This document shows positions 1 through 64,000 of a DNA stretch of 64,000 nucleotides, in pieces. Origin of the DNA: Pseudomonadota bacterium. GTDB lineage: Bacteria; Pseudomonadota; Alphaproteobacteria; Acetobacterales; Acetobacteraceae. The position numbers were made by a program, and so were the translations under genes. The DNA lies in contig JAKADX010000008.1 in the NCBI GenBank assembly GCA_021818505.1, forward strand, positions 62,001 through 126,000, given 5' to 3'. How positions within the stretch are numbered: position 1 is the first letter of the stretch; each line of letters begins with the position of its first letter. The notes under the pieces were generated by a model. The model made no database searches, had not been told where the DNA came from, and saw only the letters and a program-made list of their open reading frames with translations.

Positions 1-917
<917 letters not shown>

Positions 918-956
918 ATGCGGACGCACAAGGCCCTGATCCCGGCGTCACGCCGG

Positions 957-1910
957 TCAGGCGGTCCGGCGGCTGAGCCCGCTTCCGGCCGCGGCCAGGA
1001 CGGCGATGATGACCGCGCCCTGAACCATGTCCTGCACGCCGCCGGGCAGGCCGGCGATCTGCATCGTGGTCACGATCAGCACCAGCAGCAGCGAACCGAG
1101 CAGCGTGCCGAAGGCTGTCGCGCTGCCGCCGAAGATCAGCGTGCCACCCACCACCACGGCCCCCACCGATTGCAGCAGATAGGGGCGTCCCATCTCCAGA
1201 AACGCGCCGCCGGTATGCGCGGAGAGCAGCGCGCCGTCGATGGCGGCGAGCACGCCGCTGAACACGAAGGCGGTGGCGGTCACGGACGCGACCGGCACGC
1301 CGGCGAGATCGGCTGCGGTCGCACTCTGCCCTGTCGCCATCAGCCATCGGCCGTAGGACGTCCGCCCGATCAACACCGCCACGGCCACTGCCAGCGCCAG
1401 CGCCAGCAGCAGAATCGCCGGGACTCCGGCCGGATGCGCCGTCGCCAGCGTGCGCAACGCCGGGCTGATCGCGAAGGTGGTGAAGCGGCGATTGGCCAGC
1501 AGCGAAGCCGTATCGAGCACGTAGCCGACCGCAAGCGTCGCGATGATCGCCGGGATGCGCAACCGCAGGATCAGGATGGCGTTGACCGCGCCGATCACCA
1601 CCCCGATCGCCAGCACCACCGGCAGCGCGCGCAGCAGCCCCATATCGGTTCCGCCGGAGAGGATCATGGTTGCGAACGCACTCAGCGTCACCACGCCGGG
1701 GATGGACAGGTCGACATTGCCGCCGCCCGTCGCCACCGCGAACATCTGGCCGAGTGCCACGACCGCGAGGAACGAGGCCGAGGTGGCGACGCCGGACAGG
1801 CTCGCGAGGCTGAATTGCGCCGTCGTGGCGGACAGAGCCACCCACAGCACCAGCACACCGATCCCGGCGAAGGCCCAGCGATGCGTGCGCAGCCAGTGCA
1901 GCGGGTTCAT
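957..1910 (-). CDS. Sugar ABC transporter permease (RbsC type)
   Basis: This is a 317-residue inner-membrane permease of the ribose/xylose/arabinose family. It has about eight to ten hydrophobic spans and the family segments GGGNVDLSIPGV near residue 70 and GGTLIFGGSAT near residue 260. The start (MNPLHWLRTHRW) is the ATG of a 4-bp ATGA overlap with the upstream ATPase-permease gene, so the two are translationally coupled. The ATPase gene already carries one fused permease domain, so this protein would be the second half of a permease heterodimer. Substrate by context: apiose-like sugar. Confidence 0.88.
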   Translation of the reverse strand: MNPLHWLRTHRWAFAGIGVLVLWVALSATTAQFSLASLSGVATSASFLAVVALGQMFAVATGGGNVDLSIPGVVTLSAFATMILSGGTDMGLLRALPVVLAIGVVIGAVNAILILRLRIPAIIATLAVGYVLDTASLLANRRFTTFAISPALRTLATAHPAGVPAILLLALALAVAVAVLIGRTSYGRWLMATGQSATAADLAGVPVASVTATAFVFSGVLAAIDGALLSAHTGGAFLEMGRPYLLQSVGAVVVGGTLIFGGSATAFGTLLGSLLLVLIVTTMQIAGLPGGVQDMVQGAVIIAVLAAAGSGLSRRTA

Positions 1911-4390
1911 CGCTTCATGGCCACACGCAGCATCAGGATGCCGATCAGCAGGCCACCCTGCACCGCCGCGTTGTAATCGGTGCTGACCCCCAGAAAGCCG
2001 AGCAGGCTGCCGATCAGCGACAGGCTCAATGCCCCGCACACGACGCCGACCGGCGCGATCCGCCCGCCCGCCAGCGCCGACCCGCCGATCACCACCGCGG
2101 CGATGCCCAGCAGCGTATAGGAACCGCCGGCATTGATGTCGGAGGCGGTGTTGATCGCGGTCATCGCCAAACCGGCCAGCATGGCGAAGCCGCCGGCAAT
2201 GGAATAACGCAGCACTGCCGCCGCATTCGGTGACCAGCCGCTCTGCGCAAGCGCGCGCGCATTGGCGCCGAAGCCGCGCAGCACGACACCCAACCGTGCC
2301 GCATTCAGCCCGGCCGCCAGCACCGCCGCCAGCAGGACCGCGAAGACCGATGCCGGTACGTCGGCCAGAGTGAAGCCCGCCGCGTCGGTCAGCCAGCCCG
2401 GCGCGCTGCCGCCGGGCGTCGGTTGCAGCGCATAGCCGATGCCGGTCCAGATGAACGAGGCGCCAAGCGTGACCACGATGGCGGGGATCGCCCTGGCCTG
2501 GATCAGCAGGCCCACCGCCGCATAAGCCGCCAGCGCCCCGGCCAGCGCCGCCACGCCCAGCGGCGGATGGTCCACCAGGAATGTCGCGCTCAGCACATTG
2601 ACCAGTCCGGCGAAGGCGCCAATGCCGAGATCGATCTCGCTGCCGCCGACCACGAACATCTGGCCGACTGCAACCAGCACGAGCGGCACCGCCGCGCTCA
2701 ACAGCAGGTCGATGCCGAACAGGGTCGCGGCATTGTGGTTGAGCGCGGCGATCACGATGAACATCAGCGCCGTCGTCAGGAATGGCAGGATCCGGAACAG
2801 TGTCTCATGCGCGGCTGCGGCATGGCGGGCCCCGCCGCGCACGCCCCGGTCCGCGATGCGCTCGGTGAAGGCAGCGTTGACGATCGCATCCTCGGTGAGA
2901 TCCCCACCGTCCAGGACGCGGCGCGGGACACCCTCATGGAACAGGAGTACCCGGTCGCATTCAAGGAACTCGATGGTCTCGGAACTGTGCCAGATGACGA
3001 GCTTGCCGGCATCGGCGGCGGCACGGATCAGGCGGTAGAACTCGCGCTTCACGGCGACATCGACGCCGCGCGTCGGGTCGTCGAGCAGAATGATCTCGGC
3101 ATCCTGGATCAGCGCCCGCGCCATCAGCACCTTCTGCTGGTTGCCGCCGGAGAGTTCGAGGATGCCGGCATCCCGCCGTTCCGGCAGCAACTGCACGGCG
3201 TCCAGGAAAGGGATGGCGATTCCGCGTTCCGTCGAATCGCGCAGCCATCTCAGCGCCGGCCCGGCAGCGAGCCGCGCGATGGTGGCGTTCGCGATCACGT
3301 TCCAGAGCGGGAACACGCCCTCCCGCACCCGGTCGCCGGATACGAACGACGCCGCGGCGTGACAACTCACGCCGGCCACGCGTCGCCCGCGTGCGGCGCC
3401 GTATAGCGCGTGCAGAAACGGTCTCTGGCCGCTGCCTTCCAATCCCGCAAGTCCGACGACCTCGCCAGCATGTAACGTCAGCGGCAGCGCGGCGAGCGGG
3501 GGCGCGACCGCAACGAGCGTGCGCGCATCGGCCGGCCGATCGCCCCCGCGCACCGGATGCGCGGCGGCAAGGTCGCGTGGTGCCTCGCCGGCCATTGCCG
3601 CGATCATCCGCGGCACGTCGGTCTCGCGGGCCGGCCTGTCGAGGGCCAGCCTGCCGCCGCGCATCGCCAGCACGCGGCCGGCGATGGCAGCCACCTCCGT
3701 CAGCTTGTGGCTGATGAAGATGATGACCGCGCCGGTCGCCGCACGCGCGGCAATGAAACGCTGCAACTCGGCGCTGCGTCGCGCGTCGAGCGAGGATGTC
3801 GGTTCGTCGAGGATCAGCACACGCAGCTTCGGATCGCTCGCGGCGCGCGCGATCTCCACCATCTGCCGCTGCGCAATCGGCAGATCGGCCACCGGACGGC
3901 GCACGTCGATGCCGCTCGCGGGGAAAATCTCCGCGATGCTTGCTTCCGCGAGCCGTTCATAGTGGCGGCGCCACAGCGGATGACGCGCGTGCTGCGGCTG
4001 CTCGATGTAAAAATTCTCTGCGACCGTCAGGCTGTCGCAGAGAGACAGCTCCTGATGCACGAAGCGGATGCCGAGCGCCCGTGCCTGCTGCGGCGAGAAG
4101 CGCGCGAAATCGATGGATCGCCCGTCCATCTCCAGCGTGCCTGCATCGGGCAGCGTCACCCCGGCCAGGATTCGCATCAAGGTGCTCTTGCCGGCGCCAT
4201 TGGCGCCGATCAGCCCCACCACTTCGCTGGGCACCAGCGCGAAGCTGAGATCCTCGTTGGCCCGGGTCGCGCCATAGGTCTTGGTGATGCCGGTCAGCCG
4301 CAGCACTGGAACGGCATCGGAAGCAGACGGCGACGCGCCGGCCGACGGGGTCTCGATCTCTTGCGGGACCGCGGTCATGCGCGTCGCCAT
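1907..4390 (-). CDS. Fused sugar ABC transporter ATPase-permease
   Basis: The 827-residue protein joins a complete RbsA-type tandem ATPase (about residues 28-500) to a complete RbsC-type permease (about 520-827). The first nucleotide-binding domain has Walker A GANGAGKST near residue 62 and Walker B VLILDEPTSSLD. The second has the usual degenerate Walker A (GLEGSGQ), the signature LSGGNQQKV and ILLDDPTRGVDV. The permease part has many hydrophobic spans and a GSEIDLGIGAF segment equivalent to the one in the separate permease. Ribose-type systems normally encode these as two proteins. An internal ATG four codons in (MTAVPQ) is an alternative start. It follows the second binding-protein gene by 7 bp. 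Confidence 0.88.
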   Translation of the reverse strand: MATRMTAVPQEIETPSAGASPSASDAVPVLRLTGITKTYGATRANEDLSFALVPSEVVGLIGANGAGKSTLMRILAGVTLPDAGTLEMDGRSIDFARFSPQQARALGIRFVHQELSLCDSLTVAENFYIEQPQHARHPLWRRHYERLAEASIAEIFPASGIDVRRPVADLPIAQRQMVEIARAASDPKLRVLILDEPTSSLDARRSAELQRFIAARAATGAVIIFISHKLTEVAAIAGRVLAMRGGRLALDRPARETDVPRMIAAMAGEAPRDLAAAHPVRGGDRPADARTLVAVAPPLAALPLTLHAGEVVGLAGLEGSGQRPFLHALYGAARGRRVAGVSCHAAASFVSGDRVREGVFPLWNVIANATIARLAAGPALRWLRDSTERGIAIPFLDAVQLLPERRDAGILELSGGNQQKVLMARALIQDAEIILLDDPTRGVDVAVKREFYRLIRAAADAGKLVIWHSSETIEFLECDRVLLFHEGVPRRVLDGGDLTEDAIVNAAFTERIADRGVRGGARHAAAAHETLFRILPFLTTALMFIVIAALNHNAATLFGIDLLLSAAVPLVLVAVGQMFVVGGSEIDLGIGAFAGLVNVLSATFLVDHPPLGVAALAGALAAYAAVGLLIQARAIPAIVVTLGASFIWTGIGYALQPTPGGSAPGWLTDAAGFTLADVPASVFAVLLAAVLAAGLNAARLGVVLRGFGANARALAQSGWSPNAAAVLRYSIAGGFAMLAGLAMTAINTASDINAGGSYTLLGIAAVVIGGSALAGGRIAPVGVVCGALSLSLIGSLLGFLGVSTDYNAAVQGGLLIGILMLRVAMKR

Positions 4391-4397
4391 CGATCGT

Positions 4398-5426
4398 CTA
4401 TTTCTGGCTCAGCAGATTCTGCTCCACCCATTCGTTCGTGTAGGTCGGGCTGACGATCGTTCCCGGCTTCATGTCGGCGTATTCGCTGAGGTTCGATTCG
4501 GTCACGGTGGCAACCGGCATCACCATGTAGTTCTTCGCCTTGGCGCCCTTGACGATGTCGAGCGTCAGCCAGAACGCCGCGCCACCGATGCCGGGCGTCG
4601 TGTTCATGGAGACGGTCTTGTAACCGTTCTTCTTCGCCTGCTCGGCCCACCAGTGGATGAAGTTGGAGCTGCCGCCGCCGGCGATGACTGGCGGCTTGTT
4701 CGCATAGGGGCCACCGAACTGCTCGAAGGCCTGGGCGATGCCGTAGTCGTCGCCGCCGCCCTGCGCCAGCACCGCATCGACATGCGGCAGGCTGGGCAGC
4801 ACGTTGGCCACCGCCGACTGCGCCACCGATCCCGTGGCCTGGCCATAGACGGTGGCAACCACCTTCACGTTCGGGAACTGCTTCAGCGTGGCCATGTGGC
4901 TTTCATACATGTCGTGATCGGGCGCGGAGCCCTTCACGCCGCGCACGACGATGACGTTGCCCTTGTCGCCGATCAGGTGCAGCACCTCCTTCGTGAGTTG
5001 CGCCTGGTAGCCGGTGAAGTCGAAGTTCAGCTTGTATGAGCAGGGAGCGCTGACGATCGAATCGAATGCCAGCACGGTGATGCCCGCCTTGCAGGCCTTG
5101 GCGATGATGCCGTTCAGTGCGGTTTCCGAAGCGGCGTCGATCACGATGGCATTGACGTGCTTCAGGATCAGGTCGCTCATCTGCGACATCTGCTGGTTCA
5201 CCGAGCCGTCGCCGTTGAGGATCACGTAATCGGAGATGTCGCCCTTGGCCTTTGCCTGCTCGGCCGCCGCCTGGAACGCCTCGACCATCTGGTGGCGCCA
5301 CGTGTTGCCGTAATAGGCGTTCGAGAGCGCGATCACCGGAGCCGGCCCGGCCGCTTGCGCGATGCCGCCCGCGAGCATGGCTCCGGCCACTCCCATCAGG
5401 AAGCGGCGCGTCGTTGATCTGAACAT
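4398..5426 (-). CDS. Second periplasmic sugar-binding protein of the cluster
   Basis: The 342-residue protein has a Tat-like N terminus (STTRRFLMGVAGAMLAGG, twin arginine at residues 7-8) and a type I sugar-binding fold (PVIALSNAYYGNTWRHQM, later ILKHVNAIVIDAASETAL). It is clearly different from the binding protein at 1-845, so one transporter cluster carries two receptors. A strong ribosome site (GGAGGGAGG) precedes the start. It is followed 7 bp later by the ATPase-permease gene. Candidate operator b lies about 200 bp upstream. The ligand is unknown from sequence; apiose, apionate or a related acid is likely by context. Confidence 0.85.
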   Translation of the reverse strand: MFRSTTRRFLMGVAGAMLAGGIAQAAGPAPVIALSNAYYGNTWRHQMVEAFQAAAEQAKAKGDISDYVILNGDGSVNQQMSQMSDLILKHVNAIVIDAASETALNGIIAKACKAGITVLAFDSIVSAPCSYKLNFDFTGYQAQLTKEVLHLIGDKGNVIVVRGVKGSAPDHDMYESHMATLKQFPNVKVVATVYGQATGSVAQSAVANVLPSLPHVDAVLAQGGGDDYGIAQAFEQFGGPYANKPPVIAGGGSSNFIHWWAEQAKKNGYKTVSMNTTPGIGGAAFWLTLDIVKGAKAKNYMVMPVATVTESNLSEYADMKPGTIVSPTYTNEWVEQNLLSQK

Positions 5427-5619
5427 GTGTTTCCTCCCTCCAAGTGAAGCATTCAGGTTCGCGGCGGACGACCCAATGGGCCGGATGATGACCCGGCAAT
5501 CGAGCCGCTACCAGACCGGCCCCGCGCCCGCCCGGCCGCAAGCGTCATCGCCGCAGTTACGCGAACATGGAGCGCGTCATTTCTTAGCCTGCCATCATCG
5601 CTTTGCAGCAATCGGCCGG

Positions 5620-7032
5620 TCAGCATCTCATCACACCACATTGAGGCAGACAAGCCCCGGGCGCTGGACTGGTTGCGACGCGGCTCCCGCGCTTGACCTG
5701 GCCGAAGAAGTCGACACCGCCGATCTGCCCGCCCTTCAGCGCGATCTCGACGGGTCGCAGGCCGCGCCGGTGGGCAAGGCATAGTGGCCCGCCGGGTGCC
5801 AGCGGCATCACCGCCTCCAGCGCATAGATGCCCAATCGGCCCGTCGCCGCACCGGAAGTGTCGCCGCCCGCGACAGTCAGACGAGAGATGCCGGTGCGCT
5901 GCGTAACGGCCGCCAGCACCTCGCCGAGCGCCTCGGCAATGTCGCGCTGCAGCTCCGCGCTTGTCTGCCCGCTGCGCGCGGCGGCGTCATGAAGCGCGCC
6001 GACGGCGGGATCCTGCGGCCCCTGCGCTGAGAACACCACGACATCGCGGCCGGCAGCCAGAGCGGCGCACGAATCGGCGACGATCCGGTCGATTTCCCGC
6101 CGCGCCTGCGCGGGATCGACCGCGGCGAGCACATCGAGACGGATCAGCTTAAAGCCGTTTCCGCCCGCCCACTCGATCTGCCGTGCCGTGCCGGGCGAGC
6201 AACTGCCGGACACGACCAGCAGCCGCTCGACCGGACCACGATCCGTCACCTCGGGCGCGCGCGGCAGCAGGCCGGCGGCGCGCCAGTGCGCCACCAGCGC
6301 GTATTCCAGGCCCGACGATGCAACCGCGAACACGCCGCCGCCGCGTCCCTGCCAGATGACGCGCCCGGCCTCGGCAAGCGTTTCGTCGTCGATCACATCG
6401 AACAGGACGGCGCGCAGACCATCGTCCCGCGCGGCCGAGAGCGCCGGCGCCCCGCGCCCCTGCTTCAGCGCGACAAGATCGATCAGGCGCACCTGTTCTT
6501 CCGTCTGCCGGGCGAGGTGCAGGCACAGATCGGCCTCTGGCATGGGCGTGACCGGATGACGCGACATGGTCGGATGCCGGTCGAGCCGGTAGCCGACCCC
6601 GTCCACTGCAGCAAAGAGGTTACCGAACGCCTGGTACCGGCGCAGCGCGGGCGCCCCCACCACCATCGCGCACCATTCCCGCCGCGTTGCCGCGAGCCCG
6701 ATATCCAGCGCGCAGCCGATTGAGCCAATGGTAGGGCTGGAATCGAAGGTCGAGCAGATCTTGTACTGCAGCACCGGCGCGCCCAGCCGATCCAGCGAGG
6801 TCAGCGCCGGGGCGAGATGGGTGCGCATCCACTCCGGCGAGCGGCTGCGCGCCGTGCCGGCCACGCCGATGCCGCGCCGGCCCGGGAACCGCGCGAGGTC
6901 CTCCGCCGTCGGTATGTCAAGGAACAGTACCGTCGGCAGTCCGGCGAAGGTCAGCACCTCCATCACGTCGGTCGATCCGGTGAAGTCATCGCCGTAGAAG
7001 GCGACCAGCGGTCCTTCGGGGAGGCGGGTCAT
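5620..7032 (-). CDS. oiaK: DUF1537 four-carbon acid sugar kinase, probable 3-oxo-isoapionate kinase
   Basis: The 470-residue protein is a member of the DUF1537 (OtnK-like) sugar-acid kinase family. The N-terminal nucleotide-binding region begins FYGDDFTGSTDVME near residue 10, and the C-terminal half has VSGSCSPGTARQI and the ATP-site segment VAGGDTSGAA near residue 400. The family phosphorylates oxo-acid sugars. Its gene overlaps the RuBisCO-like gene by ATGA, the pairing known from D-apionate catabolism, where OiaK makes 3-oxo-isoapionate 4-phosphate for the OiaX decarboxylase. The kinase fold is clear; the exact substrate is inferred from neighbours. Confidence 0.8.
   Translation of the reverse strand: MTRLPEGPLVAFYGDDFTGSTDVMEVLTFAGLPTVLFLDIPTAEDLARFPGRRGIGVAGTARSRSPEWMRTHLAPALTSLDRLGAPVLQYKICSTFDSSPTIGSIGCALDIGLAATRREWCAMVVGAPALRRYQAFGNLFAAVDGVGYRLDRHPTMSRHPVTPMPEADLCLHLARQTEEQVRLIDLVALKQGRGAPALSAARDDGLRAVLFDVIDDETLAEAGRVIWQGRGGGVFAVASSGLEYALVAHWRAAGLLPRAPEVTDRGPVERLLVVSGSCSPGTARQIEWAGGNGFKLIRLDVLAAVDPAQARREIDRIVADSCAALAAGRDVVVFSAQGPQDPAVGALHDAAARSGQTSAELQRDIAEALGEVLAAVTQRTGISRLTVAGGDTSGAATGRLGIYALEAVMPLAPGGPLCLAHRRGLRPVEIALKGGQIGGVDFFGQVKRGSRVATSPAPGACLPQCGVMRC
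5627..5639. promoter_or_regulatory. Candidate operator b of the sugar regulon
   Basis: CTCATCACACCAC lies over the 3' end of the kinase gene and upstream of the binding-protein gene starting at 5426. It extends leftward with the same flanking bases (CAGCAT) as operator a. This suggests the transporter genes have their own regulated promoter in the 190-bp gap at 5427-5619. Confidence 0.45.
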
Positions 7033-8282
7033 ACGGCGTACTGTGCCAGCGCCTCGCGCAGTTCGCGATGGCTGCGCGCATAGGTCGCGGCGGGGATGCC
7101 GGACATCGCCGCCTCCCACGCCTGGCGCAGGCTCGCCACCCCAGCCGCAATGCCGCCCGGATGCGCCATGATGCCGCCGCCGGCGGCATAGATCAGGTCT
7201 GCCGACCCCAGTCGCCGCCACGTCGCCTCCACCTGTCGCGCCGACTGGCCGGACGAGAACACCGGCATGGCGAGGCAGGGATGGTCGGACAAAAGCGGTG
7301 CGAGGCAGGCGCGTGCCGAGGTGATGACGCTGTCGTCGTCCTCGCAGAATTTGTTGCCTAGTCCATTGACATGCAGATGGTCCGCCCCGGCGAGGCGCCA
7401 GAGCTTCTGCCACGCCACGTAGGACCAGCCGAGCCAGGGATGACGCGACAGCGCGCCCCAGCCGTTGCGGTGCGCGTGGATGCACAGCCCGGCATGGCGT
7501 CGCAGCGCGAGCAGCCCGGTCAGACCGACGCTGTTCAGGCTCGCCATCACACAGGTACCGCCCTCGGCGCGCACGAGGTCGTGCCGCGCACGCATCTCGT
7601 CCACCTCGCCGGTCAGGTTGAAGGCGACCATCACCTTGCGGCCGGTGCGCTCGGCGTGGGCGCGCACCACCCCCATCACGGCGCGCACCCGTGCATCGAA
7701 GGGGCAATGCGGCCCGTCGGCCTGCAACTCGTCGTCCTTGATGAAGTCGATTCCGCCTGCACAAAGGTCGCCGACCAATGCAGCGGTGTCCTCGGGTGAC
7801 AGCCCCACGCTGGGCTTGATGATGGTGCCGATCAGCGGTCGTCCGACGATGCCGGAGAGCGCGCGGGTACCGGCGACGCCGAATTGCGGGCCGGGCTGGG
7901 CGGCGACGAAGGCGGGCGGCAGATGCACGTCCAGCAGCCTCAGCCCGCTGACCTCGCGCAGTTCGAACAGATTGCCGGCAATCGTGGCGAGAAGATTGGG
8001 CAGCGATGGGCCGAAATTGGCGAGCGGCCAGGAGATCTCGATCTCCCCGCGCCGCCACCGCCCGCTGCCGTCGCTGCGAGCACCGGGCAGGGTCGGGCTG
8101 CCGACATCCTCCAGCGGCGTGACGCGCTCGACACGGGCACCGGCACGCGCGCGCAGTTCCGCGGTTTCGCCGGGGACGGCAATGAACGTACCGCTCGACT
8201 GCTCGCCGGCAATGGCCCATGCCGCGCGTTCGAGCGGATAGCCGGACTCCAGCTTGTAAGTCGCGCGCACCCTGTCGTCCAA
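7029..8282 (-). CDS. oiaX: RuBisCO-like protein, probable 3-oxo-isoapionate-4-phosphate decarboxylase
   Basis: The 417-residue protein is of RuBisCO large-subunit type. It keeps the lysine of GTIIKPSVG (K156) and the metal-binding motif FIKDDE with the lysine that is carbamylated in the family (K182) plus D184 and E185. It lacks a small subunit or activase neighbour, so it is a RuBisCO-like protein and not a carbon-fixing enzyme. In the described D-apionate pathway OiaX decarboxylates 3-oxo-isoapionate 4-phosphate to a four-carbon ketose phosphate. The coupled DUF1537 kinase and the nearby ApnO-like gene support this role. It is the first gene of the minus-strand unit, 36 bp from candidate operator c. 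Confidence 0.82.
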   Translation of the reverse strand: MDDRVRATYKLESGYPLERAAWAIAGEQSSGTFIAVPGETAELRARAGARVERVTPLEDVGSPTLPGARSDGSGRWRRGEIEISWPLANFGPSLPNLLATIAGNLFELREVSGLRLLDVHLPPAFVAAQPGPQFGVAGTRALSGIVGRPLIGTIIKPSVGLSPEDTAALVGDLCAGGIDFIKDDELQADGPHCPFDARVRAVMGVVRAHAERTGRKVMVAFNLTGEVDEMRARHDLVRAEGGTCVMASLNSVGLTGLLALRRHAGLCIHAHRNGWGALSRHPWLGWSYVAWQKLWRLAGADHLHVNGLGNKFCEDDDSVITSARACLAPLLSDHPCLAMPVFSSGQSARQVEATWRRLGSADLIYAAGGGIMAHPGGIAAGVASLRQAWEAAMSGIPAATYARSHRELREALAQYAV

Positions 8283-8317
8283 GCCACCGCCCCCCGCTAC
8301 GCTGCGTATCTTATGCG

Positions 8318-8330
8318 CTCATCATACCAG
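8318..8330. promoter_or_regulatory. Candidate operator c in divergent promoter region
   Basis: CTCATCATACCAG sits 36 bp upstream of the RuBisCO-like gene and 98 bp upstream of the GntR gene, in the divergent control region. It could control both the catabolic unit and the regulator itself. Confidence 0.55.
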
Positions 8331-8427
8331 CGTGCAAGACCAGCCCAGCCAAGCCCGCAACTTCGCCTGTCAGGTCATCACTCATCAGACATCTTGACAT
8401 GACGGCCTGGCACGCGATCATCGCCGC

Positions 8428-9216
8428 GTGGCCCGCAGCGACATGCCCTCTCCACCCGCACCCGAACCGATCGTGCGCCGCAAGCTTTCGCACGAGGTGC
8501 TGGATCGGCTCGTGCAGACCATCCAGTCGGGCGACCTGGCGCCGGGCGACCAGCTTCCCTCCGAGCGCGAGTTGATGGAACGGTACAGCGTCGGCCGGCC
8601 CGCCATCCGCGAGGCGATGCAGACCCTGCAGCGCATGGGCCTGATCCGAATTGCCCACGGCGAGCGCGCCCGCGTCACGTTGCCGACCGCTGATACCATT
8701 GTCGATCAGGTATCGGGGGCGATGGTGCAGATGCTGGGCCGCGTGCCTGGCGGCCTCGACGAGCTGAAGGACGCGCGGCTGCTGTTCGAGGTAGGGCTCG
8801 CGCAGGTCGCGGCGCGGCGCGGCACGCCGGCGACGGTCGCGCAGTTGCGCACGGCACTCCAGGCCTGCCGCGAGGCGACCGGCGATCAGGCCCGCTTCGT
8901 CGCCGCCGACATGGCATTCCATCGCCAGATCGCGGCGATGTCGGGCAACACGCTGATCCGTGCGCTCAGCCAGGGGATGCTGGACTGGATGACACGCTTC
9001 CGCCGCGACCTGGTGACCGCCCGTGGCGCGGAGCGGCTGACGCTGGAGGAACATGCCCGCATCACCGACGCGATCGCGGCCGGCGACGCGGCGGCGGCGG
9101 GTGCGGCGATGACCGACCATCTGAGCCGTGCGAACCAGCTCTATTCGGTGCTGATGGCGGAACCGGCCGGACCCACGCCCCAGACGCGACGACGCCGGAC
9201 ACCTGCATCTGGTTGA
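8428..9216 (+). CDS. FadR-subfamily GntR transcription regulator
   Basis: The 262-residue protein has an N-terminal winged helix typical of GntR (DQLPSERELMERYSVGRPAIREAMQTL, residues about 39-65) and an all-helical FCD ligand domain (about 100-240). Its acidic/histidine metal pattern includes DMAFHRQIAAMSGN and EEHARITDAI. The start is a GTG at 8428 with no clear ribosome site; an ATG five codons later (MPSPPAPEPIV) is possible. It is divergent from the RuBisCO-like gene and lies just before the oxidoisomerase gene, so it probably represses the sugar module until an intermediate binds. Its likely site is the 13-bp motif repeated four times in this region. Confidence 0.88.
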   Translation: MARSDMPSPPAPEPIVRRKLSHEVLDRLVQTIQSGDLAPGDQLPSERELMERYSVGRPAIREAMQTLQRMGLIRIAHGERARVTLPTADTIVDQVSGAMVQMLGRVPGGLDELKDARLLFEVGLAQVAARRGTPATVAQLRTALQACREATGDQARFVAADMAFHRQIAAMSGNTLIRALSQGMLDWMTRFRRDLVTARGAERLTLEEHARITDAIAAGDAAAAGAAMTDHLSRANQLYSVLMAEPAGPTPQTRRRRTPASG

Positions 9217-9229
9217 CTGATTATACCAG
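9217..9229. promoter_or_regulatory. Candidate operator d before the oxidoisomerase gene
   Basis: CTGATTATACCAG begins one base after the GntR stop codon and 68 bp before the ApnO-like start. It is the copy closest to dyad symmetry (CTG...CAG ends). It implies a regulated promoter for the two dehydrogenase-type genes downstream. Confidence 0.5.
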
Positions 9230-9284
9230 CATCCCATACGCTGCCCCAGCGCCGCCGGCACTCGGGCCGGGGCCGGGAGGGGGT

Positions 9285-10112
9285 ATGACCAGGATTGCAC
9301 TGTTCGGCGCCGGCGGAAAAATGGGCTACCGGCTGGCCAGCAACCTCAGAAATTCGCCCTTCGAGGTGCGTCATGTCGAGGTCAGTGAGGCCGGGCGTGC
9401 CCGCCTGGCAAACGACCTCGGCGTGACCACTGTGCCGGCGGAAGATGCGCTGCAGGGCGCCGAGGTGGTGGTGCTCGCGGTGCCGGACACGCTGATCGGC
9501 AAAGTGGCCGCGGGGATCGCGCCGCGGCTTGTCCCCGGCACGATGGTAATGGCGCTCGATGCCGCCGCGCCGTTCGCGGGCCACCTGCCCGACCGCCCCG
9601 ATCTGGTTTATTTCGTCACCCACCCCTGCCATCCGCCGATCTTCAACGACGAGACCGAGGCCGCCGCGAGGAACGACCATTTCGGCGGCATCGCGGCGAA
9701 GCAGCACATCGTGAACGCGCTGATGCAGGGGCCGGACGAGGCCTATGCGCTCGGCGAGTCGATCGCGCGCGTCATCTGGGCGCCGGTGATGCGCTCCCAC
9801 CGCGTGACCGTCGAGCAGATGGCATTGCTGGAGCCGGGCCTGTCGGAGACCGTCTGCGCCTCCCTGCTCGATGTGATGCGCGAGGCGATCGACGAGGTGG
9901 TGGCGCGCGGCGTTCCGCGCGAGGCGGCGCGCGACTTCCTGCTTGGCCACCTCAACATCCTGGCCGCCGTGACCTTCGGCGAAATCAAGGGGGTGTTTTC
10001 CGACGCCTGCAACAAGGCGATCGAGTTCGGCAAGCCGCAACTGATGCGCCCCGATTGGAAGCGTGTGTTCGAACCCGCGGAGATCGCCGCCAGCATCCGC
10101 CGCATCACCTGA
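9285..10112 (+). CDS. apnO: Probable D-apionate oxidoisomerase (6-phosphogluconate-dehydrogenase-like)
   Basis: The 275-residue protein opens with a Rossmann motif (IALFGAGGKMGYRLASNL), has VVVLAVPDTLIGKVA, and carries a helical C-terminal domain of the phosphogluconate-dehydrogenase type (VEQMALLEPGLSETVCASLLDVMREAIDE; GHLNILAAVTFGEIKGVFSDAC). This matches the small family that includes ApnO, which oxidises and rearranges D-apionate to 3-oxo-isoapionate. The ATG at 9285 follows a GGGAGGGGG ribosome site; longer reading frames upstream would lack one. Context with kinase and RuBisCO-like genes makes ApnO the best call. Confidence 0.78.
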   Translation: MTRIALFGAGGKMGYRLASNLRNSPFEVRHVEVSEAGRARLANDLGVTTVPAEDALQGAEVVVLAVPDTLIGKVAAGIAPRLVPGTMVMALDAAAPFAGHLPDRPDLVYFVTHPCHPPIFNDETEAAARNDHFGGIAAKQHIVNALMQGPDEAYALGESIARVIWAPVMRSHRVTVEQMALLEPGLSETVCASLLDVMREAIDEVVARGVPREAARDFLLGHLNILAAVTFGEIKGVFSDACNKAIEFGKPQLMRPDWKRVFEPAEIAASIRRIT

Positions 10113-10122
10113 GGACCGCGCG

Positions 10123-11154
10123 GTGCCGGAGGTTTTGCGGGGTGCGCTGATCGGCTGCGGATTCTTCGCCGCAAACCATCTGCACGCATGGCGCGACATC
10201 GCGGACGCCAGCATCGTCGCGCTGTGCGACCGCGATGCGGCACGGCTGCATGCGGCCGGCGAAAGCTTCGGCATCATGGCCCGCTACCAGGACGCCGCGG
10301 CGCTGCTGGACGCCGAGCGGATCGACTTCGTCGATATCGCGACCACGGTCGCGAGCCACCGCCCGCTCGTCGAGCTTGCGGCGAGCCGCCGCATCCCGGC
10401 GATTTGCCAGAAGCCGTTTGCCGCAACGCTGGCCGACGCGCAGGCGATGGTCGAGGCGACAGCGCGCGCCGGAATCGCTCTGATGGTGCACGAGAACTTC
10501 CGCTGGCAGACGCCGCTGCTCGCGGTCAGGCAGGCGATCGCGGCAGGGCGGATCGGCACCCCGTTCTGGGGCCGGATCAGCTTCCGCTCGGCCTACGACG
10601 TGTTCAGCGGACAGCCGTACCTGGCACAGGGCACGCGCTTCATCATTGAGGATCTCGGCATTCACCTGCTCGACGTTGCGCGTTTCCTGTTCGGCGATGC
10701 CGCGCGGCTGACGGCGCGCACGGCACGCGTCAACCCGGCGATCCGCGGCGAGGATGTCGCGACGATCATGCTTGATCACGTGAGCGGTGTGACGTCGATC
10801 GTCGATTGCAGCTACGCAAGCCGCCTCGAACGCGAACCATTTCCCCAGACTTTCGTGGAAGTCGACGGGTCGGCGGGCACGCTGCGGCTCGGCCAGGACT
10901 ACCGGCTCACCATCGCCGATGCGGCGGGCGCGGAGACGACCGATGTCTCTCCGCGATTGCTGCCCTGGGCATCGCGTCCCTGGCACAACATCCAGGAAAG
11001 CGTGCTCAACATTCAGCGCCATTGGGTAACGTGCCTCCACGAAGGACGCGAACCCGATACGTCCGGCCGCGACAACCTGCAGACACTCGCCTTGGTACAG
11101 GCGGCCTACGCCAGCGCCGCTACGGGCAGCCCGGTCGCACCGGCCGCCCCCTGA
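10123..11154 (+). CDS. apsD: Gfo/Idh/MocA dehydrogenase, probable D-apiose dehydrogenase
   Basis: The 343-residue protein has an N-terminal NAD-binding domain (LRGALIGCGFFAANHLHAW) and the family's catalytic segment in the form ICQKPFA near residue 98. The substrate half carries EDLGIHLLDVARFLFGD. It starts with GTG at 10123, 10 bp after the oxidoisomerase stop, and is almost certainly co-transcribed with it. In the known pathway the Gfo/Idh/MocA enzyme ApsD oxidises D-apiose to its lactone, and this gene fits that slot. The family is certain; the substrate is inferred. Confidence 0.72.
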   Translation: MPEVLRGALIGCGFFAANHLHAWRDIADASIVALCDRDAARLHAAGESFGIMARYQDAAALLDAERIDFVDIATTVASHRPLVELAASRRIPAICQKPFAATLADAQAMVEATARAGIALMVHENFRWQTPLLAVRQAIAAGRIGTPFWGRISFRSAYDVFSGQPYLAQGTRFIIEDLGIHLLDVARFLFGDAARLTARTARVNPAIRGEDVATIMLDHVSGVTSIVDCSYASRLEREPFPQTFVEVDGSAGTLRLGQDYRLTIADAAGAETTDVSPRLLPWASRPWHNIQESVLNIQRHWVTCLHEGREPDTSGRDNLQTLALVQAAYASAATGSPVAPAAP

Positions 11155-11336
11155 TGCACCCAGGAGCTGCCCGCGGGCGGAGCCGCGAGGATCGGTAGCC
11201 GGTCACGTCGGTCTGCTTGCTGAACAGGGGCCGAATTTGCCAGCGTGACGCGCGCCCGAGCCGGGTGCGCTTCGGGCGCCCTCATTTGGATTGTAGTTGC
11301 ATTCGCGAATTTGATTTGGCGTAAGTCTGTGAAGCA

Positions 11337-11383
11337 CTGGTGCCGACGGTCAGGATTGAACTGACGACCTACTGATTACGAAT
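11337..11383. repeat. Left att repeat (copy of tRNA-Thr 3' part)
   Basis: These 47 bases are identical to 18054-18100 and cover the tRNA-Thr sequence from the anticodon loop to the CCA end. The first mismatch is at 11384 and the match stops at 11336 on the other side. The copy lacks the 5' part of the tRNA and is not a functional tRNA. It is the junction left by site-specific integration. Confidence 0.92.
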
Positions 11384-11489
11384 TTGACGGTCCTGGCCTG
11401 ACCGTGTTTCCGCGTGCCGCCTTTAGCCTTGCGGTATCAAGCATTTAGCGCCATTATGCCTCCGCAACTAGCCGCTGATTTCCGCTTCC

Positions 11490-11530
11490 GTGCTACCCCG
11501 GTGCTGCCCCGATTGGCGCCGGGGTAGCAC
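11490..11530. repeat. Integrase arm-type site cluster, left end
   Basis: Two tandem 11-mers, GTGCTACCCCG (11490-11500) and GTGCTGCCCCG (11501-11511), are followed by an exact inverted copy of the first (11520-11530). The tandem pair recurs near the right end at 17987-18008. Such sites at both ends, beside the integrase start, are best read as arm-type binding sites for integrase or its excisionase. Their overlap with the integrase leader also allows autoregulation. The rest of the gap 11155-11561 shows no gene. Confidence 0.5.
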
Positions 11531-11561
11531 GGCCGGAAGCGAAACGAGGAAGGGCGAGGCG

Positions 11562-12776
11562 ATGCGCGGAGCGATCACCAAGGCCAGCGTGGACAGGCTG
11601 CCGGTACCGGCCAGGGGCGAGACGATGCTATGGGATGACCGGCTGGCCGGCTTCGGCGTGCGCGTGCGCCCGGGCGGGGCGAAGTCCTATCTGGTGATGT
11701 ACCGGGCCGGCACCGGCCGCAGTGCCCCGGTGCGCAAGCTGGTCATCGGCAAGCACGGCTCGCCCTGGACGCCGGACAGCGCCCGTGCCGAGGCGAAGCG
11801 GCTGCTGGGGCTGGTGGCAGGCGGCGGCGATCCTGCGGCGGCGAAGGCGGATAGGAAGGCGGCCCTGACCGTGGCCGAGCTGGCGGAGCGGTTCATGGCG
11901 GAACACGTCGAGGCGAAGCGCAAGGACCGCACCGCGGCCGAGTACCGGAGACTGTTGGACAAGATCATCCTGCCGGTGATGGGGAAGAAGAAGGTGGCGG
12001 ACGTGACGCGGGCCGATGTCGCCAAGCTGCACCACGCCGGCCGCAACGCACCGTATCAGGCGAACAGGACGCTGGCCGTGCTGTCCAAGATGATGAACCT
12101 CGCCGAGGCGTGGGGCATCCGGCCGGACGGCAGCAACCCATGCCGACACGTCGAGAAGAACGCCGAACGCGGCCGGGAGCGGCTGTTGTCGGCGGCAGAA
12201 CTGGCACGGCTCGGCGATGCGCTGGCGGGGCATGACGGCTCGCCGTACGTGCCGGCGGCGATCCGGCTGCTGCTGCTGACCGGGGCGCGGCTCGGCGAAG
12301 TGCTGGGGCTGCAATGGTCCCGGATCGACTTCGAGCACGGCGAGGCCCGGTTGCCGGACAGCAAGACCGGCGCCAGGACGCTGCACCTGTCGCCGCCGGC
12401 GCTGGCGGTGCTGGCCGGCCTGCCGCGCATTGAGGGCAACCCGCATGTCATCGTCGGGCAGGTGGACGGCGCTGCGCTGGTGAACCTGGAAAAGCCGTGG
12501 CGGGCGATCCGCGCAGCGGCGGGGCTGCCCGACTTGCGGCTGCACGACCTGCGCCACGCCTTCGCCAGCGTCGGCGCCATGAGCGGGGACTCCTTGCTGG
12601 TGATCGGCCGGCTGCTGGGGCATTCGCAGGCGGCAACCACGGCCCGCTACGCTCATCTGGCGGCCGATCCGGTCAAGGCGGCCGGGGCTGGCATCGCCGG
12701 ACGGATCGCCGCCATGCTGGACGGCACCGGGCAGGCATCGGGCGGCGCGGTTGTGGCGCTGCGGCAACGCGGCTGA
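11562..12776 (+). CDS. Tyrosine recombinase / integrase
   Basis: The 404-residue protein is a phage-type integrase of the P4 class. An N-terminal arm-binding DUF4102-like region (KASVDRLPVPARGETMLWDDRLAGFGVRV) is followed by a core-binding SAM-like domain (about 100-190) and the catalytic domain. Catalytic residues are visible: R243 in TGARLGEVLGL, H328 and R331 in LHDLRHAFAS, H354 in LGHSQAATTARY and Y363. The ATG at 11562 follows GAGGAAGGGCGAGG; an earlier GTG would read through the repeat cluster and is less likely. It probably drives integration into tRNA-Thr(CGT). Confidence 0.95.
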   Translation: MRGAITKASVDRLPVPARGETMLWDDRLAGFGVRVRPGGAKSYLVMYRAGTGRSAPVRKLVIGKHGSPWTPDSARAEAKRLLGLVAGGGDPAAAKADRKAALTVAELAERFMAEHVEAKRKDRTAAEYRRLLDKIILPVMGKKKVADVTRADVAKLHHAGRNAPYQANRTLAVLSKMMNLAEAWGIRPDGSNPCRHVEKNAERGRERLLSAAELARLGDALAGHDGSPYVPAAIRLLLLTGARLGEVLGLQWSRIDFEHGEARLPDSKTGARTLHLSPPALAVLAGLPRIEGNPHVIVGQVDGAALVNLEKPWRAIRAAAGLPDLRLHDLRHAFASVGAMSGDSLLVIGRLLGHSQAATTARYAHLAADPVKAAGAGIAGRIAAMLDGTGQASGGAVVALRQRG

Positions 12777-12788
12777 CCGCGCTGCGGC

Positions 12789-12813
12789 GCGTCAGGGCAT
12801 TTCGCCATAGGTG
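12789..12813 (+). promoter_or_regulatory. Repeated promoter-like element before higBA
   Basis: The block GCGTCAGG-N4-TTCGCCATAGG-TG is nearly the same as 13575-13600 before the AlpA-like gene. The CATAGG/TATAGG part could be a -10 box. It suggests that the two operons share promoter and control logic. Confidence 0.45.
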
Positions 12814-12852
12814 CCCTTTTGACGCGCCGTGGCGTCATAAGGGCGACGGTCG

Positions 12853-12871
12853 CGTCAAGTCTCACTTGACG
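12853..12871. promoter_or_regulatory. Palindromic operator of higBA
   Basis: CGTCAAGTCTCACTTGACG is a perfect inverted repeat (8-bp arms, 3-bp spacer) ending 29 bp before the higB start. A weaker one, TGACGC-N6-GCGTCA, lies at 12820-12837. HigA antitoxins usually repress their own operon from such sites. Confidence 0.6.
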
Positions 12872-12900
12872 TTGCCGGCTGCCCGCTCTAGTTTCCAGCA

Positions 12901-13173
12901 GTGATCCGCAGTTTCCGCGACAAGGGGCTGGCCGCGTTCTACACGACCGGCCGCACCGGCGGGTTGAGCGTGCCGAACGTGGCGCGGGTAGGCCGGATGC
13001 TGCGGGCGCTGGCGGCGGCGGGCCGGCCCGAGGACATGAGCTTGCCCGGCTACCATTTCCACGGGCTGCAAGGGGTGGAACGCTGGTCGATCCGCGTGAC
13101 GGGCAACTGGCGGATCACGTTCGGCTGGGATGGCGCCGACGCGATCGACGTTGATCTGGAGGATTACCACTGA
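12901..13173 (+). CDS. higB: HigB-type toxin (RelE superfamily)
   Basis: The 90-residue protein starts IRSFRDKGLAAFYTTG and ends with WRITFGWDGADAIDVDLEDYH, the pattern of HigB toxins that cut mRNA on the ribosome. The start is GTG at 12901; no ATG is available in a sensible place. It overlaps higA by one base (TGATG), the usual toxin-first order of higBA. It likely stabilises the integrated element. The basic residues of the active cleft (R in SIRVTGNWRITF) are present, so it looks intact. Confidence 0.92.
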   Translation: MIRSFRDKGLAAFYTTGRTGGLSVPNVARVGRMLRALAAAGRPEDMSLPGYHFHGLQGVERWSIRVTGNWRITFGWDGADAIDVDLEDYH

Positions 13174-13484
13174 TGAGCACGCACGCTGTTCCGTCCGGGC
13201 TGCCGCCGATGCATCCGGGCGAGTTGCTGCGCGAGGATGTGCTGCCGGCGCTGGGGCGGCCGGTCAGTGAGATCGCCGGGCTGCTGGGCATATCGCGGCA
13301 GGCATTGCACGCGATCCTGACGGAGCGGGCGGCGATCACGCCGCTGATGGCGCTGAAGCTCGGAAAGCTCTGCGGCAACGGCCCTGACCTGTGGATGAAC
13401 CTGCAGGTCCGCTACGACCTCGCCCGGCTGGGCGATGCCAGGCGCGGTGAGATCGCCGCCGTGCCGACGCTGAACGCCGCATAG
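13173..13484 (+). CDS. higA: HigA-type antitoxin
   Basis: The 103-residue protein has a single XRE helix-turn-helix (VSEIAGLLGISRQALHAILTERAAI, about residues 31-55) and the opening MHPGELLREDVLPALG typical of HigA/VapI. It neutralises HigB and should repress the operon through the palindrome at 12853-12871. Its start overlaps the toxin stop. The pair is complete with no truncation. Confidence 0.93.
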   Translation: MSTHAVPSGLPPMHPGELLREDVLPALGRPVSEIAGLLGISRQALHAILTERAAITPLMALKLGKLCGNGPDLWMNLQVRYDLARLGDARRGEIAAVPTLNAA

Positions 13485-13487
13485 CGG

Positions 13488-13520
13488 CACAAACCTGACG
13501 CCGCCAGCGTCAGGTTTGTG
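13488..13520. terminator. Hairpin after higA
   Basis: A perfect 13-bp inverted repeat (CACAAACCTGACG, 7-base loop) begins 3 bp after the higA stop. It lacks a T run, so it may be a weak terminator or a control site, since the arms contain the TGACG/CGTCA pentamer also present at the higBA operator. Confidence 0.5.
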
Positions 13521-13535
13521 ACGCCCCCCGGTGCT

Positions 13536-13555
13536 GTCAAAACGGCCGTTTTGAC
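13536..13555. promoter_or_regulatory. 20-bp perfect palindrome upstream of alpA-like gene
   Basis: GTCAAAACGGCCGTTTTGAC is a perfect palindrome 98 bp before the AlpA-like start and 19 bp before the repeated promoter block. It is a probable dimer binding site for an element regulator; which one is unknown. Confidence 0.5.
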
Positions 13556-13574
13556 CGGCTGAACGGCGCTGGTT

Positions 13575-13600
13575 GCGTCAGGTCGCTTCGCTATAGGGTG
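13575..13600 (+). promoter_or_regulatory. Repeated promoter-like element before alpA-like gene
   Basis: GCGTCAGG-N4-TTCGCTATAGGGTG is the second copy of the block at 12789-12813. It contains a TATAGG that could serve as -10, about 55 bp before the AlpA-like start codon. Confidence 0.45.
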
Positions 13601-13653
13601 AACACCATGACGGCGGGCAGGCTCGCGCATCAACCTGATGCGCGAGGCTTCTG

Positions 13654-13905
13654 ATGCGAAAGACTCTGTTGGCAACCACGGCTGCCGCCAGCCCGGCGGC
13701 GGCACCGGCCCGACGGCTGCGCCGCCCCGAAGCGGCGGATTACGCGGGCGTAAGCCCTGGCTTTCTAGAAAAGGCGGCGATCCGGGGCGACGGGCCGCGG
13801 TTCATCCGCCTTTCGGCCCGTCTGATCGTTTACGACACAAACGATTTGGACGACTGGCTCGCCAGCCGGCGAGCCAGCAGCACATCCGCCGCTATCGCGA
13901 AGTAG
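13654..13905 (+). CDS. AlpA/MerR-type small DNA-binding protein
   Basis: The 83-residue protein has one helix-turn-helix of the HTH_17/excisionase class: RRPEAADYAGVSPGFLEKAAIRGDGPRFIRLSARLIVYDTNDLDDWLASR (in overview, residues 22-72), with the family's GPRFIRL and DDWLASR ends. Such proteins act as excision factors or as activators of excision and replication genes, as AlpA does in Gram-negative satellites. It lies between the toxin-antitoxin pair and the replication genes. A bulged hairpin without a T run follows at 13908-13937 and may end transcription. Confidence 0.82.
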   Translation: MRKTLLATTAAASPAAAPARRLRRPEAADYAGVSPGFLEKAAIRGDGPRFIRLSARLIVYDTNDLDDWLASRRASSTSAAIAK

Positions 13906-13907
13906 AA

Positions 13908-13937
13908 CGCCGCCGGCCCGGTGCGCGGGCGGCGGCG
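13908..13937. terminator. GC-rich hairpin after alpA-like gene
   Basis: CGCCGCCGGCCCG pairs with CGGGCGGCGGCG around a 5-base loop with one bulge. It starts 2 bp after the stop codon. No T run follows, so terminator function is uncertain. Confidence 0.35.
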
Positions 13938-14035
13938 TGATCGGCTTGTTCGCGTGATGATCGCGGCCAGCAGATAGCCGATCTCGATGTGCAGCGCAAG
14001 CACTTCGGCTGGCGGTTCTCACGGAGAACCGACCG

Positions 14036-14470
14036 ATGACCTCGGACGATCGAATCGAGATTGAGGCGATCGAACGCCGCCTCGCCGGGCTGGGTGTGCG
14101 ATTCTCGAAAGTTCTGCATCACGCCAACGGCGCGCCGCGTGCGTACATGGCGAAACTGCGTGGCGCGATCTACGAAGATGACGGCACCAAAGTTGTTGAC
14201 GTAATCACGGATTTCGACACGCTGGTACGGCAGTATCGCTTTTCATCGACACTGCCGGGCGATGGCGGCGGCGGCGCGGTCATCACCTGCGTATGGATCG
14301 TGCCGGACGCCGCGCCAGTGCCGCCGGCGTTCATCCTCACTGGGATGAAAGAAGAAGTGGTCGCAGGTAATGCGCTGGTCTTGCTGGCGAACGACCGCGC
14401 CGCGCTCGACCAGGCGCGGGCGGCAATATCGGTGCTGCTGGCGGGGGAACCGCGGGGGTGCGCACGATGA
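14036..14470 (+). CDS. Element protein of unknown function
   Basis: A 144-residue soluble protein without a recognised domain. It begins MTSDDRIEIEAIERRLAGLG and contains a conserved-looking beta segment KVVDVITDFDTLVRQYRF and a C-terminal helix. It has no signal peptide or membrane span. Its stop overlaps the next start (ATGA), and that gene overlaps the replication gene the same way, so all three form one coupled unit. By position it may assist replication or its control; this is only context. Confidence 0.65.
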   Translation: MTSDDRIEIEAIERRLAGLGVRFSKVLHHANGAPRAYMAKLRGAIYEDDGTKVVDVITDFDTLVRQYRFSSTLPGDGGGGAVITCVWIVPDAAPVPPAFILTGMKEEVVAGNALVLLANDRAALDQARAAISVLLAGEPRGCAR

Positions 14471-14589
14471 TCGTAGTCGCGGTGGCGGCACTGGCCGCGG
14501 CACTCGCCGACCCCGGCACGCTGGCAGTGGTCATCCGCTATTTTGCACAACGATTCGCCGCCCGCCTGCGGCCGGAGGCTTTTCGATGA
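14467..14589 (+). CDS. 40-residue coupled small protein
   Basis: This short frame (MIVVAVAALAAALADPGTLA start, then VIRYFAQRFAARLRPEAFR) overlaps the gene before it and the gene after it by ATGA on both sides. The N-terminal half is hydrophobic and could be a membrane helix; the C-terminal half is basic. The double coupling argues that it is translated, at least to carry ribosomes to the replication gene. No homologue is recognised. Confidence 0.5.
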   Translation: MIVVAVAALAAALADPGTLAVVIRYFAQRFAARLRPEAFR

Positions 14590-16766
14590 ACGACATGCCT
14601 TTCACGCTGCCCGAGCCGCCCGGCGCCGATGAAGTCCGCAGACTGCGGCAGCGGCTTTGGCAACTCGGCTATGCGCCCGTTCCAGTCGCGACCGGCGAGA
14701 AGTCACCCTTTTATTCCGACTGGCCGGCGCGGGCGCGAGCGGGCGAGTTTGCAGCGATGGACTGCATCTTTGATACGGCGTTCGCCAGCACCGGCATCGA
14801 CTGCGCCGGCCTGCGCGCCATCGACATCGACGTTGACGATCAAGCCCTTGTCGATGCCATTTGCGCTGCGGCGGAGGACGTAGGGTTGCCAGAACCCGGC
14901 GGCGTCCGCTATCGCGAAAATTCGTCGCGAGTGCTATGGCTTTATCGCGCGGCGGAGGGGCAGCCAGGCAAGCGATCGCTTGTAGGAACGAAGGGTAAAA
15001 TCGAAATCCTGGGCCGCGGTCAGCAATTCGTCGCTGATGGAATGCACCATAGCGGCGTGCCGATCTTGTGGGATTCCGACCTCGATTTTCCTGAATGCCT
15101 GCTGCTGCGGGACGAATTGCCGGCGCTGACCGAGGAACAGATCACCAGATTTTTTGAACAGGCGGCGCCGATCATCGACTCCCCGGGCGAGAGCAAGGCC
15201 ACCGCCGCGCCGGGCGGCACAGTAGCGCCGCCAACGCCGGACGAGCTGAAAGCGGTTGACCCGGCGGCGCTGGCGGCGATTGTACGCCAACTGCCCAATG
15301 ATGCCACCTTCGACAATCGCAATGCATGGCTCAGGCTGGCGCACGCGCTCGCCGCGGCGTTCGCGGATGATCCCGGGCTCGCCGAGGAGCTTTGGCTTGA
15401 GCACGCGGCGAAGCGCGAACAGCAAGTCCGCGACGACGGCGAAGGCGAGGCCGAATTTGTCTGGCGCACGCTGAACCCGCCGCACCGGGCCGGCGCCGAA
15501 TATATCGTCAAGTTGGCACGCGGGGCAGGCATCGACGTGTCCGCATACCAGTCCGCGAAGGCCGGGGCGGTGTTCGCCGCCTCGCCGCTGCCGGCGGACA
15601 CGGCTGCCGGTGCTGGCGTTACCTTTTCACTGCCCGGCTTCGCGCCGGCCGTGGTGCCTGCCGCACCGCCGCTGCCGCTGCTGTTCGCCTGCGACATCCG
15701 GCCGGTGCTGGACACGTCCGAGATCGTGCACGGGTTGATCGGCGAGCGCATCGCCGGGGTGATCTTCGGCGAGAGTAATTCTGGCAAGACGTTCTGGACC
15801 TTGGACCTCGCGCTGTCCATCGCCGCCGGGCTGCCCTGGAATGGCCGGCGCGTCGAGCGCAGCGGCGTCGTCTATGCTGTCCTTGAAGGAGGCAACGGCT
15901 TCCGCAACCGCGTGACGGCGTGGTTGCAAGCGCACTCCATTGACCCGGCGGGGCTGCCCTTCGCGGCCATCCCTGCATCGCTCAACCTGCTGGACCCGAG
16001 CGCCGACACGCCGCGCCTGATCGCCGCCGTGACGGCGGCAGCGGGCCGGATGAGCGTGCCTGTGAGACTGATCGTGGTGGACACGCTTTCCCGCGCACTA
16101 GCGGGCGGAAACGAAAATGCACCGGACCACATGGGCGCCTTGGTCACGAGCATGGACCGCGTCCGGGCCGAGACCGGCTGCGCCGTCCTGTTCGTCCACC
16201 ACAGCGGCAAGGACGCGGCGAAGGGCGCACGCGGGCATAGCCTGCTCCGCGCCGCCGTCGATACCGAGATCGAGGTTGCGGACGTGGACGGCGAACGCAC
16301 CGCGGCCGTGGTCAAGCAGCGCGACTTGCCGAAGGGCGGCGTGTTCGGATTCCGCCTCCGCACCGCGCCCCTCGGGGTGAACCGGCATGGCGAGCCGGTC
16401 ACGTCCTGCGTTGTGGAACACGTCGCGCCGGCCAGTCGCCCGCTGGTCAAAGCCAAGCCGCTGCCGGCGCAGTGCCGGATCGTGCTGGACAGGCTGCACG
16501 CCGCTGTGGCGGCGCAGGGCGTGACGCTCCCGCTCGGCGGCGGGTTCCCGACCTCGCCGACGCGGGGCGTGCAGCATGAAGCGTGGCGGGCGGCAGCCTA
16601 TGACGCGCTCGGCAACCTGTCCGCCGAGACGCGGAGCCGCGCATTCCGCCGCGCGGTCGAGGAAATGGCCGTGCGGAAGCTGATCGAGACGCACGGTGGC
16701 TTCACCTGGCCGGCGGCGGAGCCGGAGAACCCCGCCTTCGCCGCGCTCGCCGAGGCGGAAAGATGA
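14586..16766 (+). CDS. Primase-polymerase / RepA-like AAA+ replication protein
   Basis: The 726-residue protein has three parts. An N-terminal primase-polymerase (Prim-Pol) domain (about 20-200) shows GYAPVPVATGEKSPFYSDW and the metal-site AIDIDVDD. A linker with a PriCT-like helical region (about 215-310) follows. A RepA/RadA-like ATPase (about 370-600) has Walker A GESNSGKTFW near residue 397, Walker B LIVVDTLSRA near residue 500 and VHHSGKDAAKGARGHSLLRAA. Such proteins prime and unwind DNA at the origin of satellites, phages and small plasmids. The GGACA iteron array starts 37 bp after its stop codon. The C-terminal winged-helix-like tail may bind the iterons. Confidence 0.88.
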   Translation: MNDMPFTLPEPPGADEVRRLRQRLWQLGYAPVPVATGEKSPFYSDWPARARAGEFAAMDCIFDTAFASTGIDCAGLRAIDIDVDDQALVDAICAAAEDVGLPEPGGVRYRENSSRVLWLYRAAEGQPGKRSLVGTKGKIEILGRGQQFVADGMHHSGVPILWDSDLDFPECLLLRDELPALTEEQITRFFEQAAPIIDSPGESKATAAPGGTVAPPTPDELKAVDPAALAAIVRQLPNDATFDNRNAWLRLAHALAAAFADDPGLAEELWLEHAAKREQQVRDDGEGEAEFVWRTLNPPHRAGAEYIVKLARGAGIDVSAYQSAKAGAVFAASPLPADTAAGAGVTFSLPGFAPAVVPAAPPLPLLFACDIRPVLDTSEIVHGLIGERIAGVIFGESNSGKTFWTLDLALSIAAGLPWNGRRVERSGVVYAVLEGGNGFRNRVTAWLQAHSIDPAGLPFAAIPASLNLLDPSADTPRLIAAVTAAAGRMSVPVRLIVVDTLSRALAGGNENAPDHMGALVTSMDRVRAETGCAVLFVHHSGKDAAKGARGHSLLRAAVDTEIEVADVDGERTAAVVKQRDLPKGGVFGFRLRTAPLGVNRHGEPVTSCVVEHVAPASRPLVKAKPLPAQCRIVLDRLHAAVAAQGVTLPLGGGFPTSPTRGVQHEAWRAAAYDALGNLSAETRSRAFRRAVEEMAVRKLIETHGGFTWPAAEPENPAFAALAEAER

Positions 16767-16802
16767 CTCCGCCCTGCCGCCGCGGCGGGCAATTCAGTAC
16801 CC

Positions 16803-16907
16803 GGACAAGGCGGACATGACCCGGACATTGACCGGACATGTCCGGCGCCGCACCCGGACGGACACGGACATCCCCCTATAAGGGATGTCCGTCTGTCCGG
16901 CTTGTCC
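16803..16907. other. Iteron array, probable replication origin
   Basis: Ten copies of the pentamer GGACA or its complement TGTCC occur in 105 bp (GGACA at 16803, 16812, 16823, 16834, 16860, 16866; TGTCC at 16839, 16886, 16894, 16903), many spaced 8-11 bp. They include the perfect palindrome CCGGACATGTCCGG (16832-16845) and an 11-bp inverted repeat ACGGACATCCC with a 7-base AT-containing loop (16864-16892). A purine-rich stretch follows (16927-16949). The position just after the replication gene fits an origin. The remaining gap to 17164 holds no convincing gene. Confidence 0.65.
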
Positions 16908-17164
16908 GGCCACTGCTGCGGCGGGGGCGAGAGAGAAAGAGAACAAGACGCAACCACCACGCCGCCCGACCAGCACGAGACCGATCGCCAGCCTGCCACG
17001 CCCGGCGACCAGCACCGCCGCTACCGAACCCCTGCCGCCCCGCTCCGTGCCGCTGGCGGCCCGGATTTTCGCCCGCAGCCGGTATGCCGTCGCCCGCCTT
17101 CGCCATGCGGCGGCGGCCGGACCTGAATTAGCCTAGGCGCGCCTATCTCGTGAGGTCCGCCACC

Positions 17165-17569
17165 ATGCCGCCCTGCCCCCGCCCCGCCGCCCGCCGCCTG
17201 GCCGCACTGCTGGCCGCCACCGCCCTGTCGCTGCCACTTCTGGCGCGCGCGCAGTCCACGCCGGGGTTGCAGAACGGCGACGTACCGACCGCCGCGCAGT
17301 GGAATGCGTTTTTCGGCGCCAAGGCCGATGCGGCCAATGGCACTCTAACCAATCCAACGATCAACGGCGGGACGCTGGCCGGCAACTTCGCCGGCACACT
17401 CAACTTCTCGGGCGCGGGCATCGCGCTCAACGTGACGCAGAGTGCGTCGGTCGGCGGACTTCTCGACGTAATCGCGGGGTATTACTCAAATGGCACGGCG
17501 GGCGTTTCGTGCAGCGGCGCCCCGACCGCCAGTTACGCGACCGTCAACGGCATCGTCACGCACTGCTGA
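17165..17569 (+). CDS. Secreted or tail-fibre-like element protein
   Basis: A 134-residue protein with a clear signal peptide (RRLAALLAATALSLPLLARAQS, cleavage near residue 28). The mature part LQNGDVPTAAQWNAFF...NGTLTNPTINGGTLAGNFAG resembles the N-terminal segments of phage tail-fibre and collar proteins, with repetitive GTLxNP/GGTL units. The ATG at 17165 follows GAGGT; a GTG at 17150 is possible but lacks a ribosome site. Function is unknown: it may be a cargo gene or a fragment of a phage structural gene. It ends the gene block of the element. Confidence 0.6.
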   Translation: MPPCPRPAARRLAALLAATALSLPLLARAQSTPGLQNGDVPTAAQWNAFFGAKADAANGTLTNPTINGGTLAGNFAGTLNFSGAGIALNVTQSASVGGLLDVIAGYYSNGTAGVSCSGAPTASYATVNGIVTHC

Positions 17570-17630
17570 TCCTCGCCAGCACGGTCAAGGTGTGCCCAGC
17601 GGCGGGTTGCTGCCACCGGGCCAGCATATT

Positions 17631-17734
17631 CGTTGTTCCCGTAAGGGAATAACGGACTGTTCCGCGCGCCGTGTTTTGCGCGCATATCCGGGAATAGCGA
17701 CCAGGATTATCGGGCTGAATTATTATTCGGCCCG
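17631..17734. terminator. Three hairpins after the last element gene
   Basis: Three inverted repeats lie in the gene-free stretch 17570-18053: CGTTGTTCCC/GGGAATAACG (17631-17654), GCGCGC/GCGCGC (17664-17683) and CGGGCTGAAT/ATTCGGCCCG (17711-17734). The last is followed by GATTTTC and is the best terminator. The rest of this 480-bp stretch shows no coding signal. Confidence 0.4.
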
Positions 17735-17986
17735 GATTTTCAGGTAAAAATTTCTCTCGGGGGCTGACCGGGGATTCCAACGCGGCCGGCTGCGCCCCCA
17801 TCTGCCGCCCCCATCGCCCGGCTGATCCTGCGCCGCCGGGCGCCGCTGATCTCGTGCTGGCGGCGCGACCAGACCAGCGCGCCATCGACCAGCCGCACCA
17901 GTGGCAGCGCCATCCTGCGCGGCTCGCCGGGCCAGCGCCATCACGACCAGCTCCGCGAGAGCATTTTCGTCCGGATTTTCGCTGCG

Positions 17987-18008
17987 GTGCTACCCCGGTG
18001 CTGCCCCG
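17987..18008. repeat. Integrase arm-type sites, right end
   Basis: The tandem 11-mers GTGCTACCCCG and GTGCTGCCCCG repeat exactly the pair at 11490-11511 in the same orientation, 46 bp inside the right att repeat. The upstream bases (GATTTTCGCTGCG versus GATTTCCGCTTCC) are also similar. Confidence 0.55.
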
Positions 18009-18053
18009 CACGCCGGACCATGCCGGCAGGGAAACTATAAATCATTGATTTCC

Positions 18054-18129
<76 letters not shown>

Positions 18130-18234
18130 GCCGGGGCTCGTATAGCCCCGGCTCCGGCCGCCCGCAACCGATCAGCCGCTTCCCCTGCCGGGCCTCCTGC
18201 GGCACAACTGGCGGCGCCGCAAGCAGCCTCGGGC

Positions 18235-19497
18235 ATGTCACTCGCCGTCGCCGTCGCATCCGACCGTTCCGCCGCCAGCGCGCGCCTGCGCGAATGCCCC
18301 GATTGCGGGCTGCTGCAGCGCATGCCGCCGCTGCCGCGCGGCGCCGTGGCACGCTGCCCGCGCTGCGGCGCGGTGCTGCGCCGGCGCCGTCACGATCCGG
18401 CCGGCCGCGCCCTCGCCCTTGCTCTCACCGGTCTCCTGCTATTCGCCATCGCGTTCTTTGCACCGCTGATGGACGTCGATGTCCGCGGGCTCAGCCGGGA
18501 GATGACCCTGGTGGGCGGCCCGGTCGCGCTGGAACAGCATGGCTACTGGCCGCTCGCCGTCGCCGTGCTGGTGACCACGCTTGGCGCGCCGGCGGCCAGG
18601 CTGCTGGCGCTGGCCTATGTGCTCGCGCTGCTGCGGGTCGATCGCCCGCCGCGCCACCTCTATGCCGTGTTCCGTTGGTCGGAATGGCTCGACCGGTGGG
18701 CGATGCTGGAGGTGTTCCTACTCGGCGCGTTCGTCGCCTACACCCGCCTGATCGCCATGGCGCGGGTCGAGGTCGGCGCCGCGGTCTATGCGCTGGGCGG
18801 GCTGACGCTGGCGCTTGCGGCCGCCGACAGCGCGCTCGACCATGAGGCGGTGTGGCAGGGGCTGGAGCACAAGGGTATCGTCGCCGGCCGCGACCCCGGC
18901 GAGCCGGCCGGCACGCCCTTCGGCTGCGACAGTTGCGGGCTGGTCAGCCGTGCCACCCACGCCTGCCCGCGCTGCGGCGCGGCGGCGCGGCGGCGCAAGC
19001 CGGACAGCATCGTCCGCGCCTGGTCGCTGCTGATCGCCGCCGCCCTCCTCTACGTGCCGGCCAACACGCTGCCGGTGATGGCCTACATCAATCTCGGCCG
19101 CAGCCAGGACGCCACCATCCTTGGTGGTGTTGCGGAACTCGCCGACGAGGGGATGTGGCCGCTCGCCGCGCTGGTGTTCTTCGCGTCCATCACCGTGCCG
19201 CTGCTCAAGATCACCGGCCTCGGCTGGTTGCTGCTGACAACCCGGCGTGGCGAGCGGCGCTGGCTGCGGGGGCGCACCCGGCTTTATCGCATCGTCGATT
19301 CGGTCGGCCGGTGGTCGATGATCGACGTGTTCATGATCTCCATCCTGACCGCGCTGGTGCGCATGGGGCGGCTGGTTTCGGTCGATCCCGGACCGGCAGC
19401 CGTCGCCTTCTGCGCGGTGGTGGTCCTGACCATCCTGGCCGCCTCCAGCTTCGATCCGCGGCTGATGTGGGACGCCGCGGGGCATAATCGGACATGA
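18235..19497 (+). CDS. pqiA: Paraquat-inducible protein A, membrane component of MCE lipid transport
   Basis: The 420-residue inner-membrane protein is two tandem PqiA repeats. Each starts with a zinc-ribbon (CPDCGLL...CPRCGAV near residues 22-43; CDSCGLV...CPRCGAA near 229-247) and continues with about four membrane spans. PqiA is the membrane partner of the PqiB tunnel in envelope lipid traffic. Its stop overlaps the pqiB start (ATGA), and pqiB overlaps pqiC in the same way, giving a compact pqiABC operon. Confidence 0.93.
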   Translation: MSLAVAVASDRSAASARLRECPDCGLLQRMPPLPRGAVARCPRCGAVLRRRRHDPAGRALALALTGLLLFAIAFFAPLMDVDVRGLSREMTLVGGPVALEQHGYWPLAVAVLVTTLGAPAARLLALAYVLALLRVDRPPRHLYAVFRWSEWLDRWAMLEVFLLGAFVAYTRLIAMARVEVGAAVYALGGLTLALAAADSALDHEAVWQGLEHKGIVAGRDPGEPAGTPFGCDSCGLVSRATHACPRCGAAARRRKPDSIVRAWSLLIAAALLYVPANTLPVMAYINLGRSQDATILGGVAELADEGMWPLAALVFFASITVPLLKITGLGWLLLTTRRGERRWLRGRTRLYRIVDSVGRWSMIDVFMISILTALVRMGRLVSVDPGPAAVAFCAVVVLTILAASSFDPRLMWDAAGHNRT

Positions 19498-21206
19498 CCG
19501 AGGACGACACGCCGGCACCCGACCGGCTGCCAGAGGCGCGGGTGCAGACCCGGCGGGCCTTTCACGCGGTCTGGATGGTTCCGATCGTCGCCGCGCTGAT
19601 CGCGATCTTCCTCGGCTACCGCGCGATCAGCCAGCGGGGGGAGACGATCACCATCACGTTCTCCACCGCCGAGGGGCTGACCGCCGGCCAGACCAGAATC
19701 CGGCACAAGGCGGTCGATCTGGGCACCGTGCGGCGCATCACGCTGTCGCACGACATGCAGCACGTCATCGTGCAGGCCGATATGCGCCGCGAGGCGGACC
19801 GGTTCCTGACCACCAATGCGCGCTTCTGGGTGGTGCGCCCACGCCTGTCGGGGGGCAACATCTCCGGTCTCGATACGCTGCTCTCCGGCGGCTATATCGA
19901 GATGGACCCCGGCCAGCCCAGCGGCAAGGAGCGCACGTCGTTCCAGGGGCTGGAGGAGCCGCCCGCGGTGCGCTCCGACGAGCCTGGACGCTCCTTCGTG
20001 CTCAAGGCCGAGCGGATCGGCTCGATCTCCTCGGGCTCGCCGGTGTTCTTCCGCGACATCGCCGCCGGTGAGGTGCTCGGCTACGACGTCCATCCGGCCG
20101 AACGGCGAGAGGACACGTTCATCACCGTCCACATCTTCATCCGTGCGCCCTACGACCATTTCGTCCACGAAGGCTCGTATTTCTGGAACACTTCGGGGGT
20201 GTCGGTGCAGCTCGGCGCGGAGGGCGTACGCCTGCAACTGGAGAGCCTGCAGGCGCTGCTGTCCGGCGGCATCGCCTTCGACACGCCGCCGCCGCCGCGC
20301 GACGGACCGAGGGCCAGCCTTGATGCCCAGTTTCCCCTCTATAACGACCGGGCCGATGCGGCGTCTGCCATGATCCGCAACCGCGTTTCCTTCCTGGTCA
20401 ACTTCCACGGTTCGGTACGCGGGCTTGCTGTCGGCGCACCGGTGGAGTTGTACGGCATCCCGATCGGTTCGGTCACATCCATCCAGCTTCAGCTCGACCC
20501 GACCACCGGCCATCCCCATGTCGCCGTGCGTTTCCAGGTACAGACGGAGCGCATGTTCGGCACCGCGGACGAGCCGGCCCCGGACCCTGTCGCGACGGCA
20601 CGGCGACTGGTGGCACAGGGGCTGCGGGTGCAATTGCGCACCGCCAATATTCTGACAGGACAATTGCTGGTGGCGATGGATTTCTTCCCCGACCAGACTC
20701 CGGTGGCGGTGACCGAGCAGGACGGCGCGCTGGTACTGCCCAGTCTGCCCGGCGGACTTGAAGGAATCACCAGCAGCCTCGGCCAGATCCTGCACACGAT
20801 CGGCGCGCTGCCGCTGAACGAGATGGTGCAGCACATGAATGACGCGCTCGCCCGCGTCGATGCGCTGACCGCCGCGCCCGAGACCGCCGGCAGCCTGCGC
20901 AAGCTCGCGGCCACCCTCGCCGCGCTGAACGAGCTGGTGCGCCAGACCAGTGCCGGAGTTGCGCCCGCGCTGGAGCGGCTGCCACAGATCGCGCGCCAGA
21001 TGCAGGCGGCGCTGGAGAGCGCACAGCGCCTGCTCAACTCAACGGAGGCCGGCTATGGCGGCAGCTCGCAGGTCCGACGCGACCTGGAGCGGTTGATGGA
21101 CCAGTTCAGCGATGCCGCGCGTTCGGTACGCCTGCTCGCCGACTTCCTCGACCAGCACCCGGAGGCGTTGCTGCGCGGGCGTACCGGCGCGGCGGCGGCG
21201 CCATGA
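19494..21206 (+). CDS. pqiB: MCE-domain protein PqiB
   Basis: The 570-residue protein has one N-terminal membrane anchor (VWMVPIVAALIAIFLGYRAI, about 22-41) and then three MCE domains (about 45-140, 160-220 and 285-390), each with the family's GLxxGxxVxxxGxxVGxV-like core. A C-terminal alpha-helical region (about 420-560) would form the periplasm-spanning needle. It carries lipids between the two membranes with PqiA and the lipoprotein PqiC. Confidence 0.93.
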   Translation: MTEDDTPAPDRLPEARVQTRRAFHAVWMVPIVAALIAIFLGYRAISQRGETITITFSTAEGLTAGQTRIRHKAVDLGTVRRITLSHDMQHVIVQADMRREADRFLTTNARFWVVRPRLSGGNISGLDTLLSGGYIEMDPGQPSGKERTSFQGLEEPPAVRSDEPGRSFVLKAERIGSISSGSPVFFRDIAAGEVLGYDVHPAERREDTFITVHIFIRAPYDHFVHEGSYFWNTSGVSVQLGAEGVRLQLESLQALLSGGIAFDTPPPPRDGPRASLDAQFPLYNDRADAASAMIRNRVSFLVNFHGSVRGLAVGAPVELYGIPIGSVTSIQLQLDPTTGHPHVAVRFQVQTERMFGTADEPAPDPVATARRLVAQGLRVQLRTANILTGQLLVAMDFFPDQTPVAVTEQDGALVLPSLPGGLEGITSSLGQILHTIGALPLNEMVQHMNDALARVDALTAAPETAGSLRKLAATLAALNELVRQTSAGVAPALERLPQIARQMQAALESAQRLLNSTEAGYGGSSQVRRDLERLMDQFSDAARSVRLLADFLDQHPEALLRGRTGAAAAP

Positions 21207-21775
21207 TGCCGCGCCGCGCCGCGGCCGGGCTGCTGCTGCTGGCGGTGCTGGCCGGCTGCGCCTCGCCCACGCCGACGCTGTTCACGTTGGCCGCCGTGCC
21301 CGGTCCGCAGCGCCACATTCCGTCGCACAGCATCGAGCTGCGGCGCATCGGCCTTGCCGGCTATCTCGACCGTCCCGAGATCGTCAGCGGCGAGACGGAC
21401 TACCGCCTGCAGATCGCGCACAACGACCGCTGGGGCGAGTCGCTCGGCTCCATGCTGGGCCGGGTCATCACCGAGGACCTGGTGGAGCGGTTGCCCGGCG
21501 CCGCCGTGTTCACCGAGTCCGGCGCCATCTCCACCCGCCCCGACCTGGTGCTGGAGATCGACGTGCAGCGGTTCGACACCGATGCGACCGGCAGGCTGGT
21601 GCTGCTCGCCCAGGTCGCCGTGCGCCGCGCGGACGCGCGGGAGGCGGCCCATGCCGAGACGCTGCGCCTGACCGGGCATCCGGCCTCGCCGGCGACCCGC
21701 GACCTGGTCGCGGCGATGAGCGCGGCGCTCGGCGAACTCGCCGACCGGATCGTGGGAATGCTGGCGCGGGCCTGA
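21203..21775 (+). CDS. pqiC: PqiC/YmbA-type outer-membrane lipoprotein
   Basis: The 190-residue protein has a lipoprotein signal (LLLLAVLAGC, lipidated cysteine near residue 19) and an ABC-type transport auxiliary domain (TLFTLAAVPGP, IELRRIGLAGYLDRPEIV, LGRVITEDLVERLP). It is the outer-membrane partner of PqiB. It overlaps pqiB by ATGA. Confidence 0.9.
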   Translation: MMPRRAAAGLLLLAVLAGCASPTPTLFTLAAVPGPQRHIPSHSIELRRIGLAGYLDRPEIVSGETDYRLQIAHNDRWGESLGSMLGRVITEDLVERLPGAAVFTESGAISTRPDLVLEIDVQRFDTDATGRLVLLAQVAVRRADAREAAHAETLRLTGHPASPATRDLVAAMSAALGELADRIVGMLARA

Positions 21776-21794
21776 GGCGAAGCGGGCCTTCGGG

Positions 21795-22256
21795 TCAGGC
21801 GGCCGGCTCGAGCGTGGCCAGTTCGCGCAGCTTGCGCGCCATCGCGGCGATGCCGTTGCCCCGGTTGGTCGAGAGCGCCTCAATTAATCCGAGTTGCTTT
21901 AAGAATTCCGGCCCCGTCGCCGCGATCTCTGCCGGCGGGCGCCCGGAATAGACGCGCAGCAGCAGCGCAACGAGGCCCGAGACGATGGCGGCGTCGGACG
22001 CACCGGCAAAGAACAGCCGCCCCTCTCGCCGCGTCGCTTCCATCCACACGCGGCTCTGACAGCCCGGCACGCGATGCGCGTCGTCTGCCCATTCCTCGGG
22101 GAACGGCGGCAGCTTGCGGCCGAGTTCGATGATGTACTGATAGCGGTCCATCCAGTCGTCCAACACCGCCAGCTCCTCGCCGATCGCGGCGATGGCGTCG
22201 GCGGCGCTGGATTCCTCGGGACGGACGAACGGGTCGGGCGGGGCCATGCGCCGCAT
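21795..22256 (-). CDS. sufE: SufE sulfur acceptor protein
   Basis: The 153-residue protein is a SufE-family partner of cysteine desulfurase in iron-sulfur cluster assembly. The sulfur-accepting cysteine is C66 in HRVPGCQSRVW. It keeps DDWMDRYQYIIELGRKLP and the C-terminal NRGNGIAAM segment. Two close ATG codons (22256 and 22247) have weak ribosome sites; the second may be the true start. It stands alone, convergent with pqiC. Confidence 0.92.
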   Translation of the reverse strand: MRRMAPPDPFVRPEESSAADAIAAIGEELAVLDDWMDRYQYIIELGRKLPPFPEEWADDAHRVPGCQSRVWMEATRREGRLFFAGASDAAIVSGLVALLLRVYSGRPPAEIAATGPEFLKQLGLIEALSTNRGNGIAAMARKLRELATLEPAA

Positions 22257-22295
22257 GTGCGCAGGCCCGCCCGCCGCGTCAAGCTTCGCCTCGCG

Positions 22296-22511
22296 TCAGG
22301 ACTGATCGTCCGGATTGATCGGCAGCAGCCCATTGATCATGGTGCCGTCGGGACGCAGCATGTCCGAGGGCACATTGTAGAAGCCGCCGAGCGGCCGTGC
22401 CCCGGCGACCGCGCTGTCTGTCGGCGTGCCGCCGCCGGACGCGCACCCCGCGAGGACTCCCGCCGCAACGAAAACACCCAGTAAGCGCAACCAAGTTCGA
22501 CCGATGGACAT
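22296..22511 (-). CDS. Small lipoprotein, paralogue 1
   Basis: A 71-residue lipoprotein: signal LLGVFVAAGVLAGC with the lipid cysteine at residue 23, then a short mature part ending FYNVPSDMLRPDGT and NGLLPINPDDQS. The gene just upstream encodes a protein with the same C-terminal pattern. A GGAGG-like ribosome site precedes the ATG. No function is known to me; its place beside the flagellar block could be chance. Confidence 0.78.
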   Translation of the reverse strand: MSIGRTWLRLLGVFVAAGVLAGCASGGGTPTDSAVAGARPLGGFYNVPSDMLRPDGTMINGLLPINPDDQS

Positions 22512-22535
22512 GGCACGTTCCGCGCCTCCTTCGCT

Positions 22536-22751
22536 TCACCTCTGGTCATTGGGGTTGATCGGGAACAGCCCGTTGGTGGCAAACGTACCGTCCGGTGCGA
22601 GCATGCTCGGCGGCACGTTGTAGAGTGGGCTGAGGACCGTCGGCCGCGGCGCGCCCTCCCATCCGGCACAGCCGGCGGTCAGCAGCACGCCGACGAGCAG
22701 GCCCGGACGCAGCCAGCAAAGACGCAACAACCGGCGGCACCACGACGACAT
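22536..22751 (-). CDS. Small lipoprotein, paralogue 2
   Basis: A 71-residue lipoprotein (LVGVLLTAGC, cysteine at residue 28) whose mature tail LYNVPPSMLAPDGT...NGLFPINPNDQR matches that of the neighbour at 22296-22511. Both are on the minus strand, 24 bp apart, and probably arose by tandem duplication. The shared pattern is YNVPxxMLxPDGT then NGLxPINPxDQ. Function unknown. Confidence 0.78.
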   Translation of the reverse strand: MSSWCRRLLRLCWLRPGLLVGVLLTAGCAGWEGAPRPTVLSPLYNVPPSMLAPDGTFATNGLFPINPNDQR

Positions 22752-22868
22752 CGCGGCGGATCCCCGAATTCTTACATCTTGATGACACCTGGTTCGGACC
22801 GGGCCCCGATGCCAGCAGTTGCCCGGCTAAAATTATTGTTCTTGTCTGCCGACTTTGCGCGGCCGCGC

Positions 22869-23603
22869 TCAGGGCTGAGCGAAACTCTGCACCAGGCTGC
22901 CGCTGACCAGCCGCCAGCCATCGACAAGGACGAAGAAGATCAGCTTGAACGGCAGCGAAACCACGTTCGGTGGCAGCATCATCATGCCCAGGCCCATCAG
23001 CACGCTCGCCACCACCATGTCGATGACCAGGAACGGCAGGTAGAGCAGGAACCCCATCTCGAACGCGCGCCGCAACTCGCCGACCAGGAACGCCGGCAAC
23101 AGTGCGCGCCACGGCGTTGCATCGGCGCTCGGCGGATCGGGCAGGTGCGCCAACCCGAGGAACAGCCGCAGGTCGTCAGCGCGCGCGCTCGTCGCCATGA
23201 ATTTGCGGAACGGTTCGGCGGCAAGACGCAATCCCTCCAGGTCGCCGACACGCCCGTTCGCCATCGGCAGCAGCCCGCTCTGCCACGCCTGATCGAGCAC
23301 CGGCTGCATGACGAAGAAGGTCAGAAACAGCGCCAGCCCGATCAGCACCGTATTGGGCGGCGTCGAGGCGGCGCCGATCGCACTGCGCAGCAGCGACAGC
23401 ACGATGACGATGCGTGTGAACGCGGTCGCCATCACCAGCAGACTCGGCGCCAGTGACAGCACCGTGATCAGGGCGGTCAACTGCACCAACCGCGACGTCG
23501 CCCCCGGCCCGGCGGTGCCGAGATCGAGCGCCAGCGACTGCGCCGCGGCGCCCTGTGCGAACGCCGTCAGCAGCACCGCGGCGAGCAGCGCGATGCGCGT
23601 CAT
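22869..23603 (-). CDS. fliP: Flagellar export gate protein FliP
   Basis: The 244-residue protein has a cleavable signal peptide, four membrane spans and the FliP signatures FTRIVIVLSLLR, GLALFLTFFVMQP and FLLYLPFLVIDMVVASVLMGLGMMMLPP. It forms the core of the flagellar type III export gate with FliQ and FliR. The start (MTRIALLAAV) is set by the ATGA overlap with fliO. Confidence 0.95.
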   Translation of the reverse strand: MTRIALLAAVLLTAFAQGAAAQSLALDLGTAGPGATSRLVQLTALITVLSLAPSLLVMATAFTRIVIVLSLLRSAIGAASTPPNTVLIGLALFLTFFVMQPVLDQAWQSGLLPMANGRVGDLEGLRLAAEPFRKFMATSARADDLRLFLGLAHLPDPPSADATPWRALLPAFLVGELRRAFEMGFLLYLPFLVIDMVVASVLMGLGMMMLPPNVVSLPFKLIFFVLVDGWRLVSGSLVQSFAQP

Positions 23604-23872
23604 GCCGGCGGATCCTGCCAGCCCAGCACCACGTCCTGCGTTCCGCCGATCAGCAGCAGCAGCCGCCGTCCGCCGCAGCGCACGAGCACCAGCCGCCGCC
23701 GGGCGTCCAGGGCAAGCACCTGTTCGAGCGCCAGCACGGCATCGCGTGGCGCGGCGAGCCCCGGCGGCAGCAGTCGCGGCGGCAGCAGCAGCACCAGCCG
23801 CCGGGCCGCGAACACCAGCGCGATGACGCCGGCCAGCGCCGCCAGCGCGCCGATCGCAGCCGTCGCGGTCAT
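23600..23872 (-). CDS. fliO: Flagellar assembly protein FliO
   Basis: The 90-residue protein has one N-terminal membrane span (AALAGVIALVFAARRLVLLL) and a short cytoplasmic domain with EQVLALDARRRLVLVRCGGRRLLLLIGG, the FliO hallmark. It helps FliP assemble. It overlaps both fliP and the upstream unknown gene by ATGA. Confidence 0.85.
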   Translation of the reverse strand: MTATAAIGALAALAGVIALVFAARRLVLLLPPRLLPPGLAAPRDAVLALEQVLALDARRRLVLVRCGGRRLLLLIGGTQDVVLGWQDPPA

Positions 23873-24138
23873 GGCGCCGCGCCCTCTTCCGGCTGGCAAG
23901 CGAGCGCGAGCGCGTCGAGTTCGGCCAGCAACCCCTGGAGCCGTGGGCGCAGCGCCCGCCCCTGCTCGGGCGGCAAATCGAGGCACGCGGCGGCAAGCCG
24001 GCCGGCCAGGTCATCCAGTCCGGCGAGATCGAGCGGCCGGCGCGACGCGGCAAGCGCACGCGCGAGCGTCAGCATGTTACCGAACCGCTCCAGAAGCAGC
24101 ACGGCCAGCGTGTCGGGGAAAAGCGTCACGCGCGACAT
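23869..24138 (-). CDS. Unknown helical protein in the fliO-fliP operon
   Basis: An 89-residue, leucine-rich, soluble helical protein (TLFPDTLAVLLLERFGNMLTLARAL; LQGLLAELDALALACQ). It is the first gene of the minus-strand flagellar unit and overlaps fliO by ATGA, so it is very likely expressed with it. No family is recognised; a small flagellar chaperone or regulator is possible on context alone. Confidence 0.65.
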   Translation of the reverse strand: MSRVTLFPDTLAVLLLERFGNMLTLARALAASRRPLDLAGLDDLAGRLAAACLDLPPEQGRALRPRLQGLLAELDALALACQPEEGAAP

Positions 24139-24225
24139 TACCGCCGCGACGGCTTAACCAAACCTTGCTGCCGTGCCGCCACGCCGATTCACACTCCGTT
24201 CAGCATTGACTGCCATCCTGCCGCG

Positions 24226-24609
24226 ATGTTCGACGTGGCAAGCATTCCGCTGTTTGCGCTGGCCGATCGACGGCTCGCCTGGATCGACCGGCGGCAGCAC
24301 GTGCTGGCGCAGAACGTCGCCAACGCCGACACGCCGGGCTGGCGCGCGCACGATCTCAAGCCGTTCGCGGCCCTGCTCGGCCGGCCGCCTATCACGCTCG
24401 CGGCGACCGAGGGCACCACGATGACCGCCGGCGCTGGCGCGGGCGCGCCGGATGCGGCGACGGCGCCGGGCGAAGTCGCGCCTGACGGCAATGGCGTCGT
24501 GCTCGACAAGGAACTCCTGAAAGTGGCGGAAACCGACACGGCGCACGAGCTGACCGTCAACCTCGTGCAGGCCTGGGTCGGCATGTTCCGTACCGCGATC
24601 GGACGCTAG
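24226..24609 (+). CDS. flgB: Flagellar basal-body rod protein FlgB
   Basis: The 127-residue rod protein has the conserved N-terminal segment RRQHVLAQNVANADTPGWRAHDLKPF and a C-terminal helix (ELTVNLVQAWVGMFRTAIGR). It forms the proximal rod with FlgC and FliE and is exported by the flagellar system. It starts the plus-strand flagellar unit, divergent from the fliO-fliP unit across an 87-bp gap. Confidence 0.93.
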   Translation: MFDVASIPLFALADRRLAWIDRRQHVLAQNVANADTPGWRAHDLKPFAALLGRPPITLAATEGTTMTAGAGAGAPDAATAPGEVAPDGNGVVLDKELLKVAETDTAHELTVNLVQAWVGMFRTAIGR

Positions 24610-24624
24610 CGAAGGAGCAGGGCG

Positions 24625-25032
24625 ATGGATCTGTCGCGCGCACTCGACATTTCTGCGGCGGGCATGACGGCGCAGACTGGCCGGCTGCGCGTGATCGCCG
24701 AGAACCTCGCCAATGCGGATACCACCGGCAGCACGCCGGGCGCTGCGCCTTATCAGCGCAAGACAGTCAGCTTCACCAACCGCTTGGATCGTGCGCTGGG
24801 GATGACCACGGTGCAGATGTCGCGCGTTGGTCGCGACACCACCGCCTTCCCGAAGCGTTACGATCCCGGCAACCCCGCAGCGGATGCGACTGGCTATGTG
24901 CAGACGCCCAACGTCAACAGCTTCATCGAAGTGATGGACATGCGCGAGGCGGAACGCAGCTACAATGCCAATCTTCAGGTGTTGCAGGCCACGCGCGGCA
25001 TGTTGCTGCGCACTATCACGATGCTGAAATAG
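24625..25032 (+). CDS. flgC: Flagellar basal-body rod protein FlgC
   Basis: The 135-residue protein has the FlgC N terminus (ALDISAAGMTAQTGRLRVIAENLANADTTG in part) and the C-terminal signature NVNSFIEVMDMREAERSYNANLQVLQATRGML. A ribosome site GAAGGAG lies 8 bp before the start. The protein forms the proximal rod with FlgB. Confidence 0.95.
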   Translation: MDLSRALDISAAGMTAQTGRLRVIAENLANADTTGSTPGAAPYQRKTVSFTNRLDRALGMTTVQMSRVGRDTTAFPKRYDPGNPAADATGYVQTPNVNSFIEVMDMREAERSYNANLQVLQATRGMLLRTITMLK

Positions 25033-25036
25033 CTGT

Positions 25037-25372
25037 ATGGTCGCGGTGCCCGCGCTGGCGCTGGCGCAGCCGGGCGTGTCGCCGCAGGACGCGGCGCGCG
25101 CCTATCGGGCGGTCGATGCCGGCGCCAATCCGGGCGGGGGTGGCACGACCGCGGGCAGCGACTTCGGCGGGATGCTCACGCGAGCGCTGCAGGACGCCGT
25201 GCAGTCCGGCCACGCGGCGGAGGCGCAGGCGGCGCAGGCGATCGCCGGCAGCGGGGACCTGACGGAAGTGGTGCAGGCGGTCTCCCGCGCCGAACTCACA
25301 TTGCAGACCGCGACCGCGATTCGCGACCGCGTGGTGCAGGCGTATCAGGACATCATGAAGATGCCGATCTGA
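25037..25372 (+). CDS. fliE: Flagellar hook-basal body complex protein FliE
   Basis: The 111-residue protein has a variable N terminus and the FliE C-terminal region LTEVVQAVSRAELTLQTATAIRDRVVQAYQDIMKMPI. FliE joins the MS ring and export gate to the rod. It starts 4 bp after flgC. The start ATG at 25037 has only a weak ribosome site, and coupling to flgC is likely. Confidence 0.92.
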   Translation: MVAVPALALAQPGVSPQDAARAYRAVDAGANPGGGGTTAGSDFGGMLTRALQDAVQSGHAAEAQAAQAIAGSGDLTEVVQAVSRAELTLQTATAIRDRVVQAYQDIMKMPI

Positions 25373-25399
25373 AGGAGCGCGGGCGCCGCAGTCAGCATC

Positions 25400-25672
25400 A
25401 TGGGCGAGCAGGAAGTCGGCGCGCTGCTGCGCGAGGCGGTGGCGGTGGTGCTGAAGCTCGGCGGCCCGCCGCTGCTCGCGGCACTCCTGGTTGGGCTGGT
25501 GATGTCGCTTGTACAGGCGGTGACGCAAGTTCACGAGCAGACCGTCGCCTTCGTGCCCAAGATGCTCGCGGTCGTCGCGGCCCTGGTGCTGCTCGGCCCG
25601 TTCATGCTGGGCACGCTCGCCGATTTCGCGCGCCTTCTGTTCGACCGGCTGGTCGCGGTTGGCGCGCAATGA
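25400..25672 (+). CDS. fliQ: Flagellar export gate protein FliQ
   Basis: The 90-residue protein has two membrane spans and the FliQ pattern (GPPLLAALLVGLVMSLVQAVTQVHEQTVAFVPKMLAV in overview). It packs around FliP and FliR in the export gate. It lies between fliE and fliR with short spacing. Confidence 0.94.
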   Translation: MGEQEVGALLREAVAVVLKLGGPPLLAALLVGLVMSLVQAVTQVHEQTVAFVPKMLAVVAALVLLGPFMLGTLADFARLLFDRLVAVGAQ

Positions 25673-25679
25673 GGCGCGC

Positions 25680-26459
25680 ATGACGGCTGCCGACGCCGCG
25701 CTGCTCGCGCACCTGCCGCAGTTCGCCTTTGCTTTCGTACTGGTGCTGGGACGCGTCGGCGCGGCCTGCATGTTGATCCCCGGCGTCGGCGAGGCGGAAC
25801 TGCCGATGATCGTGCGCGCCGGTTTCGCGCTGGCGCTGACCGCGCTGCTGCTGCCGGTGCTTGCCCACGATCTCCCGCCGCCGCCGGCGGATGTCTGGCG
25901 CGGGCTGGCCATGCTGATCGCCGAACTGGCGGCGGGGCTGCTGCTCGGCTGGCTGGCGCGGCTGCTGCTGCTCGCGCTGCCGCTGGCCGGGCAGATGATC
26001 GCCCTGCTCACCGGGCAGGCCAGCGTCCTGCAACCGGACGAGATGCTGGGCGCCCAGGGCGCGGCGATGGGCCGGCTGCTCGGCCTGGCCGGCCCCGTGC
26101 TCCTGCTGTCCTCCGGCCTCTACGCGCTGCCGTTGCAGGCGCTCGCCGGCAGCTATCGTGTGCTGCCCGCCGGCGCGCTGCTGCCGGCGGGCGACACGGC
26201 GGCGAGCGCGATCGCCGCGGTCGCCGCCTGTTTTGCCCTGGCGCTGCGGCTGGCCGCGCCGTTCCTGCTCGCCGGCATCGTCTGGCAGGTGGCGCTGGCG
26301 GCGCTGGTGCGGCTGGCGCCGCAGGTACCGGTGTTCTTCCTCGCCGCCCCGGCGCAACTGCTCGGCGGGCTGGCGCTGCTGGCCGCACTCGCCGGTGCCG
26401 TGCTCGGCGTCTGGGGGCAGAGCGTGGCCTCCGGACTGGCCGCGCTGCCGGGCCTTTGA
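25680..26459 (+). CDS. fliR: Flagellar export gate protein FliR
   Basis: The 259-residue multi-span protein has FAFVLVLGRVGAACMLIPGVG at the N terminus and later APVFFLAAP-like and AGQMIALLTGQ segments typical of FliR. The ATG at 25680 lies 7 bp after the fliQ stop; a longer start inside fliQ is unlikely. flhB follows 3 bp later. Confidence 0.92.
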   Translation: MTAADAALLAHLPQFAFAFVLVLGRVGAACMLIPGVGEAELPMIVRAGFALALTALLLPVLAHDLPPPPADVWRGLAMLIAELAAGLLLGWLARLLLLALPLAGQMIALLTGQASVLQPDEMLGAQGAAMGRLLGLAGPVLLLSSGLYALPLQALAGSYRVLPAGALLPAGDTAASAIAAVAACFALALRLAAPFLLAGIVWQVALAALVRLAPQVPVFFLAAPAQLLGGLALLAALAGAVLGVWGQSVASGLAALPGL

Positions 26460-26462
26460 CAC

Positions 26463-27509
26463 GTGGCCGAGGACGCCGAGGACCGCACGGAGGCCGCGAC
26501 CGCCCGCCGCCTGTCGCGGGCGCGCGAGGAAGGGCAGGCACCGGTGTCGCGGGAAGTGGCGCCGCTGGCGTCGCTGGCCGTGGCGGCGGCGCTGCTGGCC
26601 ATGCTCGGTCCGTCGGCGGCGCGGGCGACCGGCGAGAGGCTGACGGTGCTGCTCGCCCAGGCGCACAGCCTGTCGCCCGACGCGGCGCTGCGGCTCGCCG
26701 GCATCACAGCGCTGCTCGCCGCCGCCCCCTTCGCGCTGGCCGGCGCGCTGACGAGTATCGCCTCGGTGCTGGCGCAGACCGGGCTGCTCGTCCATGCGGC
26801 GGCGCTGCTGCCCGATCTCGGCCGGCTCAGTCCACGGCAAGGCCTTGCACGCCTGTTTTCCGCCGCGTCACTGGCGGATGCCGGCAAGGCGCTGCTCAAG
26901 CTGCTCGCCGCGGGCGCGGCGGCGTGGTCGGTGCTCGGCGGCATGATGGCTTTGCTGCCCGCCTCGCTCGGCTGGACGCCGGCGCTGCTGCTGGCGCGCA
27001 CCACGCGCGCCGTGCTGCGGCTGCTGCTGACCTTGATCGCGGTGCAGGCGGCGATCGCCGGCTTCGACGTCGTCCGCGCCCGCCGTGCCCATGCCGCCGG
27101 CCTGCGCATGAGCCGCCAGGAACTGCGCGAGGAGCACAAGGAGAGCGAGGGTGACCCGCACATTCGCGCGCGCATCCGCCGGCTGCGGGCCCAGCGGGCG
27201 CGGCGGCGGATGCTGGACGCAGTGCCGACGGCGGCGGTGGTGGTGACCAATCCGACTCATTACGCGGTGGCGCTGGCCTATACCCGCGGCTCGGCGGCGG
27301 CGCCGCGCGTCGTTGCCAAGGGCGTGGACGAGGTGGCGCAGCGCATCCGCGACGCGGCGCGCGCCGCCGGCGTGCCGCTGGTCGCCAACCCGCCGCTGGC
27401 CCGCGCGCTGCACGCCGTCGAACTCGACGCCGAGATTCCGCGGGAACTCTATCAGGCCGCGGCGGAGCTGATCGCCTATGTCTGGCGGCTCGGGGCGCGG
27501 GTGGCATGA
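26463..27509 (+). CDS. flhB: Flagellar export switch protein FlhB
   Basis: The 348-residue protein has four membrane spans and the cytoplasmic autocleavage motif NPTH (N263) in VVVTNPTHYAVALAY. It begins AEDAEDRTEAATARRLSRAREEGQ, the standard FlhB head. The start is GTG. Its stop overlaps the start of the CckA-like kinase gene (ATGA), so motility and that kinase share a transcript. Confidence 0.95.
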   Translation: MAEDAEDRTEAATARRLSRAREEGQAPVSREVAPLASLAVAAALLAMLGPSAARATGERLTVLLAQAHSLSPDAALRLAGITALLAAAPFALAGALTSIASVLAQTGLLVHAAALLPDLGRLSPRQGLARLFSAASLADAGKALLKLLAAGAAAWSVLGGMMALLPASLGWTPALLLARTTRAVLRLLLTLIAVQAAIAGFDVVRARRAHAAGLRMSRQELREEHKESEGDPHIRARIRRLRAQRARRRMLDAVPTAAVVVTNPTHYAVALAYTRGSAAAPRVVAKGVDEVAQRIRDAARAAGVPLVANPPLARALHAVELDAEIPRELYQAAAELIAYVWRLGARVA

Positions 27510-29140
27510 TCCGCCTGCTGCGCCGCAGCCGCCATGCCCCGACCGACCCGCCGGCGCGGCTGATCGAGCGGCTGGCGGGTCCGCTCGATCCGACACTCGC
27601 GCTGATGTTCCAGGAACCGTCGGTCGGACGGCTGATTGCGGACCGGCACGGCCGCATCGTGCGTGCGAGCGACATGCTGCGGCGCCTCACCGGGCCGGCA
27701 GCCGACCTATCGCCCGGCACGCCGCTGCTGCTGCTGTTCCCGGAGGCCGAGCGCGAGGCGGTGTGGGCGGAACTCGCGCCGGTGCTGCACGGCCAGGCAC
27801 GTGCGACGCCGGCCCGCGCCTTCGCCGCCCGCCTCGCCGGCGCAGGGCCGGACCCTGTGGATGTCGCCGTCACCGCCTGCGCGGTGCGCGAAGCGGACGG
27901 GGCCGCCAGCGGCGCGCTGCTGAGCATGCGCGACATGTCCGCCCAGACGCGGCTCGAGTCGCAACTCGCCCACGCGCAGCGACTGCAGGCGGCGGGGCAG
28001 TTGGCGGGCGGGGTGGCGCACGACTTCAACAACCTGCTGACCGCGATCCTCGGCGCCGCCGACGCCATCGCCGCCGCCGACGGGCTGACCGCGGAGACGC
28101 GCGAGGAGGCAGCGCAGATCAGGGCCAGCGCCGAGCGCGGCAGCGCACTGACGCGCCAGTTGCTCGCCTTCGGCCGACGGCAGACCTTGCAGCCGCGCGT
28201 GCTCGCGGTGAACCACGTGCTGACCACCATGGCCGGCCTGCTGCGCCGCGTCGTCGGCAGCCGGGTGCGGCTGGCCCTGGAGCTGGAGCCGCCAGGCTTG
28301 CAGGTGCGCGCGGATCCGACCGCGCTCGATCAGGTGCTGCTCAATCTGGCGGTGAATGCACGCGACGCGATGCCAGAGGGTGGCGTACTGACGCTGCGCA
28401 GCGGCCACATCACGCTCTTTCGCCCGCTGCCGCGCGGGCCGGAGACGATCCCGCCCGGCCGCTACGTGATGATCGAGGTGCAGGACAGCGGTATGGGCAT
28501 CGCCCCGGAGGTGATGGCGCACATGTTCGAGCCGTTCTTTACCACCCGCCGCGAACAGGGTGGCACCGGGCTGGGCCTGGCCACCGTGCACGGCATCGTG
28601 CGCCAGTCCGACGGGTTTCTGGGCGTGGAGAGCACGCCGGGCAATGGCACGCGCGTGCGCGTCTATCTGCCACGCTGGGACGGCGGGGACGTCGCGATCC
28701 CCGCGCCCCCCGCCATGCCCGCTTTCGCGACGCCGACGCCCGACCCGACCGCGACCAGCGGCATCGTGCTGCTGGTCGATGACGAGCCTTCGGTGCTGCG
28801 CGTGGCGGCGCGGGCGCTGGCGCGGCGCGGCTGGCAGGTGCTCGCGGCGGACAGTGCGGAGTCGGCACTCGATCTGCTGGGCGGCGAGTCGCCGCCGGCG
28901 CTGGCGGCGATCGTCACCGATCTGGTGATGCCGGGGCAGGACGGCACGGCACTGGTGCGCGCCGTGCGGACGCGACTCGGGGCGCCTACCCTGCCCGCCA
29001 TCCTGGTCTCCGGCTACGCTGCCGAGTCGCTGCAATGCGAGGTGGCGGGGGCTTTGGGCGAGCACGGCACCAGCTTCCTGCCCAAACCCTATGATATCGC
29101 GGCACTAGCAACACGACTCGGGGAGATTGCGCGACGCTGA
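27506..29140 (+). CDS. Hybrid histidine kinase, CckA-like
   Basis: The 544-residue soluble protein has a PAS-like domain (about 40-150), a HisKA dimerisation helix with the phospho-acceptor H172 in GGVAHDFNNLLTA, a HATPase domain (N box NLAVNARDAMP, G boxes GMGI and GGTGLGL) and a C-terminal receiver domain with D472 in VTDLVMPGQDG. This is the layout of CckA, which feeds phosphate through ChpT to CtrA and controls motility in alphaproteobacteria. It is shorter than Caulobacter CckA and lacks the two N-terminal membrane spans. It overlaps flhB by ATGA. Confidence 0.8.
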   Translation: MIRLLRRSRHAPTDPPARLIERLAGPLDPTLALMFQEPSVGRLIADRHGRIVRASDMLRRLTGPAADLSPGTPLLLLFPEAEREAVWAELAPVLHGQARATPARAFAARLAGAGPDPVDVAVTACAVREADGAASGALLSMRDMSAQTRLESQLAHAQRLQAAGQLAGGVAHDFNNLLTAILGAADAIAAADGLTAETREEAAQIRASAERGSALTRQLLAFGRRQTLQPRVLAVNHVLTTMAGLLRRVVGSRVRLALELEPPGLQVRADPTALDQVLLNLAVNARDAMPEGGVLTLRSGHITLFRPLPRGPETIPPGRYVMIEVQDSGMGIAPEVMAHMFEPFFTTRREQGGTGLGLATVHGIVRQSDGFLGVESTPGNGTRVRVYLPRWDGGDVAIPAPPAMPAFATPTPDPTATSGIVLLVDDEPSVLRVAARALARRGWQVLAADSAESALDLLGGESPPALAAIVTDLVMPGQDGTALVRAVRTRLGAPTLPAILVSGYAAESLQCEVAGALGEHGTSFLPKPYDIAALATRLGEIARR

Positions 29141-29166
29141 TGGCAGGATCGGGACGTCAGACGCGA

Positions 29167-29206
29167 GTTCCGCTTGCGTTCTCTATCCACCGAACATATA
29201 AGGAAC
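29167..29206. promoter_or_regulatory. Two LexA boxes in recA promoter
   Basis: GTTC-N7-GTTC (29167-29181) and GAAC-N7-GAAC (29192-29206) are the two orientations of the alphaproteobacterial LexA box. They lie about 100-135 bp before the recA start in a 162-bp gap. They indicate SOS control of recA. Confidence 0.75.
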
Positions 29207-29302
29207 AAATTCTTAACAACGTCTTTGCGCCCGGTTGCGGCTCCGTTCCCGGCGTGAGAGACTTTCACAACAGCACGGCACGACGCCGACGGGGGATTTC
29301 GC

Positions 29303-30334
29303 ATGGAGAAGAACAAGGCGCTGGATGCCGCCCTGCAGCAGATCGAGCGCGCCTTCGGCAAGGGCTCGATCATGCGCATGGGCCAGCGCACGGGCGATGA
29401 GCAGGTCGAGGTGATCCCCTCCGGCTCGCTCGGGTTGGACATCGCGCTCGGCATCGGCGGCCTGCCGCGCGGGCGCATCATAGAGATCTATGGGCCGGAA
29501 AGCTCGGGTAAGACCACGCTCGCTCTGCACGCCATCGCCGAGGCGCAGAAGCGCGGCGGCACCTGCGCCTTCGTCGATGCCGAGCACGCACTTGACCCGA
29601 CCTATGCGCGCAAGCTGGGCGTCGATGTCGATAACCTGCTCATCAGCCAGCCCGACGCCGGCGAGCAGGCGCTGGAGATTTGCGACACGCTGGTGCGCTC
29701 GGGTGCGATCGACGTGCTGGTGGTCGATTCGGTCGCCGCCCTGGTGCCGCGCGCGGAGCTGGAGGGCGAGATGGGCGACAGCCATGTCGGCCTGCACGCG
29801 CGCCTGATGAGCCAGGCGCTACGCAAGCTCACCGGCAGCGTCTCACGCTCCAACACAATGCTGATCTTCCTCAACCAGATCCGGCTGAAGATCGGCGTGA
29901 TGTTCGGCAATCCCGAAACCACCACCGGCGGCAACGCGCTGAAGTTCTACGCGTCCGTACGCATGGAGATCCGGCGCATCGGCGCGATCAAGGACCGCGA
30001 CCAGATCGTCGGCAACCAGACGCGGGTGAAAGTGGTCAAGAACAAGCTCGCCCCGCCGTTCCGCCAGGTCGAGTTCGACATCATGTACGGCGAAGGCATC
30101 AGCAAGGTCGGCGAACTGGTCGATCTCGGCACCAAGGTCGGCGTGGTGGAGAAGTCCGGCGCCTGGTACAGCGTGGACAGCCAGCGCATCGGCCAGGGCC
30201 GCGAGAACGCCAAGCAGTTCCTGCGCGAGCACCCCGAAGTCGGCGAGATCGTCGAGCGCAAGGTGCGCGAGCAGTCCGGCATGATGGCGACCGCGATGCT
30301 GGCGACCGAGGAGGAGGCGGAAGCGGCGGACTGA
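29303..30334 (+). CDS. recA: Recombinase RecA
   Basis: The 343-residue protein is a full RecA: KGSIMRMG, Walker [10 protein letters not shown] near residue 66, [17 protein letters not shown], Walker [16 protein letters not shown], and the L2 loop with [16 protein letters not shown]. It drives strand exchange and LexA autocleavage. The start follows GGGGGATTTC-type leader at 29303. A deaminase-like gene starts 3 bp after its stop. Confidence 0.98.
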
Positions 30335-30337
30335 TCC

Positions 30338-30781
30338 GTGCGCGACGCGGACTTCGAGTTTCCGCACGGTCTGCCGCTCGACGCGGATGACCAGGCCCTG
30401 CTGGCGGCGGCACGGGCTGCGTTGCTGCGCCATTACCGGCCGTTCTGGCACATGGTCGCAGCGGCGCTGCGGGCGCGCGACGGGCGCATCTGGACTGGGC
30501 TGCATCTCGGCACCACGGTCGGGCGCCTGTCCGCCTGCGCCGAGGCCGTGGCGGTCGGCCGCGCCATCCTGGAGGGCGACGGCAGCATCGCGACGGTCGT
30601 TGCGGTGCGCCACCCCAAGCCGGACGAGGACGACCGCACGCTCGCCGTGGTGGCACCCTGCGGCGCCTGCCGGGAACTGATCGTCGACTACCACCCCGAC
30701 GCGATGGTGATCGTTCCCGGCCCGCTGGCGCCGCTGAAGCTCCCCGCGCGCGCCTTGCTACCGCTGCCCTATCGCCGTTGA
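30338..30781 (+). CDS. Cytidine-deaminase-like protein
   Basis: The 147-residue protein has the zinc-binding pair of the cytidine deaminase fold: SACAEAVAVG (C-A-E form, as in blasticidin-S deaminase) and PCGACRELIVDY. It starts with GTG 3 bp after recA and should be co-transcribed, at least in part under SOS control. The substrate is unknown: a nucleoside or a cytosine-like antibiotic are both possible. Confidence 0.8.
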   Translation: MRDADFEFPHGLPLDADDQALLAAARAALLRHYRPFWHMVAAALRARDGRIWTGLHLGTTVGRLSACAEAVAVGRAILEGDGSIATVVAVRHPKPDEDDRTLAVVAPCGACRELIVDYHPDAMVIVPGPLAPLKLPARALLPLPYRR

Positions 30782-30788
30782 CGCCGGT

Positions 30789-31430
30789 TCAGCGCGGCAG
30801 CTTCGGCTGCTCGACGATGCGCAGATACGGCTTCAGCGTCTTCCAACCCTGCGGGAAGCGCTTCTTCGCCTCCTCGTCGGACAGACTGGGAACGATGATG
30901 ACCGGCTTGCCGTCGGTCCAGTTCACCGGGGTCGCGACCTTGTTGGCATCGGTCAGTTGCAGGCTGTCGATCACGCGCAGGATTTCGTCGAAGTTCCGCC
31001 CGGTGCTCGGCGGATAGGTGATCATCAGCCGCACCTTCTTGTTCGGGTCGATGACGAACACGCTGCGCACGGTCACGGTCGGGTCCGCGTCGGGATGAAC
31101 CATGCCATAGAGGTCGGAAACCTTGCGGTCGGCATCGGCCAGCATCGGGAAGTTCACACGCTGGCCCTGCGTCTCCTCGATGTCTTTTTCCCAGTCCACG
31201 TGGCTGCTGACGGGATCAACCGAAAGCCCGATCGGCTTGACATGCCGCCGGTCCCATTCCGGCTTCAGCCGCGCCACCTCGGCCAGTTCCGTCGTGCAGA
31301 CCGGCGTGTAGTCCTTGGGATGGCTGAACAGCACGCCCCAGGAATTGCCGAGCCATTCGTGGAAGTGAATCCGGCCCTCGGTGCTGTCCTGCTCGAAATC
31401 GGGGGCGATCTGCCCAAGCTGCACGGTCAT
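30789..31430 (-). CDS. 1-Cys peroxiredoxin (Prx6 type)
   Basis: The 213-residue protein has the peroxidatic motif HPKDYTPVCTTEL with C45 as its only cysteine, so it is a 1-Cys enzyme. The long C-terminal part (ITYPPSTGRNFDEILRVIDSLQ, TPVNWTDGKPVIIVPS) is typical of Prx6. It reduces hydrogen and lipid peroxides in the cytoplasm. It is convergent with the deaminase-like gene. Confidence 0.93.
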   Translation of the reverse strand: MTVQLGQIAPDFEQDSTEGRIHFHEWLGNSWGVLFSHPKDYTPVCTTELAEVARLKPEWDRRHVKPIGLSVDPVSSHVDWEKDIEETQGQRVNFPMLADADRKVSDLYGMVHPDADPTVTVRSVFVIDPNKKVRLMITYPPSTGRNFDEILRVIDSLQLTDANKVATPVNWTDGKPVIIVPSLSDEEAKKRFPQGWKTLKPYLRIVEQPKLPR

Positions 31431-31522
31431 GGCGTGCGACCTCCTGTCGGTTGGCGGCGGGCCGCGAATGAACCACCGCGCCGGGCAGGTGTCAAAGCGA
31501 AGGCCGGCACCAAAAAGTGAAA

Positions 31523-31972
31523 TCAGATTGCAAAACTGATCGGCTCGGCCGCCGGCCGCCGCATCCCCGCCGCCGCGGCGCGGCGGATCAGGTCATCGAG
31601 CGTCAGCGCCGCCAGTTGCGCCCGCGCCTGCTCCTCCAGCTCCGCCCACAGCCGGTCCACCACTGCCGTTTGCAACCCGCCGCTCGGGCCGTCGGTCGGT
31701 TCGGCCTCGTCGGCAACCGCGGCGGCAACGATGTCCGAAAGCGCGATGTCGCGCCGCGGGCGGCCAAGCCGGTAGCCGCCGCGCGGCCCGCGCACGCTCT
31801 CCAGCAGGCCGGCGCGCGAGAGGGTCTGCAACAGTGGTTCCATGCCGCGCCGCGCCAGGCCCAGCCGTTCGGCGATGTCGGCGGCGCTGACAGTCGCCGC
31901 GCGCCCGCCGTGGAACGCCACGTCGAGCATGACGGAAACGGCCACGAGGCCACGGTCTCTGCGAATCAGCAT
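31523..31972 (-). CDS. Rrf2-family regulator without cluster cysteines
   Basis: The 149-residue protein has the Rrf2 winged helix (SAADIAERLGLARRGMEPLLQTLSRAGLLESVRGPRGGYRLGRP in overview, about residues 29-72). It has no cysteine at all, so it cannot hold the iron-sulfur cluster of IscR. It is divergent from cysK, with a 19-bp palindrome between them. Cysteine-free Rrf2 proteins such as CymR control sulfur assimilation, and CymR does so with CysK; a similar role here is inferred. Confidence 0.82.
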   Translation of the reverse strand: MLIRRDRGLVAVSVMLDVAFHGGRAATVSAADIAERLGLARRGMEPLLQTLSRAGLLESVRGPRGGYRLGRPRRDIALSDIVAAAVADEAEPTDGPSGGLQTAVVDRLWAELEEQARAQLAALTLDDLIRRAAAAGMRRPAAEPISFAI

Positions 31973-32013
31973 CGGGCGCTCATCATGGCAAAGCCGGGGA
32001 TGGGGTTAAACTA

Positions 32014-32032
32014 CTATCATCGATTGTGATAG
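32014..32032. promoter_or_regulatory. Palindrome before cysK, probable Rrf2 operator
   Basis: CTATCATCGATTGTGATAG has perfect 6-bp arms and a 7-bp spacer. It ends 9 bp before the cysK start and lies 41 bp from the Rrf2 start, so it could control both. It is AT-rich compared with its surroundings. Confidence 0.6.
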
Positions 32033-32041
32033 GGTCACGTC

Positions 32042-33013
32042 ATGCAGCGACACCGCCCCGAGCCGCCACCCGCCCGCGCCCGTATCTACGGCAGCGTGCT
32101 GGAGGTTGTGGGGGCCACCCCGCTGGTGCGCCTCTCCCGCTTCATCGCCGAGGATAAGCTGGCTGCCGATCTCGCGCTGAAGCTGGAGTTCTTCAACCCG
32201 CTCGGCTCGGTCAAGGACCGCATCGGGCTGGCGATGGTGACGCGGGCCGAGGCGGACGGGCTGATCGCCCCCGGCAGCTCGGTGCTGGTCGAGCCGACCT
32301 CCGGCAACACCGGCATCGCACTCGCCTTCGTCGCCGCCGCCCGCGGCTACCGGCTGATCGTGACCATGCCGGAAGGTGCGTCGGTCGAGCGGCGCAAGAT
32401 GCTGCGGCTGATGGGGGCGGAGGTGCAGCTTACGCCGGCGCGGCAGGGCATGGCCGGCGCCATCTCTCGCGCCGAGGCGATCGTGGCGGCGACGCCCGGC
32501 GCCTGGATGCCGCGCCAGTTCGACAACCCGGCCAACCCCGACATCCACCAGGCCACCACCGCCGAGGAGATCTGGGCCGACACCGAGGGCGCCGTGGACA
32601 TCGTCGTGGGCGGCGCCGGCACCGGCGGCACCATGACCGGCATTGCGCGGGCGCTGAAGCCGCGCAAGCCCGGCCTGCAATGCTTCGTGGTCGAGCCGGC
32701 GGAAAGTGCAGTGCTGTCGGGCGACGAGCCGGGGCCCCACGGCATCCAGGGCATCGGACCCGGGTTTCAGCCCAGCGTGCTGCAACTCGACCTGATGGAC
32801 GGGGTGATCCGCGTGTCCGAGCGCGACGCACTTGCGGCGGCGCGGCGCTGTGCCGCGCTGGAGGGGCTGCCGGTCGGCATCTCCTCCGGCGCCGCGCTGA
32901 CCGCGGCGCTTGGGCTGGCGCGCGCCGAGGCGAACCGGGGCCGGCTGATCGTCGCCATTGCCCCGTCCTTCGCCGAGCGCTACCTGTCCACCCCGCTGTT
33001 CGCGGGTTTGTAG
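32042..33013 (+). CDS. cysK: Cysteine synthase A
   Basis: The 323-residue PLP enzyme makes cysteine from O-acetylserine and sulfide. The PLP lysine is K58 in FNPLGSVKDRIGLAM, with the substrate loop PTSGNTGIALAF and the phosphate loop GGAGTGGTMTG. The N terminus is about 15 residues longer than usual; the ATG at 32042 is the only good start after the palindrome. Confidence 0.95.
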   Translation: MQRHRPEPPPARARIYGSVLEVVGATPLVRLSRFIAEDKLAADLALKLEFFNPLGSVKDRIGLAMVTRAEADGLIAPGSSVLVEPTSGNTGIALAFVAAARGYRLIVTMPEGASVERRKMLRLMGAEVQLTPARQGMAGAISRAEAIVAATPGAWMPRQFDNPANPDIHQATTAEEIWADTEGAVDIVVGGAGTGGTMTGIARALKPRKPGLQCFVVEPAESAVLSGDEPGPHGIQGIGPGFQPSVLQLDLMDGVIRVSERDALAAARRCAALEGLPVGISSGAALTAALGLARAEANRGRLIVAIAPSFAERYLSTPLFAGL

Positions 33014-33066
33014 CAACTTTTCCGCCCGTCTGTGCGTCACTGGCGCATCCCGGGCAGGAGGCGCCG

Positions 33067-33450
33067 ATGCGGGTCGCGGCAGGGGCGATGGCGGCGGCAG
33101 CGATGCTGCTCGCCGGATGCGTCACCCAGCAGGAAATCGTGCAGGGCCAGGAGAACATGCTCTCCGCCGCCGGCTTCGTCGCCCGCGCGGCCGACACGCC
33201 CGAGCGCCAGGCCAACCTCAAGACCCTGCCGCCGCACAAGTTCATCTTCCAGAACCGCAACGGCAAGCTGGTCTATATCTATTCCGACCCGACCGTCTGC
33301 GACTGCCTCTATATCGGTTCGGAGCAGGCGTACCGAAAATACCGCCAGCTCGCCTTGCAGAAGCAGATCGCCGACGAGAACCTGCAGGCGGCGGAGATGA
33401 ACATGAGCAACGCGCAATGGGGGCCGTGGGGCCCCGGCTGGTGGTGGTAG
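33067..33450 (+). CDS. Small lipoprotein of unknown function
   Basis: A 127-residue protein with lipoprotein signal (AMAAAAMLLAGC, cysteine at residue 18). The mature part has HKFIFQNRNGKLVYIYSDPTVCDCLYIGSEQAYRKY and a tryptophan-rich end (QWGPWGPGWWW). The CDC pair could form a disulfide or bind metal. A GCAGGAGGCG ribosome site precedes the start. No family is recognised. Confidence 0.8.
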   Translation: MRVAAGAMAAAAMLLAGCVTQQEIVQGQENMLSAAGFVARAADTPERQANLKTLPPHKFIFQNRNGKLVYIYSDPTVCDCLYIGSEQAYRKYRQLALQKQIADENLQAAEMNMSNAQWGPWGPGWWW

Positions 33451-33593
33451 CGTCCCCTGCCGGTGCTCCCGCGCGGAACGGTTGAGGGTCATTCCGGTCT
33501 ATTCTACGCTTGGCTCGGTGACGGTGCGTCGGGCGGCGCGCCGACAGGGGGCCCTGTGCAATGGACGGATTACACCATCGAGGCAGGTGGTTC

Positions 33594-34496
33594 ATGGCCT
33601 TGGCGGCGGCGCTTGCCACCTGCCTGCCGCCGGCGAGCCGGGCCGCCGCGCCGTCCTGCAGCATCGAGCGGATCGCGAGCCTGAAGATCGAGGTGGGACG
33701 GCACCTCGCGCTGACTCAGGTCAAGATCAACGGCAACCCGGCCTGGATGGGCATCGACACCGGCGCGCAGACGACGGTGCTCACGCCGGCGGCCGCGGCG
33801 CGGCTCGGCCTGCCGCACGACTCCACGCGGCGCACCAATATCATCAGTGCCGCCGGCGCGACGCTGGTGCAGAACGTCCATATCAGCGACATGCAGCTTG
33901 GCGACACGATATTCTCCGACCTGAGCGTGGCGGCGGTGATGCTTGATCGGCCCTAGGACGAGGTCCGGCATCCTGACGGGCTGATCGGCGCCGATATTCT
34001 GCCGCATTACGACGTTGAACTCGACTTCGCCGGCGCCGCGCTGAACCTGTACGAAGTGTCGGACTGCGCGCACCTGCAGCCGCCATGGCAGGGTACCTAT
34101 GCCTCCGTGCCCGTCGTGTTGAGCCGGATGCGGCTGCTGCTGGTGCCGGTTCAGATCGACGGCAGGGACGTGACCGGGCTGTTCGATAGCGGCTCCGACC
34201 GCGAGCGGGTCGAGCGGTCAGCGGTACTTCGCATCGGCATCACCGACGCGATGCCGGCGCGGGATCGGGAGACCGGCGGCTTTTCCGCCGGCGGTCCGAG
34301 CCATCCGATGCGGATGCACCGGTTCTCGGCACTGCGGATCGGCAACGAGACTTTCGCGAACCCCATGCTTTAGGTCGGATCGCTGCCGGTCAAGGACGCT
34401 GACATGTTGGTGGGGCTGGACTTCATGCGGGCGCGTCGCTTCTGGCTGTCCTACACGACACGCTGGATCTTCATCCAGCATCCCGCCCAACCCTGA
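33594..34496 (+). pseudogene. Retropepsin-like aspartyl protease gene with two in-frame TAG codons
   Basis: One continuous frame codes for a secreted two-domain aspartyl protease. A signal peptide (MALAAALATCLPPASRA) is followed by the first catalytic motif IDTGAQTTVLT, GLIGADILPHYDVELDF, the second motif LFDSGSDRE and [17 protein letters not shown] at the end. The frame is interrupted by TAG at 33954-33956 and again at 34371-34373, with no frameshift. A start at 33561 is possible, but 33594 has a GAGGCAGGTGG ribosome site and gives a clean signal peptide. It is most simply a recent pseudogene; amber read-through or base-call errors are alternatives. Confidence 0.7.
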
Positions 34497-34566
34497 AAGC
34501 GTCGCACCCCCTGAAAGCCTCGCGCCGGGGCTTTGTTGGCGGCCCGGGCGCCCATATAACGCAACC

Positions 34567-35403
34567 ATGCGTGTTCCCTTCGTCAAGATGCACGGCTGCG
34601 GCAACGATTTCGTCGTGCTCGATGAGCGGCGGGCCCCGCTCGGCCTGACCGCCCGGCGGGCTGCCGCCATCGCCGACCGGCGCGAGGGGGTCGGCTGCGA
34701 CCAGTTCATCGTCATCGAGCGCGCCGCACCCGGCAGCGGTGCCGACGCCTTCATGCGTATCCGCAATCCCGACGGCGCCGAGGCCGGCGCCTGCGGCAAC
34801 GCCACCCGCTGCGTGGCCCGCCTGTTGCACGAGGAAAGCGGGCGCGACGACCTGACCATCGCGACCGAGACCGGGCTGCTGCCCGCGCATATCGGCGGCA
34901 ACGGGACCATCACCGTCGATATGGGCCCGCCGCGCCTGGACTGGCGGGACGTGCCGCTGGCGCGGGCGATGGACACGCTGCATCTCGACCTCGCGGCCGG
35001 CGTGCTGCGCGACCCGGCCGCGCTGTCGATGGGCAACCCGCACGCGACGTTCTTCGTCCCCGATATCGAGACGGTGCCGATTACCGAGCTTGGGCCGGTC
35101 CTGGAGCACGCCCCGCTGTTCCCCGAGCGGGCGAATATCGGCGTCGCCCAGGTGCTCACCCCCGACCGCATCCGGCTGCGTGTGTGGGAGCGCGGCGCGG
35201 GGCTGACGCGCGCCTGCGGCTCCGGCGCCTGTGCCGCGCTGGTGAACGCCGCGCGGCGCGGGCTGACTGGCCGGCACGCGACGGTGCTGGTTGATGGTGG
35301 CGCGCTGGACATCAGCTGGCGCGACGACGGGCACGTGATGATGACCGGGCCGACCGCGACCGCCTTCACCGGCGAGATCGAGCTGGCGGACTACCCGTCA
35401 TGA
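34567..35403 (+). CDS. dapF: Diaminopimelate epimerase
   Basis: The 278-residue enzyme converts LL- to meso-diaminopimelate for lysine and peptidoglycan. The two catalytic cysteines are visible: C76 in GACGNATRC and C217 in [10 protein letters not shown]. The head [16 protein letters not shown] is typical. It overlaps mtaB by ATGA, starting a dapF-mtaB-ftsY unit common in alphaproteobacteria. Confidence 0.97.
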
Positions 35404-36623
35404 CTGTCGAGGTGCTCACTTTCGGCTGCCGGCTGAATGCCTATGAGAGCGAGGTCATCCGCGGGCACGCCGCGACGCTCGCCGACACCATCGTCGTCAA
35501 CACCTGCGCCGTCACCGCCGAGGCGGAGCGGCAGGCGCGGCAGGCGATCCGCCGCGCGCACCGCGCGCGCCCCGAGGCGCGCATCGTCGTCACCGGCTGC
35601 GCCGCCCAGATCGCGCCCGACCGCTGGTCCGCGCTGCCCGGCGTGACCCGCGTGCTCGGCAATGCAGAGAAGCTGCGCGCGGCAAGCTGGACGCCCGACG
35701 CGGGCAGTGCCGTCTCCGACATCATGGCGGCGCGCGAAACCGCCGCCCACCTGCTGACGGACTTCGGCGGGCGGGCGCGCGCCTTCGTGCAGGTGCAGCA
35801 GGGCTGCGACCATCGCTGCACGTTCTGCGTCATCCCTTTCGGCCGCGGGCCGAGCCGCTGCGTGCCAGTCGGCGCGATCGTCGAACAGGTGCGCGCGCTG
35901 GTGGAACGCGGCTTTCATGAGGTAGTGCTAACGGGCGTCGATATCGCGAGCTACGGCGGCGATCTTCCCGGCCGGCCGTCGTTGGGCCAGATGATACGGC
36001 GGCTGCTGGCGCTGGTTCCCGAATTGCGGCGGCTGCGGCTGTCCTCGCTCGATCCGGCGGCGATCGACGCGGACCTGTGGCGGCTGCTCGCCGAGGAACC
36101 ACGGCTGATGCCGCACCTGCACCTGTCGTTGCAGGCCGGCGCGGACCTGATCCTCAAGCGCATGAAGCGGCGCCACTCACGCGACGAAGCGATCGCGGCG
36201 ATCCGCCGCGCGCGGGCGCTGCGGCCCGGCATCGCCATCGGCGCCGACCTGATCGCCGGATTTCCCACCGAGACCGAGGCGCTGTTCGCCGACACGCTGG
36301 CACTGGTCGAGGATGAAGGACTTCCGTTCCTGCACGTGTTTCCCTACAGCGAACGCGAGGGCACACCGGCGGCGCGGATGCCGACGGTGCCCCCCACGTT
36401 GCGGCGCGAGCGGGCGGCGCGGCTGCGCGCGGCCGGCGCGGCGAATGCGCGCCGCTTCTACGCCGCACAGGTCGGACGGACCACGGAGGTGCTGGCGGAG
36501 GGCGACGGGCGCGGCCACAGCGAGCATTTCGTGCCGGTGCGCATCGCCGCCGCGCCCGGTGCGCTGCTGCGCGCGCGCATCACGGGCGCGGACGATGACG
36601 GCGTGCTGGCGGAGGCCGCCTGA
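35400..36623 (+). CDS. mtaB: tRNA t6A37 methylthiotransferase MtaB
   Basis: The 407-residue radical-SAM enzyme adds a methylthio group to t6A at position 37 of tRNA. The N-terminal domain binds a cluster with C10, C36 and C67; the radical-SAM cluster cysteines are C136, C140 and C143 in [21 protein letters not shown]-like tail closes the protein. Its stop overlaps the ftsY start. Confidence 0.95.
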
Positions 36624-37543
36624 TGGCGCTCGGCTTTCTCTCGCGGCTGCGGCAGGGACTGGCGCGCAGCAGCGCGAAGATCACCGAATCGCTCGGCACC
36701 GTCTTCGTCAAGCGCAAGCTCGATGACGCGGCACTGGCCGATCTGGAGGATGTTCTGGTCGCCGCCGATCTGGGAACCGAGGTCGCCGCGCGCATCATTG
36801 CCGAGTTCCGCCGCACCCGCTTCGGCCGCGAGGTGACCGACCAGGAAGTGCGCGAGGCACTGGCCGCCGAGATTGCCGAAATCCTGCGCCCGGTCGCGAA
36901 GCCTCTGGAACTCGACACGGCGCTGAAACCGCATGTCGTGCTGGTGGTGGGCGTCAATGGCACCGGCAAGACCACGACAATCGGCAAGATGGCTCTGGCT
37001 TATCGTGAGCAGGGGTTGCGCCCGGTGCTGGTGGCCGGCGACACGTTCCGCGCTGCCGCCGTCGAGCAGTTGCAGGTGTGGGGCGAGCGCACCGGCGCGC
37101 CGGTGATCGCGGGGCCCGCCAACACCGACGCGGCGGGCCTTGCCTTCGACGCGTTGACGCGCGCGAGGGCCGAGCGCGCCGACGTGCTGCTGATCGACAC
37201 CGCCGGACGGCTGCACAACAAGGCCGCGCTGATGGAGGAATTGCGCAAGATCATCCGCGTGCTGCGCAAGCAGGACGAAACCGCACCGCATTCGGTACTG
37301 CTGGTGCTGGACGCGACCACCGGCCAGAACGCACTCAATCAGGTCGAGGTGTTCAAGGAGATGGTGGACGTCTCTGGCCTGGTCGTGACGAAGCTCGACG
37401 GTAGCGCGCGTGGCGGCGTGGTGGTGGCGCTGGCCGAGGAATTCGGCCTGCCGGTTCACTTCGTCGGCGTTGGCGAGCAGGCGGGCGACCTGCGTCCCTT
37501 CAATGCGGAGGAATTCGCGAAGGGTCTGGTCGGGGCGGCGTAG
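36623..37543 (+). CDS. ftsY: Signal recognition particle receptor FtsY
   Basis: The 306-residue protein has the N domain (LDDAALADLEDVLVAADLGTEVA) and the G domain with GVNGTGKTTTIGKMA, GDTFRAAAVEQL, LIDTAGRLHN, TKLDGSARGG and the closing GVGEQAGDLRPF. It lacks the long acidic A domain of E. coli, as usual in alphaproteobacteria. It docks ribosome-SRP complexes at the membrane. Confidence 0.97.
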   Translation: MALGFLSRLRQGLARSSAKITESLGTVFVKRKLDDAALADLEDVLVAADLGTEVAARIIAEFRRTRFGREVTDQEVREALAAEIAEILRPVAKPLELDTALKPHVVLVVGVNGTGKTTTIGKMALAYREQGLRPVLVAGDTFRAAAVEQLQVWGERTGAPVIAGPANTDAAGLAFDALTRARAERADVLLIDTAGRLHNKAALMEELRKIIRVLRKQDETAPHSVLLVLDATTGQNALNQVEVFKEMVDVSGLVVTKLDGSARGGVVVALAEEFGLPVHFVGVGEQAGDLRPFNAEEFAKGLVGAA

Positions 37544-37561
37544 GCAGCGCGCCCGCGCCGC

Positions 37562-38485
37562 TCAAGTGACTGCCTTCTTGCGCAGCCACAGGCTCGATCC
37601 GCCCATTTCCAGGAACAGCGGCGCCACGTCCCGCATCAGTTCGACATGCCGCTTGCCCATGAAGTCGTTGAAAAAGACGATCTCGTATTCCGGGTTGTTC
37701 GTCAGGAACGCGCGCACGTAGTACAGCTCGTTCCACGACAAATTCATCTCCATCACCCACTCGCGGGGATACTCGAACGGGTAGAAGATGTCGTGGATGT
37801 GGATGATCACGCCCGGGCGCAGGCGGGGCAGCACCTCATGGAAATGATACAGGACGTCGCTGCCGGTTTTGACGATATGCGTGGAGTCGATGAACAGGAT
37901 GTCGCCCTCAGCAAGCCGGTCGAACACGGTCAGTGGCACAGTCTGCACCGGGGATGCGATGATCTCGACACGATTGCGGTCCGACATGGAGATCAGCGAA
38001 TTCAGCAGATCGGGAAAAGGCTCGATGAAGGTAAGCGACGTCTGCCAGTCGAGGCAGCGTTCCATGATGTCGAGGGTGAGAGCCGAGGAGTAGCCGCAAC
38101 CGACCTCGATCATCGCCCGCGGGCGCAGGATCTGTAGCAGGCAGGCGAGCGTAACCGCGTCTGCGCAGCCGAAATTGCCATTGCGGTGAAAGTAGCGTGC
38201 GTCTGCTGACTTCTCGGCGGAGAACCGCAGGCGCCGGTATGGCTCGCGCATCTGTTCGGCCAGCGCGCATTGTGCCGCCTCGTTCAGATCGATGCCGGGC
38301 AGCGGCCGTTCCTCGCGGAACAATTCGGCCGCGCGGCCCGCGAGCCGCGAGGGATCGACAACGGGCGAATAGAAATGCCCGGGAGGCGCGAACAACCCGA
38401 CGCTGCCCGCCCCGCCAACCGTTCCGGCCGTCATGGCGCGGCGGCAGTGCCGAAGGAGCAAGCCGGCCAGTCGACGGACCCGCAT
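37562..38485 (-). CDS. Class I SAM-dependent methyltransferase
   Basis: The 307-residue protein has a methyltransferase domain of the Methyltransf_24 type: SAM-binding IEVGCGYSSALTLDIM (about residues 132-147), the acidic loop LTFIEPFP and GDILFIDSTHIVKTGSD. Homologues methylate sugars in surface polysaccharides, but the substrate here is unknown. It is convergent with ftsY, 18 bp apart. The start is uncertain; an internal ATG (MTAGTVGG) is also possible. Confidence 0.8.
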   Translation of the reverse strand: MRVRRLAGLLLRHCRRAMTAGTVGGAGSVGLFAPPGHFYSPVVDPSRLAGRAAELFREERPLPGIDLNEAAQCALAEQMREPYRRLRFSAEKSADARYFHRNGNFGCADAVTLACLLQILRPRAMIEVGCGYSSALTLDIMERCLDWQTSLTFIEPFPDLLNSLISMSDRNRVEIIASPVQTVPLTVFDRLAEGDILFIDSTHIVKTGSDVLYHFHEVLPRLRPGVIIHIHDIFYPFEYPREWVMEMNLSWNELYYVRAFLTNNPEYEIVFFNDFMGKRHVELMRDVAPLFLEMGGSSLWLRKKAVT

Positions 38486-38731
38486 CCCTATCGACCCTTC
38501 CCGCTGCGCGACGTTCGACTCTAATGACGGCCCGGACGGCGGTTCATCGAGGTCTGGATCGCCGGCCGACGAGCCGGCGTCGATCTCAACACAGACTGTA
38601 ACGCAGTCCAGTGTGAATGCGGCGGCAAGCGATTCGGGGGCGCGGACTATTGCGGATCAGCCCGGCCAGAGGTCCGCTACGCCACTGCCGGGAGTACGAT
38701 CTGATCCGACCCGGCGTCGGCGCGATGGCGT

Positions 38732-39166
38732 TCAGCCATGTTTCCCGAAGCCGCCGTGGCCGGCGAAGCCGTGACCCATCCCGCCATGGCCCGCGAAACC
38801 GCCATGGCCGCTGAAGCCATGACCGCCGAAGCCGTGGGCGAACCCGCCGTGGCCGCCGAAGCTGCCGTGCCCGCCGAAGCCGTGGCCCATGCCGCCGCGA
38901 TTCCAACCGCTGTGGTCCCAGCCGTGATGCCAGCCGTGGTCCCCGCCCCAGCCGCCACCCCAGCCGCCACCCCAGCCGCCCCACCCACCGCTCCAGTCCC
39001 CGCCCCAGCCGCCCCAACTGCCGAACCCGCCCCAGTCGCCGCCGAAATCGGGGAATCCCCCGTAGCCGAGGCTGACATAGCCGGGACCGCCGAAGCCCGG
39101 CCCGACATCGCACCCCGCCGCGACGAGGCAGGCGGCCATCAGGAATGCGGCTGCGCTTCTGGTCAT
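38732..39166 (-). CDS. Glycine/histidine/tryptophan-rich lipoprotein
   Basis: A 144-residue protein with lipoprotein signal (AAFLMAACLVAAGC, cysteine at residue 19) and a low-complexity mature part. The first half is rich in GGW repeats (GGWGGDWSGGWGGWG) and the second in GHGGF/HGFGGHG repeats. The histidines could bind metal. The opposite strand has an open frame of equal length made of PEAAVA-type repeats, which is a mirror of the repeat and not a gene. The gap 38486-38731 shows nothing. Confidence 0.6.
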   Translation of the reverse strand: MTRSAAAFLMAACLVAAGCDVGPGFGGPGYVSLGYGGFPDFGGDWGGFGSWGGWGGDWSGGWGGWGGGWGGGWGGDHGWHHGWDHSGWNRGGMGHGFGGHGSFGGHGGFAHGFGGHGFSGHGGFAGHGGMGHGFAGHGGFGKHG

Positions 39167-39199
39167 TATTGATTATTCGATCCGTCGTCGCCTGAGGCG

Positions 39200-39685
39200 T
39201 CAGCGCCGGTCATAGACATCGACATAGCGCACGGTCTTGCCGTCGCTGCCGGTGAGGGCGCCGTTACAGGTCATCCGGCGCTGGTCCGCCGAGACGGTGC
39301 AGTTCAGCGTATCGGTCTCGCCGCCCGGCCCGGTGAACGTGCCCTCCAGGCTGTTGGGACCGAGCCGGAACGCCGCTGTCGTGGTGCTGTTGACCGGGTA
39401 GGGTTCGCCGTTGGCCGGCGTGTCGAAGCGTTCGACCCTTTGCTGACCCTGCGCGTCGGTAATGACGATCTTCCAGCGGACATGGGCGGTATCAACGCGG
39501 GAGAACTCGGCCATCAGCTCGGCTGGCACGGGCTCCCCCGGCGGCAAGGTCGATGCCGCGCGGTTCCACTGCCAGCGGCCGACGAACGGGCTGGTGTCTG
39601 CCGCGGCCGGCGCGGCGGCGAGCATCGTCAGGATGCCGCAAAGACCGATCCCGGCCGCAATCGCCCGCATCTGCTGCACCCGCAT
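39200..39685 (-). CDS. Secreted protein of unknown function
   Basis: A 161-residue protein with a signal peptide (GLCGILTMLAAAPAAADT, cleavage near residue 30). The mature domain (FVGRWQWNRAASTLPPGEPVP...CTVSADQRRMTCNGAL) has a lipocalin-like or beta-sandwich pattern with two cysteines that may pair. Function unknown. It is upstream of and on the same strand as the glycine-rich lipoprotein. Confidence 0.75.
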   Translation of the reverse strand: MRVQQMRAIAAGIGLCGILTMLAAAPAAADTSPFVGRWQWNRAASTLPPGEPVPAELMAEFSRVDTAHVRWKIVITDAQGQQRVERFDTPANGEPYPVNSTTTAAFRLGPNSLEGTFTGPGGETDTLNCTVSADQRRMTCNGALTGSDGKTVRYVDVYDRR

Positions 39686-39864
39686 CCCTGCCTGCCTCCG
39701 GCCATCGACAATAAACAGTGTACGCTCGTCTCCATGCGCTGTCGATGCAAACCGCCGGCGTGATGAACCGACCGGGCGGCAACCGCGCAGGGGCCTCCCG
39801 CGCCTGGTCTGTCACGCCGCAGCCGCCGGGGCTAACCTACCCGCCCGAACCAGGGAGGATCTCC

Positions 39865-40296
39865 ATGCTGATCGGCCTCGACCCGCTGCTCACGCCGGAT
39901 CTGCTGCACACGCTCGCCGCCATGGGGCATGGCGACACCATCGTGCTGGTCGATGCCAACTATCCGGCCACGCGCGGGCGGCGCACGCACGACCTGGCAG
40001 GGGCGGACATCGTCCGCAGCCTGCGCGCCGTGCTGTCGCTGCTACCGCTCGACAGTTTCGTGCCGGAGCCGGCCTGCGTGATGCAGGTGGTCGGCGACCC
40101 GACCGCGGTGCCGTCGGTGTTCACCGAGATGAACCGGGCGCTCGCCGAACACGGCCACAAGCCGGCTGCAACCATGGAGCGCCACGCCTTCTACGCCGCC
40201 GCCGAGCGTGCCTACGCGATCGTGCGTACCGGGGAGCGGCGGTTCTACGGCAACATCCTCCTCACCAAGGGCGTCATTCCGCCGGAGAGCACATGA
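39865..40296 (+). CDS. RbsD/FucU-family sugar mutarotase
   Basis: The 143-residue protein is a pyranase/mutarotase of the FucU type (LLHTLAAMGHGDTIVLVDANYPA, with the catalytic histidine region, and FYGNILLTKGVIPP at the end). FucU interconverts sugar anomers such as those of L-fucose. The ATG at 39865 follows GGGAGGA. It overlaps the aldose dehydrogenase gene by ATGA, which would oxidise the sugar form it supplies. Confidence 0.87.
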   Translation: MLIGLDPLLTPDLLHTLAAMGHGDTIVLVDANYPATRGRRTHDLAGADIVRSLRAVLSLLPLDSFVPEPACVMQVVGDPTAVPSVFTEMNRALAEHGHKPAATMERHAFYAAAERAYAIVRTGERRFYGNILLTKGVIPPEST

Positions 40297-41282
40297 GCAC
40301 CTCGACCCGCTTCATCCCGCACGGTCCGCTCGGCATGGGCGGGGCGCCGCTCGGCAACCTGTTCGCGCGCATTCCCGACGAGATCGCCGCCGCCGCGATC
40401 GAGGCGGCGTGGGAGAGCGACATACGCCATTTCGACACCGCGCCGCATTACGGCGCCGGCCTGTCGGAGCATCGCATGGGCGCGGTGCTGCGCCACCATC
40501 CACGTGACGAATACACGCTCTCCACCAAGGTCGGCCGGATGCTCGACCCGGTGGCGAGCGTGCCGGAGATGGACGAGAACTTCGAAGGCGGGCTGTCGTT
40601 CCGGCGCAGGCTCGATTACAGCTACGATGGCGCGATGCGCTCGATCGAGGACAGCCTGCAACGCCTCGGCCTGCCGCGCATCGACATCGTCTATATCCAC
40701 GACTGCGCGCCCGACTGGCTCGGCCCGAACTGGCGCGAGCAGTTCGACATCGCCATGAAGGGCGCGGCGCGGGCGCTGACGAAGCTACGCGAGCAGGGCG
40801 TCATCCGCGCCTGGGGCCTCGGCGTCAACGTGGTCGAGCCGTGCCTGCTAACGCTGCAGCAGGCGGACCCCGACCTGTTCCTGGTGGCGGGCCGCTACAC
40901 GCTTCTCGACCATGCGGCGCTGCCGGAGTTGCTGCCGGAATGCGAGAAGCGCGACGTGCACGTGGTGATCGGCGGTCCGTACAACTCGGGCCTGCTGGCC
41001 GGCGGCAGCACCTTCAACTACGAAGCCGCGCCGCCCGATATCCTGGCGCGCGCGCGGGCCATCGGGGCGGCATGCGCGCGACACGGCGTGGATCTGAAGG
41101 CGGCGGCGCTGCAGTTCTGCGCTGCCCATCCTGCCGTGGCGGCGGTGATACCCGGCCCGCGCACGCCCGAGGAAGTGCGGCAGAACGCCGCCGCGATGAC
41201 GCAGCCGATTCCCGCCGCGCTGTGGGCTGAGCTGAAAGCCGCGCGCCTGCTGCCGGAGGAGGCGCCGACGCCCGAAAGTTGA
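40293..41282 (+). CDS. Aldo/keto reductase, aldose 1-dehydrogenase type
   Basis: The 329-residue TIM-barrel protein matches the D-threo-aldose/L-fucose 1-dehydrogenase branch: IRHFDTAPHYGAGLSEHRMGAVL (catalytic D and Y), LSTKVGRML (catalytic K), YIHDCAP (catalytic H) and VIPGPRTPEEV at the cofactor site. With FucU it would start oxidation of L-fucose, D-arabinose or a similar sugar. Downstream pathway genes are not in the window. Confidence 0.85.
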   Translation: MSTSTRFIPHGPLGMGGAPLGNLFARIPDEIAAAAIEAAWESDIRHFDTAPHYGAGLSEHRMGAVLRHHPRDEYTLSTKVGRMLDPVASVPEMDENFEGGLSFRRRLDYSYDGAMRSIEDSLQRLGLPRIDIVYIHDCAPDWLGPNWREQFDIAMKGAARALTKLREQGVIRAWGLGVNVVEPCLLTLQQADPDLFLVAGRYTLLDHAALPELLPECEKRDVHVVIGGPYNSGLLAGGSTFNYEAAPPDILARARAIGAACARHGVDLKAAALQFCAAHPAVAAVIPGPRTPEEVRQNAAAMTQPIPAALWAELKAARLLPEEAPTPES

Positions 41283-41286
41283 GGCG

Positions 41287-42153
41287 TCAGCTCAGGCGGA
41301 TTTCCTGGATGATGGCCTCCAGCCCCGGCCATGCCGCCTGCGCTGCCGCCTCGTCGGCCGGAGAGCGGGCAAACTCCAGCGATTCCGGCAGGCCCGGGGC
41401 CGGGAAGTGCAGCGCGCGGCAGCGCGGGTAATCGCGCACCCGCCACTCCGGGCGATGGGTGGTGAACAGCGCCAGCGTCGGCACCGCGTAAGCGTCCGCC
41501 AGATGCACCATCGCAGTATCGGCCGACACAACCAGCGCCGCCCCGGCAACGAGGCCGCAAAGCGCCGCGAAATCGCCAGCCGGCGGCGCGGGGTGCGTGC
41601 CTGCGACGGAGACGCCCTGCGTCAACACCGGGCGGGCGGTGTGCGTCGCCAGCCAGCGCAGCAGGTCGGCGTGCAGCGCCTCCGGCATGTCGCGCAGTGC
41701 CATTGAGGTGCGCGGGCAGACCAGGACGTAGCCGCGCGCGGTGGGGGGGGGAGTCAGCCGCGGCGCGAGCCAGGCGTTGCGCCGCAGCGCCGCCGGCACG
41801 CGCAACGGGTCGAGGCCGAGGCGGGCGAGGAAGAAGTCGATCATGGCGACGCCGCGGAACGCCGGGTCGAAGGCGAAGTCGCGCAGATCGATCACGCGCG
41901 CGAATTCGGCGGCGGGAGCGAAGGGCCGTTCAGAGGTTGCATCCTCCCAGGGCAACGTGCGCACCTCGCACAGATCGGCGGCGGCGGCGTAAGCGCCCTG
42001 CACGGCAGGCGGCAGGCCGGGCAAGCGGAACAGCACCGGGGGCCCGGCCAACGCACCGAGTTCCAGCGCCGCGGCGAGCGCCTGCAGGCCGATGATGCTG
42101 TCGCCGAGGCTACGGCCGAAGCCGTTGAGGATGGCGACGCGCGGATCGGTCAG
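41287..42153 (-). CDS. Glycosyltransferase family 9-like protein, apparent CTG start, C9 tract
   Basis: The frame has the fold of an ADP-heptose-type glycosyltransferase. The C-terminal domain shows LVCPRTSMALRDMPEAL, GLVAGAALVVSADTAMVHLADAYAVPTLALFTTHRPEWR. The conserved N-terminal strand VAILNGFGRSLGDSIIGLQ lies upstream of the first ATG/GTG/TTG-type start (TTG at 42051), with no stop between. The only candidate start that includes it is CTG at 42153, which overlaps the stop of the gene before as CTGA. A run of nine C (41743-41751 on the plus strand as G) lies in the coding sequence at LTPPPT and could slip. Acceptor sugar unknown. Confidence 0.65.
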   Translation of the reverse strand: MTDPRVAILNGFGRSLGDSIIGLQALAAALELGALAGPPVLFRLPGLPPAVQGAYAAAADLCEVRTLPWEDATSERPFAPAAEFARVIDLRDFAFDPAFRGVAMIDFFLARLGLDPLRVPAALRRNAWLAPRLTPPPTARGYVLVCPRTSMALRDMPEALHADLLRWLATHTARPVLTQGVSVAGTHPAPPAGDFAALCGLVAGAALVVSADTAMVHLADAYAVPTLALFTTHRPEWRVRDYPRCRALHFPAPGLPESLEFARSPADEAAAQAAWPGLEAIIQEIRLS

Positions 42154-42818
42154 CTGTCCTGCGCCTCGACCAGCGCCACGTCCAGCAGTCGCTCGATCAC
42201 CTCCGGCTCCTGCGCGCCGGCGATCGCGTGCCGGCCGCCGATGACGAAGCAGGGCACGCCGTTGATGCCCAACCGGTGGGCGCGCAGGTTCTCGGCGTGG
42301 ACGGCATCGACCTCGGCGTCGCCGTGCAGGAAGCGCAGCGCCTCGCCGGCGTCCAGGCCGCAGGACTGCGCCACTGCGGCCAGCACGTGCGGCTCACCGA
42401 TGTCGCGCCCGTCGGTGAAATGCGCGCCGAACAGCGCCTCCACCGTCTCCGCGCCGCGGCCATAGTGGCCCGCCCACCGCACCAGCCGATGCGCATCGAC
42501 TGAGGAGGGGGTGCGGCGGATGCGGTCGAAGCGGAACGCAACCCCCTCGGCCCGGCCGATCTCGGCGATTGAGGCATAAAGCCGCCGCGCCCGCTCCTCG
42601 CCGCCGAACTTGCGCACCACGTAGTCGGCGCGCGGCATCCCGACGCGGGGCATGTCGGGATTGAGCAGGAACGGCCGCCAGATCATGTCGGCCTGCAAAT
42701 CCGGCCGGCGGCGCAGCGCACGCATAAGCCGGCGCAGCCCGAGGAAGCACCACGGGCACACCAGATCATGCACCACCTCGACAGCGAGGCGGGCGCGCGG
42801 CGGCGCAAGCACGTTCAC
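42150..42818 (-). CDS. DsbA-family FrnE-like oxidoreductase
   Basis: The 222-residue protein has a thioredoxin fold with active site VCPWCFLG (C21, C24), a helical insertion and the cis-proline segment GINGVPCFVIGG. It has no signal peptide, so it acts in the cytoplasm, as FrnE proteins do. They act as disulfide isomerases or in oxidative-stress defence. Its stop overlaps the apparent CTG start of the glycosyltransferase gene. Confidence 0.87.
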   Translation of the reverse strand: MNVLAPPRARLAVEVVHDLVCPWCFLGLRRLMRALRRRPDLQADMIWRPFLLNPDMPRVGMPRADYVVRKFGGEERARRLYASIAEIGRAEGVAFRFDRIRRTPSSVDAHRLVRWAGHYGRGAETVEALFGAHFTDGRDIGEPHVLAAVAQSCGLDAGEALRFLHGDAEVDAVHAENLRAHRLGINGVPCFVIGGRHAIAGAQEPEVIERLLDVALVEAQDS

Positions 42819-42887
42819 TTGCCGGCCCTCAGCGGCATCACACGTGCAGTAAAGCGGCAGTGCCGAGGCGCGTGCAAGCGCGATGCT

Positions 42888-43535
42888 TCAGCTTGCCGCG
42901 CCTTCGGCACGCAGGGGGTCCGCGACGCCGTCCCGCAGGGCAGTCAGGGCTGCGTGCAAGCCAGCCAACACGGCCGGCAGCGTCATGCTGGCCTCGCCGG
43001 GGCGCGTGATCGCCTGTTCCGGCAGCCAGGGCAGGTGCAGGAAGCCGACGCGCAGGCCCGGCCGCTCGGTCGCGGCGATGTGGCAACACTGGTAGAAGAC
43101 GTGGTTGCACAGGAACGTCCCGGCGCTCTGCGACACCTCCGCCGGCACGAGGGCCGCGCGGATGGCGACGGTGAGCGCCTTGATGGGCACCGTTGCGAAA
43201 TAAGCGGCCGGTCCGCCGGCCACCACCGGCGCGTCGATCAGCCGCGCGCCATCATTGTCGGGGATCCGGGCGTCGTCGACGTTGATAGCGATGCGCTCGA
43301 CGGCGATGTGCGGCCGGCCGCCAGCCAGCCCAGTGCCCAGCACCACGTCCGGCTCTTGCCGCGCGATCGCCGCCCGCAGCGCCGGAAGCGCCCCGGCATA
43401 GGAGACCGGCAGCACCGCGGTCGCGAGCCGCAGCCCTGGTGGCGGCGCGGCGGCCAGCCCGTGCGCCGCGAGTTCCGAGGGATTGACGCTCTCGCCCCCG
43501 AACGGCTCGAACCCGGTGACCAGCACGCGCAGCAT
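42888..43535 (-). CDS. pcp: Pyroglutamyl-peptidase I
   Basis: The 215-residue peptidase removes N-terminal pyroglutamate. The catalytic triad is visible as E80 (HIAVERIA), C143 (GTFLCNHVFY) and H167 (VGFLHLPWLP). The head VLVTGFEPFGGESVNPS is typical. The gene follows the Hint-protein gene by 9 bp on the same strand. Confidence 0.93.
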   Translation of the reverse strand: MLRVLVTGFEPFGGESVNPSELAAHGLAAAPPPGLRLATAVLPVSYAGALPALRAAIARQEPDVVLGTGLAGGRPHIAVERIAINVDDARIPDNDGARLIDAPVVAGGPAAYFATVPIKALTVAIRAALVPAEVSQSAGTFLCNHVFYQCCHIAATERPGLRVGFLHLPWLPEQAITRPGEASMTLPAVLAGLHAALTALRDGVADPLRAEGAAS

Positions 43536-43544
43536 GGCGCGAGC

Positions 43545-45671
43545 CTACGCCGCGTGGGCAGACCGCAGGAAGGGGGTCCGGCGGTGCGGAGGCCGCCAGT
43601 ACCGTCCCCACGATGCGGCCTGCAGTTCCAGCGTCCTCGCCCGCCGCATCGGCCGCAGGCGCAGCAGCGCATCGCCGTCGGTCCAGCGCCACGCGGTGGT
43701 GTCGTCCCTCTCCGGCCCGTGAACGCCGGACGCGAGGGCGGCGTCGGTCAGTGCGACCGGATGGCCGTCGATTGCGATCGCGGTCAGCGCGAGACCCAGC
43801 CGGCGCCGGTCATCCTGCCGACGGTCGATATGCTCGGGCACGAAGCTGCGCGACAGCAGCCGCACATCGCGCGTGCCCGGCGGCAGGCGCACGGACCATC
43901 TGCCCAGCGACGCGGGCCGCGCGGGTACCACGATCCCGTCGGTCAGCACGCGCAGGCTTGGTGCGGTGGTCAGCCGATAGCCGAGTGACTCCGCTCGCGC
44001 CCGCAGGTCGCTCCACGCGCGCGCAACGGCGTCGCCGCCAAGCAGCAAGGGGGCGCAGCCGTGCGCCTTCCACACAAGCGCGCTGAAATCGGGGTGCAGC
44101 GCCTGCACGGCGCCGCCATTGTCGAAGGCGTTGCGGTTACCGGTGTCGAGATAGCTCTCCGCCGCCAGTCCCTCGGCGAGCAGCACGTCGTGCGAGTCGA
44201 GTTCGACATGAAAGTAGCGCACGCCTCCGGTCAGCCTGTTCTGGACGATGGTCGCGCCATTCAGCAACAGCCGCACCGGGATCAGCGCACCATTCAAAAA
44301 CACGGCATGGTCGGGCGAGAGCAGCAGGTCGCGGCGCGGCGTGCCGTCCGCGAACGCACCGGCGCGGACGCGCACCGGAGCGACCTGAGCGGGATAAGGA
44401 TGCCGGTCCAGATCGACGCGGGCCCGCCCGATCCAGCGAACCGGCCGCAGCGTCGCACGGCCATCGGCGACGGCGACCACGCGGCTGCCGACGCGCAGCC
44501 GCTCGATCGCCACGTCACCGTCCGCGGTGGCGATACGGGTGCCGGCGGCGTAGCAGGCCGCCGTGAGCACGAGGCCGCTGGCCGGCGCCCAGAGCGGCAT
44601 CTGCTGGGTGTCGTAGATCGCATTCCCCTGCCCCGGGTCGCTGTCGCTGGTCGCGAACCGCCCGTAGCCGTAGCCGTAATAGAGCCGGGCCGTCGCGTCG
44701 GTCGGCACGGTCGCACCGAACGTCAGCAGCACCTGGTCGGCAGAGGTCACCTGCGCGGCCGACGCCGCCAGCGTCTGACCGTTATCGAGGATGGACCAGC
44801 CGATCCCATGGGCGGCGTCGGCGTCCAGCGTCGTGCTCAGGGACGCGTGGTCGAGCGAGGCGGACACGAGGATCTGGTTGCTGCCAACCTCTTTGGCGCT
44901 CACCGCCTCCGGCCCGTAGGCGTCCACCTGCCCGAGCGCGACCGGCGAGCCGGGCTGGGCGTAGGACGCGAAGGTCTGGGCGACGGCAAGTGCCACCCGT
45001 TGATCAATCAGGGTCACGTCCGAGGCCGACATGTGCGGCCCGCCATACACGCCCGGCGTGCCGCCGGTGCCATAGAACGTGCCGTCCATGTTGAGATCGT
45101 CGGACTGCACCCCGACCACGGCGTTGAAGCTCGGGTCGGCGGCGAGTTGCGCCATGCCCTGCTTGATCGCCTGGTTGACCGATCCGATGCTGTTCGAGCC
45201 GTAGGGGATCGCGTTGACGAACACATAGGGCACGGTCGCCGCCGACTGGCCGAGAGCCTGTCGGACCTGCTGCGCCTCGAAGCGCACCGCGCTCGTCCAC
45301 TCGGCGGTGGTCAGGCTGGGGTTGGTGCTGTCGTATTCGTTGTGCAGCCACAGCACAGCCGTGGGCACGCTCCTCTCGGACGCCGGCAATTCGTTGATGT
45401 AGTTCAGCAACCCGGTTTCCAGCGTGTTGTTCGTCCAGCCCTGCTGCCAGCCGCCGGCGGACGGCTTCACCCAGTCGCCGACAAAGGCCGTTCCGCCGAC
45501 CAGCGTATTGTCGTTGCTGGTGCTATTCATCTTTTCCAGCAGGTTGACCGTGTTGGTCACCCCGTCGAAGCCCAGCAGTTTCTCGACCTCGGTCGCGACG
45601 GCCGGCCAATCCTTGGACATGGCGAGAAGCTGGGCGTTGGATTGCCCGCGAAGCAGAATATTCAGTTGCAT
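43545..45671 (-). CDS. Esterase-like (SASA/SGNH) protein fused to a Hint domain
   Basis: The 708-residue protein has two parts. Residues 1-240 resemble carbohydrate esterases of the sialate O-acetylesterase type, with LLRGQSNAQ (S11 as nucleophile candidate), AVLWLHNEYDS and GGPHMSASD. After a beta-rich middle region, a Hint (hedgehog/intein) domain begins at C373 (CYAAGTRIATADGDVAIERL), with VRWIGRARVDL, LLLSPDHAVFLNG and VELDSHDVLLAEG. Hint domains self-cleave at the cysteine, so the esterase part may be released or attached elsewhere. There is no classical signal peptide. The gap 45672-45961 upstream holds its promoter but no gene. Confidence 0.82.
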   Translation of the reverse strand: MQLNILLRGQSNAQLLAMSKDWPAVATEVEKLLGFDGVTNTVNLLEKMNSTSNDNTLVGGTAFVGDWVKPSAGGWQQGWTNNTLETGLLNYINELPASERSVPTAVLWLHNEYDSTNPSLTTAEWTSAVRFEAQQVRQALGQSAATVPYVFVNAIPYGSNSIGSVNQAIKQGMAQLAADPSFNAVVGVQSDDLNMDGTFYGTGGTPGVYGGPHMSASDVTLIDQRVALAVAQTFASYAQPGSPVALGQVDAYGPEAVSAKEVGSNQILVSASLDHASLSTTLDADAAHGIGWSILDNGQTLAASAAQVTSADQVLLTFGATVPTDATARLYYGYGYGRFATSDSDPGQGNAIYDTQQMPLWAPASGLVLTAACYAAGTRIATADGDVAIERLRVGSRVVAVADGRATLRPVRWIGRARVDLDRHPYPAQVAPVRVRAGAFADGTPRRDLLLSPDHAVFLNGALIPVRLLLNGATIVQNRLTGGVRYFHVELDSHDVLLAEGLAAESYLDTGNRNAFDNGGAVQALHPDFSALVWKAHGCAPLLLGGDAVARAWSDLRARAESLGYRLTTAPSLRVLTDGIVVPARPASLGRWSVRLPPGTRDVRLLSRSFVPEHIDRRQDDRRRLGLALTAIAIDGHPVALTDAALASGVHGPERDDTTAWRWTDGDALLRLRPMRRARTLELQAASWGRYWRPPHRRTPFLRSAHAA

Positions 45672-45961
45672 TCGGAAACGGCCTCCCGAGCCAAATACTT
45701 ATTCTTTCGTAATGGGTCGCAGTTTTGTCAAATTGCCATGCTTTCCCGCCCGGCCGGGTAACAAGCGCGCGGGTCAGGACGCAGCCCCGCGACGCCGACC
45801 GCACGGCGCGTGTCGCACCGCGACGGCATCCCCGATCGGGTTCAGGTCAAGGCTGTGGCTGGCGGGGCGAAAATGCCAGCACAGGGATGGGCCAACGCCC
45901 CGGCTTTTGCGCGGCCCCGAATCGGTGCGACCGCAAACGGGTGCGGCGCAGCCCGGCGCGG

Positions 45962-46834
45962 TCAGGCGGTCAGGCCGAAATCCATGCCGTTGCGCAGCGC
46001 CACAGTGGCGGCGATCGGCCACAGCACGAAGCCCTTCGCTGCCAGCGTCGGCAGCCATTCCTCCAGCGCGGCGAGCGTGTGCGGGCGGGGGTGGCCGATG
46101 CCGATGGCGTAGCCGTGGCGCAACGCGAACGTCTCCAGATCGGCAAGCTGCGCGCGGATGACGCCGCGATCGGGCGAGTTGTCGAGGAACACGTCGCGCG
46201 CCGCCGAAGGCACGCCGGCCGCCTCGGCCCGGGTGATGGCGACGCTGTGCGGCACGACCACGCTGTCAAGGAACAGCATCCCGTGCGCGCGCACCTGCAG
46301 CGCCATCAGGTCCATCAGCGCCGGATCCCGCGTCGCCACGCTGCCCATGTGGTTGTTCAGCCCGACCACCCCCGGCACCGCCGCGATGGCGCCGCGCAGA
46401 CGGGCTAGGTTTTCCTCCGCCGGCAGATCGACGCGCAGCGGGTCCGGCCCGGTCTGCAGAATGCTGTCGGTGTGCGCCTGCATCGGCATGTGCAGCAGCG
46501 CCTCATGCCCGCGCGCGGCGGCGGCGGCCATCTGCTCGGGCAGGTCGGGGGCGAAAGGGAACCATGCGAGCGTCAGCGGCCCAGGCAGCATCAGCGCCTG
46601 CAAGGTACGGGCGCGCATCACGCCCATGTCATCGATCACGAGCGCGATCTTCGGCCGCTTGTCGGCCATGTCCACCGGCACGGCATGGCGCCGCCACGTC
46701 GGCAAGGCGGGCTGTCCGGCAAGACCGGCAGCAGCGGGGGCCGGCGGCACCGACTGGGCATCCGCGCCCCGTACCGGCACCGCGGCGGTTGCGGTCAGCA
46801 GACTGGCAAGGACGGCACGGCGGGAGGGATACAT
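45962..46834 (-). CDS. Divergent polysaccharide deacetylase family protein
   Basis: The 290-residue secreted protein (signal AVLASLLTATAAVPVRGADA) has the YibQ-type divergent deacetylase fold: PKIALVIDDMGVM, LAWFPFAPDL, HEALLHMPMQ, GLNNHMGSVATRD and AIGIGHPRPHTLAALEEWLP. It is probably periplasmic and works on cell-wall or surface glycans. In many relatives it neighbours envelope or division genes; here it stands alone. Confidence 0.85.
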   Translation of the reverse strand: MYPSRRAVLASLLTATAAVPVRGADAQSVPPAPAAAGLAGQPALPTWRRHAVPVDMADKRPKIALVIDDMGVMRARTLQALMLPGPLTLAWFPFAPDLPEQMAAAAARGHEALLHMPMQAHTDSILQTGPDPLRVDLPAEENLARLRGAIAAVPGVVGLNNHMGSVATRDPALMDLMALQVRAHGMLFLDSVVVPHSVAITRAEAAGVPSAARDVFLDNSPDRGVIRAQLADLETFALRHGYAIGIGHPRPHTLAALEEWLPTLAAKGFVLWPIAATVALRNGMDFGLTA

Positions 46835-46995
46835 GCGAATTTCTTCAAGGGCACCGGAACGAACGCGAGCGCAGAATAATCACCACATCCTGAGTCGTGC
46901 CACTTTCTTTCGCTCTTTTGACGCAACAAAGCGCGAGGCTGTGTGGGCGCCGCCACGTCGTGACCGGCGCCCAACTTTGTGCCGGCGGCGGTAAG

Positions 46996-48117
46996 CTACG
47001 GTGCGTCGAGAGCCGCGTCCGCCGGAGCGTGATCCAGGCCGTGCGCGTGCGCGACCGCAGGATGGGTGATCACCCCGTTATGGATATTGAGGCCGTGGCG
47101 CAGATGCTTGTCGTCGGTCAGCGCCCGGCGCCAGCCCTTGCCGGCGATCGCCAGCACGAAGGGCAGCGTGGCGTTGCCGAGCGCGATGGTGGAGGTACGC
47201 GCGACCGCGCCGGGCATGTTGGTGACGCAGTAATGCACGACCCCCTCGGCGACGTAGGTGGGGGCAGCGTGGGTGGTCGGGCGGCTGGTTTCGAAGCACC
47301 CGCCCTGGTCGATTGCGATGTCGACAAGCACCGAGCCGGGCCGCATCTGGCGGACCAGTTCGCGCGACACCAGCTTCGGCGCCGCCGCACCCGGCACCAG
47401 CACGGCCCCGATCACCAGATCGGCATTGCGCACCGCGCCCTCGATCGCGTCGGCGGTCGAGAACAGCGTGTGCAACTGAGTTGGGAACTGCTCGTCAAGT
47501 TCGCGCAGCCGGCCGAGGGACTTGTCGATCACGGTGACGGTGGCACCGAAGCCGATCGCCATACGCGCGGCATTGCTACCCGCCACCCCGCCGCCGAGCA
47601 CCACCACGTTACCCGCCGGCACGCCCGGCACGCCGCCGAGCAGCACGCCCGCCCCACCCTGTTCCTTTTCCAGGCAGTGGGCGCCGACCTGCACGGACAT
47701 GCGCCCCGCGACCTCGCTCATCGGTGCCAGCAGCGGCAGGGCGCCGCGGTGGTCGGTCACCGTCTCATAAGCGATGCAGGTCGCGCCGGAGCGCATCAGT
47801 CCTTCGGTCTGCTGACGGTCGGCGGCGAGGTGCAGATAGGTGAACAGCACCTGCCCGGCGCGCAGCCGCGCGATCTCCTCCGGCTGCGGTTCCTTCACCT
47901 TGACGATCATTTCCGCGAACTCGAACACGGTCTCGGCGTCCCCGCCGAGGGCGGCACCGGCAGCGCGATACGCCTCGTCGGGAAAGCCGATGGCGCCGGC
48001 CGCACCCTGCTGCACCATGACCTGATGCCCACCGCGGGTCAGTTCGCGGACCGCCGCCGGGGTGAGGCCGACGCGGTATTCGTGGGTCTTGATCTCCTTG
48101 GGAATTCCGATCTTCAC
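46996..48117 (-). CDS. ald: Alanine dehydrogenase
   Basis: The 373-residue NAD enzyme interconverts alanine and pyruvate plus ammonia. Features are [37 protein letters not shown], the dinucleotide site [16 protein letters not shown] and [18 protein letters not shown]. The length is normal. It may supply nitrogen or keep redox balance; no operon partner is seen. Confidence 0.96.
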
Positions 48118-48276
48118 CTGCGCCTCCGCGCCGAACTATGCACCCGGGATGCTAGCCCCGGACGCGCCACGGCGCCAAACTGCCGGCCGAGTTGCAAACT
48201 GCCCGCCGAGTTGGCGGCCGGGCACACCGCGACCAGGTTTTGCCGCAGACCAGCCCGTGCTATCAGGAGGCGGGCG

Positions 48277-48353
48277 GTTCCCGTAGCTCAGCTGGATAGA
48301 GCACAGGATTCCTAATCCTGGGGCCGTGGGTTCGAATCCCGCCGGGAACGCCA
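48277..48353 (+). tRNA. tRNA-Arg(CCT)
   Basis: The 77 bases fold as a cloverleaf: acceptor GTTCCCG/CGGGAAC, D arm GCTC/GAGC, anticodon stem CAGGA/TCCTG with loop TTCCTAA, T arm GTGGG/CCCGC and an encoded CCA. The anticodon CCT reads AGG. It stands at the edge of the accessory block to its right, but no repeat of its 3' end was found in the window. Confidence 0.97.
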
Positions 48354-48620
48354 AGCATTGTAAAGAGATTACAGACCGACCGAAGCGGGCCTGCAAGTGC
48401 CGGACATCGCTGACGACTGAATTGCAGTGTGATGGCCGCCGGTGGCCGGCCGTGCCAGTCGGACCCGAGGCCGCTCACGCTGACCCGTCGCCGCGCTGTC
48501 TCGCCACGCAACGGGAAGCGATCTCATTCTTCCATCAATTCTACGCGCGACAGCTCTCCGCTACTGCACCGGGGACGGCGTCGAATTTGGTCGCACTACC
48601 CACCCGCAGCGCAATCCGCT
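48354..48620. other. Gene-free stretch between tRNA-Arg and accessory cluster
   Basis: This 267-bp stretch shows no convincing gene, repeat or hairpin. Open frames here lack ribosome sites and run into the tRNA. It may be old integration debris, but no att-like sequence is seen. Confidence 0.5.
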
Positions 48621-48668
48621 TTCATTGGGAACCCCGCTTCAATTATAATTCTTGTAATGCGGGGGGGG
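48621..48668 (+). promoter_or_regulatory. Promoter with exact TATAAT and G8 tract before di-heme gene
   Basis: An exact -10 box TATAAT (48644-48649) has a weak -35 (TTCATT, 48621-48626) at 17-bp spacing. The leader contains eight G in a row (48661-48668) running into the ribosome site GAGG before the start at 48679. The AT-rich promoter stands out from the GC-rich surroundings. The G8 tract could change spacing by slippage. Confidence 0.45.
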
Positions 48669-48678
48669 AGGCAAACCC

Positions 48679-51129
48679 ATGCGACCCGGACGGCTGATGA
48701 CCGCGATCACGGCCTTGACTGCGATCACTGGCTTGGTCGCCCCGGCAGCGGCGCAGCGCGCAGGCCACGTCCTCGATGAAGCACAGCAGGCAGGCTGGAA
48801 TGACGGACGGTTCCATCATGCCGACGAAGACTATTTCCGCGACATGGACGGTGGCCCGGCCCTGCGCCTGGATGCGCAGGAGATCATCGGCCGGAACATG
48901 TGGCTGGTCTGGACAGGAGGCAACGACCGGTTCTGGGATCGCATGACCGGCCTGACCTTCGGCGCATTCGATCTGCTGAAGATCGTCGCCTATGACCCGC
49001 GCGCGCCGATCGACCGCGCGCGTCGCTGGACCTGGCTTGGTCTGATCAACGAACCCTGCTTCGATCCGCCCAAACAGCCCGACCCTGACAGGTTCGGGCT
49101 GCTGTTGGACACGCGGCGCTCCGACTGCGCGGCTGACCCGTTCGCCAACGAAGCCAAGTATCCTGGCATCCACATCGGCGCGCGCGGAAAGACAGTGCCG
49201 GTCGGCTCCGTGTACGGCTGGCCCACCGGCATCGTGGGCTTGCGGCTGTTTCCCAATCCCGCGTTCGATGAGGCCGCGAAGCGCAAGTGGGACCCGCTGC
49301 GCTACTTTTCCGACCAGAGTTACTACAACGACAAGGACCTGGTCCGTCCGTACCGGATCGGCATGTCCTGCGGCTTCTGCCATGTCGGACCGAGCCCGAT
49401 CCACCCACCTGCCGATCCGGCCAATCCGAAGTGGGAAAACCTGAGTTCGACCGTCGGCGCACAGTACATGTGGGTTGACCGGCTGTTCGTGTACGACACG
49501 CGGAAGGACAACTTCATGTTCCAGCTGGTGCACACGTACCGGCCGGGCACCATGGATACCTCATTGGTCTCCACCGACAACATCAATAATCCCCGCACGA
49601 TGAATGCGATCTACAGCCTCGATGACCGCATGAGGCTGGCTCTGCGCTGGGGGCGGGAGAATCTGTCCGGCGGAGAGCTGAAAAACAAACAGCTGAACGA
49701 CTACGTCAAAAGCGGGCCGCTGACCAACTTCTTCCAGCCTCCCAGCACGGTCTGGACCCCGCACGTACTCAAGGACGGATCCGACTCGGTCGGCGTGCTG
49801 GGTGCGCTGAACCGGGTGTATCTCAACATCGGGTTGTTCAGCGAGGAGTGGCTGCTGCACTTCAATCCGGTGGCAGGCGGGAAGCCGATCAGTCCGATTC
49901 CGATCGCCACCGCAGAGAAGAATTCGGCCTACTGGCGCGCGACCGAGGCGGGAACGCCGGATATGGCCCTGTTCTTTCTGAAGGCGGGACGGCCCGATCA
50001 TCTCGCTGATGCCCCCGGCGGTGCGAAATACCTGACTGCCACCCCCGCCGTGCTCGACCGCGGGAAAACCGTGTTCGCCGAGACGTGCGCGCGCTGCCAC
50101 TCCAGCAAGGCGCCGACGCCGGCGGCGGGACTCGATCCCGCCGGTTGCGCCGGTCCCGGGTATCTGCAGTGCTGGAATGAATACTGGGCGTGGACCAAAA
50201 CCGCCGACTACCAACGCCAGATGGACGCAATCGTTCACGCGCCTGACTTCCTGGATCACAATTACCTTTCGACGGATTTCCGGGTCCCCGTGACGCTGCT
50301 GCAAACCAATGCCTGCAGCCCGCTCGCGACCAACGCGCTGGCCGGAAACATCTGGGACAACTTTTCATCGCATTCCTACAAGACCTTGCCGTCGGTCGGA
50401 ACCGTGACGGTGCACGATCCGTTCACCGGGGAAGCGCATGCTTACCTCATGCCGGCGGGCGGACGGGGCTATACGCGCCCTCCGTCGCTGATCAGCGTCT
50501 GGTCCTCCGCGCCGTTCCTCCTCAACAACACGCTGGGGCCGTTCGAACAGGACCCGTCGGTGGACGGCCGGATGCGCCTCTTCCAGGCATCCATCGAGCA
50601 ACTGCTCTGGCCGGAAAAGCGCGCCAAGGATCCGGTACTCGGCGACAAGGTCCCGGGCGTGATCGACCGCACAACGGCGCGCAGCAATATCACAATCCCG
50701 GCCGGATTTGTGCCTGACATGCTGAAACCGGCCAGCGGGCCGCTGCACCTGCTGCTGCCGAAACTGTTCAATGCCGACGGCAGCATCACGTTGGGCCCGA
50801 TACCGGCCGGCATCCCGGTGAACCTGCTGGCCAATCTGCAGCCTTTGCCGGAAGGCGGCTCGGCGCTTGAGAAGGCCGAGCATGTTGCGACGGTGCTGAA
50901 GCTGCTGGTGCAGCTCAAGTCCGACCTGCTCAGCCTGCCGGATGATGCCACCGACGATCAGGTGCGGGCGACATTCGCCAATTCTGTGCCGACTCTGCTC
51001 AAGCTGAACAAATGCCCGGATTTCGTGGTGAACCGCGGGCACTATTTCGGCACGGGCCTGGCGGACGGCGAGCCCGCGCTCAGTGACGAGGACAAGCGCG
51101 CACTCATTGAATTTCTGAAGACATTCTGA
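48679..51129 (+). CDS. Secreted di-heme c-type cytochrome, RoxA/peroxidase-like
   Basis: The 816-residue protein has a signal peptide (about 1-25, ending APAAAQ) and two heme-c attachment sites: C231-G-F-C-H and C470-A-R-C-H. The segment NMWLVWTGGNDRFWDRM and the large spacing between the hemes recall rubber oxygenase RoxA and related di-heme oxygenases more than short cytochrome c peroxidases. It would act in the periplasm or outside. The GMC oxidoreductase gene follows 9 bp later. RoxA cleaves carbon double bonds with oxygen; a peroxidase role is the alternative. Confidence 0.75.
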   Translation: MRPGRLMTAITALTAITGLVAPAAAQRAGHVLDEAQQAGWNDGRFHHADEDYFRDMDGGPALRLDAQEIIGRNMWLVWTGGNDRFWDRMTGLTFGAFDLLKIVAYDPRAPIDRARRWTWLGLINEPCFDPPKQPDPDRFGLLLDTRRSDCAADPFANEAKYPGIHIGARGKTVPVGSVYGWPTGIVGLRLFPNPAFDEAAKRKWDPLRYFSDQSYYNDKDLVRPYRIGMSCGFCHVGPSPIHPPADPANPKWENLSSTVGAQYMWVDRLFVYDTRKDNFMFQLVHTYRPGTMDTSLVSTDNINNPRTMNAIYSLDDRMRLALRWGRENLSGGELKNKQLNDYVKSGPLTNFFQPPSTVWTPHVLKDGSDSVGVLGALNRVYLNIGLFSEEWLLHFNPVAGGKPISPIPIATAEKNSAYWRATEAGTPDMALFFLKAGRPDHLADAPGGAKYLTATPAVLDRGKTVFAETCARCHSSKAPTPAAGLDPAGCAGPGYLQCWNEYWAWTKTADYQRQMDAIVHAPDFLDHNYLSTDFRVPVTLLQTNACSPLATNALAGNIWDNFSSHSYKTLPSVGTVTVHDPFTGEAHAYLMPAGGRGYTRPPSLISVWSSAPFLLNNTLGPFEQDPSVDGRMRLFQASIEQLLWPEKRAKDPVLGDKVPGVIDRTTARSNITIPAGFVPDMLKPASGPLHLLLPKLFNADGSITLGPIPAGIPVNLLANLQPLPEGGSALEKAEHVATVLKLLVQLKSDLLSLPDDATDDQVRATFANSVPTLLKLNKCPDFVVNRGHYFGTGLADGEPALSDEDKRALIEFLKTF

Positions 51130-51138
51130 GCCGCGGCG

Positions 51139-52968
51139 ATGGCCGAGCCGGATTGCGACTATGTGGTCGTCGGCTCCGGTGCGGGCGGCGGGACGGTTGC
51201 GGCGCGTCTTGCCGAGGCGGGCATGCGCGTGGTCGTGCTGGAGGCCGGAGGTGACCCTCGTGCGGAGAGCACGCGTCTGCCGGCGGATTACGACGTGCCG
51301 GCTTTCCATACGTTCGCTTCCGAGAACCCGGCGATCGCATGGGACTTTTTCGTGCGTCACTACGCCGACAGGGCGCAGCAGCAGTGCGATCCCAAGCTGA
51401 CGCCGGCAGGCATTCTCTACCCCCGAGCGGGCGCGCTGGGCGGCTGCACCGCCCATAACGCAATGATCCTGATGCGACCGCACGATGCGGACTGGGATGG
51501 TATCGCCGATCTCACCGCTGACCAGTCCTGGCGGGCGCCGGCGATGCGGCAATACTGGCAGCGGCTCGAAAGCTGCCGGCACCGGCCGATCTGGCGCGCG
51601 CTCGCACGGCTTGGCATCGATCCGACGGGACACGGCTGGAACGGGTGGCTGACCGCGGAACGGGCACTGCCGCGGGAGGCAATGGATGACCATGCGCTGC
51701 TGCGCACCGTGCTGCGCTCGGCAGTGGCCGCAATGGCGCACACGCGCAGGCCATGGACCTCATTTCTCCGTCTGCTCGATACCGCAGCGGACCCCAACGA
51801 TGTGCGCAACGCGGGGGCGGCCGGCGTGGATGTCTGGTACACGCCGCTCTCCACCAAAGACCACGTCAGGATGGGAACCAGGGAGCGCCTGCTTGCCGTG
51901 GCGGCGCGCTATCCGGATCGGCTGCGAATTTCGCTGAACAGCCTGGCGAACCGGATCGTGCTCGATGACGCGAACCGCGCGATCGGCGTCGATTACCTCA
52001 AGGGAGAAAGTCTGTACAGGGCGGGACGGCAAGGATCGCAAAAGGGTACGCCCGAGCGCATTCACGCAAGGCGCGAGGTCATCGTGGCGGGCGGCGCGTT
52101 CAACTCGCCGCAGTTGCTGATGCTGTCGGGCGTGGGACCAGCGGCGGAACTGTCCGCCCACGGCATCGCACAGCGACTGGATCTTCCTGGCGTGGGCCGC
52201 AACCTGCAAGACCGTTACGAGATCGGCGTCGTCAACCGTCTGCGGCGTCCATGGCGTGCGCTCAAGGGCGCGCGGTTCGCTCCTGGCGATGGCTTGTATG
52301 AGGCCTGGGCGAAACAGCGCAGCGGCATGTACATCTCCAATGGCGCCGCGCTTGCCGCTACATTGTCGTCATCCCCGGGGAGAGACCCGCCGGATTTATT
52401 CTGCATGGCGCTGCTGGCCAGGTTCAATGGCTACTTCCCTGGCTACTCGCAGCAGATCGCGGCACATCACAATTATCTCACGTGGGCAATTCTCAAGGCG
52501 CACACAGGAAACAGGGCCGGAGTCGTATCGCTTCGCTCCGCCGACCCGCGCGATCCGCCGCAGGTGGACTTCCATTATTTCTGTCAGGGCGAAGCGGAAG
52601 ACCTGGGCGCAGTCATCGCGGCAATCCGGTTCGTTCGCAATCTCGGGGCAGGCATCGGCGAATTGATCGAACAGGAAGAGGAGCCTGGGGCGCATCTGAC
52701 CGATGACGCGCAGCTTGCACAGTATGTTCGCGACCGCGCCTGGGGTCATCACGCGTCCTGCTCCTGCGCGATCGGGCCGCGCGAGCAGGGCGGCGTGCTC
52801 GACAGCGCCTTCCAGGTCCATGGCACAACCGGACTGCGGATCGTCGATGCCTCGATCTTTCCCCGAATCCCGGGATTCTTCATCGCGGGCGCGATCTATA
52901 TGGCGGCGGAGAAGGCTGCCGATGTGATCCTGAGCGCGGCGCGGGCGTCGGCGGCGATCATTGCGTGA
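51139..52968 (+). CDS. GMC-family FAD oxidoreductase
   Basis: The 609-residue flavoprotein has the FAD fold (CDYVVVGSGAGGGTVAARLAEAG), the GMC signatures LGGCTAHNAMI and GGAFNSPQLLMLSGVG, and the C-terminal HHASCSCAIG and GLRIVDASIFPRIPGFFIAG. The usual catalytic His-Asn pair near the end is changed here (WGHHAS then PRIPGFF), which may alter the reaction. It would oxidise an alcohol or related group. No signal peptide is seen. It is convergent with the DyP gene, with which it overlaps by 11 bp. Confidence 0.85.
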   Translation: MAEPDCDYVVVGSGAGGGTVAARLAEAGMRVVVLEAGGDPRAESTRLPADYDVPAFHTFASENPAIAWDFFVRHYADRAQQQCDPKLTPAGILYPRAGALGGCTAHNAMILMRPHDADWDGIADLTADQSWRAPAMRQYWQRLESCRHRPIWRALARLGIDPTGHGWNGWLTAERALPREAMDDHALLRTVLRSAVAAMAHTRRPWTSFLRLLDTAADPNDVRNAGAAGVDVWYTPLSTKDHVRMGTRERLLAVAARYPDRLRISLNSLANRIVLDDANRAIGVDYLKGESLYRAGRQGSQKGTPERIHARREVIVAGGAFNSPQLLMLSGVGPAAELSAHGIAQRLDLPGVGRNLQDRYEIGVVNRLRRPWRALKGARFAPGDGLYEAWAKQRSGMYISNGAALAATLSSSPGRDPPDLFCMALLARFNGYFPGYSQQIAAHHNYLTWAILKAHTGNRAGVVSLRSADPRDPPQVDFHYFCQGEAEDLGAVIAAIRFVRNLGAGIGELIEQEEEPGAHLTDDAQLAQYVRDRAWGHHASCSCAIGPREQGGVLDSAFQVHGTTGLRIVDASIFPRIPGFFIAGAIYMAAEKAADVILSAARASAAIIA

Positions 52969-54436
52969 GGAACCGCAGCGCCCTCACGCCGGGCAGAAAG
53001 AAGTAGCCTCCGCCACGAACCGTCACGAAAGGCGGAATCGATTGCAGCCTGCGGGCAACTCCATTGGCCTGCGGCAGGCTGAAGCGATCGGTCGGCTGGC
53101 CCGATTGCAGCGGCATGCGATTGCCTGTCAGCGGGTCGCTCTCGTCGCCCAACCCGTTGAACTTCGCACTGTTGAGCCAGGCGTTCTGAATGAACTCGAA
53201 CTGACGGCTGATATTCGCGTTCAGACAGATGAAGTGCAGCCCGCTGGCCGGCTCGGGACAGTCAGGCTGCATCGCTGTCCGCGGATCGACCCAACTGCCG
53301 AACTCGCGGCCGCGCCGGACGATCCGATGAAAGCGGCTCGACGCGATGAGGTCGGACCGCAGGTCTGGTCGTGGGACGCCCAGAGTGCGCAACAGCCGCG
53401 CGACGAGACCCTGCCGCCCGCCGGGCAGATCGCCGGTGCGAGGATTCGCACGACGTACATGCGCGCCGACGGGACAGCCGACGCCGGCGCGGTCCGCATC
53501 GTATATGAACTGGTTGGCTTCGATATCAGCCTGCCCCGGCCCAACTCCTCGGATCGGCAGGTGATGACGGGCCACCAGCGGCTCACCGGAACGATGGCGG
53601 CCGACCATGGCCTCCGCCAACGCTTCGGCACCGGATATGCCGGCCTGCTCGGCAACAAAGCGCCAAAAGCCTCTCACATCCTGGTGCAACTCACGCAATA
53701 CGAGATAGCTGCCGTTACGACCCAGGTCGCGCGATCCGTGTCGGTCTTCGGCATCAGGCAGCGCACCGGATTCCGCGAGCACCGGCCGTTCTGTATAGAG
53801 GCCGTATTCGTTGCGATAGCCCAGCACGAACTCGCCCACGCTGATCAGGTTGCCGTACTCGAGATCATCAGACGAATTCGGCGTCCGCCGACCTTCCCAG
53901 TCGATCCGCGGCTGGCTGACCCCATCCTTGAATCCAAACGGCTCTTTGCTGCCCATGTCCGAAGTGGGCAATTCATGCACCACCGTGAACCCGGCCTGCC
54001 GGACGGCCGCGCCGATGTCCCGCTTGAACGTCTCCAGACCGCCCGCCTGTGCATAGAGCAGCAGCAGGGCGTCGGGTTCGCTTGGATACCCCCAGCGCCA
54101 GTTTTCTGGAGCACTCGCGCCGACATCGCCGAGCCGGCGCGAACGGGCCGCATCACCTGCCATGCCGTCCAGGAATTCCGGCGCGAATGCGTCTCTGATC
54201 CGATCCGGCACACCAAGGCGGCGAAGACCGTTCGCCGACAGCGCAATCTGCAAAACAGTCGCCTGGGGATTTGCCAGATCCGCGATCGTTGTCACCCCTG
54301 CGGTGTGCAGCCAGACCCGCGCCGCCGGAGGGTTGTCGATCCGCACCAACAGAAAGGCTGCCTCGGGCAGCGAACCGAAACCCGACCAGAGCAAACCCTG
54401 GATATCGACAGCCTCGGCCGGCTGCGTCGCGTTCAT
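52958..54436 (-). CDS. DyP-type heme peroxidase
   Basis: The 492-residue protein is a large bacterial DyP peroxidase. It shows the distal motif FGFKDGVSQP (D171), the proximal histidine region GAHVRRANPR (H327) and FHRIVRRGREFG. It uses peroxide to oxidise dyes, phenols or lipid-derived substrates. There is no signal peptide or encapsulin tag. It overlaps the next upstream gene by ATGA and is last in a three-gene minus-strand operon. Confidence 0.9.
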   Translation of the reverse strand: MNATQPAEAVDIQGLLWSGFGSLPEAAFLLVRIDNPPAARVWLHTAGVTTIADLANPQATVLQIALSANGLRRLGVPDRIRDAFAPEFLDGMAGDAARSRRLGDVGASAPENWRWGYPSEPDALLLLYAQAGGLETFKRDIGAAVRQAGFTVVHELPTSDMGSKEPFGFKDGVSQPRIDWEGRRTPNSSDDLEYGNLISVGEFVLGYRNEYGLYTERPVLAESGALPDAEDRHGSRDLGRNGSYLVLRELHQDVRGFWRFVAEQAGISGAEALAEAMVGRHRSGEPLVARHHLPIRGVGPGQADIEANQFIYDADRAGVGCPVGAHVRRANPRTGDLPGGRQGLVARLLRTLGVPRPDLRSDLIASSRFHRIVRRGREFGSWVDPRTAMQPDCPEPASGLHFICLNANISRQFEFIQNAWLNSAKFNGLGDESDPLTGNRMPLQSGQPTDRFSLPQANGVARRLQSIPPFVTVRGGGYFFLPGVRALRFLTQ

Positions 54437-55716
54437 ATCAGTGCGAGCCAGCGGCGGGCTTCGACATCGGTCATGCTCGCTCGCTGCAAACCCTCACGAA
54501 TCTGCGTGTTGGTCGCAAGGTCGGCGGCGGTCAGTCCGGGATAGGCCTTGTACCAGACCTGTGTCGGCAGTTGGTGCCGGCGAAGGTAGTTCTTGAATTC
54601 CTGCTCCCTTGCCGCCCCACCACCAAGGAGAAAACGCGTACGCGGCCAGCCGATGCCGTTGCTGAAGACAAGATTGAGGCCAAACGCGACCTTGTTGATG
54701 AAATCGTCCATGTAGCTGTCAAGGCTGCCATCGTAGTTGCTGGCAAACAACAGGCGGCGCCGGTTGTCGAGAAACACCCAGCGGGCAAAATGGATCGTCC
54801 CGACACGCGCGAGCCGGCCCCGGGTGTAGATGAAGCGGGTGCTGAACTCGAGCATCCGGAACACCAACAGCAGGGTCCACAGACGAAACCGCCCCGGCTT
54901 GACGCTGCCGAAGGCACTGAATGCGTTGCTCACATCATAATCCTCCAGCGCCGCCAGTTCGACGACGTGCAGTGGATCAGGCCGTGGCGCGATGACCGGG
55001 TCGGCGCGCTCGCGCCGGCGCAACTGCCAAAGAAGCAGCGGAGAGCACAGCAGGAGGATCGGGGCGAGAAGAAGTCCGACCAGCGCCGTTTGCGTCAGCC
55101 ATAGCGCACGTTCGCGTCGCCATGCTGCTGGCGTGGCTAGCTGCGGAGACAGAACGGGGCCGCCACGCCGCGCCTGCTCGACCAGCCGTGCGCGTATCGC
55201 GGCAGGTGCCTGACTCAGGAGATGAGGCTCGCGGCCAAGCGAGTTGCGCAGAAATTCGTGCAGCGCAGCCTCCTCGCGGATTTGCTGCACGGTCCGGCCG
55301 ACCCAGTTCACATATTGCGCCGCAGGCATGACGGAATGTCGGCGCATCCAGTCCAGCAGGTCAGGGCCGGGCGGCACCTCGCAATGGGCGAAGATCTGGC
55401 GCAGGCCGTCAGCGGCAGTGCCGGCGAACCGAGCCAGCATGTCCTCAGCGGAACCGTCACAATCTCCCAAAAAAACCAGCCAGACAGGCGCATCCGGGAA
55501 GACAATGCCGTAGGCTCCGAGGTCCGACAGTGTCTTGTCGTGCAGGATCACGAAGCGCGCGACGTGCAGTTGCGGATAGCTGGCGAAAGGCAACAATGCG
55601 TTGCGCGGATCGGCCTGTCCTGGAGCGTCATTCATTTGCCCCAGCAGTCGCTGCAGTTCCGGCTCCCTATGCGCTTGGATCGGCGCGGCAACCATGAACG
55701 TCGATTGCGGGGTCAT
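54433..55716 (-). CDS. Membrane protein of unknown function coupled to DyP
   Basis: The 427-residue protein has one strong hydrophobic region (LTQTALVGLLLAPILLLCSPLLLW, about residues 208-231). The N-terminal half (FMVAAPIQAHREPELQRLLG, ARFVILHD, PVWLVFLGDCDG) looks soluble and could be a ferredoxin-like fold. The C-terminal half has RVGTIHFARWVFLDNRRRLLFASNYDGSLDSYMDDFI. No family is known to me. The ATGA overlap with the peroxidase gene suggests the two proteins work together, perhaps with the peroxidase at the membrane. Confidence 0.7.
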   Translation of the reverse strand: MTPQSTFMVAAPIQAHREPELQRLLGQMNDAPGQADPRNALLPFASYPQLHVARFVILHDKTLSDLGAYGIVFPDAPVWLVFLGDCDGSAEDMLARFAGTAADGLRQIFAHCEVPPGPDLLDWMRRHSVMPAAQYVNWVGRTVQQIREEAALHEFLRNSLGREPHLLSQAPAAIRARLVEQARRGGPVLSPQLATPAAWRRERALWLTQTALVGLLLAPILLLCSPLLLWQLRRRERADPVIAPRPDPLHVVELAALEDYDVSNAFSAFGSVKPGRFRLWTLLLVFRMLEFSTRFIYTRGRLARVGTIHFARWVFLDNRRRLLFASNYDGSLDSYMDDFINKVAFGLNLVFSNGIGWPRTRFLLGGGAAREQEFKNYLRRHQLPTQVWYKAYPGLTAADLATNTQIREGLQRASMTDVEARRWLALI

Positions 55717-55731
55717 CGCCGCCGCCCGACG

Positions 55732-56169
55732 TCAGAACTGCAGGGCGAAGTCGAACAGCCGAGCCTTGTCCCAGTACACTTTACCCAGATACAGGCCGGG
55801 AGGCGCAATCAGCCGAATCTCGTCACGGATCCAATGCGCCACAACCGATGTTTCGGAGTAGTCCAATACGATGCATTCCTTACCGTCGAGCCAACTCGGC
55901 GCCTTGTAAACCTTTGCAATGATAGCATTCAAGCCAAACGGGCCAATACGGTTCTTGAGCTGCCCTTTCGCCGGATCAAAGACTTTCCCCTGCCATGCGA
56001 AATACTTAACGAACTGAGCAATTTCAGGGGACCACTCCGTGCCGGGGGCAATGATTGCCGTGCCGTCGGCCTCCCCGGCGGGAACAGGGCCCGCGTCGCT
56101 GGCAGTGAACACGGCATCCAGCTCCTCCTGCGACATGCGCAGGAGCCGCGGAACATCATAAGCGACCAT
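55732..56169 (-). CDS. Small protein of unknown function in DyP operon
   Basis: A 145-residue soluble protein beginning YDVPRLLRMSQEELDAVF and containing GTAIIAPGTEWSPEIAQFVKYFAWQGKVFDP, KECIVLDYSETS and IRDEIRLIAPPGLYLGKVYW. It looks like a small beta-rich binding domain. It is the first gene of the minus-strand unit, 15 bp before the membrane-protein gene. No function is known to me; a lipid- or heme-handling role is only suggested by the neighbours. Confidence 0.7.
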   Translation of the reverse strand: MVAYDVPRLLRMSQEELDAVFTASDAGPVPAGEADGTAIIAPGTEWSPEIAQFVKYFAWQGKVFDPAKGQLKNRIGPFGLNAIIAKVYKAPSWLDGKECIVLDYSETSVVAHWIRDEIRLIAPPGLYLGKVYWDKARLFDFALQF

Positions 56170-56256
56170 TCTGCGTCACCCCTCTGTGAGCCGCTTCTTG
56201 GCGCGCCGAGCGCAGCACATCCAACCATTGTTGCGCAAGTCATTTATCAGCCGTGT

Positions 56257-56262
56257 TATAAT
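56257..56262 (+). promoter_or_regulatory. Exact TATAAT -10 box before catalase-like gene
   Basis: TATAAT lies in an AT-rich island 70 bp before the catalase-like start, in the divergent region with the DyP operon. A TTGCGC at 56231-56236 is a poor -35 (20-bp spacing). Together with the box at 48644 it suggests that both plus-strand units use similar strong -10 elements. Confidence 0.4.
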
Positions 56263-56331
56263 TTGCTTCCGTTGTCGCTCGGGGAATGCCATCCTCGGGA
56301 CCCTGGTCCGTGACCTGAAGGGATCGGCGGC

Positions 56332-57516
56332 ATGGTGTTACAGCGAGTGCACGACGCGGTCGTGTTTCTGCTGCATGTCGAGCGCCGTTTCGAGCCGTTC
56401 TTTCGGCCATTCCTTGACTCATTGCTTCGGGAACCACTCGCAGCGCTCACTCAGACGCTGATCAACCGCGGGCGGTCCGACGATGGGCTACAGCTTGCCG
56501 AGGAAGCCCTTCAACCCGACGAGGAAGCGCATCTGAAGGCGATCATCGAAACCCTGGGTACTTACATGCGGCAACATTGGGCCCCCGGCAACTTTCAGCG
56601 CGGCGGGAACACCAAGACACACGGCGTCGTGCGGGCCAGCTTCAGCGTCCGCGGCGATCTGCCGCCGCGCTATCGCCACGGGCTGTTTGCGCAGCCACGC
56701 AGTTATCCGGCGTGGGTGCGCTTCTCCGGCCCGGGACCTGACTGGCCGCGTGATATTGACGATGTCGGGTTCGTAAGCTGCTCGATAAAGGTCATGGGCG
56801 TTCCGGGCCCGAAGCTTATGGAGGACGAGAAGTTCACCCAGGACTTCCTGGCGATATGCACGCCGACGTTCGTGACACCGGATACCCGGTCCAACGCAAA
56901 GCTCCAGGCATGGATATTGAAAGGTACGCCGCTTTTCTATTTTGTTGATCCACACGATTCACACATTCTGGACGGTTTCATGCAATCGCTCTGGAATAAG
57001 ACCCAAAGCAATCCGCTCGGCGAGCGCTATTGGAGTTGCGTACCCTACCTGCTCGGCGAAGGTCAGGCGATGATGTACTCGCTCTACCCCCGTTCCAAGG
57101 TGTATCGCCATATTCCACGCCTGCCCTTGCGGCCGCCCGACAACTACCTGCGCGACAACATGGTGCGCACCCTGGCGGACCAGGACGTCGAATTCGACTT
57201 CATGATCCAATTGCAGACCGATCCGTACAGGATGCCGGTCGAGAATGCGGCCGTGCGCTGGCCGGAGCGGTTGTCCCCGTTTGTCCCGGTCGCGCGTCTG
57301 CACATTCCGCGCCAGCACTTCAACTCACCCGAGCAACTCGCCTTCGCCAACGTGCTGTCCTACAATCCCTGGCACGCATTGCCCGCGCACCGGCCATTAG
57401 GCAATCAAAGCCGGGCGCGGCGACGAATGTACTGGGAACTGTCGCGCTTGCGGCAGGGCATGAACCAGACGCCACACGTGGAGCCGAACGGTGAGGAGGT
57501 TTTTCCCGACGGGTGA
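56332..57516 (+). CDS. Catalase-fold protein, y4iL-like
   Basis: The 394-residue protein has the catalase core in the reduced y4iL-like form: distal-histidine region NTKTHGVVRASFSV (H97), YRHGLFAQPRSYPAWVRFSGPG, the C-terminal FNSPEQLAFANVLSYNPWHALPAHRPLGNQSRARR with a likely proximal tyrosine just after it (RMYWEL). Such proteins bind heme and often act on organic or lipid hydroperoxides, not hydrogen peroxide. A patatin-like gene follows 41 bp later on the same strand. Confidence 0.83.
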   Translation: MVLQRVHDAVVFLLHVERRFEPFFRPFLDSLLREPLAALTQTLINRGRSDDGLQLAEEALQPDEEAHLKAIIETLGTYMRQHWAPGNFQRGGNTKTHGVVRASFSVRGDLPPRYRHGLFAQPRSYPAWVRFSGPGPDWPRDIDDVGFVSCSIKVMGVPGPKLMEDEKFTQDFLAICTPTFVTPDTRSNAKLQAWILKGTPLFYFVDPHDSHILDGFMQSLWNKTQSNPLGERYWSCVPYLLGEGQAMMYSLYPRSKVYRHIPRLPLRPPDNYLRDNMVRTLADQDVEFDFMIQLQTDPYRMPVENAAVRWPERLSPFVPVARLHIPRQHFNSPEQLAFANVLSYNPWHALPAHRPLGNQSRARRRMYWELSRLRQGMNQTPHVEPNGEEVFPDG

Positions 57517-57557
57517 CTGACCCGAAAGCGCAACTGCGGCTTTAAGGGACGGAAAAC

Positions 57558-60260
57558 GTGGACACGACCGGGATCAAGTTGGACCGGCTTTCGGCGTTGA
57601 CCGACGAACTCGGCGCTGTGCGGGCACTTCCGGCCACTCCCGCAGACGAAAGGGAATTACGCGCGCTCGCCCATCGGCTCGGCCTTTCCGCTCTCTGCCT
57701 GTCCGGGGGCGGAATCCGCAGTGCGGCGTTCAATCTCGGCGTCCTTCAGGCCCTCGCCAGACACGGCCTGCTTGCCGAATTCGATTTCCTCTCGACTGTC
57801 TCCGGCGGCGGCTACATCGGATCCTGGCTTCAGCGCATGGTCCGTGAACGCGGGTCGCCTGCCGCCGCGCAGGCGGTGCTCGGCAACCTTGAGGATCCGC
57901 CGCCCGAACTACGGGAACTGCGCGATTACACCAGCTATCTCGCGCCGAACGGTGGGTTGCTTTCGGCGGACATTTGGGCGGACATCGTACTTTACCTGCG
58001 CAATGTGCTGCTGAACTGGGCCGTGTATCTGCCGCTCCTCGGGCTTGTGGTGATGCTGGCCATCTTTTACCGCACGCTGATATGGACCCTCGGTTTCGCG
58101 CGCCCGGCGCAGTTGATCTGCATCGTGCTGGCCGCTCTCTGTGTCGCGGCGAGCGCGCATTTCGCGGCTCGCGATCTGCCTGACCACCGCCCGTTCCGGG
58201 GCTCGCGCATTGCCTACGCCACGCCGGAGCAGATCAACCGTGACGTAATCTGGCCCTCGCTTGGCTTTGCTGCCCTGGCACCGATGTCGCAGGACGTGGG
58301 CGGCCGCGCTGTTGACCCGGCGCTACCCGCGCTTCTCGCCGCCTACTTCCTGGCGCAGACGGTCGGGTATCTGTCGGCCTGGCTCTGGGCAGCGCTCAGT
58401 GACAAGCAAGCCCGGCTGTTCACGGGAAATGCCATCGCCTATGGGGCTGCGACCGTCGTCTCGACCGCGCTGATCGGAGCCGGTGGAGCGCTCGCGACAC
58501 TGGTTCCGGCGAACGAACGGGCGCAGGCCCTGGCTGTCGCCGGACCGTTTTGGATGATGCTGGCTTTCGGCATCCACGCGACGGTCTTTGTTGGACTCAG
58601 GCGCGTCAGCACCCAGTTCGATCTGGATCGCGAGTGGTTGGCACGATTGAGCGCACTGAAGCTGCGCGCCGGCGCTTTGTGGATGGTGTTCGCGCTTGCA
58701 GCTCTGTCGCTCAGTTGGGCGATCCACCAGAGTATCGCCTGGCTGAGCAGTCTGACCGGTGCCGTGATGTTGGCATCCGGATCTGCGGGAGCGTGGCTCG
58801 GTAAGCAGGTGTCATCGACGGTCGGGACCGTCCTGCGAACCGGTGTGACGTCGCAGGGCGGTCGTGCCGCTGCACTCACTGTGCTTTGCGCCGTGTTCGT
58901 CCTCGGCCTCGTCGCGATGCTGGCGATCGCGGCCGAGGCAATGCTGGCCGTGGTGCAGATTTGGCTGAACAGGGCACTGCTCGGCGCGGGATCGGCCGAC
59001 ATCCCCGATTGGCTGCTCTTTGCTGTCCAGGCAGCGGCGTTGGTATCGTTGCTTCTGACCGTGCGCTGGCTCAACCGTCGGGTCAATGTGAATCGCTACT
59101 CAATGCACGCGGTTTATCGAAACCGCCTGACGCGGGCGTTTCTCGGTGCCGCTCGTACCGTCGGCCGCGATGCCGATCCGTTCACCAATTTTGATTCGGC
59201 CGACAACATATCGATGGCAGGCCTCTGCCGGCCGGGCCAGCAGCGCAAGCTGTTCCCGATCATCAACATGACACTCAACCTGACTGTCGGCGGCGCGGCC
59301 GCCTGGTCGGAACGCAAGGCCATGGTCTTCACGGCAACGCCGTGTGCTTGCGGCGCGCCACTGCTCCGACCGCACGCCAGGGTTACCAGCCGCGACACGA
59401 CGCCGCCCGGCGTATATGTCCGGACCGGGGACTACGCTGGCCTGGAAAATCCGGATGCCGATCCGCGGACGATGCAGGGGCTTTCACTCGCCACCGCGAT
59501 GGCGATATCCGGCGCGGCGGTCAGTCCGAATTGGGGTTATCATTCCTCGCCGCTGACCGCGTTCGTGATGACGTTGTTCAATGTCCGTCTTGGAGCCTGG
59601 CTGCCCAATCCGGCAGTCGTGGACGATCCGGCACAACTGCGGCTGGCGTTTCCGCTGCGCAGCGTCAGCGTCTTGATCGGGGAGCTGCTGGGCGCTGCGG
59701 GAGACGCGTCGTCCGCGATCTATCTGTCGGACGGCGGACACTTCGAAAACCTCGGGCTCTATGAAGTTCTGCGTCGGCGTTGCCGGCATGTCATCGTCAT
59801 CGATGCGGGAGAGGACAGAGGATGCAGCTTCGAAGATCTCGGGAACGCGCTGCGAAAGTCCGCGATCGACATGCAGATCAGCGTGACGTTCGAATTCGCT
59901 CCGCGCATTGCCTCGCGTGACGACGCGGCGGCGTCGGCGAAGGCACTCGGGTACGCCATCGCCACCATCCACTATCCGGAACCGTGTGAGCATCCTTGCA
60001 AGCTGGTCTATCTGAAGCCCTCTCTGCTTGCTGGCGTCCCCGCGGATGTCAGAGCTTACGCGAACGCCAACCCATCGTTTCCGCATGAGCCGACGCTGGA
60101 CCAGTTCTTCACCGAGAGCCAGTTCGAAAGCTACCGTGCGCTTGGGCAGTTCCAGATGGAGCAAGCGATCGGTGCTGCAACCCCCGGCGATCTCGCCGGA
60201 ATTTTCGACGCCGTGGCCCATGCCTATCAATCGTCGCCCGTCGCAGCCAATGAAGCGTGA
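57558..60260 (+). CDS. Patatin-like phospholipase split by a membrane domain
   Basis: The 900-residue protein begins a patatin domain (CLSGGGIRSAAFNLGVLQAL, oxyanion glycines 50-52; nucleophile S82 in STVSGGGYIGSW). It then has a membrane region of about eight to nine spans (residues about 148-500) and resumes the patatin domain with the catalytic aspartate D725 in LSDGGHFENLGLYEVLRRR. It would hydrolyse membrane lipids at the inner membrane. The start is GTG at 57558 after AAGGGACGG. It is the last gene of the accessory cluster and likely supplies fatty acids to the oxidative enzymes beside it. Confidence 0.85.
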   Translation: MDTTGIKLDRLSALTDELGAVRALPATPADERELRALAHRLGLSALCLSGGGIRSAAFNLGVLQALARHGLLAEFDFLSTVSGGGYIGSWLQRMVRERGSPAAAQAVLGNLEDPPPELRELRDYTSYLAPNGGLLSADIWADIVLYLRNVLLNWAVYLPLLGLVVMLAIFYRTLIWTLGFARPAQLICIVLAALCVAASAHFAARDLPDHRPFRGSRIAYATPEQINRDVIWPSLGFAALAPMSQDVGGRAVDPALPALLAAYFLAQTVGYLSAWLWAALSDKQARLFTGNAIAYGAATVVSTALIGAGGALATLVPANERAQALAVAGPFWMMLAFGIHATVFVGLRRVSTQFDLDREWLARLSALKLRAGALWMVFALAALSLSWAIHQSIAWLSSLTGAVMLASGSAGAWLGKQVSSTVGTVLRTGVTSQGGRAAALTVLCAVFVLGLVAMLAIAAEAMLAVVQIWLNRALLGAGSADIPDWLLFAVQAAALVSLLLTVRWLNRRVNVNRYSMHAVYRNRLTRAFLGAARTVGRDADPFTNFDSADNISMAGLCRPGQQRKLFPIINMTLNLTVGGAAAWSERKAMVFTATPCACGAPLLRPHARVTSRDTTPPGVYVRTGDYAGLENPDADPRTMQGLSLATAMAISGAAVSPNWGYHSSPLTAFVMTLFNVRLGAWLPNPAVVDDPAQLRLAFPLRSVSVLIGELLGAAGDASSAIYLSDGGHFENLGLYEVLRRRCRHVIVIDAGEDRGCSFEDLGNALRKSAIDMQISVTFEFAPRIASRDDAAASAKALGYAIATIHYPEPCEHPCKLVYLKPSLLAGVPADVRAYANANPSFPHEPTLDQFFTESQFESYRALGQFQMEQAIGAATPGDLAGIFDAVAHAYQSSPVAANEA

Positions 60261-60420
60261 CGGTGGCCCCGTACCGCGACGCGCCGATGGGGTGGCGGCG
60301 GCGGAACGGTGTCGGCTTCCCGACCGGGCCTGAAAGCGCAACGTGACCTCGCCGACCATCCCGTTTGACCGCCGGGCGAGCCCAGGACATCATCGCCCGC
60401 GCATTTTGGAGGAACCCGCC

Positions 60421-61206
60421 ATGTCGGCCGCGCTCCAGCCCCATGACTCCGCCGCCTCCGCGCGGCACGACGTCGGCGCCGAGGAATGGCAGGCGCGGGT
60501 CGAGCTTGCGGCGCTCTATCGGCTGGTGGCGCTACACGGGTGGGACGACATGATCTTCACCCATCTTTCGGCGCGCGTGCCCGGCCCCGAGCAGCACTTC
60601 CTCATCAATCCCTACGGCATGTTCTTCGAGGAGATCACGGCTTCCGCGCTGGTCAAGGTGGACCGCGACGGCCGGGTGGTCGCCGACAACGGCTACGGCA
60701 TCAATCCCGCCGGCTTCACTATCCATTCCGCGATCCACATGGCGCGGCCGGATGCGCATTTCGTCATCCACCTGCATTCCGATCAGGGTGTCGCGGTGGC
60801 AGCGCAGGCCGAGGGGCTGCTGCCCCTGACGCAGCACGCGCTCGGAGTGCTGCCATTCCTCGCCTATCACGATTACGAGGGCGTGGCACTCAACCTCGAC
60901 GAACGCGAGCGGCTGGTGCGGGACCTGGGCGAAAAGAACCTGATGCTGTTGCGCAATCACGGCACGCTTGCGGTCGGCGCCACGGCAGCGGAGGCGTGGG
61001 TGGGCCTGTTCTTCCTCGAACGCGCCTGCCGCCAACAGGTGATGGCGCTCTCCGCCGGTCGCGCCTGCGTGCTGATCGCGCCGGAGGCGGCGCAGGCGGA
61101 GGTGCGGGCGCAGGTCACCCGCGGCATGTTCCCGATGGCGGCGAAACTCGCCTGGCCGGGGCTGCTGCGCCTGCTTGATCGCCGCTCGCCCGGTTACGCG
61201 GTGTAG
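60421..61206 (+). CDS. Class II aldolase/adducin family protein
   Basis: The 261-residue protein has the class II aldolase fold: GWDDMIFTHLSARVPG, FLINPYGMFFEEITASALVKVD, metal histidines in HFVIHLHSDQG and MLLRNHGTLAVG. The ATG at 60421 follows GGAGGAACC. It lacks the lyase-type glutamate setting of fuculose-phosphate aldolase, so the reaction is uncertain. It stands alone after the accessory cluster. Confidence 0.87.
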   Translation: MSAALQPHDSAASARHDVGAEEWQARVELAALYRLVALHGWDDMIFTHLSARVPGPEQHFLINPYGMFFEEITASALVKVDRDGRVVADNGYGINPAGFTIHSAIHMARPDAHFVIHLHSDQGVAVAAQAEGLLPLTQHALGVLPFLAYHDYEGVALNLDERERLVRDLGEKNLMLLRNHGTLAVGATAAEAWVGLFFLERACRQQVMALSAGRACVLIAPEAAQAEVRAQVTRGMFPMAAKLAWPGLLRLLDRRSPGYAV

Positions 61207-61309
61207 TTCTACCGCCACAGGCGCCGACCGTTTGCGGCGGAGCGCTTGCAACCGCCGTGGTTCGGTGCGAGATGCAGCGTCCGATGCAGTAACGTTCCGA
61301 TCGTGAAAA

Positions 61310-62425
61310 ATGCTTCCACGCCGGTTCCTGATTGCGGCCTTGCTGGCCGCGCCGGTTTCCGCCGTCGCGCAGACAGCGCCTGGACCTTATGTCAGTCTCG
61401 GCGCCGGCGTGGGGCTGCAGCAGAACGAGGTGGCGCTGGCAAACCCGGCCACCGGTCGGACCTACAACAATTTCTGGTCGTTCGGTCCTGGCTTCTCAAG
61501 CCAGGTCAGCATCGGCTACGCGCTCGGCAACGGGCTGCGCGCCGAGATCGAGGGCGATTTCCTGTCCAACCCCGTGCGCGGCTACGGTCCCTCGTCCGTG
61601 CCACGGCAGGCCACCGGCACCGAGCAGAAATACGGCGGCATGGTCAACGTCATGTACGACGTGAACCTCGGACTGCCGGTGTTTCCCTATCTCGGCGTCG
61701 GCGTCGGCGGGCAGGTGGTGGGCCAGAACGGATTCAGCCAGGCGCCGGTCGGCTTCGTCTTCCCCCCGGGCGCCGGCGCGTCCGGCGGCCAGTCGATCGG
61801 CGCCTTCGCCTATCAGGCGATCGCCGGGGTCGCCTGGCCGATCGCCGCCGTGCCGGGCCTGTCGCTGACCGCAGAGTACCGCTTCCTGGGGATCGATGCC
61901 GGTGACGCCGGGTTCGTCCGCCACGCCTATGCCGACACGCCATCAGGGCCGGTGCAGATCGGCGTCGCGAAGACCCAGTTCGTCAACGACTTCAACCATT
62001 CATTCCTGCTCGGGCTGCGCTATGCGCTGTCGGCGCCGCCGGTGCCGCCCCCGCCGGTCGCCGCGCCGGTCACCGCCGCCCCGGCGCCGGCGCCGACGCG
62101 CACCTATCTCGTCTTCTTCGACTTCGACCGCGCCGACCTCAATGAACGCGCCCGCCAGATCATCGCGGAGGCAGCCGCCGCCTCGGCCCGCGTGCAGCTC
62201 ACGCGCATCGAGGTGAACGGTCACACCGATGCCGCAGGTACGCCGGCCTACAACCAGGCACTGTCCCTGCGTCGCGCCGAGGCGGTGAAGGGCGAGCTGG
62301 TGCGCGACGGTGTCGCGGAGCGCGACATCGCGGTGCGCGGCCTGGGTCAGACGCAGCCGCTGGTGCCGACCGCGCCCGGCGCGCGGGAGCCGCAGAACCG
62401 GCGGGTGGAGATCATTCTGCGCTGA
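61310..62425 (+). CDS. OmpA-family outer-membrane protein
   Basis: The 371-residue protein has a signal peptide (FLIAALLAAPVSAVAQ), an eight-stranded barrel domain (PYVSLGAGVGLQQNE to HSFLLGLRYALS, about 25-240), a proline-alanine linker and a C-terminal OmpA peptidoglycan-binding domain (FFDFDRADLNERARQIIAEA, VNGHTDAAGTPAYNQALSLRRA, QNRRVEIIL). It ties the outer membrane to the cell wall. The start lacks a strong ribosome site. Confidence 0.92.
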   Translation: MLPRRFLIAALLAAPVSAVAQTAPGPYVSLGAGVGLQQNEVALANPATGRTYNNFWSFGPGFSSQVSIGYALGNGLRAEIEGDFLSNPVRGYGPSSVPRQATGTEQKYGGMVNVMYDVNLGLPVFPYLGVGVGGQVVGQNGFSQAPVGFVFPPGAGASGGQSIGAFAYQAIAGVAWPIAAVPGLSLTAEYRFLGIDAGDAGFVRHAYADTPSGPVQIGVAKTQFVNDFNHSFLLGLRYALSAPPVPPPPVAAPVTAAPAPAPTRTYLVFFDFDRADLNERARQIIAEAAAASARVQLTRIEVNGHTDAAGTPAYNQALSLRRAEAVKGELVRDGVAERDIAVRGLGQTQPLVPTAPGAREPQNRRVEIILR

Positions 62426-62469
62426 CGCCTCTTGCGCCCGGGCCGGCTTTCGCGCTTGGCTGCCGCGTC

Positions 62470-63114
62470 ATGGCACCTGCCCTGCTGCTCGCGTCCTGCG
62501 CCGCCGGCGCCGCCTACACTCTGACGCCGGGTCCCGGCTTCCTGGCACTGCTCGGCATTGGCGCGGCGCAGGGGCGACGGGCCGGCGCCGGCTTCATCCT
62601 CGGGCACTTCGCGGGCGACGTGCTGTGGTCGTCGCTCGCACTGCTGGCGATCATCGGCGCGCGCGCCATCGGGCCGCTGGTGTTCGATCTGCTCGGACTG
62701 GTCTGCGGCGGCTACCTCGCCTGGCTCGGCGCGCGCGCCGTCGGGGCGCGGCGGCGCGACCCGGACGCGCCGGTGGCCAAGGTCCGCCGGCCGCTGCTGC
62801 GGGGGTTGGCGTTCGGCCTCACCAACCCGAAAGGCTATCCGGTCGCGGTCGCCACCTTCACCGCGCTGCTGGCAAGCCACGCCGCCGATCTCGACTGGCA
62901 GGCGCTGCCGCCGCTGCTGGCGGCGGCGTGTGTCGGCTTCCTTTCGGGCGATTGCGTGCTGATCGCAATTGCCGGTGCGGCACGGGTAAGGCGGCTCTAT
63001 CGGCGCCACGAACTCTGGATCGTCCGCGCCTCCGGTCTGCTGTTCCTTGGCTTCGCCGCTGCCGCGATCATGGGCGCCGCACCCGGGCTGCGCCGCGCGA
63101 TGGCGGCGCGCTGA
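62470..63114 (+). CDS. LysE-family amino-acid exporter
   Basis: The 214-residue protein has about six membrane spans and the LysE signatures TPGPGFLALLGIGAAQGRRAG and GLTNPKGYPVAVATF. It probably exports an amino acid or a homoserine-lactone-like metabolite. It follows the OmpA gene on the same strand and is convergent with the DUF3617 gene. Confidence 0.87.
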   Translation: MAPALLLASCAAGAAYTLTPGPGFLALLGIGAAQGRRAGAGFILGHFAGDVLWSSLALLAIIGARAIGPLVFDLLGLVCGGYLAWLGARAVGARRRDPDAPVAKVRRPLLRGLAFGLTNPKGYPVAVATFTALLASHAADLDWQALPPLLAAACVGFLSGDCVLIAIAGAARVRRLYRRHELWIVRASGLLFLGFAAAAIMGAAPGLRRAMAAR

Positions 63115-63130
63115 CAGGAACGGCGGGCGA

Positions 63131-63709
63131 TCATTCGACCTTCGGGTGATCGGGCGAAATCCCGCCGCAGTCACTGCCGAGCCACTTGCCGTCGAAGGTC
63201 GAGTTCATTGCCGTGGTGTGCATCCCCGCGGTCGATTCCATGACGGCGGTGCCGTGTACGGTCCGCGGATCGCTCGCCTGGACATGCACGTCGATCGTGC
63301 GCGGGTGCGCACCGCCGCACTGCATCCGCATCTGCATCTCGGTCGCCGTGTTCGACAGCAACGTGCGGGTGCAGGAGCCCTGCTCGCGCTCGGGAAGCCT
63401 GAAGCCGTCGCGGATGCGCTCGGCCGTGATGCACTGCTTCATCTTTCGCGTCTTGGCCATGTTCTTCGAGATGCCCTCCATCATGGCCTCCATCTGTGCC
63501 CGCTTGTCGGCAGGAAGCTGACTGAGTTCCTGCTCCATCATCGCCTTGACCTGTTCGGGGTTCATTGACGTCGTGGTTTCCCACAGACCCGGATCGATGT
63601 TGAACTTTATCGTCTGCGCCGCGGCGTGCGCGACCGGCCATGCGGTCGACATCGCGAAGCCGAGCGACGCGACGATGAGCCGCCGATGGCCGATCAGTTG
63701 CAGGTGCAT
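63131..63709 (-). CDS. Secreted DUF3617 protein, copy 1
   Basis: The 192-residue protein has a signal peptide (GFAMSTAWPVAHAAAQ) and the DUF3617 pattern: DPGLWETTTSM near residue 38, conserved cysteines in MKQCITAE, GSCTRTLL, MQCGGAH and GSDCGG. The start follows GGAGGAAGC. Function unknown. A close paralogue lies directly upstream. Confidence 0.85.
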   Translation of the reverse strand: MHLQLIGHRRLIVASLGFAMSTAWPVAHAAAQTIKFNIDPGLWETTTSMNPEQVKAMMEQELSQLPADKRAQMEAMMEGISKNMAKTRKMKQCITAERIRDGFRLPEREQGSCTRTLLSNTATEMQMRMQCGGAHPRTIDVHVQASDPRTVHGTAVMESTAGMHTTAMNSTFDGKWLGSDCGGISPDHPKVE

Positions 63710-63792
63710 GGCCGCTTCCTCCTGTTCCGCGTGAAGGTGACCTTAGGTTCGCGATCGCGCGCGGGAAATGGAAATTCCCGTGCTCGCCGGTT

Positions 63793-64000
63793 TCATTCCA
63801 TCTCCGGATGGTCGGGCAGCACGCCGCCGCAATCCGCGCTCACCCACGCTCCGTCCATTGTGCCCTTCATCGACATGGTGCGCGTGCCATGCGTCATCTG
63901 CATGTTGGACGTGCCGTGCATGGTGTGCGGATCGGGTGCCTCGACATGCACCGTCGCGGTGCGCGGATTTTCACCCGTGCAGGATTCGCGCAGGTCGAGC
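63793..64000 (-). CDS. Secreted DUF3617 protein, copy 2 (5' end cut by window)
   Basis: The last 69 codons of a second DUF3617 protein are visible. It reads SCTGENPRTATVHVEAPDPHTMHGTS and ends ADCGGVLPDHPEME, matching copy 1 (GSDCGGISPDHPKVE). The two form a tandem duplication on the minus strand with a gap of 83 bp. The N terminus is outside the window. Confidence 0.8.
   Translation of the reverse strand, partial: LDLRESCTGENPRTATVHVEAPDPHTMHGTSNMQMTHGTRTMSMKGTMDGAWVSADCGGVLPDHPEME

What the first reader, a model, noticed from the sequence alone, without database searches (positions are those of the whole stretch)
48679..60260. Heme-redox and lipase cluster: candidate undescribed lipid oxidation system
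A di-heme RoxA/peroxidase-like cytochrome, a GMC oxidoreductase, a DyP peroxidase, a y4iL-type catalase-fold protein and a membrane patatin occur side by side with two unknown proteins. Catalase-fold relatives can rearrange fatty-acid hydroperoxides, and patatins release fatty acids. A bacterial oxylipin-like route, or oxidative breakdown of a hydrophobic polymer, would explain the set.
Basis: inference. Interest (0 to 1): 0.72.

Follow-up and report, generated by a model that had tools for sequence, protein, structure and literature searches.

The report
Conserved bacterial lipid-oxidation gene cassette
Seven neighbouring genes in this bacterium belong to a gene set that recurs in distantly related bacteria, in some of them beside enzymes that attach oxygen to fatty acids, so it probably makes or processes oxidised lipids by a route that our searches did not find described.

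Summary
The genes at 48679-60260 are a conserved cassette. A scan with the small unknown protein (U145) gave 72 loci in several phyla; U427 follows U145 directly in 48 of 64 loci with room, and DyP follows U427 in 49 of 49. In an even draw of 398 genomes, U145 and full-length U427 occur in the same 4, own genome included, each with DyP and the catalase-fold gene nearby.

In ten actinobacterial or Chloroflexota loci a fatty-acid alpha-dioxygenase relative stands there and the di-haem cytochrome is absent (L086 against alpha-dioxygenase 4kvj E=1.8e-113). That is the best evidence for a lipid-hydroperoxide pathway.

The catalase-fold protein keeps the proximal haem site, but the distal His (11 of 12 genomic relatives) is Asn in 44 of 44, and the distal Asn is Ser/Cys in 42 of 44: not an ordinary catalase. 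U427 and DyP occur fused to a P450-like domain in 1,423-1,620-aa proteins. U145 is predicted as a lipocalin-like barrel.

No substrate or product is shown; breakdown of another hydrophobic substrate is not excluded. The oxylipin idea is partly supported.

The parts
48679..51129 (+). CYT, 816 aa, predicted exported di-haem cytochrome c, distant relative of RoxA / FadCcp oxygenases
   Evidence: CxxCH at 231 and 470, two in 29 of 29 aligned members; NF040606 1.4e-6, below cut-off; N-terminal hydrophobic segment 6-25
51139..52968 (+). GMC, 609 aa, FAD-dependent GMC oxidoreductase, no hydrophobic signal segment seen
   Evidence: PF05199 2e-26, PF00732 5.9e-20; adjacent on the same strand to CYT in 37 of 51 CYT loci
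52958..54436 (-). DYP, 492 aa, long dye-decolorising-type haem peroxidase
   Evidence: profile A4 against DyP structures 3.9e-79; directly follows U427 in 49 of 49 loci with room
54433..55716 (-). U427, 427 aa, two ferredoxin-like (ABM-like) domains with a long hydrophobic helix between them
   Evidence: AlphaFold pLDDT 89.6, helix 197-238; VIA Z 13.1 to 9lmn_B (WhiE-ORFI), rmsd 3.9, 222 aligned; hydrophobic segment 204-233
55732..56169 (-). U145, 145 aa, predicted lipocalin-like beta barrel, candidate lipid carrier
   Evidence: AlphaFold pLDDT 85; VIA Z 13.8 to 4mve_A (Tcur_1030), rmsd 2.5, 128 aligned; 35 invariant columns in 27 sequences
56332..57516 (+). CAT, 394 aa, catalase-like haem protein with changed distal pocket (N93 for His)
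   Evidence: profile hit to 1u5u 0.0021; residue counts in 44 cassette and 12 related non-cassette sequences
57558..60260 (+). PAT, 900 aa, polytopic membrane patatin-like lipase
   Evidence: PF01734 5e-9; Ser (SGGG) and Asp (DGG) present in 13 of 13 aligned; PAT hits in 13 of 72 loci

Best explanation
A modular pathway for oxygenated lipids. A membrane lipase (PAT here; class-3 lipase or alpha/beta hydrolase in a few other loci) frees acyl chains. A swappable haem oxygenase (here the di-haem CYT; an alpha-dioxygenase relative in actinobacteria; a YRWH-type haem peroxidase 3.4 kb from one Nitrosospira cassette) puts O2 on the chain to give a hydroperoxide. U145 carries the hydrophobic intermediate. 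A membrane-anchored U427 working with the haem proteins DYP and CAT rearranges or reduces the hydroperoxide, and GMC oxidises a resulting alcohol. Shown: gene linkage across phyla, fusions, families, residue patterns. Inferred: lipid substrate, order of steps, carrier role, and that CAT acts as a hydroperoxide isomerase or lyase rather than a catalase.
For: Conserved linkage confirmed in an even draw of 398 genomes. Alpha-dioxygenase relatives at the core: L086 against 4kvj 1.8e-113, with Tyr where 4kvl has Phe; YR[MW]H in 11 of 12 hits (L033's partial hit lacks it); one genome of the even draw (G675) has a 1,008-aa relative, 8.3e-57. Lipases at the cassette: patatin 13, Lipase_3 2, alpha/beta hydrolase 4 of 72. 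The only PDB sequences found by the CAT profile up to E 1 are AOS-LOX entries 1u5u and 3dy5 and 3e4w. CAT distal pocket changed, proximal kept. P450-U427-DyP fusions; U145-U427 in one stop-free frame in three Streptomyces. Window CYT haem spacing 239 residues against 245/235 in PA2077/PA2078 and 199 in RoxA (PMC4496055 passages).
Against: No biochemistry. CYT is below the curated NF040606 cut-off and its profile finds no RoxA structure up to E 1. CYT is predicted exported, while GMC, DYP, CAT and U145 show no hydrophobic signal or membrane segment in a simple scan, so the steps may be split between compartments. CAT lacks the His that is proposed to abstract the hydrogen in coral AOS (PMC5617202 passage). 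CYT-GMC occurs without the core in 2 of 398 genomes. L066 and G382 have the core without a recognised dioxygenase in the stretch read. Seven loci (six Cupriavidus records and one Burkholderiaceae) have CYT-GMC-U145 with a molybdenum-type subunit instead of U427-DYP-CAT. CYT and the RoxA-like cytochromes coexist in 6 loci, so these two do not replace each other.
Confidence: 0.58

Rival explanations
1. Catabolism of another hydrophobic substrate (polyisoprene, terpenoid or plant wax): CYT cleaves C=C bonds as RoxA does, giving aldehydes and ketones that GMC and other oxidases take on.
For: CYT relatives give weak RoxB/RoxC model hits (3 of 6 run); a RoxA-like cytochrome family (PF21419 in both L072 members run) lies at the cassette in 6 of 72 loci; seven Cupriavidus/Burkholderiaceae loci add a molybdenum-type subunit (L029 run), with a [2Fe-2S] protein next to it (L030 run).
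Against: Fatty-acid alpha-dioxygenase relatives take the oxygenase place in actinobacteria; lipase genes recur; the core is kept when CYT is absent.
Confidence: 0.2
2. Defence against lipid peroxidation: DYP, CAT, U427 and U145 remove lipid hydroperoxides; the oxygenase neighbours are sources or sensors of them.
For: DYP, CAT, U427 and U145 stay together when the oxygenase changes.
Against: A scavenger would not be expected to lose the catalase distal His and Asn or to travel with enzymes that make hydroperoxides; the P450-U427-DyP fusions fit synthesis better (inference).
Confidence: 0.14
3. Chance neighbourhood of unrelated redox genes.
For: Only 2 of 36 genomes searched in the family, own included, carry a close CAT copy.
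Against: Synteny across phyla and the even-draw test.
Confidence: 0.02

Closest known systems
Pseudomonas aeruginosa oleate-diol synthase pathway (10S-DOX PA2077, 7,10-DS PA2078; FadCcp di-haem proteins)
   Same: Di-haem cytochrome c with two CxxCH about 240 residues apart; lipid oxygenation proposed for ours.
   Different: P. aeruginosa uses two paralogous di-haem proteins of about 630 aa (ORFs 1905 and 1875 bp); here there is one of 816 aa, far below the NF040606 cut-off and without the PYFHNGS histidine, plus DyP, catalase-like, GMC, U427, U145 and patatin genes.
Coral catalase-related allene oxide synthase (AOS-LOX) and MAP-2744c (3e4w)
   Same: Weak profile match; proximal R-x3-Y-x6-R pattern kept.
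   Different: Distal His and Asn of cAOS are replaced by Asn and Ser/Cys; no lipoxygenase turned up among the neighbouring proteins that I scanned.
Fatty-acid alpha-dioxygenase pathway
   Same: Actinobacterial versions of this cassette contain an alpha-dioxygenase relative.
   Different: The window cluster has none; the passages that I saw of the bacterial alpha-DOX paper (PMC8720084) do not discuss gene neighbours.
RoxA/RoxB/RoxC rubber dioxygenases
   Same: Two CxxCH and a C-terminal GH-xFG...LKT segment.
   Different: No RoxA structure found by profile; motif histidine lost in the window's branch.
DyP-type peroxidases
   Same: DyP profile over nearly the whole length, with conserved Asp, His and Arg columns.
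   Different: Occurs paired with U427; on some plasmids fused to U427 and a P450-like domain.

Membership tests
RoxA / FadCcp di-haem oxygenases (CYT) | two CxxCH haem motifs | tested here: met
   29 of 29 aligned members (window plus 28 of the 48 extracted)
RoxA / FadCcp di-haem oxygenases (CYT) | MauG-type histidine in PYxHNGS | tested here: not met
   window has PFLLNN; His kept in 6 of 29 (L026, L034, L035, L071, L072, L082)
RoxA / FadCcp di-haem oxygenases (CYT) | score over NCBIfam NF040606 cut-off | tested here: not met
   27.8 of 150 bits; six relatives 26.3-39.6 bits
RoxA / FadCcp di-haem oxygenases (CYT) | dioxygenase activity on fatty acid or isoprene | not testable with these tools
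   needs enzyme assay
Catalase / catalase-related hydroperoxidases (CAT) | proximal Arg-x3-Tyr-x6-Arg and two further haem Arg | tested here: met
   R90, R130, R363, Y367, R374 in 44 of 44. Pairing with cAOS R64 and R102 from a very weak HMM stretch (-0.8 bits); with Y353 and R360 from spacing only; cAOS residues from PMC5617202 passage
Catalase / catalase-related hydroperoxidases (CAT) | distal histidine | tested here: not met
   Asn in 44 of 44 cassette proteins; His in 11 of 12 related proteins; the weak HMM stretch pairs this Asn with cAOS H67
Catalase / catalase-related hydroperoxidases (CAT) | distal asparagine | tested here: not met
   Ser 36, Cys 6, Val 1, Thr 1 of 44; Asn in 11 of 12 related proteins
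Catalase / catalase-related hydroperoxidases (CAT) | catalase fold | tested here: inconclusive
   profile E 0.0021, best stretch 60 positions to 1u5u; no structure predicted for CAT
DyP-type peroxidase (DYP) | DyP profile and catalytic Asp/His/Arg | tested here: met
   3.9e-79 to 8re3; D171, H326, R374, R375 invariant in 29; residue roles recalled. Pfam DyP_N and Dyp_perox_C stay below cut-off
Patatin-like lipase (PAT) | Pfam cut-off, Ser and Asp of the dyad | tested here: met
   37.1 of 27.7 bits; Ser and Asp in 13 of 13, but the first Gly of GxSxG is Thr, Ser or Ala in all 13; of relatives run, L035 passes and L067 has no hit, L087 is below cut-off
GMC oxidoreductase (GMC) | GMC N and C domains over cut-off | tested here: met
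   substrate class not assignable
Lipocalin / calycin carriers (U145) | lipocalin barrel fold | tested here: inconclusive
   no Foldseek match at E 0.001 or better, best rows FABP and lipocalins at 0.06-0.1; VIA Z 13.8 to Tcur_1030, about 6 to lipocalins
P. aeruginosa-type oleate-diol synthase system | tandem pair of FadCcp paralogues | tested here: not met
   one CYT in the cluster
Fatty-acid alpha-dioxygenase (relatives only) | full-length alpha-DOX match with catalytic Tyr | tested here: met
   L086: 29-614 of 620 aa; L147 matches in pieces; the other loci only by tblastn and motif; not present in the window cluster

The most novel reading that the evidence does not exclude
CAT is a new class of catalase-fold haem enzyme with a distal Asn in place of His. 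It works on a membrane-anchored U427-DyP platform (on some plasmids fused to a P450) as the shared hydroperoxide-converting core of an ancient, widespread bacterial oxylipin pathway, to which lineages couple different dioxygenases (di-haem cytochrome, alpha-DOX, YRWH haem peroxidase).
Probability: 0.33. Interest if true: 0.9.

Novelty: new variant of a known kind. Interest (0 to 1): 0.72.

Why it matters
Signalling by oxidised fatty acids in bacteria is known to me mainly from P. aeruginosa (recall, and abstracts in the listing). If this reading is right, several bacterial phyla share a dedicated machinery for lipid hydroperoxides with interchangeable oxygenases, and two protein families without Pfam match (U145, U427) and a non-catalase catalase relative get a testable role. 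The multi-haem fusions offer a single-polypeptide handle for biochemistry.

Tried and rejected
Anti-phage defence: no PADLOC match up to E 0.01 for any of the seven proteins. Phage proteins: five of the seven were scanned against PHROGs; one match at E 0.54 (CAT), taken as chance. RoxA by structure-linked profile: none up to E 1; profile comparison of CYT with the RoxA-like neighbours matched only 40 columns round the second haem (Prob 92.5, E 4.8e-7). Integration at tRNA-Arg (48277-48353): a T-arm-like pattern matched only in this tRNA, and the 20 largest of 55 direct-repeat families shown hold no long pair flanking the cluster; not a full test. Empty-site test in four congeners: the alanine-dehydrogenase side is found in all four; a close aldolase copy in two, on other contigs; no tRNA in the six stretches read. 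So insertion is neither shown nor excluded; the lower G+C (0.617-0.657 in 48001-60000 against 0.701 before and 0.674 after) only hints at foreign origin. A quick tree of 52 U427 rows follows phyla closely (6 changes, least possible 5; 16 of 49 inner branches open), so rampant transfer is not supported. Literature: eight searches listed no paper recognisable as describing this gene set; subscription journals are not held. In the own genome PF21419 has no match and PF03098 one, on another contig. CYT matches of E 4e-4 to 9e-4 (7 of 12 genomes) were dropped as generic cytochrome c. Of 23 genomes with U427 matches, 19 had weaker ones (E 1.7e-68 or worse) in long fusion-like frames or over part of the profile and were not counted as full-length. 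A Nocardia U145 hit (36 percent) had no other cassette gene by tblastn with Streptomyces queries.

Full report
What is there. The seven ORFs named in the finding exist. Upstream lie a tRNA-Arg and, on the other strand, a gene that I recognise as alanine dehydrogenase-like (no family search run); downstream a class II aldolase. The window lies on contig C23 of a 4.44-Mb genome. G+C falls to 0.617-0.657 across 48001-60000. Among 36 genomes of the family searched with CAT (own included), only the own genome and G031 hold a close copy (74 percent identity); other matches are 26-38 percent relatives.

Conservation. A scan of one genome per species with U145 as query returned 72 loci. This sample is chosen by U145, and many contigs are short. 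Counts over all 72 (tblastn): U427 53, DYP 50, CAT 44, CYT 51, GMC 44, PAT 13, alpha-dioxygenase or related haem peroxidase 12, RoxA-like cytochrome 6, class-3 lipase 2, alpha/beta hydrolase 4, molybdenum-type subunit 7. Order: of 64 loci with 1.5 kb after U145, U427 comes next in 48, a molybdenum-type subunit in 7, a lipase in 2, CAT in 2, a RoxA-like cytochrome in 2, CYT in 1, nothing close in 2. Of 49 loci with room after U427, DYP follows in 49. CYT and GMC are adjacent on one strand in 37 of 51. The four-gene core U145-U427-DYP-CAT is complete in 41 of 72; of these 28 have CYT and GMC, 4 CYT without GMC, 9 a haem-peroxidase hit (L033 is in both the 28 and the 9), and L066 neither.

Unbiased test. 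In an even draw of 398 genomes of the phylum (the two draws show the same size and tallies), U145 was found in 4 and full-length U427 (E below 1e-100) in the same 4, one of them the own genome. In the window and in the three stretches fetched DYP and CAT lie with them. Their partners differ: CYT and GMC in G000 and G537; a 1,008-aa alpha-DOX relative in G675 (8.3e-57), where U145 and U427 are about 4.3 kb apart with this gene and a second, 31 percent CAT-like gene between; another GMC and an alpha/beta hydrolase in G382. Convincing CYT matches occur in 5 of 398: two with the core; G489 and G356 with GMC only (G356 also with PAT, 33 percent); G389 at 28 percent without other cassette genes in the 20 kb read. 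So CYT-GMC is a separable module.

The oxygenase position. In L086 (Streptomyces cirratus) the neighbour is an animal-haem-peroxidase-family protein, Pfam 3e-104; its nearest solved structures are 'fatty acid alpha-oxidase' 4kvj (1.8e-113) and 'alpha-dioxygenase' 4hhr (1.4e-109) (rice and Arabidopsis enzymes, recalled), well ahead of cyclooxygenases (2.8e-17). It has Tyr, like 4kvj, where 4kvl has Phe. Ten loci (L077-L081, L083-L087), by their titles actinobacterial or Chloroflexota, hold such a gene and none of the ten has a CYT hit. A shorter hit 3.4 kb from the Nitrosospira core (L064) carries YRWH, the motif that PMC4496055 gives for fungal linoleate diol synthase (passage); a partial hit in L033 lacks it. 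This replacement is the main reason to think that CYT also makes lipid hydroperoxides. By sequence alone CYT is only a remote relative of RoxA and the FadCcp proteins: two CxxCH in 29 of 29, spacing 239 residues in the window, C-terminal GH-x-FG...LKT, the PYxHNGS-type histidine kept in 6 of 29 and lost in the window's branch; NF040606 at 27.8 bits here and 26.3-39.6 in six relatives, against a cut-off of 150.

CAT. Against 12 related proteins from genomes of the same family (L004-L015, not at a cassette, which held about 1.5 kb on either side), the 44 cassette proteins (43 loci plus window) keep R90, R130, R363, Y367 and R374 in 44 of 44. The distal pair is changed: position 92 is Gly (44 of 44; relatives Val 11, Ile 1), 93 Asn (44 of 44; relatives His 11, Phe 1), 176 Ser or Cys (42 of 44; relatives Asn 11, Ser 1). 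In coral allene oxide synthase the haem-site residues are R64, R102, R360, distal T66, H67, N137 and proximal Y353, said to match catalase (PMC5617202, passage). The pairing of our positions with these rests on motif spacing and on a very weak HMM stretch that sets our Asn on H67 (-0.8 bits). CAT is therefore likely a haem protein but neither a normal catalase nor a copy of the coral enzyme. That it converts hydroperoxides is inference from its neighbours.

U427, DYP and U145. U427 is modelled with confidence (pLDDT 89.6) as two ferredoxin-like domains with a long helix (197-238), largely hydrophobic, between them; the nearest solved folds are ABM/SchA-like polyketide proteins (9lmn_B Z 13.1, rmsd 3.9, 222 aligned; 9ltx Z 10.8, rmsd 4.6, 201 aligned). 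On plasmids of Novosphingobium, Pararhizobium and Sulfitobacter a single ORF of 1,443, 1,423 and 1,620 aa contains a P450 region (Pfam 20.2, 37.8 and 27.4 bits; cut-off 22.8, so the first is below it), then a U427 region (profile 4.6e-62, 1.3e-74 and 3.6e-65), then DyP; one genome of the window's class (G183) has P450, U427 and DYP as neighbouring genes. In three Streptomyces U145 and U427 share one stop-free frame of 582 aa. These fusions argue that the products act together. U145 is predicted as a beta barrel with N-terminal helices (pLDDT 85), nearest to Tcur_1030 (4mve_A, Z 13.8, rmsd 2.5, 128 aligned), with lipocalins near Z 6 and no significant Foldseek match; a lipid carrier is a reasonable guess, not a result.

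Reading. The most economical account is a lipid oxygenation pathway with a fixed hydroperoxide-handling core and exchangeable entry enzymes, in a minority of loci with lipases nearby and, where CYT is used, usually a GMC flavoenzyme. Main weaknesses: no substrate; CYT is predicted exported while most partners lack such segments in a simple hydropathy scan; and seven Cupriavidus/Burkholderiaceae loci replace U427-DYP-CAT by a molybdenum-type subunit with a [2Fe-2S] protein, which fits oxidation of an aldehyde (inference) and leaves room for catabolism of another hydrophobic substrate. Whether the pathway makes signals, modifies membranes, degrades food or attacks neighbours cannot be told from sequence.

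Novelty. P. aeruginosa oxylipin enzymes, bacterial alpha-dioxygenases and catalase-related allene oxide synthases are known. Eight searches of the open-access library (listings only) showed no paper recognisable as an account of this gene set. The passages read in PMC8720084 report alpha-DOX sequences in five bacterial phyla, and its text has no occurrence of 'gene cluster' or 'neighbor'. The passages shown of the review PMC11719350 (first 300,000 characters held) do not mention it. I file it as a new variant of a known kind, lipid-hydroperoxide metabolism, with a bolder reading in the section on the most novel reading.

Noticed in passing
L090:4814-9145, L091:4874-9145, L092:4775-9637: Giant natural P450-U427-DyP fusion proteins on plasmids of Novosphingobium, Pararhizobium and Sulfitobacter; in the 398-genome draw six genomes of the window's class have U427 matches in open frames of 1,410-1,544 aa.
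   Followed up: partly
L059:4694-5353 and L060:9767-10207: U145 in two Rhodocyclaceae without other cassette genes in the stretch held; in L059 Pfam shows PAS, MCP-signal, ammonium-transporter and GST genes near it, and clustering puts relatives of three neighbours in L060.
   Followed up: partly
L087:14461-14850: A 129-aa family without Pfam match lies just before the alpha-dioxygenase gene in 9 of the 10 loci with a hit to it.
   Followed up: no
L026:4999-5421: A second U145-like copy in the Blastocatellia locus, between a class-3 lipase and RoxA-like cytochromes.
   Followed up: no
L147:8184-9230: A second, more distant CAT-like gene (31 percent) between U145 and the alpha-dioxygenase relative.
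   Followed up: no
L019 (CAJCJG010000246.1): Record titled Solirubrobacterales, yet its contig length (45,793) equals that of G031:C246, which genome search puts in the window's family; its label is probably wrong.
   Followed up: partly
43545-45671: 708-aa ORF with a Hint_2 domain (6.1e-42, residues 373-510), near the cluster and apparently unrelated.
   Followed up: no
L029:14108-16294: A Cupriavidus locus has a 728-aa PF00141 haem peroxidase (two matched stretches) a few genes after CYT-GMC-U145.
   Followed up: no
L156 (G000:C92:178812-179150): The own genome has an An_peroxidase-family match (1.7e-7) in an open frame of 551 aa on another contig.
   Followed up: no
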